From a virus, in IMG/VR virus record IMGVR_UViG_3300042923_000311, positions 1 to 28,874 of that record: DNA of 28,874 bases, one strand, 5' to 3'. How positions within the stretch are numbered: the stretch's first letter is position 1; each line of letters starts with the position of its first letter. The notes beneath the pieces were generated by a model. The model was not told the DNA's origin. It worked only from the letters and a program-made list of their open reading frames with translations, and ran no database searches. This document shows positions 1 through 28,874 of this stretch, one piece after another. Position numbers and translations under genes: made by a program.

Positions 1-12
1 GGAGTGATTTTG

Positions 13-189
13 ATGTTGAATCATTATGAACGAAAAGTGGCTCAAATACTTCAAAATGACATCACTATGGGCCGTGTTTCCGATGTGGCTGACATCGCCT
101 ATCGAACAAATAAAACAATTGAAGAGGTACAAGCTGCAGTAGATAAGGTGCGCCAAACACGTAAGATGGACGGAGGTCTACTTCCGTGA
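13..189 (+). CDS. Small hypothetical protein upstream of YolD-like gene
   Basis: Encodes 58 residues from the ATG at 13, which has a GGAG motif at 1-4 with eight bases between; a GTG at 4 in the same frame lies inside that motif and is less likely. The predicted protein is mostly helical and charged, with a stretch (ending VADIAYRTNKTIEEV) that reads like a small helix-turn-helix or winged-helix fold. No known family is recognised. It overlaps the YolD-like gene by four bases (GTGA), so the two are translationally coupled. In YolD operons the upstream partner is usually a Y-family DNA polymerase (DinB/UvrX), which would lie left of the window. A role in that operon is inferred from position only. 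Confidence 0.7.
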   Translation: MLNHYERKVAQILQNDITMGRVSDVADIAYRTNKTIEEVQAAVDKVRQTRKMDGGLLP

Positions 190-539
190 AAAACAAACTG
201 ACCGAAGGAAGCAACATGCGTTGGGAGTCAATGAGGATGATCTTACCTGAGCAAAGAGAAGCACTCAAGCAAATGGAATTAGAGGATTATAAGGTTCCAA
301 AGCCGATACTTGATGAATACGAAATGCAAGAGATCGGAAACACCATACAGGATGCATATAAAGATCATAAACTGATTGAAATCACTTATTGGAAAGACGG
401 ATTTATTAAGAAGATAACAGGCAACGTTGCAAAGATCGACACTGTGTACCAAAGATTAAAAATGAACGACACGTTCGGCATCAGTTGGCAATATGACTTT
501 AAATATATTGTTGCTGTTCAGATTAGCGATGATGTCTGA
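186..539 (+). CDS. yolD: YolD-like protein
   Basis: A 117-residue YolD-family protein. The N-terminus shows the family signature KLTEGSNMRWESMRMILPEQ, followed by KVPKPILDEYEMQEI and a beta-rich C-terminal half with ITYWKDGFIKKITG, typical of this small family. The GTG start at 186 is preferred over ATG 216 because it keeps the KLT-GSN motif and has GGAGGT eight bases upstream. Family knowledge: YolD-like genes occur in SP-beta, in ICEs and in chromosomes next to Y-family polymerases (UvrX/UmuC-like) and belong to DNA-damage-induced operons; the biochemical role is poorly defined. Here it is the middle gene of a three-gene plus-strand operon. No LexA-type box is visible because the operon's promoter lies outside the window. 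Confidence 0.85.
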   Translation: MKNKLTEGSNMRWESMRMILPEQREALKQMELEDYKVPKPILDEYEMQEIGNTIQDAYKDHKLIEITYWKDGFIKKITGNVAKIDTVYQRLKMNDTFGISWQYDFKYIVAVQISDDV

Positions 540-864
540 GAAAGAAGCAATTGTTGCCACAGAATACGCTCTATTACCACTAGTTCTAAGGGCACTAAAC
601 CATGACCGTAAATTGTTTATGTCAGAGCAGCTAAAGTTTGATAAATACTATATAAAAATAATTGAAATAGCCATGAGAAGATGTGAAAAAGACATCATTG
701 CCACAACGAAAGAGTTGTTCCTCTGCCATATGCATGTACATGTGCTTGATTGGCTAAACGTAAAAGTTAAAGTCCGGGGAGAGGAGTTTAATTTGGAATT
801 GCAAAAGCCTGTGGCCATGGAGTGGATTACCGAAAGAACAAGGCAATACTTATCCCTTTATTAG
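529..864 (+). CDS. Hypothetical protein, third gene of the YolD operon
   Basis: Encodes about 111 residues from tandem ATG codons at 529 and 532 that overlap the end of the YolD-like gene. The open frame extends back to 493, but an earlier start would overlap yolD more for no gain. No strong ribosome site is seen, so expression probably depends on coupling to yolD. The protein is mostly helical, moderately basic, and has no signal peptide or membrane segment. I do not recognise a family; small helical proteins of similar size often follow yolD in Bacillota. Its stop codon (862-864) lies inside the terminator hairpin that ends this operon. Confidence 0.7.
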   Translation: MMSEKEAIVATEYALLPLVLRALNHDRKLFMSEQLKFDKYYIKIIEIAMRRCEKDIIATTKELFLCHMHVHVLDWLNVKVKVRGEEFNLELQKPVAMEWITERTRQYLSLY

Positions 865-874
865 GGATTTTTTT
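852..874 (+). terminator. Rho-independent terminator of the plus-strand YolD operon
   Basis: ATCCCT and AGGGAT form a 6-bp stem around loop TTATT, followed at once by a run of T. The stop codon of the third operon gene lies at the start of the right arm. It faces the minus-strand terminator at 882-913, so the two operons are closed off from each other. Confidence 0.85.
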
Positions 875-881
875 ATGCACG

Positions 882-913
882 AAAAAGGGGAGACCACGCA
901 TTCGCAGTCTCCC
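882..913 (-). terminator. Rho-independent terminator closing the minus-strand late transcript and tRNA-like RNA
   Basis: On the minus strand GGGAGAC (913-907) pairs with GTCTCCC (894-888) as a perfect 7-bp stem with a 12-nt loop, followed by C and five T (886-882). It lies about 40 bases beyond the tRNA-like domain and is the first strong terminator after the holin gene, so it probably sets the 3' end of both the late mRNA and the structured RNA. Confidence 0.85.
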
Positions 914-950
914 ATGTGGTGAAGTTGCTAAAGTAATAAACATTCTCCAA

Positions 951-1208
951 ATGAACCAGGCAAGGATTTGCACCTTGCATGTTTAACCATAACCGTTTGT
1001 GATGGATGCAAGGTCTTACATATAATAACCGATTTACGTTACAGGCGGCTTCATTTATTGCAAGAGTTAATCTTGCTACCATCCTAAAATGCCGTATGTC
1101 CCTTATGCATAAATCAGTCTTTCTAAGGCTCTTGCAACCTATAAGAAACCAAAGCCTTACATTGGTTAAACTACGTTGTACCGTCTACCTATTCCGGCAC
1201 AGGTTCAC
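951..1208 (-). ncRNA. tRNA-like structured RNA with pseudoknot-capable insert
   Basis: No gene of either strand fits this 375-bp gap, but the minus strand folds into a tRNA outline. GTGAACC (1208-1202) pairs with GGTTCAT (957-951) as a 7-bp acceptor-like stem, with T8 G9-type linker bases (1201-1200). A D-arm follows: TGCCG (1199-1195), loop GAATAGGTAGA, CGGTA (1183-1179), very close to leucine tRNA D-arms. GTTTAACCA (1171-1163) pairs with TGGTTAAAC (989-981), nine pairs where the anticodon stem should be. The T-arm is CAAGG, loop TGCAAAT, CCTTG (977-961). The insert of about 170 nt contains TAAGGCT (1159-1153) matching AGCCTTA (1130-1124) and hairpin GCAAGA/TCTTGC (1076-1060). There is no encoded CCA and no normal anticodon arm. 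It resembles the phage tRNA-like classes described by comparative genomics (TLS-PK type); assignment to a family is inference. Confidence 0.72.
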
Positions 1209-1237
1209 AGCTGTTGACAGCCCAGTAACTGTAATTA

Positions 1238-1246
1238 ATTATATCA
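1238..1246 (-). promoter_or_regulatory. Possible extended -10 promoter for the tRNA-like RNA
   Basis: The minus strand carries TGATATAAT, a perfect extended -10 (TGnTATAAT), 30 bases before the acceptor-like stem. No good -35 is found at the usual distance, since that place is occupied by the hairpin at 1260-1274. A start near 1231 would give an RNA of about 350 nt ending at the terminator at 882. The RNA could also come only from the late operon. Confidence 0.45.
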
Positions 1247-1259
1247 CATTTTTATGTAT

Positions 1260-1274
1260 CCCGGCATAGCCGGG
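1260..1274 (-). other. Hairpin just after the holin stop codon
   Basis: Perfect 6-bp GC stem CCCGGC/GCCGGG with a 3-nt loop, 14 bases beyond the holin stop. It lacks a T-run on either strand, so it is not a standard terminator. It may protect the 3' end of the late mRNA or mark processing between the mRNA and the tRNA-like RNA. Confidence 0.5.
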
Positions 1275-1288
1275 TATAAATCATTATG

Positions 1289-1693
1289 TCATTTCTGTGC
1301 AGTTGGTGATTGAACTGCATCGCTACCTGGTACCGTCTGCTGAACTTCCTGAGTAACCTCTTTTATTTCTTCAAAGCCTGCTTTTTCACCAGTTGTAATG
1401 AGCTGAGCAACCTGTTCTTTAGTTACCTTAAATCCTTTCTTTTGTGCGTATTCAGCGATTACTGAAGCGCTCTTGTCAATCGTCTCCGGCGATGTCAGTA
1501 CCTCTTTAGCGGCGTCCTTCACGTCCTGTACTAGCTTTTCGAGCACAGGTTTACTCTGCACAAAAGCTTCAGCTTTTTTAATCTTCGCAAGATCAATATG
1601 ATGCTTGATGTAAATAATAAAAAAGCCACCAGCGACGGTGACAACTGCCTTTACTGTATCTGTAAGACCTGAAGATAGAATTGTTTGTAACAT
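1289..1693 (-). CDS. Phage holin, LLH family
   Basis: A 134-residue holin of the LLH family. It forms membrane lesions at the end of infection that let the endolysin reach the cell wall. A single N-terminal membrane segment lies at about residues 12-30 (VKAVVTVAGGFFIIYI), followed by a long charged, helical cytoplasmic tail, as usual for this family. The ATG at 1693 has AAGGGAGAG eight bases upstream. It is the last protein gene of the late operon, directly after the endolysin gene. A second small membrane peptide gene (2443-2655) lies before the endolysin, giving a two-holin arrangement common in phages of Gram-positive bacteria. Confidence 0.85.
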   Translation of the reverse strand: MLQTILSSGLTDTVKAVVTVAGGFFIIYIKHHIDLAKIKKAEAFVQSKPVLEKLVQDVKDAAKEVLTSPETIDKSASVIAEYAQKKGFKVTKEQVAQLITTGEKAGFEEIKEVTQEVQQTVPGSDAVQSPTAQK

Positions 1694-1711
1694 GTGAATC
1701 TCTCCCTTATT

Positions 1712-2410
1712 TTAAAATAATGTAGCCCAAGTTTTTTCACCGACTTGACCGTCTGCAATGAGATTGTGGCGTTTCTGATAAGCACGTACAGCTGCCGCTG
1801 TCTTAGGACCATACACGCCGTCCGCTTTCAGTCCTACAGCGTTTTGCACACGCTGAACATCCTTGCCTTTGTTGCCGATCGTCAGCACGTGTCCTGGATA
1901 CTTGACCGTGGACACCTTGGACACTACTTTCTTGATGACCTTTTTAACCTTGCTGATGGGCTTTGCGTCGAAGCGTTCCAAGTCATTCACTTTGATGGTT
2001 GCAATCAGCTTGTCCGCATAAGACGGATCCGTGGCATAGCCCGCAGCTTGGATAGCGTTAGCGGCCTTTGCATAGTCCGTCTGTCCAATCACTGCCTTAT
2101 ACCGTGCCTGCTTGTACAGCACAACAAGATCAAGGATCGACTCGTAATAGGTCGGGTACTTGCGGAATTTAGCGATAATCTTATACCAACCACGCTTTGC
2201 AGAGTGCTCTGAGGTCGTCATGATGACCGACTGACCACGGTAAGCGCCTTTTACGCCAAACAAATTATCTCCTTTCTCCGCAAGCCCTGACGCGCCCCAT
2301 GCAGATTCTAGCGCGGCCTGAGCGATAATGATCGACGGCAGCACCTTATTGGCGTTACCTGCTTTCTGCGCATAGCCACTGATTGCCTTGATGAATGAAT
2401 CTTTACTCAT
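1712..2410 (-). CDS. Endolysin: glucosaminidase-type muramidase with peptidoglycan-binding domain
   Basis: A 232-residue cell-wall hydrolase. Residues about 5-150 match the mannosyl-glycoprotein endo-beta-N-acetylglucosaminidase family (flagellar FlgJ-like): ISGYAQKAG, then IIIAQAALESAWGASGLA with the likely catalytic Glu, and NLFGVKG. A basic linker rich in Lys and Val (about 152-165) leads to a C-terminal PG_binding_1 domain (about 170-232) with VQRVQNAVG, KADGVYGPKTAAAVRAYQ and DGQVGEKTWATLF. There is no signal peptide, so export depends on the holins. The ATG at 2410 has GGAGGG upstream. It sits between the BhlA-like gene and the LLH holin gene as the core of the lysis cassette. The cleaved bond (glucosaminidase or muramidase) cannot be decided from sequence. 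Confidence 0.9.
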   Translation of the reverse strand: MSKDSFIKAISGYAQKAGNANKVLPSIIIAQAALESAWGASGLAEKGDNLFGVKGAYRGQSVIMTTSEHSAKRGWYKIIAKFRKYPTYYESILDLVVLYKQARYKAVIGQTDYAKAANAIQAAGYATDPSYADKLIATIKVNDLERFDAKPISKVKKVIKKVVSKVSTVKYPGHVLTIGNKGKDVQRVQNAVGLKADGVYGPKTAAAVRAYQKRHNLIADGQVGEKTWATLF

Positions 2411-2442
2411 TGCTTATCCCTCCAATAAAAGTAAAAACATGC

Positions 2443-2655
2443 TTAGTGCATGCGCTCCTCAATTCCATCTAGCTTTGTCACGATCAAATCGTACTTCTGT
2501 GAAAACTCACTAAGGACTTGGTTCTGATCGTTAATCACCTTATCCAACCGTTCTTCTCGCTCATGTGCTTCCTTACGATAACTGTATAGAAGCCACACAA
2601 AAAGGACCGCGAACGGTCCTTGGGTAATAAAATATTGTAGTGTGTTCCCATCCAC
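2443..2655 (-). CDS. bhlA: BhlA/UviB-like holin-like peptide
   Basis: A 70-residue peptide of the BhlA/UviB family. It has one N-terminal membrane segment (about residues 10-25, GPFAVLFVWLLYSYRKEAHE) and a charged, coiled-coil C-terminal part, the classic layout of this family. These peptides act as holins or holin partners and are also linked to bacteriocin release. The start is GTG at 2655, the only in-frame start that keeps the usual length, with GGTGAT six bases upstream. It precedes the endolysin gene in the lysis cassette. Confidence 0.85.
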   Translation of the reverse strand: MDGNTLQYFITQGPFAVLFVWLLYSYRKEAHEREERLDKVINDQNQVLSEFSQKYDLIVTKLDGIEERMH

Positions 2656-2672
2656 CCCAGATCACCGCCCCG

Positions 2673-2897
2673 TTATGCTTGTGCACTTCCTACTAGCGTT
2701 TGAACCGCAGGTGCAATTAGTGCATTGATTTGATCCACATTGCCACCTGCTGCCGTAAACTGTTCCATAGTAATCTTTACACTGCCGTTAAAAAACTCAC
2801 CGGTGCTGTCATTGCGGCCGTTAAAAGCCAATAAAAAACCTGTGATATTTCTTGATGCATCGTAAACTGGATTGATACTTGTAAATTGATAGTTCAT
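2673..2897 (-). CDS. Small hypothetical phage protein downstream of tail genes
   Basis: A 74-residue protein with an excellent ribosome site (AGGAGG seven bases before ATG 2897). The N-terminal two thirds look beta-rich (YQFTSINPVYDASRNITGFL), the C-terminal third is a helix with Ala and Gln. No family is recognised with confidence. Its place between tail-tip and lysis genes suggests a small accessory virion or tail-associated protein. It is followed within 20 bases by the BhlA-like gene. Confidence 0.75.
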   Translation of the reverse strand: MNYQFTSINPVYDASRNITGFLLAFNGRNDSTGEFFNGSVKITMEQFTAAGGNVDQINALIAPAVQTLVGSAQA

Positions 2898-2924
2898 GAG
2901 TGATTCCTCCTAAAATTTTGTATT

Positions 2925-2946
2925 AAAAAAACGCCTTACTTGGCGC
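2925..2946 (-). terminator. Short intra-operon terminator-like hairpin
   Basis: CGCC (2945-2942) and GGCG (2935-2932) enclose the 6-nt loop AAGTAA that contains the stop codon of the upstream gene, followed by seven T (2931-2925). The stem is short (four GC pairs plus a G-T pair), so it is probably partial and reduces rather than stops read-through into the lysis genes. Confidence 0.55.
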
Positions 2947-3142
2947 TGTCTTTTGGTTTGTCAGTTTTCACATTTTTCGCTTGCTCGTCTTTTAATTTTT
3001 GATTCTCAGCCTCAAGCTCATCAATGCGCTTGTCTGCAGCTTTATATACCGCTGAAAGCCGCGCATTCTCTACCTCCAGATTTGCTATTTTAACTCCGAG
3101 TGTCTGAACCTGATCATTTGCGTTATACGTGATATTTGCCAT
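2936..3142 (-). CDS. Small coiled-coil protein after the tail-tip gene
   Basis: A 68-residue protein. The middle (about residues 12-55) is a clear heptad-repeat coiled coil (LGVKIANLEVENARLSAVY, then DELEAENQKLKDEQ) and the C-terminus is Lys/Asp-rich and probably disordered. A GGAG lies 11 bases before ATG 3142, overlapping the end of the preceding tail gene. Small coiled-coil genes in this position are common in Gram-positive siphoviruses and may be tail-tip accessory or oligomerisation proteins. Function unknown. Confidence 0.75.
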   Translation of the reverse strand: MANITYNANDQVQTLGVKIANLEVENARLSAVYKAADKRIDELEAENQKLKDEQAKNVKTDKPKDSAK

Positions 3143-3145
3143 TTA

Positions 3146-5875
3146 TTATGCAGCTCCTTCGAGTAATGAGATTCGTGATTCAAGTTCTGCTATTTTTAAG
3201 ACGTCTTGTTGGTGCAATCCGGTTAGTTCCTGGATTGATTTGATTGCGATAAATATTGAAGAATAAAGATTAACACCTTGCCGGTTATAATCAATAAATT
3301 CTTCTGGTAGATTATAGTCTTCGCCGATGATCGCACCATATATTTCCTTAATTTGACCAGACTCTATTTGGCTTTTGTACTTAAATTTGTAGACATCTAA
3401 GGAATTGATAAGGGAAAGACCGATGTTATCATCAAGTGCAGTTATATCGGTTTTTAATTCTACACGTGACGTATTTACGAAACCATGCTGTGAATACATA
3501 GTTCCGCTTGTTTCTACTACAGTAGGACTCATATGGGATTCGTTTCCATCTTCCCCATGAACACGTACACCATCAGAAGGCTGTACATTTGTCCAATCTC
3601 CATAGGTATCACTAGCTTGTAAGTAACCGTTTTTTATCCAAACGTCAGAGGTATTATAATGTTGATGAAATCCATTAGAATCTAGCCATGTTTGATAACC
3701 ATTCGCATTCTGATAGAAGCTAGAACCAGTAATATTCACCCCAGTGATAGTACCATCTACGAACAGATCACCACGTAATGCTCTTCGTATAAGAATATTA
3801 TCAACATAAATATTTCCTCCAGAGTTGTTAGAACCTTGCCATGAAACTCCTATTTGAACATACGCAGTATTTGCCGGTGCTCCATTCATATTAATGGTCC
3901 CTGAATGGTGCGACCAATCTTGTTTAAGTGTTGACTCTGCTAACCGTGGCCACCAACTCAATCCATTACCGTTGGCATCAAACGCATGTAGTAAAAGCGC
4001 TACTGTTCCTTGCTGACTTGTATTACCCCATTTAACATCAAATTCCCCAACGAATGAATCACCGTTGCTCACTGGTATCAACGGCGTATTCATCCATCTA
4101 TCTGCATTTCCGCTTGCTTGGCTAGGAATTGTCACTACATTATTTGAGTAATTTCTATATGTTCCAGCGCCTGCTGTCTTTGTAGGATTAGCCACTACCA
4201 CAGCATTTTGCCAGTATTTTGCTATTTGCCCAACGGTGTCCTTTTCAAAATCACCATTTGCACAATAATTATTAAAGTCTCCAATAATAATAGATCCAGC
4301 GTCTATATGTGCTCCCGTGATATTTACACCAGTAATATTACCCGCTGTCACGTTTCCAAGATCAGCCGCTATTGCAGACAACTGAGTCACGTTTAACTTT
4401 GTCGCGCTGACACTCTCAATCATGGCATCGGTAATCACTGCATTGTCGATTGTCGTCTGTCCGGTGATATGGACTTTCTGTCCGGCAATCAGGATTGATT
4501 CGGTGCTTACATTGATTTGGTTGATCACATCATTTTCCTTAACACGAATATTGATGTCATCCTGCATTTGCATGATTTGCGTGCCTATATTTCCTGTTGC
4601 TGCGACAGCCGCATTAGCTTGATTAATGGCATCTGTCGCGTCTTGCTGCGCTTGAGCAACTGATTGATCAACACCATTTATATCAATGTCTGTGACCCAT
4701 TCTAAACCGTTCCATGATTTAATAGCGATTGTGTAGTTATCGTTATCTGTAACATACCAACTATCTCCAACCTTCGGATCTGTAGGCTGGTCTTGTCCTC
4801 GATAAATTGTACTTTTACCGTCAGCAGAAGCGTATGCTGCATCGGCTTTAGAATTGGCTGATCTTGCAATAATGACCGCGTTATTGGCAGTTTTATTCGC
4901 AAAGATAATCGTATCTGTTCCGCGTGTTAGTATATTTCCAAGCGTATAAACAGGGGGAGTATTAGGATCAGCATAATCTTTGATCTCGACTACGCGAATA
5001 GATGCGTTAATACCCCATGGATCGATTTTCACGAAGCAATAATCGCCAAGTTGGATATCTTGGATTCCCATTTTCTTAACTTGTGTATAGTTAAATGACA
5101 AGCTAATCGGGATGGAATCATTTAATGCTGCTTTTGCTTCATTCATCAGTGTGTCATTATCAAAGCAATTGTCATCTGTCACCGGATTGGCAGCCTTGAT
5201 CCCATATACAGATGCTAGCGGGCTTGTATACTCAATCTGAGCAGCGTACGTTCCATCTTCATATTGATGGCCGAAACCTTTGATATACGTTCGCAGTGAC
5301 GATGTATCAATCGTATTCGTTGGACTCACAAGATTCATTTTGTATCTAAACTGATTGTCCGTTTTTCGGGCGATTTGCTGTGCAATGATTATTTGATTTC
5401 CATTCACCGCGAATTCAGTTCCAAAGTCGGTCATGACCTGCTGAAAAAGAGAGAGCGAATCGCTGTTGCCAAAGCTATTTGCTGCAAAAGTTGCTGCAAT
5501 TCCGGCCGTATCAACAGAATAAGAATAACCTGTTCCAGCTAGACAAAAATCGAGCATCTGCTGTATGGATAGATCACCTGATGTAGTTGTATAAATGAAG
5601 TTGCTGTCCAGATCTTCGAAAAATTTACTGATCGCCGTGCATTGTATCTGATTGGGAAGATTTTTTGTGACCTGCTTAATCACGTATTCTTCATCAAGAT
5701 AACCAAATACACATTGATTCTGTAATAGACCAAATGCATGTTGATTTTTTTGTGTGAGATAGACCGTTACTGTCAGCTGTTTAGTACCGTCTGTTCGCAT
5801 ATCTCGCTCAACTATATAATCAGTTAATCGTTCTCTTGTGCCAACTGGTGATCGAATATAAAGAGGTGTAAGCAT
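3146..5875 (-). CDS. Tail-tip protein: prophage endopeptidase-type tail with C-terminal S74 chaperone
   Basis: A 909-residue multi-domain tail-tip or receptor-binding protein. Residues about 1-330 resemble the prophage endopeptidase tail family (Tal/gp44-like hub). A helical, alanine-rich linker (about 410-440) precedes collagen-free repeats of the NITGVNITG type (about 510-530 and again near 700). Residues about 535-690 look like a jelly-roll carbohydrate-binding module (NGDFEKD, WQ). The last 110 residues carry the intramolecular chaperone/peptidase S74 signature (TSRVELKTDI, then YGAIIGED and a terminal leucine-zipper helix), with the Ser-Lys pair expected for self-cleavage. The gene overlaps dit by one base (TAATG). 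It follows Dit and the tape measure gene, the standard order. Which part binds the receptor is inferred. Confidence 0.82.
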   Translation of the reverse strand: MLTPLYIRSPVGTRERLTDYIVERDMRTDGTKQLTVTVYLTQKNQHAFGLLQNQCVFGYLDEEYVIKQVTKNLPNQIQCTAISKFFEDLDSNFIYTTTSGDLSIQQMLDFCLAGTGYSYSVDTAGIAATFAANSFGNSDSLSLFQQVMTDFGTEFAVNGNQIIIAQQIARKTDNQFRYKMNLVSPTNTIDTSSLRTYIKGFGHQYEDGTYAAQIEYTSPLASVYGIKAANPVTDDNCFDNDTLMNEAKAALNDSIPISLSFNYTQVKKMGIQDIQLGDYCFVKIDPWGINASIRVVEIKDYADPNTPPVYTLGNILTRGTDTIIFANKTANNAVIIARSANSKADAAYASADGKSTIYRGQDQPTDPKVGDSWYVTDNDNYTIAIKSWNGLEWVTDIDINGVDQSVAQAQQDATDAINQANAAVAATGNIGTQIMQMQDDINIRVKENDVINQINVSTESILIAGQKVHITGQTTIDNAVITDAMIESVSATKLNVTQLSAIAADLGNVTAGNITGVNITGAHIDAGSIIIGDFNNYCANGDFEKDTVGQIAKYWQNAVVVANPTKTAGAGTYRNYSNNVVTIPSQASGNADRWMNTPLIPVSNGDSFVGEFDVKWGNTSQQGTVALLLHAFDANGNGLSWWPRLAESTLKQDWSHHSGTINMNGAPANTAYVQIGVSWQGSNNSGGNIYVDNILIRRALRGDLFVDGTITGVNITGSSFYQNANGYQTWLDSNGFHQHYNTSDVWIKNGYLQASDTYGDWTNVQPSDGVRVHGEDGNESHMSPTVVETSGTMYSQHGFVNTSRVELKTDITALDDNIGLSLINSLDVYKFKYKSQIESGQIKEIYGAIIGEDYNLPEEFIDYNRQGVNLYSSIFIAIKSIQELTGLHQQDVLKIAELESRISLLEGAA

Positions 5876-6639
5876 TAAACACTACCTCCTAAAAATAATT
5901 GTGTAAATTGGAAATCGATTTCAAATGAGCCTCCATAGCCGGAAACAGAAAAAGTATTTTGCCCTTTTGCCAAGCTAATGGATTGCCCGTTACAATTTCC
6001 ATAATCACTTACGCCATTTTTAAGCAGCTGGACATTTTTAAGTGTCAAAATATCATCTGTATCCATTGACGCATTGTACTGAAAGGATTCTCCCGTTGTA
6101 ATATTGTTGATTGTTAGATTGTTTGACGGGCCTTTCACTGTAATTAAAAAATCCGGCTGGCTTGAGTCAGTCGGATCAATCGGCATATCGCCATTATTGG
6201 TGATGATGAACGGGCTTCCTGTCTCTATTATAAGAACAGGATTAACATCCTCTGCAAATCCCCGGTAACAAGTAAACACAATTGTCGTATCACCATAAGG
6301 GCCCTTCTGAGCAAGATCGGAAAAAGATGTACATTTGACAAGCCATCGCTTGCTCGGATCCCTCATATCTGATATATAAAATTCTTCGTCACTACGAAAA
6401 ATTGAAAACACTTGATTACGAAGGCTAGTATAAGCAGCGAAACTTGCAGGACGTATACGTACCGGCATGGTGATGGTCCGCTCACCAAACGTTGTTTCTT
6501 GAACAACTAATCCGTTGGCGCCGGTAACTTGTGCCGTCACATGCCGATAATTCGGTGCTGAGACAATGAAATCCTGTGCCCATATGCCGAGAGGTTTCAA
6601 GTCATACTGTGTACCATCTAATCGTGTCACGAGTGGCAT
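5875..6639 (-). CDS. dit: Distal tail protein Dit
   Basis: A 254-residue Sipho_tail/Dit family protein. Dit forms a hexameric ring at the distal end of the tail tube and anchors the tail-tip hub. The N-terminal half fits the conserved Dit ring domain (FIVSAPNYRHV, TTFGERTITMPVRI, then FYISDMRDPSKRWLVKCTSFSD) and the C-terminal half is a beta-sandwich that could be galectin-like, as in SPP1 Dit. The length is close to the SPP1 protein. The ribosome site GGGAGGAATAGCTG precedes ATG 6639, which overlaps the end of the tape measure gene by one base. Position between tape measure and tail hub supports the call. Confidence 0.88.
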   Translation of the reverse strand: MPLVTRLDGTQYDLKPLGIWAQDFIVSAPNYRHVTAQVTGANGLVVQETTFGERTITMPVRIRPASFAAYTSLRNQVFSIFRSDEEFYISDMRDPSKRWLVKCTSFSDLAQKGPYGDTTIVFTCYRGFAEDVNPVLIIETGSPFIITNNGDMPIDPTDSSQPDFLITVKGPSNNLTINNITTGESFQYNASMDTDDILTLKNVQLLKNGVSDYGNCNGQSISLAKGQNTFSVSGYGGSFEIDFQFTQLFLGGSV

Positions 6640-9600
6640 CAGCTATTCCTCCCTTGCATAAATTGGCGCACATTGATGCGTTGCTGATTCATTATGTCAA
6701 TTGGCATCTGAGTTGTACGTGCAACCTCTTTGCCGTCATATTGCGTAACAACGGTTAATTGGACTGGACGATTATTTGTTTGTGTTGTAGTCGTTCCTTG
6801 GTATATAGCTGGTCCCCCTGCCATCGACACAGTCGGAATATTAATAGCGGGCATCATTTGTGCGGCCGATGAAACGAAATTACTAATACGGTTCATCAGT
6901 CCATCAGGTACAGCTGATTGTGCCAAACGTTTTGCCGCAGCTGCTACACTATCGTTTGATCGATCGATACCCTGTACCAATCCAGCACCAACATTCGCAC
7001 CAACTTCATCACGCATAACCTGAGAAGGTGAATGGATTTTCAGGGTTTTCTTAATAACCTTTGTCATCGACTTGGCTATTTTATTCAGTTCATCATTGAG
7101 CGCCCCTTCTTGGCCTTTCAGCCCTGAAATGATGCCCTTAACCGTATTTTTCCCAAGCGACATTCCGGCTTTTTTTACACTCTTAAGCGATTTGAGTTTA
7201 GCCACAAACGTATTTTTCGCATCCTGAAGCTGTTTATCTGCTGACTTCTTCGCTGCATCAATCTCAGCTTGGGCAGATGCTTGCGCCGCTGCAATCTGCG
7301 CATCCGTGGAGTCTTTTTCGATTTGCAATTCTTTTGCTGCTTCATCGTTCGAAATTTGATGTCGCTGATTCCACATATCCACATATGTGCGTAACTCAGC
7401 ATCTGTCATTGTCGTTATGGCGTGTATCTGACTTTCTGCCCCTACACCAGCTGCTTTAAGTTCATCCATCATGCTCGATGGCAACTTATCACTCAAACTA
7501 GCCATATCGGACTGGTACGCTTGCAAATCATGTAGCGATTCCTGCATTTGATGTGTCAGGTCTTGCTTATAGGTCACTGATCCAGAATTATTATCAAAAA
7601 TACCTCCGTATATATCATTCTGTTTGCTCGACAAATCGCTATTGTACTGGTCTTGCAACGTCTTGATATTGTTTTGAAGGTCTGAATTAATTGACTTTAT
7701 TTTGTTGGTCAGGTCTGTGTTAATGGACTTTACTTTGTTTGCATAAGTTGTTGCCGCACTAGCAATGTCCTTATTAAGCGTATTTTGTGCCGTTGTAAAT
7801 TGTTTTTGAGAGTTTGAAATATCAATGCTAATCTTTCGCACAAGATCACTGTTGAGCTTATGATGTTTTTCAATCTCTTTAAGGTCAGTGACATATTTTG
7901 AGCGGCTGATCTTACCTGTCTTATATTTCGTTTCGATGTTCTCAATCTGGTTTCGATAAGATTTTTGTCTTGCTGTTTCTCGTTTTTTAGCAGCCGTTTC
8001 TCGTTCTTGTCGGCGACGTTTCGCTTCATTCTCACGCTTTTTAGCTGCTGACTCCGCCTTTTTCGATGCGGATTCTCTTTCACTAGACATCTTCTTTTCA
8101 GCAGCATGAATGCTTAGCAATACTGAGCGATGTTGTGCAGCAGTTAGCTTATATCTCTTTTCGATGCTTTCAAGTTCCTTGATATAGGTAGACGTACCAA
8201 TATGGCCCATTGAATAATTGAACCGCGTTTTCTGAATAGCGGCCGTACCATTCGCATATTTAGGGAAGAAATTTGTTAATGAAGTAGTTCCCTTTGCATA
8301 GCGCTTCGCTCCTGTCGGTCCCCATCCGCCTGGCATACTGATGTCACGTAACCAATGCGAATCATTGAACATGGCAAGAAGTTGAGCCAGTCCGCTACGT
8401 ATATTTGTATAGCCCTTACGTGCCCATGCTGCGAATGTACTGGGAATATACTGCAACAAGCCAATAGCCGGATGTCCGGCACGGCTATTCACGTCTTGTA
8501 CCTTTTGCAAGACGGTTGGATCTCCGCCGGATTCCTTTTTGATTCTATTAATGATCGCTGACATTCCGGATCCGTCTAAATTGATTCCTGACATTCCAGC
8601 AGCACGTTCTATAACGGGTTTCCATCGATCTATTTTTGATCCAGATGGATTATCAGCACTACCCATAAGTTGCTTTTTAACCCAATTAACAGCATCAGAA
8701 GCGACTGTTTTTACTGTTCCTTCGGCCATCTTAGCAATATTCGGTGACAGTCCAGATAAATTAGTAAACTTTGCAACGGCCGTATTCAGCAATTTGGCCG
8801 GATGTGTAACCTCATTCCAAAAACCTTCTGCACCCTTAGCAATAGAATTCCATCCACCTTTAACGAAATCCATTGCACTACCAAGCCATGTCCCCTTTGC
8901 GAACATCTTAGGCATTGATCCTAGGAGTGCTTCTGTAGCGTCTCCGCCTAAGATATCAACAGGATCGGTAAAGTTGTAGAGCGTCGCAGTATTAGGCGAC
9001 ATTTCGACCTGACCATCTGAATGACGGATTAATTCATTCTTTCCTGCTTCACCAACGATGGACAATCCAAGCGCTTTACCACCAGTCGCAAATTTAGGAA
9101 CTTTACCCGGCTTTATTGTCGGAGCATCAACTTTCTTCAACACCCAGTTAATCCCACCAACTACGCCATTTATTCCCTTGTCAATGCCTTCAACCATTCC
9201 GTTTCCAATATTCGAAAATGCTGACTCAATAGATTTCCATCCCTTTTTCACACCATTTGCAATGCGGCCTGGGAGCTTTTCAAACCAGCTGACTGTTTTA
9301 TTCAGCCATCCATTGGTTAAGTCATTCAAAGACTTATACCCTGTGCTGAAATAGGCCTTAGCCGTCTTCATCATGTCTGACGACATCTTTTTCATATCGC
9401 CACCGACCTTTGACCAACGCCCATGCAAAATATCTCCCCATGTGTCCGTATAGTCTTGCAGGACATTATAGCCGCTTTTCATAGTCTTTTTAACGCCTGA
9501 GAACAGGTCTGAAAATACACCGTTTGTATGCTTGTTGAGCCAACTATTCTTGTCCATGACTTGATTAGCCATTTCACCGGTCAACTTGACCGCGGTACTT

Positions 9601-11897
9601 TTCATGCTCTCAAACCTTGAATGCAATTTGCTTCCTAATTTTTCGACACCAGACACAGCGCCATCCCATTGTTTAGCAAACCAATGGCCAATACCTACAA
9701 ATCCCTTTTTGATATCTTCACCAAGTCCATTGATGAAGTCTCGAAATGGCTTACAATGCTTATATAGTGCGATAAAGCCGATAACTAGCGCACCTACTGC
9801 CGTGACAATTAATCCAATAGGGTTATCTTTAAATGCTAAGTTAAGTCCTTTTTGAATAATTTCCCATGTTTTTGTTGCCGCAGCTGCAATCTTTTGAGCA
9901 GCTGCTACCGCAAGTATTTTTACTTTCTGAGCAATCCAAATCACCCCTGTCTTACCAAATTCCAAGACAGCAGATGTCATTGTTCCTATGAATTTTCCAG
10001 TTGTTCTTGCGGCAGATCCGATTCCTCGTATCCCGGAAACAACTTTATCGCCAGTCCACTTTCCTAATTTTCCTAATCCCTTCGCGAAATTTGATGTAAC
10101 CTTATTGCCGAGTGTCCCTTCTTTTCTAAAATATTTGAGTGTTTTTGTCGTTCCCGCTATCCCTTTTGATGCAAGCGAAAAAGGAGGGGCAAGAAGAGAC
10201 ATAGATTTATTAAGAATGAATGCACTCGCTGCAATGTCCGCAAATAGTTTTGGATGGGCAACAATCATCTTTATAAACGGATCCAAAATATGGCTTATTT
10301 CTTTAAATGTATCCAGAGCAACAGGGCCTAATGTTTTTAGATCAGATACACCAGTTTTGGCAAAGATTGAAAACCCCTTTTTTAGTTCGGACAAAAAGTT
10401 AACAATATCTTTGGCATGTCCAGCAATAATAGAACTAATTTTGCTTATTCCATTAGTCATATTATCTGTAAATAATTGCATAGAGTTTGAAAGGCTTTTT
10501 TGCCCAAAAACTTTTCCGAATGCTGAAATGATTGTGGTAACTCCATCTGATGCTGCCTGTCCCATCGCTTTAAAGGAATTCTCAGTATCTTTGCTCTGTA
10601 AATATTTTGAAAAGCCACTGAAAAGCCCGCTTTGAGCTTCCTGAAATGGTCCGACAAAGTCACCAGCTAATGTTGGCACACGCGCTTTGATAATTCTGTC
10701 CATTCCCCACATGGTTTTCATCATGTTGTCAGCAGCCATACCGTATGTTTTATTACCTAGCTTTTCAAATTGCTGGATGAATTCTTGTGCCGATATTCCT
10801 CCGGCACCAACCATTTGACGAAAGATAGCTTTTGATGCATCTGCTGTCGGACTTCCTGCTCCCTTTATTTCGAGCATCAAATTTTGATATTTCTTTTTGG
10901 TTATTTCGCCGGAATCGAGCATACTTTTGAATTGTTCAGCAATCAATTTTTTATTACCAGCGAAGTGTTCAGCCATCTTCTCGCTCATCATTGGAAAATA
11001 ACTTTCAACCTGATTGAGCATTTCAAGCGTCATTTTACCTGTCGCCAGTCCGTGGACCATGTCATTTGTGACATTGGTAAGTTGTGCCCCAGAAAGATGG
11101 ACTGTGTCGCCCATGTTTTCCATTGCATGTGTCATTGACTCGGCTTCTTTGGCATTAGAATGCAGGTGATAAAAAGCTTGAGCCAGTTCGTCTGTTGTAT
11201 TCGTTGCTTGTCCAGTTTTAACCGTAAGCTTGTTGATCATATCAACCATTTGTTGACCTTTTGAAGCTGATCCTGCAAGTGTCGTCCAGCTAGCAAGCAT
11301 GACCTGCTGCTCTTTGTTGTATTCGGCACCTAAGCCAATCAGTTCTTTTAGCTTGTCCTTAACAAAATCAAGTGCCTTAACAGCAGCCATTCCGATCATG
11401 GTCCCGGCAATAACATCTTTCATACTGATGAATGACTTCTTGGTTACATCTGCTGTTCTCTGCATCCCACGTAATGTTTTTGATGCATTGTCTTTGGCGT
11501 TGATTGTTAAATCCTTGAATGATTTCATATGGAGTATCTTGTCGATGATACCGCGAGCTTTGTCAGTAGCTTCGTCACGTGTTTTAATTGTTTGTTCAGC
11601 ATCTTTAGACGTCTCTTCAACAATCTTCTCATGTGCTGTTTGTGCGTCGTTTACAGCCTGTTTACTATCCGTATTGATTTTCTGATTGATTGGCTTTTCT
11701 AAGTTGCTTTTTACTTTATCAGCAGTATCCTTTGATTCCTTTGTCACTGCATCTGCATTCTTAGAAAAGTTTTTGTCCATCTGATCACCGGCATTGATGC
11801 CAAGCACCTTCAGTATTTCATTAATAACCTTGGCATCCGACTGGATCTTAGACTTATCGCCTAGCTGAACATCAATAACGACCTGACCATCACTCAT
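6639..11897 (-). CDS. Tail tape measure protein with lytic transglycosylase domain
   Basis: A 1752-residue tape measure protein, the longest gene of the window. It sets tail length and is ejected with the DNA. Features in order: a charged coiled-coil N-terminus; a tape-measure core (about 150-450); a hydrophobic, membrane-like segment near 690-715 (NPIGLIVTAVGALVIGFIAL); an SLT-type transglycosylase domain around 1100-1200 with Glu in KKESGGDP and QYIPSTF; an extremely Lys/Arg/Ala/Glu-rich coil around 1265-1315; and a C-terminal domain with SPSQVMRDEVGANVGAGLVQGI. The segment near 1232 (TYIKELESIEKRYKL) is repeated in variant form near 1335 (KYVTDLKEIEKHHKL), an internal duplication. GGAGGG lies eight bases before ATG 11897. 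The enzyme domain probably opens the peptidoglycan during entry. Confidence 0.92.
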   Translation of the reverse strand: MSDGQVVIDVQLGDKSKIQSDAKVINEILKVLGINAGDQMDKNFSKNADAVTKESKDTADKVKSNLEKPINQKINTDSKQAVNDAQTAHEKIVEETSKDAEQTIKTRDEATDKARGIIDKILHMKSFKDLTINAKDNASKTLRGMQRTADVTKKSFISMKDVIAGTMIGMAAVKALDFVKDKLKELIGLGAEYNKEQQVMLASWTTLAGSASKGQQMVDMINKLTVKTGQATNTTDELAQAFYHLHSNAKEAESMTHAMENMGDTVHLSGAQLTNVTNDMVHGLATGKMTLEMLNQVESYFPMMSEKMAEHFAGNKKLIAEQFKSMLDSGEITKKKYQNLMLEIKGAGSPTADASKAIFRQMVGAGGISAQEFIQQFEKLGNKTYGMAADNMMKTMWGMDRIIKARVPTLAGDFVGPFQEAQSGLFSGFSKYLQSKDTENSFKAMGQAASDGVTTIISAFGKVFGQKSLSNSMQLFTDNMTNGISKISSIIAGHAKDIVNFLSELKKGFSIFAKTGVSDLKTLGPVALDTFKEISHILDPFIKMIVAHPKLFADIAASAFILNKSMSLLAPPFSLASKGIAGTTKTLKYFRKEGTLGNKVTSNFAKGLGKLGKWTGDKVVSGIRGIGSAARTTGKFIGTMTSAVLEFGKTGVIWIAQKVKILAVAAAQKIAAAATKTWEIIQKGLNLAFKDNPIGLIVTAVGALVIGFIALYKHCKPFRDFINGLGEDIKKGFVGIGHWFAKQWDGAVSGVEKLGSKLHSRFESMKSTAVKLTGEMANQVMDKNSWLNKHTNGVFSDLFSGVKKTMKSGYNVLQDYTDTWGDILHGRWSKVGGDMKKMSSDMMKTAKAYFSTGYKSLNDLTNGWLNKTVSWFEKLPGRIANGVKKGWKSIESAFSNIGNGMVEGIDKGINGVVGGINWVLKKVDAPTIKPGKVPKFATGGKALGLSIVGEAGKNELIRHSDGQVEMSPNTATLYNFTDPVDILGGDATEALLGSMPKMFAKGTWLGSAMDFVKGGWNSIAKGAEGFWNEVTHPAKLLNTAVAKFTNLSGLSPNIAKMAEGTVKTVASDAVNWVKKQLMGSADNPSGSKIDRWKPVIERAAGMSGINLDGSGMSAIINRIKKESGGDPTVLQKVQDVNSRAGHPAIGLLQYIPSTFAAWARKGYTNIRSGLAQLLAMFNDSHWLRDISMPGGWGPTGAKRYAKGTTSLTNFFPKYANGTAAIQKTRFNYSMGHIGTSTYIKELESIEKRYKLTAAQHRSVLLSIHAAEKKMSSERESASKKAESAAKKRENEAKRRRQERETAAKKRETARQKSYRNQIENIETKYKTGKISRSKYVTDLKEIEKHHKLNSDLVRKISIDISNSQKQFTTAQNTLNKDIASAATTYANKVKSINTDLTNKIKSINSDLQNNIKTLQDQYNSDLSSKQNDIYGGIFDNNSGSVTYKQDLTHQMQESLHDLQAYQSDMASLSDKLPSSMMDELKAAGVGAESQIHAITTMTDAELRTYVDMWNQRHQISNDEAAKELQIEKDSTDAQIAAAQASAQAEIDAAKKSADKQLQDAKNTFVAKLKSLKSVKKAGMSLGKNTVKGIISGLKGQEGALNDELNKIAKSMTKVIKKTLKIHSPSQVMRDEVGANVGAGLVQGIDRSNDSVAAAAKRLAQSAVPDGLMNRISNFVSSAAQMMPAINIPTVSMAGGPAIYQGTTTTQTNNRPVQLTVVTQYDGKEVARTTQMPIDIMNQQRINVRQFMQGRNS

Positions 11898-11900
11898 TTA

Positions 11901-12521
11901 TTACCCTCCCTTCTTTGCCATATTAACGAGCGATTTGAACATGCCGTCCATCGCTGCATCTTGTTCCTCAACCGATTGATTCTTATCAAGCGCATAGATT
12001 TGTTTAAGCTCTTCCAACCGTTCGCGCTCTTTTACTGAATATTCATCGGATCCGGTCGGTAGTTCTGCCGCACGGATGCCGATAATCTGTCTAAATTTCG
12101 TTTTATCACGCATGCCATTAAGCAATGCTACAAACTTTTCCCATCGCATAATGCCCTGTTGGTCCAGAAGGTCGATCCCGTATTCTTGCAAAAAAGACGC
12201 ATAAATGAATTCTGCGTCTTTGTCAAAACTATAGAAGCTTTTCTGATCGGCTGGATCTTCTGTTCCGTCATTGGGCTGCTCTTGATTGCCTACCACATAT
12301 TCATCGATGATGCGCTGAACCGTGTATAGCTTCGTCTGAATATCCGTCTTGCACTTGACGACAAACATATCAAACGCAATTTCCACTTTGCCCATATCGT
12401 CTACAGTTTCATCGTTCATCAGATCGTACCAACGCAGTACGTTATCAAAGCTTAGATTGAGAGGATAGGCAACCCCATCTATCGCTATTGTGTCATCGAG
12501 TTTTTGCTTCAAACTCAACAT
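11901..12521 (-). CDS. Bacteriophage Gp15 family protein (tail assembly)
   Basis: A 206-residue member of the Gp15 family found directly before the tape measure gene in A118-like phages (LSLKQKLDDTIAIDGVAYPL, then FDNVLRWYDLM at the N-terminus). It probably acts as the second tail assembly chaperone, binding the tape measure. It has no ribosome site, since CGCTGATGTGCC precedes the ATG. It lies in the same reading frame as the upstream chaperone gene, separated only by TGA, TGT and GCC. Translation therefore likely depends on reinitiation after the upstream stop, or a small amount of stop read-through could give a fusion, the counterpart of the G/GT pair made by frameshifting in other phages. 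That last point is inference. Confidence 0.85.
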   Translation of the reverse strand: MLSLKQKLDDTIAIDGVAYPLNLSFDNVLRWYDLMNDETVDDMGKVEIAFDMFVVKCKTDIQTKLYTVQRIIDEYVVGNQEQPNDGTEDPADQKSFYSFDKDAEFIYASFLQEYGIDLLDQQGIMRWEKFVALLNGMRDKTKFRQIIGIRAAELPTGSDEYSVKERERLEELKQIYALDKNQSVEEQDAAMDGMFKSLVNMAKKGG

Positions 12522-12527
12522 GGCACA

Positions 12528-12953
12528 TCAGCGCTTAATATATTTATGTTTGATGGCATTCAACTTATTTTCATGCTCACTGTTGCGTTTAGCCGACAGA
12601 GCTGTGGCAAGTTCCTCAACCTTGTCAGATAGATAATCAGTTGACCGACCACATTTTGCATAGATACGTTGACCAGCACCATTGCCAAAAAGCAAATCAA
12701 GGAATTCAATGTTACCATTCTTGATAATTTCAAGCATTTGAACAGCCTTTTGAGCAAGTTCATCACCTGTTGTCTCGTCTTTTTCTTCAAGTTCCGTGTA
12801 TTCTTTTTGACCAACCGTTATTTTTCGCCGCATTTTTTCATAAGCAGCGGTGTACTGCTTTTGCTTTGCATCAGAAAAATCAATTTTGAATTCTTCACCG
12901 CCAAATCTTACCGTTTCAATTTGCCTGTTTTGTTCTATGTCAATATTAATCAT
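12528..12953 (-). CDS. Putative tail assembly chaperone
   Basis: A 141-residue acidic-to-mixed helical protein located between the major tail protein and Gp15/tape measure genes, the standard place of the tail assembly chaperone (gpG-like). The N-terminus is beta-like (TVRFGGEEFKIDFSDAKQ) and the rest helical, with a short LFGNGAGQRIYA segment, as in chaperones of A118-type phages. Start ATG 12953 has AAAGGAGAT nine bases upstream. The family call rests on position and general features, not on a strong motif. See the Gp15 entry for the shared reading frame with the downstream gene. Confidence 0.7.
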   Translation of the reverse strand: MINIDIEQNRQIETVRFGGEEFKIDFSDAKQKQYTAAYEKMRRKITVGQKEYTELEEKDETTGDELAQKAVQMLEIIKNGNIEFLDLLFGNGAGQRIYAKCGRSTDYLSDKVEELATALSAKRNSEHENKLNAIKHKYIKR

Positions 12954-12983
12954 TTAAAATATCTCCTTTCGGGTTATGTATGT

Positions 12984-12997
12984 GGGGCCGAAGCCCC
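12984..12997 (-). other. Intercistronic GC hairpin with UUCG loop
   Basis: GGGGC and GCCCC enclose a TTCG tetraloop on the minus strand, an unusually stable hairpin directly after the major tail protein gene. No T-run follows on either strand. It probably slows decay or limits read-through so that the major tail protein is made in excess of the chaperone and tape measure downstream. Confidence 0.7.
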
Positions 12998-13003
12998 CAA
13001 AAA

Positions 13004-13699
13004 TTATGATGCAGCAGTTGTCTTAGATACAGGTGCAGAAAGAACGGATTCCTCACCATTTTCATCCACAGCAGATACCTGATAACTGTATGACGTTGAT
13101 ACTGCAAGGCCAGAATCTGTATAAGCGTTTGTAACAGGTGACGCTGACAAAATGCCATTACGGTAAACCTTGTAAGATGCAGCACCTGAAACAGCATTCC
13201 ATGTGAGTGCAATGCTAGTTCCCGTTACTGTACCTGCAAGACCTGTTGGCGCAGCTAATCCGGAGGTAACAGTCGGTGCTCCGTTGAAGTTCGATGTGAA
13301 GCTGAATGTTTCCTTAGCGTTTGCAGCACCGCCGGAAACGACAATCGCATTTAGCGTTACGCAACCGATAATGACGGTACCATCTGGACGAGTCCAACGT
13401 AGCAATGTTTTTACGGCATCACCAACAGCAAAGTCCTTGCTCGCGACGTAATCCTGCGCAGCGTCACCTTCCAAACGGTTACCTGAGAAAGCGATTGAAT
13501 AGTTTTTCCCTGTTACATCGGTACTTGAAAAACCATTTCCGTCAAAATACGGTGTGTTGTCGGTCGTGTCGCCGGCAGCTGGCGTGAAAGTGTTGATACC
13601 GGCCGCTAATCGTGCCCAGTTGGCTTCCGCGACTTGTGTGGGGTCTGTGTGTCCCAACGTGTCAATTTCAAATTTGTTTTTATAGTTCAAAGGGAACAT
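13004..13699 (-). CDS. Major tail protein with C-terminal fibronectin type III domain
   Basis: A 231-residue tail tube protein. Residues about 1-145 form the tube domain (MFPLNYKNKFEIDTLG, then WARLAAGINTFTPAAGD). A short linker leads to a complete Fn3 domain (about 150-231: APTGLAGTVTGTSIALTWNA, then SYKVYRNG, then SYSYQVSAVDENG) that would decorate the outside of the tail. Such Ig-like or Fn3 additions are common on tail tube proteins and are thought to bind surface sugars. The ATG 13699 has AAGGAG upstream. It is followed by a stable hairpin and then the tail chaperone gene. Confidence 0.87.
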   Translation of the reverse strand: MFPLNYKNKFEIDTLGHTDPTQVAEANWARLAAGINTFTPAAGDTTDNTPYFDGNGFSSTDVTGKNYSIAFSGNRLEGDAAQDYVASKDFAVGDAVKTLLRWTRPDGTVIIGCVTLNAIVVSGGAANAKETFSFTSNFNGAPTVTSGLAAPTGLAGTVTGTSIALTWNAVSGAASYKVYRNGILSASPVTNAYTDSGLAVSTSYSYQVSAVDENGEESVLSAPVSKTTAAS

Positions 13700-13710
13700 G
13701 TCATCACTCC

Positions 13711-14133
13711 TTATTCATTTAGTAATAATTCAATTTGATAGCTTGCAACATAGACATATCCATGGTCATCTTTAAGTAAAAAGTTAGGGACCGTAGAAAC
13801 TTGTCCATTGATAAAATTAAAGGACCCGTTCTGGCTGACAATATCACCAGAGTCGAGCCCATCAACATATCTACTTATTGCAAGCAATGTGTTTAATGCG
13901 GTCAGTTGGCTCGTGCTACGAACGGTAATCTGAAAGGCATATGTTTTATCCCATTTTCCATCCATACCGCATACAGCCTGTCCTATGGGCGTCAGCATGA
14001 ATGCTATGCCATTACTAGGTGCACCATCCGATGATGTTGGAATAATCGGTACACTAATTGGAGCAAATAACCCACAATTCGTCTCAAGAGCGTCAATCAT
14101 GCGGTCTTGGAAATCAAGTTCTGTGCTCGTCAA
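13711..14133 (-). CDS. Minor capsid protein 3-like, probable tail terminator
   Basis: A 140-residue protein matching the minor capsid protein from bacteriophage type 3 family, whose place before the major tail protein gene fits the tail terminator (tail completion) protein. The start is TTG at 14133, overlapping the previous gene by 20 bases, with GGTGA ten bases upstream; the next in-frame start, ATG for RMIDAL at codon 12, is possible. The protein contains a predicted alpha/beta fold (AFQITVRSTSQLTALNTLLA). It would cap the tube and join it to the head. Confidence 0.75.
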   Translation of the reverse strand: MTSTELDFQDRMIDALETNCGLFAPISVPIIPTSSDGAPSNGIAFMLTPIGQAVCGMDGKWDKTYAFQITVRSTSQLTALNTLLAISRYVDGLDSGDIVSQNGSFNFINGQVSTVPNFLLKDDHGYVYVASYQIELLLNE

Positions 14134-14476
14134 TGTATTTGTTCACCGCCTTCTTAGCGACATCAGGCCATTCAGAACCATGTTCAGCCTTTGCGGCATC
14201 GAACCATCGGCCACGGGCCATGGGATTAGAATCCTTACTGAAGTTATATTCAGGATGATAAAACAGTTTTGCAGCATATTCAGTGTCCCACATAATTTTT
14301 CCAGATCCAGGTTTTGTAGCGTTGATCGATGAGTCTCTCAAGTTTCCTGTGTCGAATGGAATAAATCTGTTGGAATCTTTCAACACCTGCACATCAAGCG
14401 CAATTTGAGCGAACTTATTTGCTCTGTTTACCTTACCGGCGATGTCACCAAGTTCAACATGTACGTTTACGCCCAT
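14114..14476 (-). CDS. Minor capsid protein 2-like head-tail joining protein
   Basis: A 120-residue protein with the features of the bacteriophage minor capsid type 2 family (HK97 gp10-like): DSNRFIPFDTGNLRDSS early and GRWFDAAKAEHG later, ending in a helix. These proteins act at the head-tail junction. ATG 14476 has GGGTGTGAT upstream and lies 4 bases after the previous gene. The order minor capsid 1, 2, 3 here is typical for A118-like phages. Confidence 0.8.
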   Translation of the reverse strand: MGVNVHVELGDIAGKVNRANKFAQIALDVQVLKDSNRFIPFDTGNLRDSSINATKPGSGKIMWDTEYAAKLFYHPEYNFSKDSNPMARGRWFDAAKAEHGSEWPDVAKKAVNKYIDEHRT

Positions 14477-14480
14477 TTAA

Positions 14481-14852
14481 TCACACCCTATTCAACTGGC
14501 ATTCATAGTGATGTATGCCACGGTCCGTCTGCAAAACTATGACCTTATCAATCTGATAGGTCCGGTCATTGAACATGACGTGATCCTTTTCTTTTGGCAC
14601 AATGGACAAGTCTTGTTCGACACCGCCAATGACTTCATTTGATGTCTTGGTATCAACATAGAGCATCGAATCAAAGTCATTGACTTCGACCAATCGTGAC
14701 GGTTTAAACTGACTGGAATCATCCACACGCACATGCATGATTGTGACCGGATTGTCTTCATCCCACGTGTCGTCATAGCGTTCGGATCCAGTGTAAGCTA
14801 CATACTGGATCGTGTTCGGTAACAAAATAGGCGGTATTGGTTGAATTAGCAT
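14481..14852 (-). CDS. Minor capsid protein 1-like head closure protein
   Basis: A 123-residue, beta-rich protein of the bacteriophage minor capsid type 1 family, with the conserved pattern of a metal or stopper-like barrel (ILLPNTIQYVAYTGSERYDD and YQIDKVIVLQTDRGIHHYEC). It probably closes the head below the connector (stopper). ATG 14852 has AAGGCGGTGAT upstream. Family is recognised; the exact place in the virion is inferred from order. Confidence 0.78.
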   Translation of the reverse strand: MLIQPIPPILLPNTIQYVAYTGSERYDDTWDEDNPVTIMHVRVDDSSQFKPSRLVEVNDFDSMLYVDTKTSNEVIGGVEQDLSIVPKEKDHVMFNDRTYQIDKVIVLQTDRGIHHYECQLNRV

Positions 14853-14864
14853 AACATCACCGCC

Positions 14865-15305
14865 TTAATCATAATTCCATCCATACCCGTAACGACCGGT
14901 CCATGTACGATCACGGATTTCAAGTCCGGCGTACATCAATCCGGTTGGTTCTAGATATTGCCGAGCTACATCAGATTGTAACTGTGTCCGCGTGGACTGG
15001 TCACTTGTTGGCATCTGGTAATGGAAACCACCGATTGAAGCTGACTGTACGGTCTGCATGCCAGCCTCGGAATGTGCACCGATCTCATAAAAATATTCCA
15101 TTTGTGCACCGATAGCCATCAAAACTTGTTTCTGAATGAACGCTGGCCATGTAGAAAAATCTTGCTGTGAAAGCTTGAATTGTGTGATCTGATCAACCGT
15201 CCGTTCAGCGGCAACGGCAATTATATTGAATTTGTCGTCTTGAATGGGCGTTCCACCGTATGTTCCATTGTAAAAATCAGCCGTTATCCATTGTGGTGTT
15301 GGCAT
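14865..15305 (-). CDS. Putative head-tail connector (adaptor) protein
   Basis: A 146-residue helical protein located between the capsid genes and the minor capsid trio, where the gp6/gp15-like adaptor usually lies. It has several alpha-helices (IQKQVLMAIGAQMEYFYEIG) and a C-terminal arm rich in Tyr, Trp and Gly (TWTGRYGYGWNYD), typical of adaptors that insert into the portal. Start ATG 15305 has AAGAAGTGATG upstream. The call is from position and general features. Confidence 0.65.
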   Translation of the reverse strand: MPTPQWITADFYNGTYGGTPIQDDKFNIIAVAAERTVDQITQFKLSQQDFSTWPAFIQKQVLMAIGAQMEYFYEIGAHSEAGMQTVQSASIGGFHYQMPTSDQSTRTQLQSDVARQYLEPTGLMYAGLEIRDRTWTGRYGYGWNYD

Positions 15306-15311
15306 AAATCA

Positions 15312-15554
15312 TCACTTCTTTGCTGATTTGTCGTCTGCTGCCGCAATGTCAGCCTTTAATTTGTCTAACTCAGCGATTGCCTTTGCCCAATCGGCATAAG
15401 GAACCGTTTTTCTCACACCAGCTTTGACAAGTTCATATCTTTTTCCGTCTTCAGACAACTTCACCTCGTCATAGCCTTCATTCAAATAAAAAGCCTCGGA
15501 AGTATCCGGGGCATTAATCACTCTGTTATTTTTCTTAAAAATTAATGTCGCCAT
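15312..15554 (-). CDS. Small hypothetical head protein
   Basis: An 80-residue protein between major capsid and connector genes. The first half is beta-rich (ATLIFKKNNRVINA) and the second a Lys/Ala/Asp helix ending in KSAKK. AAGGAGGG precedes ATG 15554. Short genes of this kind after the major capsid gene are common in A118-like phages and may encode a head decoration or assembly factor. No known family is recognised. Confidence 0.72.
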   Translation of the reverse strand: MATLIFKKNNRVINAPDTSEAFYLNEGYDEVKLSEDGKRYELVKAGVRKTVPYADWAKAIAELDKLKADIAAADDKSAKK

Positions 15555-15568
15555 TGGTCAATCCCTCC

Positions 15569-16471
15569 TTATGCAGCCGGTGTGACGTTGAATTGAACGG
15601 CACCAGAACGACGATCAAATAAGAATACATCGCAGTAGAACCGTTCATAGTACAGATATTTGCCTTTCGTATGTGCGCTTGGTTCTTCCATATTCACAAA
15701 TTCATATTTCATCGGTGCAAGTACGCAAGCCGGATGAACGAGCAGCATATTGATCTGTCCAGCGGTCGGATCAGCAGCAGCACCATTCGTGAAATTGTAT
15801 AGTGTTTTCATACGATTAGATGGAACAACAATGATATCAACATCATCAAGCGAATGAACTGCCCGATTAATATTGCCTGGATTCTGCGTCACGTTTAAAT
15901 AACGCTGCAATTCTTGTGACTCTTTCAGTGTCTTATTCATCTGCGGTGTTACATACAGCTGACGTCCTGCGTCTGGATATTCTGAATCATCCATTTTCAG
16001 CATCATCGCATCAAAGACGCTCAATGCGTTTGCAGTTGTGATTGCCGTATTGTCAATACTTCCAGAACCATCCTTGGCAACCTTTTCAGCATATAGCTTC
16101 GAGATCATATAGTCATCGAGTTCTGGAACCTTATGTTCTGTGTTGTATACATGCTGGATGTTAGCAATTGCGACAGCGAGATTTGTTTCATCGACATCCA
16201 TCGGATCAATAAGCGTTGAAAATTCACGGTCGTGTGTGAGCGATTTCGTTTCAAAGCTGTTGTCCACATTGCGTGCAAATCCAGTGATCGTGTCACGGTT
16301 GACATCTGTTGCACCCTGCGTGTCGATATGTGGAATCTGTACGGTTTTTGCATTGATAAATTTAATTTGTGAATTTGCCGGGCTATTCCACAGCGCACTG
16401 AACATCTGTGGTTTAAAGAATGCCTGAAAAAGTTGCTGATTGAATATTTCAGCATAATTTAATACTGCCAT
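15569..16471 (-). CDS. Major capsid protein
   Basis: A 300-residue major head protein. The N-terminus (MAVLNYAEIFNQQLFQAFF) and the block with TLIDPMDVDETN and SKLYAEKVAKDG are as in capsid proteins of A118-like phages, expected to have the HK97 fold; the C-terminal part ends in RFYCDVFLFDRRSGAVQFNV. It follows the scaffold gene by 20 bases. No long N-terminal delta domain or protease gene is present, so a separate scaffold protein (next gene upstream) does the job. ATG 16471 has AAGGA 11 bases upstream, a rather long spacing. Confidence 0.88.
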   Translation of the reverse strand: MAVLNYAEIFNQQLFQAFFKPQMFSALWNSPANSQIKFINAKTVQIPHIDTQGATDVNRDTITGFARNVDNSFETKSLTHDREFSTLIDPMDVDETNLAVAIANIQHVYNTEHKVPELDDYMISKLYAEKVAKDGSGSIDNTAITTANALSVFDAMMLKMDDSEYPDAGRQLYVTPQMNKTLKESQELQRYLNVTQNPGNINRAVHSLDDVDIIVVPSNRMKTLYNFTNGAAADPTAGQINMLLVHPACVLAPMKYEFVNMEEPSAHTKGKYLYYERFYCDVFLFDRRSGAVQFNVTPAA

Positions 16472-16491
16472 TGCATGACCACTTCCTTAAG

Positions 16492-17082
16492 TTAATTTTG
16501 TTGAATACCAAATGCTTTCAAAAATTGCTGTTTCAATGAATCTGGCGTTTTGTCACCGGCATATTGTTGCTGACCGACGAATTTTGGATGTCCTGGTTCA
16601 GCCGGTGGCGTCTGCTGTGCTCCAAAAATCGGATACTTTTGAAGAACACTGTCAATCGCTGCGCCGATATCCTCGGCTCCTTGAACCATTTTGATGACAT
16701 CATCAACGGCATCAGCGCGCACGCCCTTGCCAAGTGCGGCAATCTTCGCATCAGCAATGGTTTGCGCTGATTTCGATGCTTCGAGTTGCTTTTTCAGTTC
16801 AGCAGTTTCATCTTGCAGGCGTTGTGATTCAGTTTTCTGGCTATCTTGAAATTTTTTAAAATCTGCAAGGCTTTGCTTCGCCGAGTCTAGGCTCTCAACA
16901 CCCAATTCTTTAAGAATGGATGCTCGAATATCATCAGTTGATGGCTGTGGTGTTGGATCTGTCCCTCCTTTGCTTGAATTAGATGGTTGTGGATCACCTC
17001 CTCCCTGTGCTGGTGTTGGCTGTGGATCTGCTGGATCTCCTTCCGCGAAATACTGAAGGTTCAATTTATACGGTTTGGACAT
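16492..17082 (-). CDS. Capsid scaffolding protein (DUF4355-type)
   Basis: A 196-residue scaffold protein. It starts with the family signature KPYKLNLQYFAEGD, followed by a Pro/Gln/Gly-rich disordered stretch (about 15-50), a long coiled coil (about 55-110) and a C-terminal part that ends near FLKAFGIQQN. Scaffold proteins guide procapsid assembly and then leave the shell. AAAGGAGG lies seven bases before ATG 17082, the strongest site nearby, in keeping with high expression. It is preceded by a terminator-like hairpin, so it may have its own promoter or depend on read-through. Confidence 0.85.
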   Translation of the reverse strand: MSKPYKLNLQYFAEGDPADPQPTPAQGGGDPQPSNSSKGGTDPTPQPSTDDIRASILKELGVESLDSAKQSLADFKKFQDSQKTESQRLQDETAELKKQLEASKSAQTIADAKIAALGKGVRADAVDDVIKMVQGAEDIGAAIDSVLQKYPIFGAQQTPPAEPGHPKFVGQQQYAGDKTPDSLKQQFLKAFGIQQN

Positions 17083-17135
17083 GTGAATCCTCCTTTAGGC
17101 ATAAAAAATAAGCCGTTTAACGCCATACTTAGGGC

Positions 17136-17159
17136 AAAATAAAAAGACCCGAAGGTCTT
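17136..17159 (-). terminator. Terminator between the LSM-like gene and the scaffold gene
   Basis: AAGACC and GGTCTT form a 6-bp stem with a TTCG loop, followed by TTTATTTT on the minus strand. The stem overlaps the stop codon of the LSM-like gene. A second, weaker hairpin ending in TTATTTTTT follows at about 17100-17130. The 50 bases to the scaffold gene show no convincing promoter, so this looks like a partial terminator within the head operon. Confidence 0.75.
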
Positions 17160-17376
17160 AGATTAATTCAAGCTTTTTGATTTCGTTTAGATTAAAGTTA
17201 TATCCATAATTCAACTTATCGCTATCGTCGGGGATTAAGTTAATGCTCTCAATGAGATTGTCATCATCGTCAAGCTCCGGTACGTAATTGACCAGATCTC
17301 CGACCAATACGCTACCACTAGTGGTTGTCAGACGCACACGTTTATCAATATAAGGTTTTATCTCACTTAGATTCAT
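17158..17376 (-). CDS. Small Sm/LSM-like protein, possible immunity partner of the Ntox50 domain
   Basis: A 72-residue, acidic protein with a predicted all-beta small barrel: helix, then RVRLTTTSGSVLVGDLVNYV, then an acidic turn ELDDDD, then strands ending in IKKLELI. The opening helix plus GSVLVGDL pattern resembles Sm/LSM folds. It overlaps the end of the toxin-domain minor head gene by 14 bases, with AAGGTGAT before ATG 17376. Small acidic proteins right after a toxin C-terminus are often immunity proteins, so this is a reasonable guess, but it may instead be a head or RNA-binding protein. Not supported by a known family match. Confidence 0.72.
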   Translation of the reverse strand: MNLSEIKPYIDKRVRLTTTSGSVLVGDLVNYVPELDDDDNLIESINLIPDDSDKLNYGYNFNLNEIKKLELI

Positions 17377-18907
17377 CTTTGATCACCTTCGTTGGAAAAA
17401 CATGCACGCCTGTTTTAGAATAGCGAATTTCAAAATTGCCGGTAGCGTGCTCATTGCCGTCCTTATCTACATAATAGCCTATTTTCTTGCCATTTTGTAC
17501 GATTATCTCTTGATTCTTAAAATTAAGATGATCATCAACCATTAATTTGCCTGTTCCAGCATGCTTATTAATCAATTGCTGAACTTCTTCATCGTTGATT
17601 GTTAAGTAGCTTGGTCCATAAGTACCCTTCGCAGAAAGATTTTTCTTATATGCTTCATATGCTGGATCACCAACCATATGGCGTGCTTGTTTTTCGGGAT
17701 TGATCTGTGTCGAAATTGCACCTGACTTAATCTTGTCACGAATCTGCTGCTGCTTCTTTGTCACATCATTTTGATGTTGTTTCAGTAATTCATCATCAGG
17801 CTTGTGCATGATTTGCTCACGCTCATATCTGCGTGTTCGCCCTGTCTGTTTAATAAACTCGCGTAGTTGTGCTTGATTGTTCCTAACATCTGTATTCGCT
17901 TTGGCTATCCCTTTTTCGTTATCCAAAGCCTTCATCATGTCAAGCTTTGTTTTAGACTTACGAATCTGACGTTCTAAATAGCGTTGCTGTTGTGATTGCG
18001 CATATACTGCAGCATTTTCAGCGGCCGGATACGGACTGTATGTCTTACGGCTAACACCAGGTATATAAGGATAACTGACATGACGACAATTACAGCCAAA
18101 CAGTCCAGCTGCTTTACCATAACTTGTACTGGACAATGCCGGATATTTGCTGCTGTTTCCGTTGCGGCTGAATATGTGCCCTTGATACGGTGCACACAAC
18201 GGACGCGCGCCAAGATGACTGCTGACCTCAATTAAATCTAAGTCATAACTATCCATTCGAGACCACTGTGCTTGGTTCGCTATATTATTGCTTATTGTGC
18301 GTGTCACAAGCGGAATGTAACCTTCGATTGACCAATGATGACCAGCTTTATCTATAAGCGCTGGTATGCCCTTATCAGCCCATTCAGCAGACGAATCAGC
18401 TAATGCTTGCTGATGGGTTTTAAAGCCCGTCATGACACTAGCAACAGCCTTAGAAATGATGTCTCTGTATACCTGTTTACTATTTTGCAAGATTGACGAG
18501 TTCACAAGATTGATATTTTGTCGCGCTTGTCGCTGAAAGTTCAGCAATGTCGAAAAGATACGTGGATCTTCGTTAACAGGTGGTGCCTGTTTAATCTTTC
18601 CATCATCAGACAACTTCTTCAAGTATTTTTCCATGTCCTGAATGCTTTGTGTACCGCTGTTTTCGATCAATGCGTTGATTTCCTGTTCTGCCACACCGGA
18701 CATTGTGGAAATTAGCTTGATTACGTCCTTATTCAGATCACCGAGCGCTTGCAACTTCTCAAACTGCCATTTAAGCACATTGTCCTTCGTAACATCCTTA
18801 TCCGTTTTAAGCCGTTCAGCGATGGCTTTGAGAATATCATTTTCAAGCTGTGAGTAAATGTTGATAACCGGCTGTGAGAGTTGATTAAGTTGGAAAGGTG
18901 TAAGCAT
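17363..18907 (-). CDS. Phage minor head protein (min_cap2) with C-terminal Ntox50-type toxin domain
   Basis: A 514-residue protein. Residues about 1-330 match phage minor capsid protein 2 (head morphogenesis, SPP1 gp7-like in role): HHWSIEGYIPLVTRT, then EVSSHLGARPLCAPYQG and GLFGCNCRHVSYPYIPG. A helical linker (about 320-400) leads to residues 402-514, which follow the bacterial toxin 50 pattern: NPEKQARHMVGD, then GYYVDKDGNEHAT, then EIRYSKTGVHVFPTK. That family is a predicted nuclease (RNase) of polymorphic toxin systems and is also found on phage head proteins. A few copies of such proteins enter the head and may be ejected with DNA, so the domain could act in the new host. That role is inference. 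ATG 18907 has GGTGAT nine bases upstream. Confidence 0.88.
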   Translation of the reverse strand: MLTPFQLNQLSQPVINIYSQLENDILKAIAERLKTDKDVTKDNVLKWQFEKLQALGDLNKDVIKLISTMSGVAEQEINALIENSGTQSIQDMEKYLKKLSDDGKIKQAPPVNEDPRIFSTLLNFQRQARQNINLVNSSILQNSKQVYRDIISKAVASVMTGFKTHQQALADSSAEWADKGIPALIDKAGHHWSIEGYIPLVTRTISNNIANQAQWSRMDSYDLDLIEVSSHLGARPLCAPYQGHIFSRNGNSSKYPALSSTSYGKAAGLFGCNCRHVSYPYIPGVSRKTYSPYPAAENAAVYAQSQQQRYLERQIRKSKTKLDMMKALDNEKGIAKANTDVRNNQAQLREFIKQTGRTRRYEREQIMHKPDDELLKQHQNDVTKKQQQIRDKIKSGAISTQINPEKQARHMVGDPAYEAYKKNLSAKGTYGPSYLTINDEEVQQLINKHAGTGKLMVDDHLNFKNQEIIVQNGKKIGYYVDKDGNEHATGNFEIRYSKTGVHVFPTKVIKDESK

Positions 18908-18913
18908 TGATTA

Positions 18914-20503
18914 TCACCGCGTTCCGGATCCATTCGCATTTTCAACACCTAATTCAGCCTTACCGAGTAACTGCTCCATAACAGGTGGCTGTTGCTGGGC
19001 TGTTTCAGCTTTGATCTTCGCTAAGTATTCATTTGCTTGGTCTTCGGTAATGTCAAAGATGCGTTGAATGGCTTCAACCTTTGGCATTAATTCGGCAGCA
19101 ACCAACGTCATATAGAAATTGGCATTCTGTACGCGATCCTCAGCGATAGAGTCATCAAAATCAACCGTTACTTCGTAATTATCGCAACCTGGATTAGGAA
19201 ATATCCCATACAAATCAGCTAATTGAGCAATACAGTCTATCAATTCCTTGATTCCCTGCTCAATCAGCGTCTCATGACTGTTTTTCGTACGGAATGTCTC
19301 TGAATTTTCACTAACGACTTCTGTAGCCGTCTTGACCGCTTGCCCGTCAAAGGTGAATGTACCAGCACTTAATCCCTCTTGCATCGCAAGCATATCAAGC
19401 AATGAATTAATGGCTTTTACATGGTCCTCAACGCGTAGCGAAACAGCCATATCCTTTATCTGTTCAGTATCCATATCTCCAGTTGCTACGGCCTGATAAA
19501 CTTCATCATCCGTATCGAAATAACGTCTAACTTCACCAGATTGTGCATCATAAATAGCACGGATAGCAGAAGCAGGAACAATGATACGGCGCTTTCCCAA
19601 TGTAAACTCACGCTGAAATGAGTCAAATGCAATGTCCAGCGATTTCAACGTATCAATCGAATTGGCAAAAATACTGATGCCAAGTGGAGAAGCTGTTTCA
19701 AAGTTGTTGGCAATGTTTGGCTTAAAATAGACGAATAATGGACGCGTCAGTCCTTTAATTGGTATGTCCTCTTCCATGTCTTCAAACAGCAAAGACAATG
19801 GGACTTTAACGCCTAGATCATCTGGACTCATGCTCTGATACAACTCATTGCGTATGTGATATGTGTCTCCGTCCCATGTATGCCACTCAAGATGTGTGTA
19901 ATATTTGTCGCCCTTACGTGTCATATCCATGAAAACGCCAGCTGTCACATCATCATTGTTGGATTCAACGGGCAGGAAATTTTGTGCCGTCACCCACGCA
20001 ATTTTGATCTTGCCTTTGTCCACATATGGCTTAGCAACCATTCCACCCATTGCAAACATGTACTCAAGATATCTCTGAAACAATTTCATGAAATGATTAT
20101 CATTAAGTACATTCATCACGTTTGCTGAGAACTGTTTAATCTCCGGAGTGACTTTGATATCTCCGCTTTCATCAGGCTGGTCGTCCACGGATCCGATGTT
20201 AATCTTGCACTTTTCATTAAAAACAAGTGCCGCCATTCGTTCAGCCGATTTCTTTGGCATTTTGAGAGACGCTCGGCGCCTGTGGTGCCGTTTTCCAGTG
20301 GCATCAATGTACGATGTCTCATGATATGGAATGCCGTCATATTTGCCGAGATAGCCACGATAAAGTGAACGCCAGTCAAGAATACGGCCATACATCCACT
20401 GTGATTCAATGACGGCAGCAAACTGCGTCACATTGTTAATTGTTGCAAGTAATCCCATGCGTGCTAACACCCCCTTTATCGCCGCTCCAATCTTGGCGAA
20501 CAT
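18914..20503 (-). CDS. Portal protein (A118/SPP1 gp6 type)
   Basis: A 529-residue portal protein of the A118-type group. Typical segments are WRSLYRGYLGKYDGIPYHET near residue 45, the KMPKKSAERMAALVFNEKC block near 80-100, and FDSFQREFTLGKRRIIVPAS near 290. It forms the dodecameric ring at the head vertex through which DNA is packaged and to which the adaptor binds. AAGGAGG lies seven bases before ATG 20503. The order terS-terL-portal-minor head is standard for this type. Last residues are rich in Gly and Asn and disordered. Confidence 0.93.
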   Translation of the reverse strand: MFAKIGAAIKGVLARMGLLATINNVTQFAAVIESQWMYGRILDWRSLYRGYLGKYDGIPYHETSYIDATGKRHHRRRASLKMPKKSAERMAALVFNEKCKINIGSVDDQPDESGDIKVTPEIKQFSANVMNVLNDNHFMKLFQRYLEYMFAMGGMVAKPYVDKGKIKIAWVTAQNFLPVESNNDDVTAGVFMDMTRKGDKYYTHLEWHTWDGDTYHIRNELYQSMSPDDLGVKVPLSLLFEDMEEDIPIKGLTRPLFVYFKPNIANNFETASPLGISIFANSIDTLKSLDIAFDSFQREFTLGKRRIIVPASAIRAIYDAQSGEVRRYFDTDDEVYQAVATGDMDTEQIKDMAVSLRVEDHVKAINSLLDMLAMQEGLSAGTFTFDGQAVKTATEVVSENSETFRTKNSHETLIEQGIKELIDCIAQLADLYGIFPNPGCDNYEVTVDFDDSIAEDRVQNANFYMTLVAAELMPKVEAIQRIFDITEDQANEYLAKIKAETAQQQPPVMEQLLGKAELGVENANGSGTR

Positions 20504-20515
20504 CGCACCACCTCC

Positions 20516-21814
20516 TTATATGCCGACATAATGCCGATAGAAATAGTTGCAGGCATAGCGTGCTTCGTCCATCGCGTGGTTGTTCTTGTCCACTGGTTTT
20601 CCGTTATCATCACGGACGTACAAACCAATCTCTTTGATGAAATGGTAATGGTCGTATTTACTATCTGGTGGATTGACCAATAAAAAACGCCGCTCAGAAA
20701 TGAGCGACTGCATGCGTTCAATGCCAACCTCAAGACCCTTTGCTGATCCCTTGATGTCATGGGCATTGTTATCCGCTTTGTATGTCTCAATGCCGACTAA
20801 ACGTAGTTCTTCACGTAAGGAACGCGCTGCCGGATCGATAAAGACGTTGTTATAAAATAGATTGAATGTTTTATGGCACCAGTCCACGAATACTTTGATT
20901 TCTCGTGCATAGGTGGACATGGCTTTGACTTGTCCTGTTTCATTTCCGCTATGGTAAAAGTTTGCTACACGGTTCAAATAGGTTATAAAACCTCGACCTT
21001 TTTCATTCGGCACTTGCGTAACAATCCAGCAAGCGATTGTCGTCGCGTCACCCTGTCCAGCATCACCTGTAAAGAACATTTCAACCGGATCTCCAATAAG
21101 CGTTTCCTTGACGTTCTCGTGCATGTCGAACATGCCGTAAATGACGCCTTCAGGAAGCACACGCTCGCCTAACCAGTCTCGGTGATACAGATAGCTGTTT
21201 TTAATCAGCGTGTCATGCAATTCCTGCTTACGTTCTTCAGTAAGAATCGGGTTGTCATTGACATCCCAATGCGTCCAGCGTGTGTTCTGAACATCGAACA
21301 CATCGGAAATAACTGGATCATTCGGTGCTGGTGGGTTCAAGTCTGCCAAGTGATAGCGCATCTTTGCCGCAAATGTACGTCGAAAGCACTCTTGAATCAT
21401 GTCCATGTGCAGCAAATTGATTTCACAGAATACCACGGACCCGAGTGACATACCTGTGATTGCCCCGACGCTGTTTGACTTCGCTCCACCTTTGTAATAG
21501 ACACGCTTGTCACCGTTAGGTGTATGAATCAGTAAGTGATCACCATGCTCATCGTGCCTAATCTCGGACAGTCCACTGAAGATATGCATCAGTCCGGTAC
21601 CGTCACCATCAATGAATAGCCTGAATGCCTGCTCCTGATTGTACGCCGTGACCAAGTGGTTACTGTCCGGCGTCATCGTCAGGAACTCAGCATATCGGAA
21701 GTGTCCAGCAGTTGTTTTTCCGCTTCTTGGTGTCCCCTCGTTGACTTCTAACGTGTGATCAAATGGGGCTCGGATAATCTTTAACTGTTTATCTGAAAAC
21801 TTAATCTTGCCCAT
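20516..21814 (-). CDS. terL: Terminase large subunit
   Basis: A 432-residue PBSX/A118-type terminase: an ATPase that packages DNA and a nuclease that cuts it. Walker A is EGTPRSGKTTAG near residue 27. The expected Walker B place reads SLGSVVFCEINLL, keeping the catalytic Glu but with Cys where an Asp is usual. The coupling motif is LADLNPPAPNDPV. Nuclease-domain acidic residues are in TGDAGQGDAT, FIDPAARSLREE and NHAMDEARYA. The ATG at 21814 is preferred over ATG 21829 because GGTGGTGG lies just before it and family members begin near this point. It overlaps terS by 14 bases. Confidence 0.93.
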   Translation of the reverse strand: MGKIKFSDKQLKIIRAPFDHTLEVNEGTPRSGKTTAGHFRYAEFLTMTPDSNHLVTAYNQEQAFRLFIDGDGTGLMHIFSGLSEIRHDEHGDHLLIHTPNGDKRVYYKGGAKSNSVGAITGMSLGSVVFCEINLLHMDMIQECFRRTFAAKMRYHLADLNPPAPNDPVISDVFDVQNTRWTHWDVNDNPILTEERKQELHDTLIKNSYLYHRDWLGERVLPEGVIYGMFDMHENVKETLIGDPVEMFFTGDAGQGDATTIACWIVTQVPNEKGRGFITYLNRVANFYHSGNETGQVKAMSTYAREIKVFVDWCHKTFNLFYNNVFIDPAARSLREELRLVGIETYKADNNAHDIKGSAKGLEVGIERMQSLISERRFLLVNPPDSKYDHYHFIKEIGLYVRDDNGKPVDKNNHAMDEARYACNYFYRHYVGI

Positions 21815-22379
21815 TCGTACCACCACCATTCAATGCATCAACAAGTGCATCAAGCAGCGACGTATCGGCTTTTACGCCTTTTATGAGCGATGCCCGCGCC
21901 TTTGTGAGTTCCGTATTTGCCTTTGTTTGCTCGATTCGCTGACTGGTTAACTCTGATGTGTTTCCAGCATTAAATATCCGCAGAAGCAATTCTGATGCCT
22001 TTGTGACATCAGATACTTTTGTAGTGATTGGAACTTTTTCAACATGATCTGCATACACAATCTTTTCATACGGACCTTTGGCACCCATGACCTCGATTGT
22101 CTCAGGTTTTTTAACTGTAATTAAAGCATAATCTGGCTGCTCACGTCTCAAGATTGATGCCAATGTTTGCAAGACTTCTTTTTGAGTCGCCAATGACTGT
22201 TCATCAAGTAGTTTTAACCTTGCATCGATATATTCCTTGATGTCAGGTTTCGTAAGGTTCTCTGATCCTATAGATCGTGCTGTCTTTTTACTATACCCCG
22301 CATCAATCGCCGCCTGCGTGGCGTTTCCTGTCTTGATGTACTCATCTGCAAATCGCTTTTGTTTCTCTGTTAGACTCAT
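21801..22379 (-). CDS. terS: Terminase small subunit
   Basis: A 192-residue Terminase_2 family protein. The N-terminus is the DNA-binding helix-turn-helix (LTEKQKRFADEYIKTGNATQ, then AAIDAGYSKKTARSIGSE); the middle is an oligomerisation region and the C-terminus, ending KADTSLLDALVDALNGG, should contact TerL. It recognises the packaging start site. Start ATG 22379 has only a weak ribosome motif (TGGGAT, nine bases upstream). It overlaps terL. Directly upstream lie a terminator (22410-22436) and a five-unit 11-bp repeat array (22477-22531) which could be the packaging or regulatory site. Confidence 0.92.
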   Translation of the reverse strand: MSLTEKQKRFADEYIKTGNATQAAIDAGYSKKTARSIGSENLTKPDIKEYIDARLKLLDEQSLATQKEVLQTLASILRREQPDYALITVKKPETIEVMGAKGPYEKIVYADHVEKVPITTKVSDVTKASELLLRIFNAGNTSELTSQRIEQTKANTELTKARASLIKGVKADTSLLDALVDALNGGGTNGQD

Positions 22380-22409
22380 TTACATCAATCCCAACAGCTC
22401 CTTTTGAGC

Positions 22410-22436
22410 AAAATAAAAAGGACGCCTAAGCGTCCC
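22410..22436 (-). terminator. Terminator in the leader of terS
   Basis: GGACGC and GCGTCC form a perfect 6-bp GC-rich stem with loop TTAG, followed by TTTTTATTTT on the minus strand, just 30 bases before the terS start. That distance leaves no room for a promoter between it and terS. It separates the regulator genes from the late genes. Late expression must cross it, which suggests antitermination or partial read-through. Confidence 0.85.
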
Positions 22437-22476
22437 TATCCGTTATTATTCACAATACCATCATAACAGGATAATT

Positions 22477-22531
22477 GTTCCATGATCGGTCACTATTCAG
22501 CCATTATTCTGTCGTTTTTCGGTCACTTTTC
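22477..22531 (-). repeat. Five tandem degenerate 11-bp repeats upstream of terS
   Basis: Read on the minus strand the units are GAAAAGTGACC, GAAAAACGACA, GAATAATGGCT, GAATAGTGACC and GATCATGGAAC, exactly 11 bases each and phased with the DNA helix. The first unit overlaps the stop of the zinc-finger gene. Consensus is roughly GAAWARYGRCH. A protein could bind one face of the helix here: TerS (as a packaging site) or the ArpU-type late regulator. Confidence 0.75.
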
Positions 22532-22801
22532 ATCTATGTCAGTAATTATCGTTTTTCCTTCAGCTAATCTCTCTTTTTTCTTTTTTAAAACTAAATCAAC
22601 GCATAAACCAACGCATTCATCACAAATATAAACATTTCCACCTGCGATTAGAATTTCGACATTATCCTGTGATTTACCACAAAAACTGCAGTGCAGCCTG
22701 TCATCTCTAAAATGATGTGGTTTTAACAATTCATCATATCGTTTGGCTTTTTCAATCGTTTTATAAAATGCCGATTGAAGTTCTTTTTCATCCGGACGCA
22801 T
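22523..22801 (-). CDS. Stand-alone ClpX-type C4 zinc finger protein
   Basis: A 92-residue protein. Residues about 37-70 match the N-terminal zinc-binding domain of ClpX ([18 protein letters not shown], then [14 protein letters not shown]) with all four cysteines in place. The AAA+ part is absent. The N-terminus ([14 protein letters not shown]) is helical and the C-terminus a basic helix followed by an acidic tail. In ClpX this domain dimerises and docks adaptors and substrates such as SspB, so a free copy could modulate or recruit host ClpXP. That is inference. ATG 22801 has AGGTGG seven bases upstream and lies just after the arpU stop (TAGATATG); an earlier ATG at 22819 lies inside arpU and is less likely. 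Confidence 0.83.
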
Positions 22802-22803
22802 AT

Positions 22804-23250
22804 CTAACCCACCTCGCACTCGTTTTCACAATATACTTCAATTCTAAGCGCAAATGCCAACTTATAAAAGGCTCTATTTCGCTTGCGGTAATATGTTTTT
22901 TCTGACATTCCAAGATCCATGTACGCCATGTAATCCGTGCATTCGTCTGTTTTCATGTATCTGTTAATAATGATTGACTGTTCTGTGCTGTTCAAACGGC
23001 TCACAGCCCACCGTACACGCTTCAAATACCATTCCCGATGTGATTTACCGTCAACATTAAATATTGCTGCATCCTCGGTACTGGAATGGAATGCATTGGT
23101 ATTTGATGGAGGAACAATACTCCATGACGCAGTGACTTTTGGTATCTTGATCTCTGGTTCACGCAAAATATACAGTTGGTACCTCTCAAGGGCTTCTTTT
23201 ACGGCTTCGATTGTTTTCTGTTTGTCTATGTCTCTAAATAGGCTTTGCAT
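22804..23250 (-). CDS. arpU: ArpU-type late gene regulator
   Basis: A 148-residue protein of the ArpU/phage transcriptional activator family. The C-terminal half has a sigma-like helix-turn-helix ([17 protein letters not shown], then [20 protein letters not shown]), as in ArpU and RinA, which activate late operons (morphogenesis and lysis). The N-terminal half is variable. GGGAGGG lies eight bases before ATG 23250. It sits directly upstream of the zinc-finger gene and the terS region, the standard place for these regulators, so it probably acts on the terS leader or the nearby repeats. Confidence 0.87.
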
Positions 23251-23269
23251 ACGGTTATCCCTCCCGTTA

Positions 23270-23278
23270 TGGTAGAAT
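23270..23278 (+). promoter_or_regulatory. Possible plus-strand extended -10 promoter
   Basis: TGGTAGAAT fits an extended -10 (TGnTAnAAT) on the strand opposite to the genes. An alternative pairing is TTGCAT at 23245-23250 with TATGGT 17 bases later. It lies 13 bases before a plus-strand terminator and would give a transcript of only about 30 nt. Weak evidence. Confidence 0.3.
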
Positions 23279-23290
23279 AGTTTTAGGGTG

Positions 23291-23313
23291 CCGGGAGAGA
23301 TTCCGGTTTTTTT
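23291..23313 (+). terminator. Plus-strand rho-independent terminator opposite the arpU leader
   Basis: CCGGGA and TTCCGG form a 6-bp stem (with one G-T pair) around a GAGA loop, followed by seven T on the plus strand. On the minus strand no T-run follows, so it is directional. All genes here are on the minus strand, so it must end an antisense transcript or shield the region from opposing transcription. Confidence 0.7.
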
Positions 23314-23315
23314 AT

Positions 23316-23426
23316 TTACAGATTGTACGGAATTTCAGCAAGTTCTTCATGCACGTCTTCGTCACTCATTGCATCCACGTCTTCGTGGTCGTATCCTGCT
23401 TCCACAAGCATTTTTCTTTCATCCAT
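23316..23426 (-). CDS. 36-residue acidic protein
   Basis: A very small gene with a clear ribosome site (AGGAG eight bases before ATG 23426) that begins just after the stop of the preceding gene. The protein is strongly acidic (YDHEDVDAMSDEDVHEELAE) and predicted helical. No family is recognised. Short, acidic phage proteins of this kind sometimes mimic DNA or inhibit host enzymes, but nothing specific can be claimed. Confidence 0.65.
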   Translation of the reverse strand: MDERKMLVEAGYDHEDVDAMSDEDVHEELAEIPYNL

Positions 23427-23428
23427 TT

Positions 23429-23626
23429 CTATCGCTCCTCTCTTTTCACTTCCATCCACGCGTCATAGTATCCTTTAGAATGCCCGTCACGTGCTATCCA
23501 CTCATCTCGGCACTCATTACACTCCTGTTTGCTTTGCTCTGCTGTATCGGCTTGCTGTGACCGTTTAATTGCGTTTACGGTACGTCGGAACAATTCTTCT
23601 CGTGACAATGTTTTAAGGTTGTCCAT
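23429..23626 (-). CDS. Small hypothetical protein
   Basis: A 65-residue helical protein (LSREELFRRTVNAIKRSQQA), with a short CNEC motif and a C-terminal GYYDAWMEVKREER segment. AGGTGA lies before ATG 23626. The single pair of cysteines is not enough for a zinc site by itself. No known family is recognised. It lies in the block of small genes before arpU. Confidence 0.7.
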   Translation of the reverse strand: MDNLKTLSREELFRRTVNAIKRSQQADTAEQSKQECNECRDEWIARDGHSKGYYDAWMEVKREER

Positions 23627-23661
23627 GTGTCACCTACTTTGGTGTAGTGTCGAACTGCGCA

Positions 23662-23964
23662 TTAAATCAATACGGTTTTCAAAATGAACTTTTTAACTTT
23701 TTCAATCTCGCTCTTGTCTATGAGAAGCCTATCTTCAGTTGTTGCAAAGAAGTCAATTGTTTCAGATACGAAATCTTGAACTACCGACTGAAAATCGTCT
23801 TTATCTTGAACAATCGCATTCCAGTCACTGCACCAGTTCATAGCACTTTCTTTAGTAAATTCAAACTCTTTAGTTTCACTTGTTTTTGGATTAGGAAGTT
23901 TTTGTTCACAGCAAGGGCAATATTCCCTTCGGGTTTTATAATTAATAACAACTGATTTACTCAA
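23662..23964 (-). CDS. Small hypothetical protein with one zinc-knuckle-like motif
   Basis: About 100 residues from TTG 23964, which has AGAAGGAG at ideal spacing (eight bases); GTG 23973 in the same frame lies inside the ribosome motif and is less likely. The N-terminus carries YCPCCEQKLP, one CxxC knuckle, with another Cys further on (NWCSDW). The C-terminal half is acidic and helical (DDFQSVVQDFVSETIDFFAT). No family is recognised. Confidence 0.7.
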   Translation of the reverse strand: MSKSVVINYKTRREYCPCCEQKLPNPKTSETKEFEFTKESAMNWCSDWNAIVQDKDDFQSVVQDFVSETIDFFATTEDRLLIDKSEIEKVKKFILKTVLI

Positions 23965-23989
23965 AATGTTCACTCCTTCTCATTTGCTG

Positions 23990-24100
23990 TCAACTGTGCA
24001 TTCGTTTGTATCCGTTGTACAGCTGCGTTTTTGTAATGATGTATTCCTGCATGGTCGGATCATCACTATAGCAGTAGTGATGATCCGACCAAATCCTCAT
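23990..24100 (-). CDS. 36-residue hypothetical protein, encodes the 38-bp palindrome
   Basis: Runs from ATG 24100 to TGA 23990. The first half is Asp/His/Tyr-rich (WSDHHYCYSDDP), encoded by the perfect palindrome at 24053-24090, and the second reads MQEYIITKTQLYNGYKR, which looks like a real coding stretch. The ribosome site is weak. It overlaps the 3' end of the gene at 24066-24176 by 35 bases in another frame. It is a plausible small phage gene, but could be chance. Confidence 0.45.
   Translation of the reverse strand: MRIWSDHHYCYSDDPTMQEYIITKTQLYNGYKRMHS
24053..24090. repeat. Perfect 16-bp inverted repeat (38 bp in all)
   Basis: GGTCGGATCATCACTA and its exact reverse complement are separated by a 6-base loop. 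There is no T-run on either side, so it is not a terminator. The stop codon of one small gene (24066-24068) lies inside the stem. It could be an RNA processing hairpin or a binding site for a dimeric protein. A perfect 16-bp match by chance in coding DNA is unlikely. Confidence 0.85.
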
Positions 24101-24176
24101 ACCATACCCAAATCAATTTCTTCTTTGCTTCATTTTCGAAGAGACAATCAAACTTATGAGCGACTTTCACCGCCAT
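24066..24176 (-). CDS. 36-residue hypothetical protein
   Basis: ATG 24176 has GGGG seven bases upstream and overlaps the end of the 56-residue gene by ten bases. The protein is mixed charge (AVKVAHKFDCLFENEAKKK), then aromatic (LIWVWYEDL), and its last residues are coded inside the palindrome. No family is recognised. Its overlap chain with the upstream gene supports translation. Confidence 0.5.
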   Translation of the reverse strand: MAVKVAHKFDCLFENEAKKKLIWVWYEDLVGSSLLL

Positions 24177-24337
24177 ATATACCCCGTATCCTTTGGTATC
24201 AGCACCCCATGCCGCTTACTGTATGGCACCATTTCACGCGCCTGTTGCTTATTTATTCCATCCTCGAATATAGTGACCACCGTGAGTAACTGTCCTTCTG
24301 TCGTCCTGCTGAGGTGCTCGATTACTCGCCTGCTCAT
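24167..24337 (-). CDS. 56-residue hypothetical protein
   Basis: ATG 24337 overlaps the rusA stop (ATGA), so it is coupled to rusA. The protein is basic and predicted helical, with SRRVIEHLSRTTEGQLLTVV and a C-terminal HGVLIPKDTGYIW segment. The helix and basic residues would suit a small DNA-binding protein, but no family is recognised. Confidence 0.65.
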   Translation of the reverse strand: MSRRVIEHLSRTTEGQLLTVVTIFEDGINKQQAREMVPYSKRHGVLIPKDTGYIWR

Positions 24338-24759
24338 GGGATCACCTCGTCCAGCTCAAATATTTTGGCTTCTATTCGTGGATCTTCTGCATAAAATTCC
24401 CTTGCGTTTAGTTCCACAATTTGATTGTCATCTTCCCAAATAATTCCGTTCATGGCATCGAGTATCAGCTTTATTTTGTTGTCGAGATCAGGCTTCACAG
24501 TTGGACGAATGATTCCCTTCGCTTTGGCTTCTCTCTCCTTCTTACTCAGGCTCTTTTGCATCTTTCGATAGATTGTAAGGTTGACGCTTATTGCTCCTGA
24601 TAACGGCTTCTCGTGCGTAAGAAAGCTAATCATCTTTTGCAGGTCTTTCTTCTCTTTGGCATTCGGATTATAAGTTGTTGTCTTACGTGTAAATTTATTT
24701 GTTACAGTTCGCGGTCGACCTTGTCCGTGATAGTCGCCAGGTATGATTAATTCAATCAC
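24334..24759 (-). CDS. rusA: RusA-type Holliday junction resolvase
   Basis: A 141-residue endodeoxyribonuclease of the RusA family that cuts Holliday junctions. The family signatures are present: IPGDYHGQGRPRT at the start, KPDLDNKIKLILDAMNG with the active-site Asp pair and conserved Lys, and WEDDNQIVEL with another conserved Asp. GTG 24759 is preferred because AAAGGAG lies eight bases upstream; the GTG 24768 in frame is inside that site. It overlaps the upstream gene by four bases (GTGA). Phages use it to resolve branched DNA before packaging. Confidence 0.9.
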   Translation of the reverse strand: MIELIIPGDYHGQGRPRTVTNKFTRKTTTYNPNAKEKKDLQKMISFLTHEKPLSGAISVNLTIYRKMQKSLSKKEREAKAKGIIRPTVKPDLDNKIKLILDAMNGIIWEDDNQIVELNAREFYAEDPRIEAKIFELDEVIP

Positions 24760-25070
24760 TGAATCCACTCCTTTTGACGCAGACGTTCAGGATACAATAC
24801 CTTCCCGGGAGGACCATATTTCTTGTGGCATTCGTCCAGATCCATAAAATAGATATTAACTTCACCATTCACTGTGCTATGGTGCCGTTCAAACGGTCGC
24901 TTCTTCGGCCGTCTGTTTACTCCTTTTGGCGTGCTCACTGCTTGCTCTAACGTCCAGTGCTGCACGAGCACACGATTGCTGATATTGTTTTGTGTTAATC
25001 CATTTTTCTCACATTGCATCAGGAGATCTCCGTCAATACGTTTTCCTCTTACGTAGAAGGGTTTTAGCAT
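24756..25070 (-). CDS. Hypothetical basic protein with helix-turn-helix-like region
   Basis: A 104-residue, basic protein between dut and rusA. Residues about 18-50 (GLTQNNISNRVLVQHWTLEQ, ending AVSTPKGVNRR) look like a recognition helix of the type found in phage DNA-binding modules. The C-terminus contains YGPPGKVLYPERL. GGGGGTGA lies before ATG 25070, which overlaps the dut stop (TGATG). No known family is assigned; DNA binding is inferred. Confidence 0.7.
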   Translation of the reverse strand: MLKPFYVRGKRIDGDLLMQCEKNGLTQNNISNRVLVQHWTLEQAVSTPKGVNRRPKKRPFERHHSTVNGEVNIYFMDLDECHKKYGPPGKVLYPERLRQKEWIQ

Positions 25071-25585
25071 CAGCTTTTCACCCCCGTACTACCAAATCCT
25101 GCGGATCCACGTTCACTGTCTCCAAGCTTATCTACTTCCTCAAATTCTGCATGGACGACCGGAGCAATGACGGCTTGGGCGATGCGGTCGCCTTTTTTAA
25201 TTTTGTATGCATAATTCCAGTAGTATCTATCAACTTTTTCTCTTGATCCGTCAATTAGGTGAACATATTCAGAATTTAAATATTCAAAATCTGAGTATGA
25301 TAAATTTCTAGTTATGACACCTATTTCTCCGTGATATCCACTATCTATTGTTCCCAGTTCAACTTGCAGATGGGTTTTTGCTGTTATGCCGCTTCTTGGT
25401 CTTATCTGCATTTCATATCCTTCTGGAATATTGAAGGATAAACCCGTCTTGATAGTTGTCGTCTTCCCGGATTCAATGATAACTTCCTCAGCAGCTACCA
25501 AATCAAATCCTGCATCATCTTCATGTTTATATGTCGGTATCACCGCATCAGGTGATAGTTTCTTAATCTTGATTGGTAGATTCAT
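25070..25585 (-). CDS. dut: dUTPase, trimeric type with an insert between motifs 3 and 4
   Basis: A 171-residue dUTP diphosphatase that lowers dUTP and supplies dUMP. All five motifs are present: DDAGFDL, RPRSG, GTIDSGYHGEIGV, KGDRIAQAVI and RGSAGFGSTG. An insert of about 30 residues between motifs 3 and 4 (YSDFEYLNSEYVHLIDGS) lies where staphylococcal phage dUTPases carry the species-specific motif that binds the Stl repressor of pathogenicity islands. AAGGAGG lies before ATG 25585, overlapping the preceding gene by 23 bases. Such a moonlighting role is only a guess here. Confidence 0.94.
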   Translation of the reverse strand: MNLPIKIKKLSPDAVIPTYKHEDDAGFDLVAAEEVIIESGKTTTIKTGLSFNIPEGYEMQIRPRSGITAKTHLQVELGTIDSGYHGEIGVITRNLSYSDFEYLNSEYVHLIDGSREKVDRYYWNYAYKIKKGDRIAQAVIAPVVHAEFEEVDKLGDSERGSAGFGSTGVKS

Positions 25586-25898
25586 TATCTATTGCCTCCT
25601 TCAGAGATACCCAAGGTTCCTCTTTCAAATCTTCATTGAGATATTTAGCAGCATCAATAGCATCTTCGATCAGCGCTTTATAATTGTCATTCTGATCTCT
25701 CAGCTGCTCAATCTGAGCTGCCATTCGATTTTGCCCATCAACTCTAAAACTAATAACCTTATCTTTCTTTTCAACGAGTTCTCTCAGCCGTTCAATCTCG
25801 CTCACTGCCCACTCACCATCCGAATGTCTCAATATCACAGCAGGACTTTTCTTTTGTTCTTCGAGTTTTTGTTTGATGTAGTCTAGGCGATCAGGCAT
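25563..25898 (-). CDS. Coiled-coil hypothetical protein
   Basis: About 111 residues from ATG 25898, with AGGAGGGG eight bases upstream; the longer in-frame start at 25946 lies within the previous gene. The middle is a strong coiled coil (EIERLRELVEKKDKVISF and MAAQIEQLRDQNDNY). The C-terminus includes EEPWVSLKEAIDNE. It overlaps the preceding gene by eight bases and dut by 23. Function unknown. Confidence 0.72.
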   Translation of the reverse strand: MPDRLDYIKQKLEEQKKSPAVILRHSDGEWAVSEIERLRELVEKKDKVISFRVDGQNRMAAQIEQLRDQNDNYKALIEDAIDAAKYLNEDLKEEPWVSLKEAIDNESTNQD

Positions 25899-26331
25899 GT
25901 GTCTTCCCCTCCTGTTCCTTAAATGCGTCAATTCGCTTGTCTGCATAAGGTTTCCCCATCCAAGTCACCAGTTCTTCCAAATAGAATGGTTCACCACATC
26001 GAGGGCAACAAGGTATTTGGTGGTGACCTCTGTAATCTTTCTCAAGCCGTTTAATGACCTTCAGCCACGGTTTGTATTCTGCCAATCTCTGGCGTTGCTC
26101 TTTCATTCTCTGCATTGTCTCGTTAATATCTTCCCAATGCATTGCAACCTGATAAATTGCTTCATAAGGATCAACTACCGCCCCACAAGTGGCACATACT
26201 ACTCTTCGATTTTTAGTATCAATGAGATAACTCGGTTTCTTGCATTTGCATAACTTTTCTAGACCACGGTTGATGCGTAATTGGTCAAGTTGGATAATGT
26301 TTTCTTCTGGTAGATCAGGCATCCGTATCAT
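25891..26331 (-). CDS. Hypothetical protein with two zinc-ribbon-like cysteine pairs
   Basis: About 146 residues (ATG 26331) or 143 (ATG 26322); the evidence does not decide between them. Cysteines occur as CKCKK near 28-32, CATC near 47 and CPRC near 109, so two zinc ribbons are possible, one split by a helical region (EDINETMQRMKEQRQRLAEY). The C-terminal part ends near YADKRIDAFKEQEG. No known family is recognised; nucleic acid binding is a fair guess. It overlaps neighbours at both ends. Confidence 0.72.
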   Translation of the reverse strand: MIRMPDLPEENIIQLDQLRINRGLEKLCKCKKPSYLIDTKNRRVVCATCGAVVDPYEAIYQVAMHWEDINETMQRMKEQRQRLAEYKPWLKVIKRLEKDYRGHHQIPCCPRCGEPFYLEELVTWMGKPYADKRIDAFKEQEGKTHA

Positions 26332-26500
26332 CTTCTTTCAGCCAATCCTTAACCTCAGCATGTTTTGAATCTTTGGCTATCTGTTCAACTGCTAAACGCA
26401 TTCCAAATGCAACTCCGTTGTTATATCCATGCGACTTTTTTTCACGATTGGAAAGCACTCGTTTGTATAGTTGATTTAATTCTTTCTGTGCTTCACTCAT
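26315..26500 (-). CDS. Hypothetical protein with C-terminal DWLK module
   Basis: About 61 residues from ATG 26500, which overlaps the stop of the preceding gene (ATGAGTGA). The protein is helical, with SEAQKELNQLYKRVLSNREK and a C-terminus AEVKDWLKEDDTDA that resembles the end of the upstream gene (DVADWLKDSDKDE). This makes the two look like tandem paralogues, with the longer gene having an extra N-terminal domain. No known family. Confidence 0.68.
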   Translation of the reverse strand: MSEAQKELNQLYKRVLSNREKKSHGYNNGVAFGMRLAVEQIAKDSKHAEVKDWLKEDDTDA

Positions 26501-26837
26501 CTTTATCACTATCCTTGAGCCAATCCGCAACATCTGGATGCTCTTTGGCAATTATTTCAATGACTTTTTCTATGGATTCACGTACATTAAGATGGGAAAT
26601 GCATCCAGCACTAAATCCGTCATACCATTGCTTCAATTCATCCCTAGGCGACATCGGATTGACGATCTTCTTGCCGCTAAATACAGCGTGAACAATATCA
26701 ACGATTTCCTCGGGTTCATTTGTGCTGAAACATTCTAATGCTCCCTTTAAACGCCCCATTCTGTTTTTCTGGTGATCATTCAAGTGACTTAGTGTGTTAA
26801 TCCCCACTCTTACTTTCAGCACAAACGGTTCACTCAT
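26493..26837 (-). CDS. Hypothetical protein, longer paralogue with DWLK module
   Basis: About 114 residues from ATG 26837, with GGGAG eight bases upstream, overlapping the previous gene's stop (ATGAGTGA). The N-terminus (SEPFVLKVRVGINTLSHLND) is followed by a helical middle and the conserved end IAKEHPDVADWLK. It shares this C-terminal module with the next gene, pointing to duplication. No family is recognised. An earlier in-frame ATG at 26915 lies inside the previous gene. Confidence 0.68.
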   Translation of the reverse strand: MSEPFVLKVRVGINTLSHLNDHQKNRMGRLKGALECFSTNEPEEIVDIVHAVFSGKKIVNPMSPRDELKQWYDGFSAGCISHLNVRESIEKVIEIIAKEHPDVADWLKDSDKDE

Positions 26838-27015
26838 CGCTCTTGCTCCCTTCATCCATACTTTCTTTAATCCATTCAGCATCTTTTTGAGATAAATAGA
26901 TTTTGACTGTTTCAAATTCTTTACCTGTCCTTAGTCCAGCAGCATGATCGGCATATATCTTATCTGTCCCTTTTTCTCTGAAACCTTGAATAAAAAATCT
27001 GATATGATCAGGCAT
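26830..27015 (-). CDS. Small hypothetical protein
   Basis: About 61 residues from ATG 27015, with GGGAG upstream. Contains HIRFFIQGFREKGTDKIYAD and ETVKIYLSQKDAEWIKE, a compact alpha/beta protein with acidic tail. No known family. The leader region shares the GAAGGGAGC-type ribosome site with the next gene, as part of a set of similar junctions. Confidence 0.66.
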   Translation of the reverse strand: MPDHIRFFIQGFREKGTDKIYADHAAGLRTGKEFETVKIYLSQKDAEWIKESMDEGSKSDE

Positions 27016-27029
27016 CACTTCTGCTCCCT

Positions 27030-27254
27030 TCACTTCAATCCGAACACGACAAAGCCTGTTTTCTGTTCAAATTCCGTCACGTAGCCAACTGTTTTAGTGA
27101 TCTGAAAACCCGTGTACTTTCAACCGTCCCATTCTTGCAGCACTGCGATGTCGCCTTCTTGATAATGTCGATCATTGTTCCGTATCTCGAAAGGCTTTCT
27201 TCCTTCAAGCACTGCTTTAAAATACTCAGGCATGATTTTTATCTTGTGAATCAT
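27030..27254 (-). pseudogene. DUF3850-type gene interrupted by one in-frame TGA
   Basis: The ATG at 27254 overlaps the upstream stop (ATGA). The N-terminal part reads HKIKIMPEYFKAVLEGRKPF and EIRNNDRHYQEGDIAVLQEW, which matches DUF3850 (ASCH-like, RNA-binding fold). A TGA at 27122-27120 stops it after 44 residues, but the same frame continues with KYTGFQITKTVGYVTEFEQ and GFVVFGLK to a TGA at 27030, the usual DUF3850 ending. Without the stop it would encode about 74 residues, the normal length. So it is either a recent nonsense mutation or sequence error, or rarely a read-through gene. Confidence 0.8.
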
Positions 27255-27385
27255 AATCTGCGTTCGTCCCTTCTCAACCATTCTTCCTTCGCACATCCCT
27301 TTCTCCACCCAATCCAAACCATCAAAGACGATACGATAACCGGTATACTGATCATCCATGCCAATATGGTGAGTGCTTTATCCAT
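27251..27385 (-). CDS. Small membrane protein
   Basis: A 44-residue protein from ATG 27385, overlapping the preceding gene by eight bases (ATGGATAA) and the next by four (ATGA). It has one membrane segment (LTILAWMISIPVIVSSLMVW) and a strongly basic cytoplasmic end (KEEWLRRDERRL), so an N-out, C-in orientation is expected. No known family. Short membrane proteins in early phage blocks sometimes act in superinfection exclusion, but this is a guess. Confidence 0.66.
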   Translation of the reverse strand: MDKALTILAWMISIPVIVSSLMVWIGWRKGCAKEEWLRRDERRL

Positions 27386-27584
27386 GCCGATCACCATCTT
27401 GGGCTTTTTCGATGTATTCTTTGACCAATTTATAATCTTCATCAACAAAGATGTCACCAACGCTATCGAATGTGTTGACTTCGGTGTTAAATTGCTTGTT
27501 TCTGCTTTTCCCAAAGACAGATATTGCTGCAATGTTAATTGATATTGGCTCACCATTCCGGTGTACTTCAATAAACCATTTCAT
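27378..27584 (-). CDS. Small hypothetical beta-rich protein
   Basis: A 68-residue protein from ATG 27584, overlapping the previous stop (ATGA). It has KWFIEVHRNGEPISINIAAI, then IFVDEDYKLVKEYIEKA, resembling the short FlbD-like pattern of strand, turn and C-terminal helix. Function unknown. Confidence 0.68.
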   Translation of the reverse strand: MKWFIEVHRNGEPISINIAAISVFGKSRNKQFNTEVNTFDSVGDIFVDEDYKLVKEYIEKAQDGDRHG

Positions 27585-27802
27585 CCCATCAAACCTCGCT
27601 TTCTTGGCTCTATCCTTCCTTTTGATCTCAAATCTAGTATCAAAACAGCTATATCCATTTGCGTCCGTCTAAACGTCTGTGAGAGACGCATAAGCGATGC
27701 ACCTGATTTCCATAGCTTGATAAATTTCGTTACTTCATCAATTGACCATTGGAAATCGATAGATTCACAGGCGATATACGTCTCTCCGCGCTTGCGCGGC
27801 AT
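27581..27802 (-). CDS. Putative helix-turn-helix phage protein
   Basis: A 73-residue, basic protein. DEVTKFIKLWKSGASLMRLS, then QTFRRTQMDIAVLILDL, has the layout of a small helix-turn-helix (recognition helix with RRTQ), as in a known group of phage proteins that end GLWG/GLMG. Start ATG 27802 lacks a ribosome site and directly follows the stop of an 18-residue reading frame in the same frame (TAGATG), suggesting reinitiation. The exact role is unknown. Confidence 0.7.
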   Translation of the reverse strand: MPRKRGETYIACESIDFQWSIDEVTKFIKLWKSGASLMRLSQTFRRTQMDIAVLILDLRSKGRIEPRKRGLMG

Positions 27803-27859
27803 CTACTGTTTAATGAGCCGAGATTCAGTTGCATTGTTGAACGGTTCTGCCATGGCCAT
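27803..27859 (-). CDS. 18-residue leader-like peptide
   Basis: ATG 27859 has AGGGGTG seven bases upstream, better than most nearby, and codes MAMAEPFNNATESRLIKQ, then TAG. The next gene starts at once in the same frame. It may be a leader peptide coupling translation, or the true N-terminus of that gene cut by an amber codon. Confidence 0.4.
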   Translation of the reverse strand: MAMAEPFNNATESRLIKQ

Positions 27860-27986
27860 CCGTAATCACCCCTATCTCACTCATAAACGCTTTGTACCAC
27901 TGGTCAAATTCTTCTTTTGTCTCAATTGGTCCGTCTCCACCTGTTACTTGGATTACTCCTGGCATGATGTAATGAGCTTGGTTCAT
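27825..27986 (-). CDS. Small hypothetical protein after the methyltransferase
   Basis: A 53-residue protein from ATG 27986, overlapping the methyltransferase stop (ATGA) with AGGAGA upstream. Sequence includes AHYIMPGVIQVTGGDGPIET and EFDQWYKAFMSEIGVI, with a helical second half. No known family. It overlaps the leader-like frame at 27803-27859. Confidence 0.65.
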   Translation of the reverse strand: MNQAHYIMPGVIQVTGGDGPIETKEEFDQWYKAFMSEIGVITDGHGRTVQQCN

Positions 27987-28874
27987 ACCAATCTCCTCGC
28001 AATCTCGTAAATCACATTGACCGTGACGCTGTTCCCTGCTTGCTTGTACAATTGGCTGTCCGAATTAACTTTCTGTGCCCGATCGAATGCCCAATCAGGG
28101 AATCCTTGTAGTCTCCAGCACTCGTGTGGTGTAAGCTTCCTTATTGAGTAATTTTGATCAATGTATTTGGTCGGATGATTAGTTGTTAATGCATCAGCCG
28201 TTCCATTTCCCTTGATAAAAACATTTTCTTGAATCGTCGATCGCTTTTTGTCGTGACCATAAGCGAATATTTTATATTCCCTTTCTACCCAACCCTTAAC
28301 TCTGCTCTTACCGACCATCACTCCATGCCTATCCTGCCCAGTGAGCGTAAACATTGGCTCGCCGTTTTCTTTGAATCTTCGACCATTTTGGCGCTTTGCT
28401 AGTCGATCTGGAGTTAATACTGGGATTGCAATTTCCTCACTTGGCGTTTCAATATAAGTGCCTTCTCGCTGCGCCCCTGGGTACTTGGCAAGCAATGTTC
28501 CTGCAATGATTCTGCCTTCATCAGTCTGTGTACCACTCTCTCCGAAAGGAAATACTTTTCTGGTACGTTCTCCTCTAAGATGTCCGACAATGAACACCCT
28601 TTCCCTGTTCTGTGGGACACCGAAATCTTTAGAGTTAAGACAATCCCATTCTGCATCGTACCCGACTTCATCCATCGTTCGGAGGATTGTCTCAAACGTA
28701 TCCCCCCCTTCGTGATTGAGAAGTCCGGGGACGTTCTCACAGAATAGATAGCGTGGTCTGAGAATAGATGCGAAGCGCATAATCTCAAAGAAGAGAGTTC
28801 CCCTAGTATCTGCGAAACCTTTCCGCTTGCCAGCAATCGAGAAAGCCTGGCACGGAAATCCTCCACAGATAACG
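27983..28874 (-). CDS. DNA (cytosine-5) methyltransferase, 5' end beyond the window
   Basis: At least 297 residues of a C5 cytosine methyltransferase; the start lies off the right edge. The open frame continues to the last base, with GGFPCQAFSIAG (motif IV, catalytic Cys). It then shows ENVPGLLNHEGG (motif VI), QNRERVFIVG (motif VIII), RKLTPHECWRLQGFPDWAF (motif IX) and QAGNSVTVNVIYEI (motif X). Motif I, the SAM site, is not in the window. The target-recognition part between VIII and IX does not tell the site. No restriction enzyme gene is seen beside it, so it is probably an orphan phage enzyme that protects DNA from host restriction. Confidence 0.92.
   Translation of the reverse strand, partial: VICGGFPCQAFSIAGKRKGFADTRGTLFFEIMRFASILRPRYLFCENVPGLLNHEGGDTFETILRTMDEVGYDAEWDCLNSKDFGVPQNRERVFIVGHLRGERTRKVFPFGESGTQTDEGRIIAGTLLAKYPGAQREGTYIETPSEEIAIPVLTPDRLAKRQNGRRFKENGEPMFTLTGQDRHGVMVGKSRVKGWVEREYKIFAYGHDKKRSTIQENVFIKGNGTADALTTNHPTKYIDQNYSIRKLTPHECWRLQGFPDWAFDRAQKVNSDSQLYKQAGNSVTVNVIYEIARRLV

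Follow-up and report, generated by a model that had tools for sequence, protein, structure and literature searches.

What kind of RNA is encoded on the minus strand at 882-1246 of this viral DNA, and what use would a phage have for the ends and elbow of a tRNA built around an insert that could not decode? Mimicry of tRNA is known from tmRNA, YrlA and plant-virus genomes. The window, by which we mean the whole stretch analyzed, comprises positions 1-28,874 (28,874 nt) of the IMG/VR virus record IMGVR_UViG_3300042923_000311. Its genes follow one another on the minus strand in the order DNA methyltransferase, dUTPase, RusA resolvase, late activator, terminase, portal, tail and endolysin, and the RNA sits past the lysis genes. 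Direct reading of 1246-882 on the minus strand recovered every part listed in the initial annotation of this DNA. The features, from upstream to downstream, are as follows (R1 is the covariance model described below).

1260-1274, minus strand: hairpin CCCGGC-TAT-GCCGGG, by direct reading; a comparable hairpin lies behind the same ORF in relatives L321-L323
1238-1246, minus strand: extended -10 promoter-like site TGA-TATAAT without a -35 consensus, read by eye from sequence only
1200-1208, minus strand: acceptor stem, 5' strand in the family register (9 nt, one U.U mismatch; 1208-1202 in the register of the initial annotation)
1198-1199, minus strand: equivalents of U8-G9 in the family register; UG in 179 of the 179 non-redundant places listed, outside the search pattern
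1181-1197, minus strand: D-arm with loop GAATAGGTAGA, of the tRNA-Leu type with A17, from the R1 alignment
980-1180, minus strand: insert of about 200 nt in place of the anticodon and variable arms (50-90 nt in most family members)
1163-1171, minus strand: closing stem, 5' strand, pairing with 989-981; starts 10 nt after the D-stem, which is the family mode
1124-1167, minus strand: possible compact H-type pseudoknot, 1167-1162 with 1152-1147 and 1159-1153 with 1130-1124, present in the sequence; equalled in 124 of 1000 shuffles
981-989, minus strand: closing stem, 3' strand; p=0.002 against shuffles at the family's fixed 3' end
979, minus strand: U48 equivalent, Levitt partner of A15; T in 98% of 164 representatives
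960-978, minus strand: T-arm, with a 6-bp stem (978-973 with 965-960) and the loop TGCAAAT (972-966), within the second R1 match
951-959, minus strand: acceptor stem, 3' strand, by direct reading; no CCA encoded
882-913, minus strand: intrinsic terminator, an 11-bp stem followed by CTTTTT (scan match 913-888)

Both the region and its core fold more stably than expected: 882-1246 lies below dinucleotide shuffles with z=-3.4, and the 258-nt core (951-1208) lies below shuffles with z=-3.6. The minimum-energy fold holds the acceptor, D-arm, T-arm and 9-bp closing stem. In the acceptor, the 7-bp stem described earlier (1208-1202 with 957-951) is present and is favored by the minimum-energy fold together with a longer D-stem, but the family register extends it to 9 nt (1208-1200 with 959-951), as placing U8-G9 directly after the acceptor needs a 9-nt stem with a U.U mismatch. 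The D-stem in that register is 1197-1195 with 1183-1181.

The family became visible through short exact matches. A blastn search of the region against 50,697 phage records turned up stretches of 22-25 nt shared exactly with phages of Listeria, Enterococcus, Brochothrix and Paenibacillus, nearly all of them spanning the T-arm and most of them intergenic. The matched loci share a frame consisting of an acceptor stem, TG, GYGGAAYAGGTAGACRC, a variable insert, (C)ATG, the TGCAAAT T-arm and the 3' strand of the acceptor. Patterns written from this frame were run against IMG/VR, and the family set, collected with no acceptor condition imposed, holds at least 179 non-redundant places; positions fixed by the pattern (D-loop, T-loop and GG/CC) were left out as evidence. 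Among 84,980 prokaryote species, such patterns found 62 stretches, whose record titles point almost throughout to Bacillota, and a composite query of both arms found 217 phage records at a loose E limit that lets in chance matches. The body of the window's own insert, searched with blastn against the 50,697 phage records, found no similar DNA beyond the T-arm and one weak 36-nt match.

Each of the seven acceptor pairs forms in 85-99% of the 179 non-redundant places listed, compared with 54% when the 3' strands were dealt among the sequences and 33-44% when they were slid. The stem is fully paired in 140 of these 179 places, and 130 different 5' strands occur. The four outer pairs of the T-stem, on which the pattern likewise set no condition, are formed in 97-100% and by several types of pair. 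Across a 45-sequence alignment, 190 two-sided changes were counted in 16 pairs, against 46 in shuffles. Covariation in homologues, the test set beforehand for the proposal of a tRNA-like RNA, is thus strongly present in the acceptor pairs, in the 16-pair alignment and in three subfamilies discussed below. The D-stem of the family has 3 bp, following a 7-bp acceptor and U-G, and the T-stem has 6 bp, so that the stacked acceptor and T arms would measure 13 bp instead of 12. As the comparison shows, the RNA keeps the acceptor, D-arm and T-arm of a tRNA-Leu along with most positions of its tertiary contacts (U8-A14, A15-U48, G19-C56 and U54-A58), but position 55 is G. CCA was not encoded in any family member examined.

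We built the covariance model R1 from 45 homologues chosen for complete acceptors, with the window excluded. Searched against the 28.9-kb window, R1 matched 1206-1111 (E=2e-6) and 1040-960 (E=5e-6), and the next match had E=4.7. The window RNA is a member of the phage family that R1 defines, with the acceptor, a Leu-type D-arm with a purine at position 17, the UGCAAAU T-loop and a 6-bp T-stem; the proposal of a tRNA-like RNA with a Leu-type D-arm is therefore borne out by a model that had not seen it. R1 also confirmed members in SPP1, phi3Ts, PSA, SBSphiJ3, LP65, phiJL-1, D6E, Leuconostoc LN34, Brochothrix ADU4 and Enterococcus Ben. The family extends to phi3T and A511/P100, with a decayed member in P100, and its hosts are mostly Bacillota. 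Leu-type D-loops occur with other T-loops in 28 stretches, about 7 of which look like members on inspection, and the TGCAAAT T-loop occurs with other D-loops in five stretches, all with G17. The two loops are coupled, and UGCAAAU with its G55 is the hallmark of the family.

Bacterial tRNA-Leu stands close to the family, which shares with it a near-identical D-arm (GYGGAAT[A/G]GGTAGACRC), U8-G9, A15-U48, the acceptor and the T-arm. The family differs in lacking the anticodon and variable arms and CCA, in its 6-bp T-stem, UGCAAAU loop with G55 and unconserved discriminator, and in its hypervariable insert. True tRNAs that R1 matched at E<0.05 in the scanned loci were tRNA-Leu wherever ARAGORN names a type, and these matches lay in loci carrying many other tRNAs. 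This weak recognition of real tRNA-Leu, together with the shrunken or decayed state of some members (phiFL2A, P100), could be taken to mean that the elements are degenerate tRNAs or attachment-site remnants without function. Strong covariation, the invariant non-tRNA G55 and the presence of members in lytic phages, including SPP1 and Herelleviridae, make such an origin extremely unlikely; for the family as a whole it is ruled out by the covariation, and it is conceivable for single decayed copies. In Enterococcus phiFL2A (L003:1980-2035), L054 and L013, little or no insert is left, as though the arms had stayed while the cartridge was lost by deletion.

Catalogued families offered little. Rfam 15 at gathering thresholds gave no match in the window, ARAGORN called no tRNA or tmRNA there, and Rfam at E up to 10 gave chance matches only in the region. 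The nearest Rfam family is tRNA (RF00005), to which the short Brochothrix member L008 scores 29.8 bits against a threshold of 29 and L337 scores 14.3 bits; apart from this weak tRNA match, the family has no match in Rfam 15. The window RNA was rejected as a tRNA, since an insert stands where the anticodon arm with its 7-nt loop should be, ARAGORN finds no gene and the gathering score is not reached. A tRNA-Leu with a group I intron was rejected as well: no intron family matched at E up to 10 in the window, L337 or L008, the typical inserts of 50-90 nt are too short, and the flanks lack an anticodon stem. GOLLD and ROOL resemble the family in being phage-encoded structured RNAs often found near tRNA islands (PMC12286853), but they are several hundred nucleotides long, have other structures and gave no Rfam match here. 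Literature searches for "TLS-PK" with tRNA-like and for phage tRNA-like RNAs returned no matching paper, within a reach that did not extend to the 2017 candidate-RNA survey. Apparently, no catalogued family found here has the ends and elbow of a tRNA and also a swappable insert where the anticodon arm would be. Present in hundreds of phage loci and in the textbook phages SPP1, phi3T, PSA and A511, this RNA family has been overlooked by Rfam 15 and by the phage annotations examined.

The insert itself is held in a defined position. Over the family as a whole, the best Watson-Crick helix reaches high strength only where its 3' strand stops 2-4 nt short of U48 (-4.9 to -3.6, compared with -1 to -2 at most other offsets), and in the window the 3' strand of the closing stem ends exactly at the family position, 2 nt before U48. 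The stem that the initial annotation saw in place of the anticodon stem is thus a closing stem at the family's fixed place, and by its sequence the insert replaces the anticodon and variable arms and is closed in a fixed register. At 258 nt, the window RNA is among the longest of the family, whose typical full lengths are 110-150 nt.

Pseudoknots within the insert are a property of subfamilies. In subfamily A1, helix S1 flips from GGGC/GCCC to GCCC/GGGC and three pairs of S2 change; in A2, the acceptor, S2 and S1 come out near the top of the covarying helices in an unsupervised search; and in A3, both helices change. Two-sided changes affect each of the crossing helices in three separate subfamilies. 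In the 67 members whose closing stem is confident, crossing pairing also beats shuffles (-7.3 vs -5.4), with 16% at p<=0.05. When a single fixed pseudoknot geometry was sought across all inserts, the closing stem stood out and the crossing helix was not above shuffles; the crossing helix is visible only in aligned subfamilies and with confident closing stems. These results agree with the earlier suggestion of a tRNA-like class with pseudoknotted inserts spread across phages, to which R1 assigns the window RNA. The particular H-type pseudoknot proposed for the window fares less well. It is present in the sequence and competes with the closing stem as described, the two being mutually exclusive, but an equally good one arises in 12% of shuffled inserts. 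Because of this frequency and because it would exclude the closing stem, we regard it as only possible.

The inserts are exchanged between phages that have near-identical flanks and a conserved tRNA-like core. L002 and L008 carry unrelated inserts between flanks that are 97% and 100% identical, and the same holds for L176 and L189 (95/97%) and for L205 and L182 (95/94%); under the same scoring, unrelated inserts align at about 45%. As a separate observation, the long family members at L270:5498-5746 and L156:5318-5566, identical to each other, and the one in L087 have inserts that hold what looks like a complete ordinary tRNA nested inside, of which ARAGORN calls only that of L087.

The initial annotation placed the window RNA at the end of the late operon, and here its reading has to be revised. 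The last late ORF (1693-1289) is followed by the hairpin at 1274-1260, which probably closes the late operon ahead of the RNA cassette. The three relatives L321-L323 keep the same ORF and a comparable hairpin and then continue with other sequences, the RNA being absent, and in relatives the slot holds other genes. A search for homologues of the window's own insert by way of the neighboring proteins led to such same-ORF relatives without the RNA. The extended -10 site predicts a transcript start near 1231 and went unlisted by a two-hexamer promoter scan because the -35 is absent. A terminator scan of the region found 4 matches against 0.7 expected, the match at 913-888 being strong. Since the relatives keep a hairpin without the RNA, and an extended -10 and a terminator belong to the RNA itself, the window RNA is a self-contained accessory cassette in a variable slot and not the tail of the late operon.

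Elsewhere the surroundings differ. Family RNAs lie between the late activator and HNH or terminase genes, in tRNA clusters of 120-160 kb phages, and in SPP1 between genes 9 and 11, in sense orientation inside the head operon. The large phages hold several different copies among their tRNA genes (four in L210, three each in L158 and L212). The spacing to the flanking ORFs has a median of about 135 nt on both sides, mostly on the same strand, and no general promoter or terminator is shared around family members, which fits excision from longer RNAs. That spacing, the place of the SPP1 member in the head operon and, in Listeria prophages, a position right behind a leader that matches the initial ~165 nt of rliG, and often ahead of mcrA RNA, would suit a fold that serves as processing punctuation, namely an RNase P/RNase Z cutting signal separating neighboring transcripts (leader, late mRNA and small RNAs), with an insert that has no function in trans. 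A cutting signal, however, needs neither a closing stem in fixed register nor covarying pseudoknots nor insert exchange, and the window RNA stands apart as a unit, having a promoter-like site and a terminator to itself. We therefore consider punctuation unlikely. The proximity to terminase genes raises another alternative, that of a packaging RNA or a cis-acting late-operon element, for example one for antitermination of the terminase region. TerS, HNH or TerL genes lie within four ORFs downstream in 27 of the 89 loci with enough context, but members also occur in the tRNA clusters, between the two SPP1 genes and past the lysis genes in the window, and one phage may hold several different copies, so that this role is very unlikely.

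In the Listeria phages, the RNA has small-RNA neighbors. Many have mcrA RNA (RF03010) downstream and some have rliG (RF02415) or rli62 (RF01486) upstream, forming a small-RNA cluster between the activator and the HNH gene; in L004, L007, L009, L011, L041, L209, L213 and L349, mcrA RNA follows the tRNA-like RNA within about 200 nt. These neighbors share the place and differ in kind: rliG has only the upstream leader in common, its alignment stopping before the tRNA-like part, and mcrA RNA is unrelated in sequence. rliG is an experimentally detected transcript. It was rejected as proof of expression of the family RNA, because the apparent overlap dissolves in the alignment and only the leader matches. 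In Listeria phage CKA15, the unannotated transcript described as the most abundant (PMC12282133), which lies between phage tRNA genes at 26236-26727 (L354:4237-4728), was likewise rejected as a member, since R1 finds none in that region.

Two known tRNA mimics suggest what such an RNA might do in trans. The tag-less tmRNA of phage DS6A is reported to inhibit host tmRNA, a precedent for a trans-acting phage tRNA mimic (cited in PMC11915505). tmRNA and this tag-less version share with the family a tRNA-like domain in which a stem and pseudoknots replace the anticodon arm. Following that precedent, the RNA could antagonize tmRNA and ribosome rescue by occupying SmpB, EF-Tu or tmRNA-processing enzymes, or by entering stalled ribosomes, as would suit its tRNA-like elbow and replaced anticodon arm; in Enterococcus Schiekvirus a member directly adjoins a phage tmRNA. 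The family nevertheless has no tag frame, keeps its D-stem intact, has another T-loop with G55 and a 13-bp acceptor/T stack, and shows no conserved G3-U70 (position 3 is G-U in 6 of the 179 places listed). Neither Rfam nor ARAGORN calls a tmRNA (RF00023) in the window, an identity that was accordingly rejected, and a variable insert would be unexpected for a conserved target. A rescue antagonist is thus distinctly unlikely.

The nearest structural analogue is YrlA, a bacterial Y RNA and non-coding tRNA mimic that has D, T and acceptor arms and another helix at the position of the anticodon arm (PMC8394870). By analogy, the tRNA-like half could work as a tether, recruiting PNPase or an RNA-binding ring protein, and P100-type phages encode a DUF2828/DUF7788 protein, called Rsr-like (PMC12282133), near a tRNA cluster that holds a member. 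YrlA, however, ends in a Ro-binding stem with its acceptor arm internal, whereas the family RNA ends at the acceptor; no sequence or Rfam match to YrlA was found at E up to 10 in the window, L337 or L008, so that YrlA identity was rejected, and no such gene recurs among the neighbors. A tether of this kind is very improbable. As for the protein that PMC12282133 calls Rsr-like (P100 gp165, L347:21570-23090, and CKA15_055), it matches Pfam DUF7788 and DUF2828 and gave no TROVE match at E up to 0.01.

We regard the structure of the family as secure and offer its mechanism as a hypothesis. The best explanation, to which we assign a probability of roughly 0.4, is a constant tRNA-shaped handle joined to a domain that can be exchanged and acts as decoy or effector. 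As tRNA biology suggests, the RNA would be cut from longer transcripts by host RNase P and RNase Z, the precursor being mRNA of the late operon in many phages, a transcript of the tRNA cluster in others and its own short transcript in the window. The product would be a compact, nuclease-resistant, L-shaped RNA unable to decode. With less certainty, the tRNA-like half could act as the constant handle, bound by a tRNA-handling host factor, and the variable half as a decoy or effector chosen by conflict with host defenses or translation-control factors. Such a role of the variable half would account for the swapping of inserts between near-identical flanks; the exchange could also come from neutral recombination between conserved arms. 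No defense system or partner protein co-occurred consistently among the neighbors examined, and our search for expression or processing data on any family member found none.

The ends of the RNA bear on which host factors could be involved. A73, the discriminator for leucine acceptance, is not conserved in the family (A in 49%, T in 32%), and the base at 950 in the window is T. Charging by LeuRS, and perhaps CCA-dependent handling, is therefore not a general property, and the unconserved discriminator together with the 13-bp arm argues against an RNA that is generally charged and bound by EF-Tu. That stack and G55 may also reduce handling by standard tRNA enzymes. Only tentatively, and with more doubt than the handle-and-domain explanation carries, the family might be a new class of phage conflict RNA, in which a tRNA-Leu-derived, host-processed body carries a hypervariable pseudoknotted cartridge exchanged to fit host defenses or translation control. 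If so, the class would be common to temperate siphophages, SPP1, SPbeta-like phages and Herelleviridae of Bacillota. A processed trans-acting RNA would be a common, unnoticed phage tool, whose G55 T-loop and exchangeable cartridge would provide handles for a host partner. The family is a candidate, open to test, for the means by which phages manipulate their bacterial hosts or escape them.

Two further observations concern the company of the family RNA. In SPP1, a second small tRNA-like element follows the member (L343:2603-2670), running from ACGGAC through a T-arm, GCGGGTTCAATTCCCGG, to GTCCGT; it is too short for normal D and anticodon arms, and odd T-arm elements similar to it follow the family RNA in L013, L237, L205 and L182. 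Finally, L038, L088 and L210, which combine large tRNA arrays with family members, contain tRNAs called Pyl with the anticodon CUA, which suggests possible reassignment of TAG.
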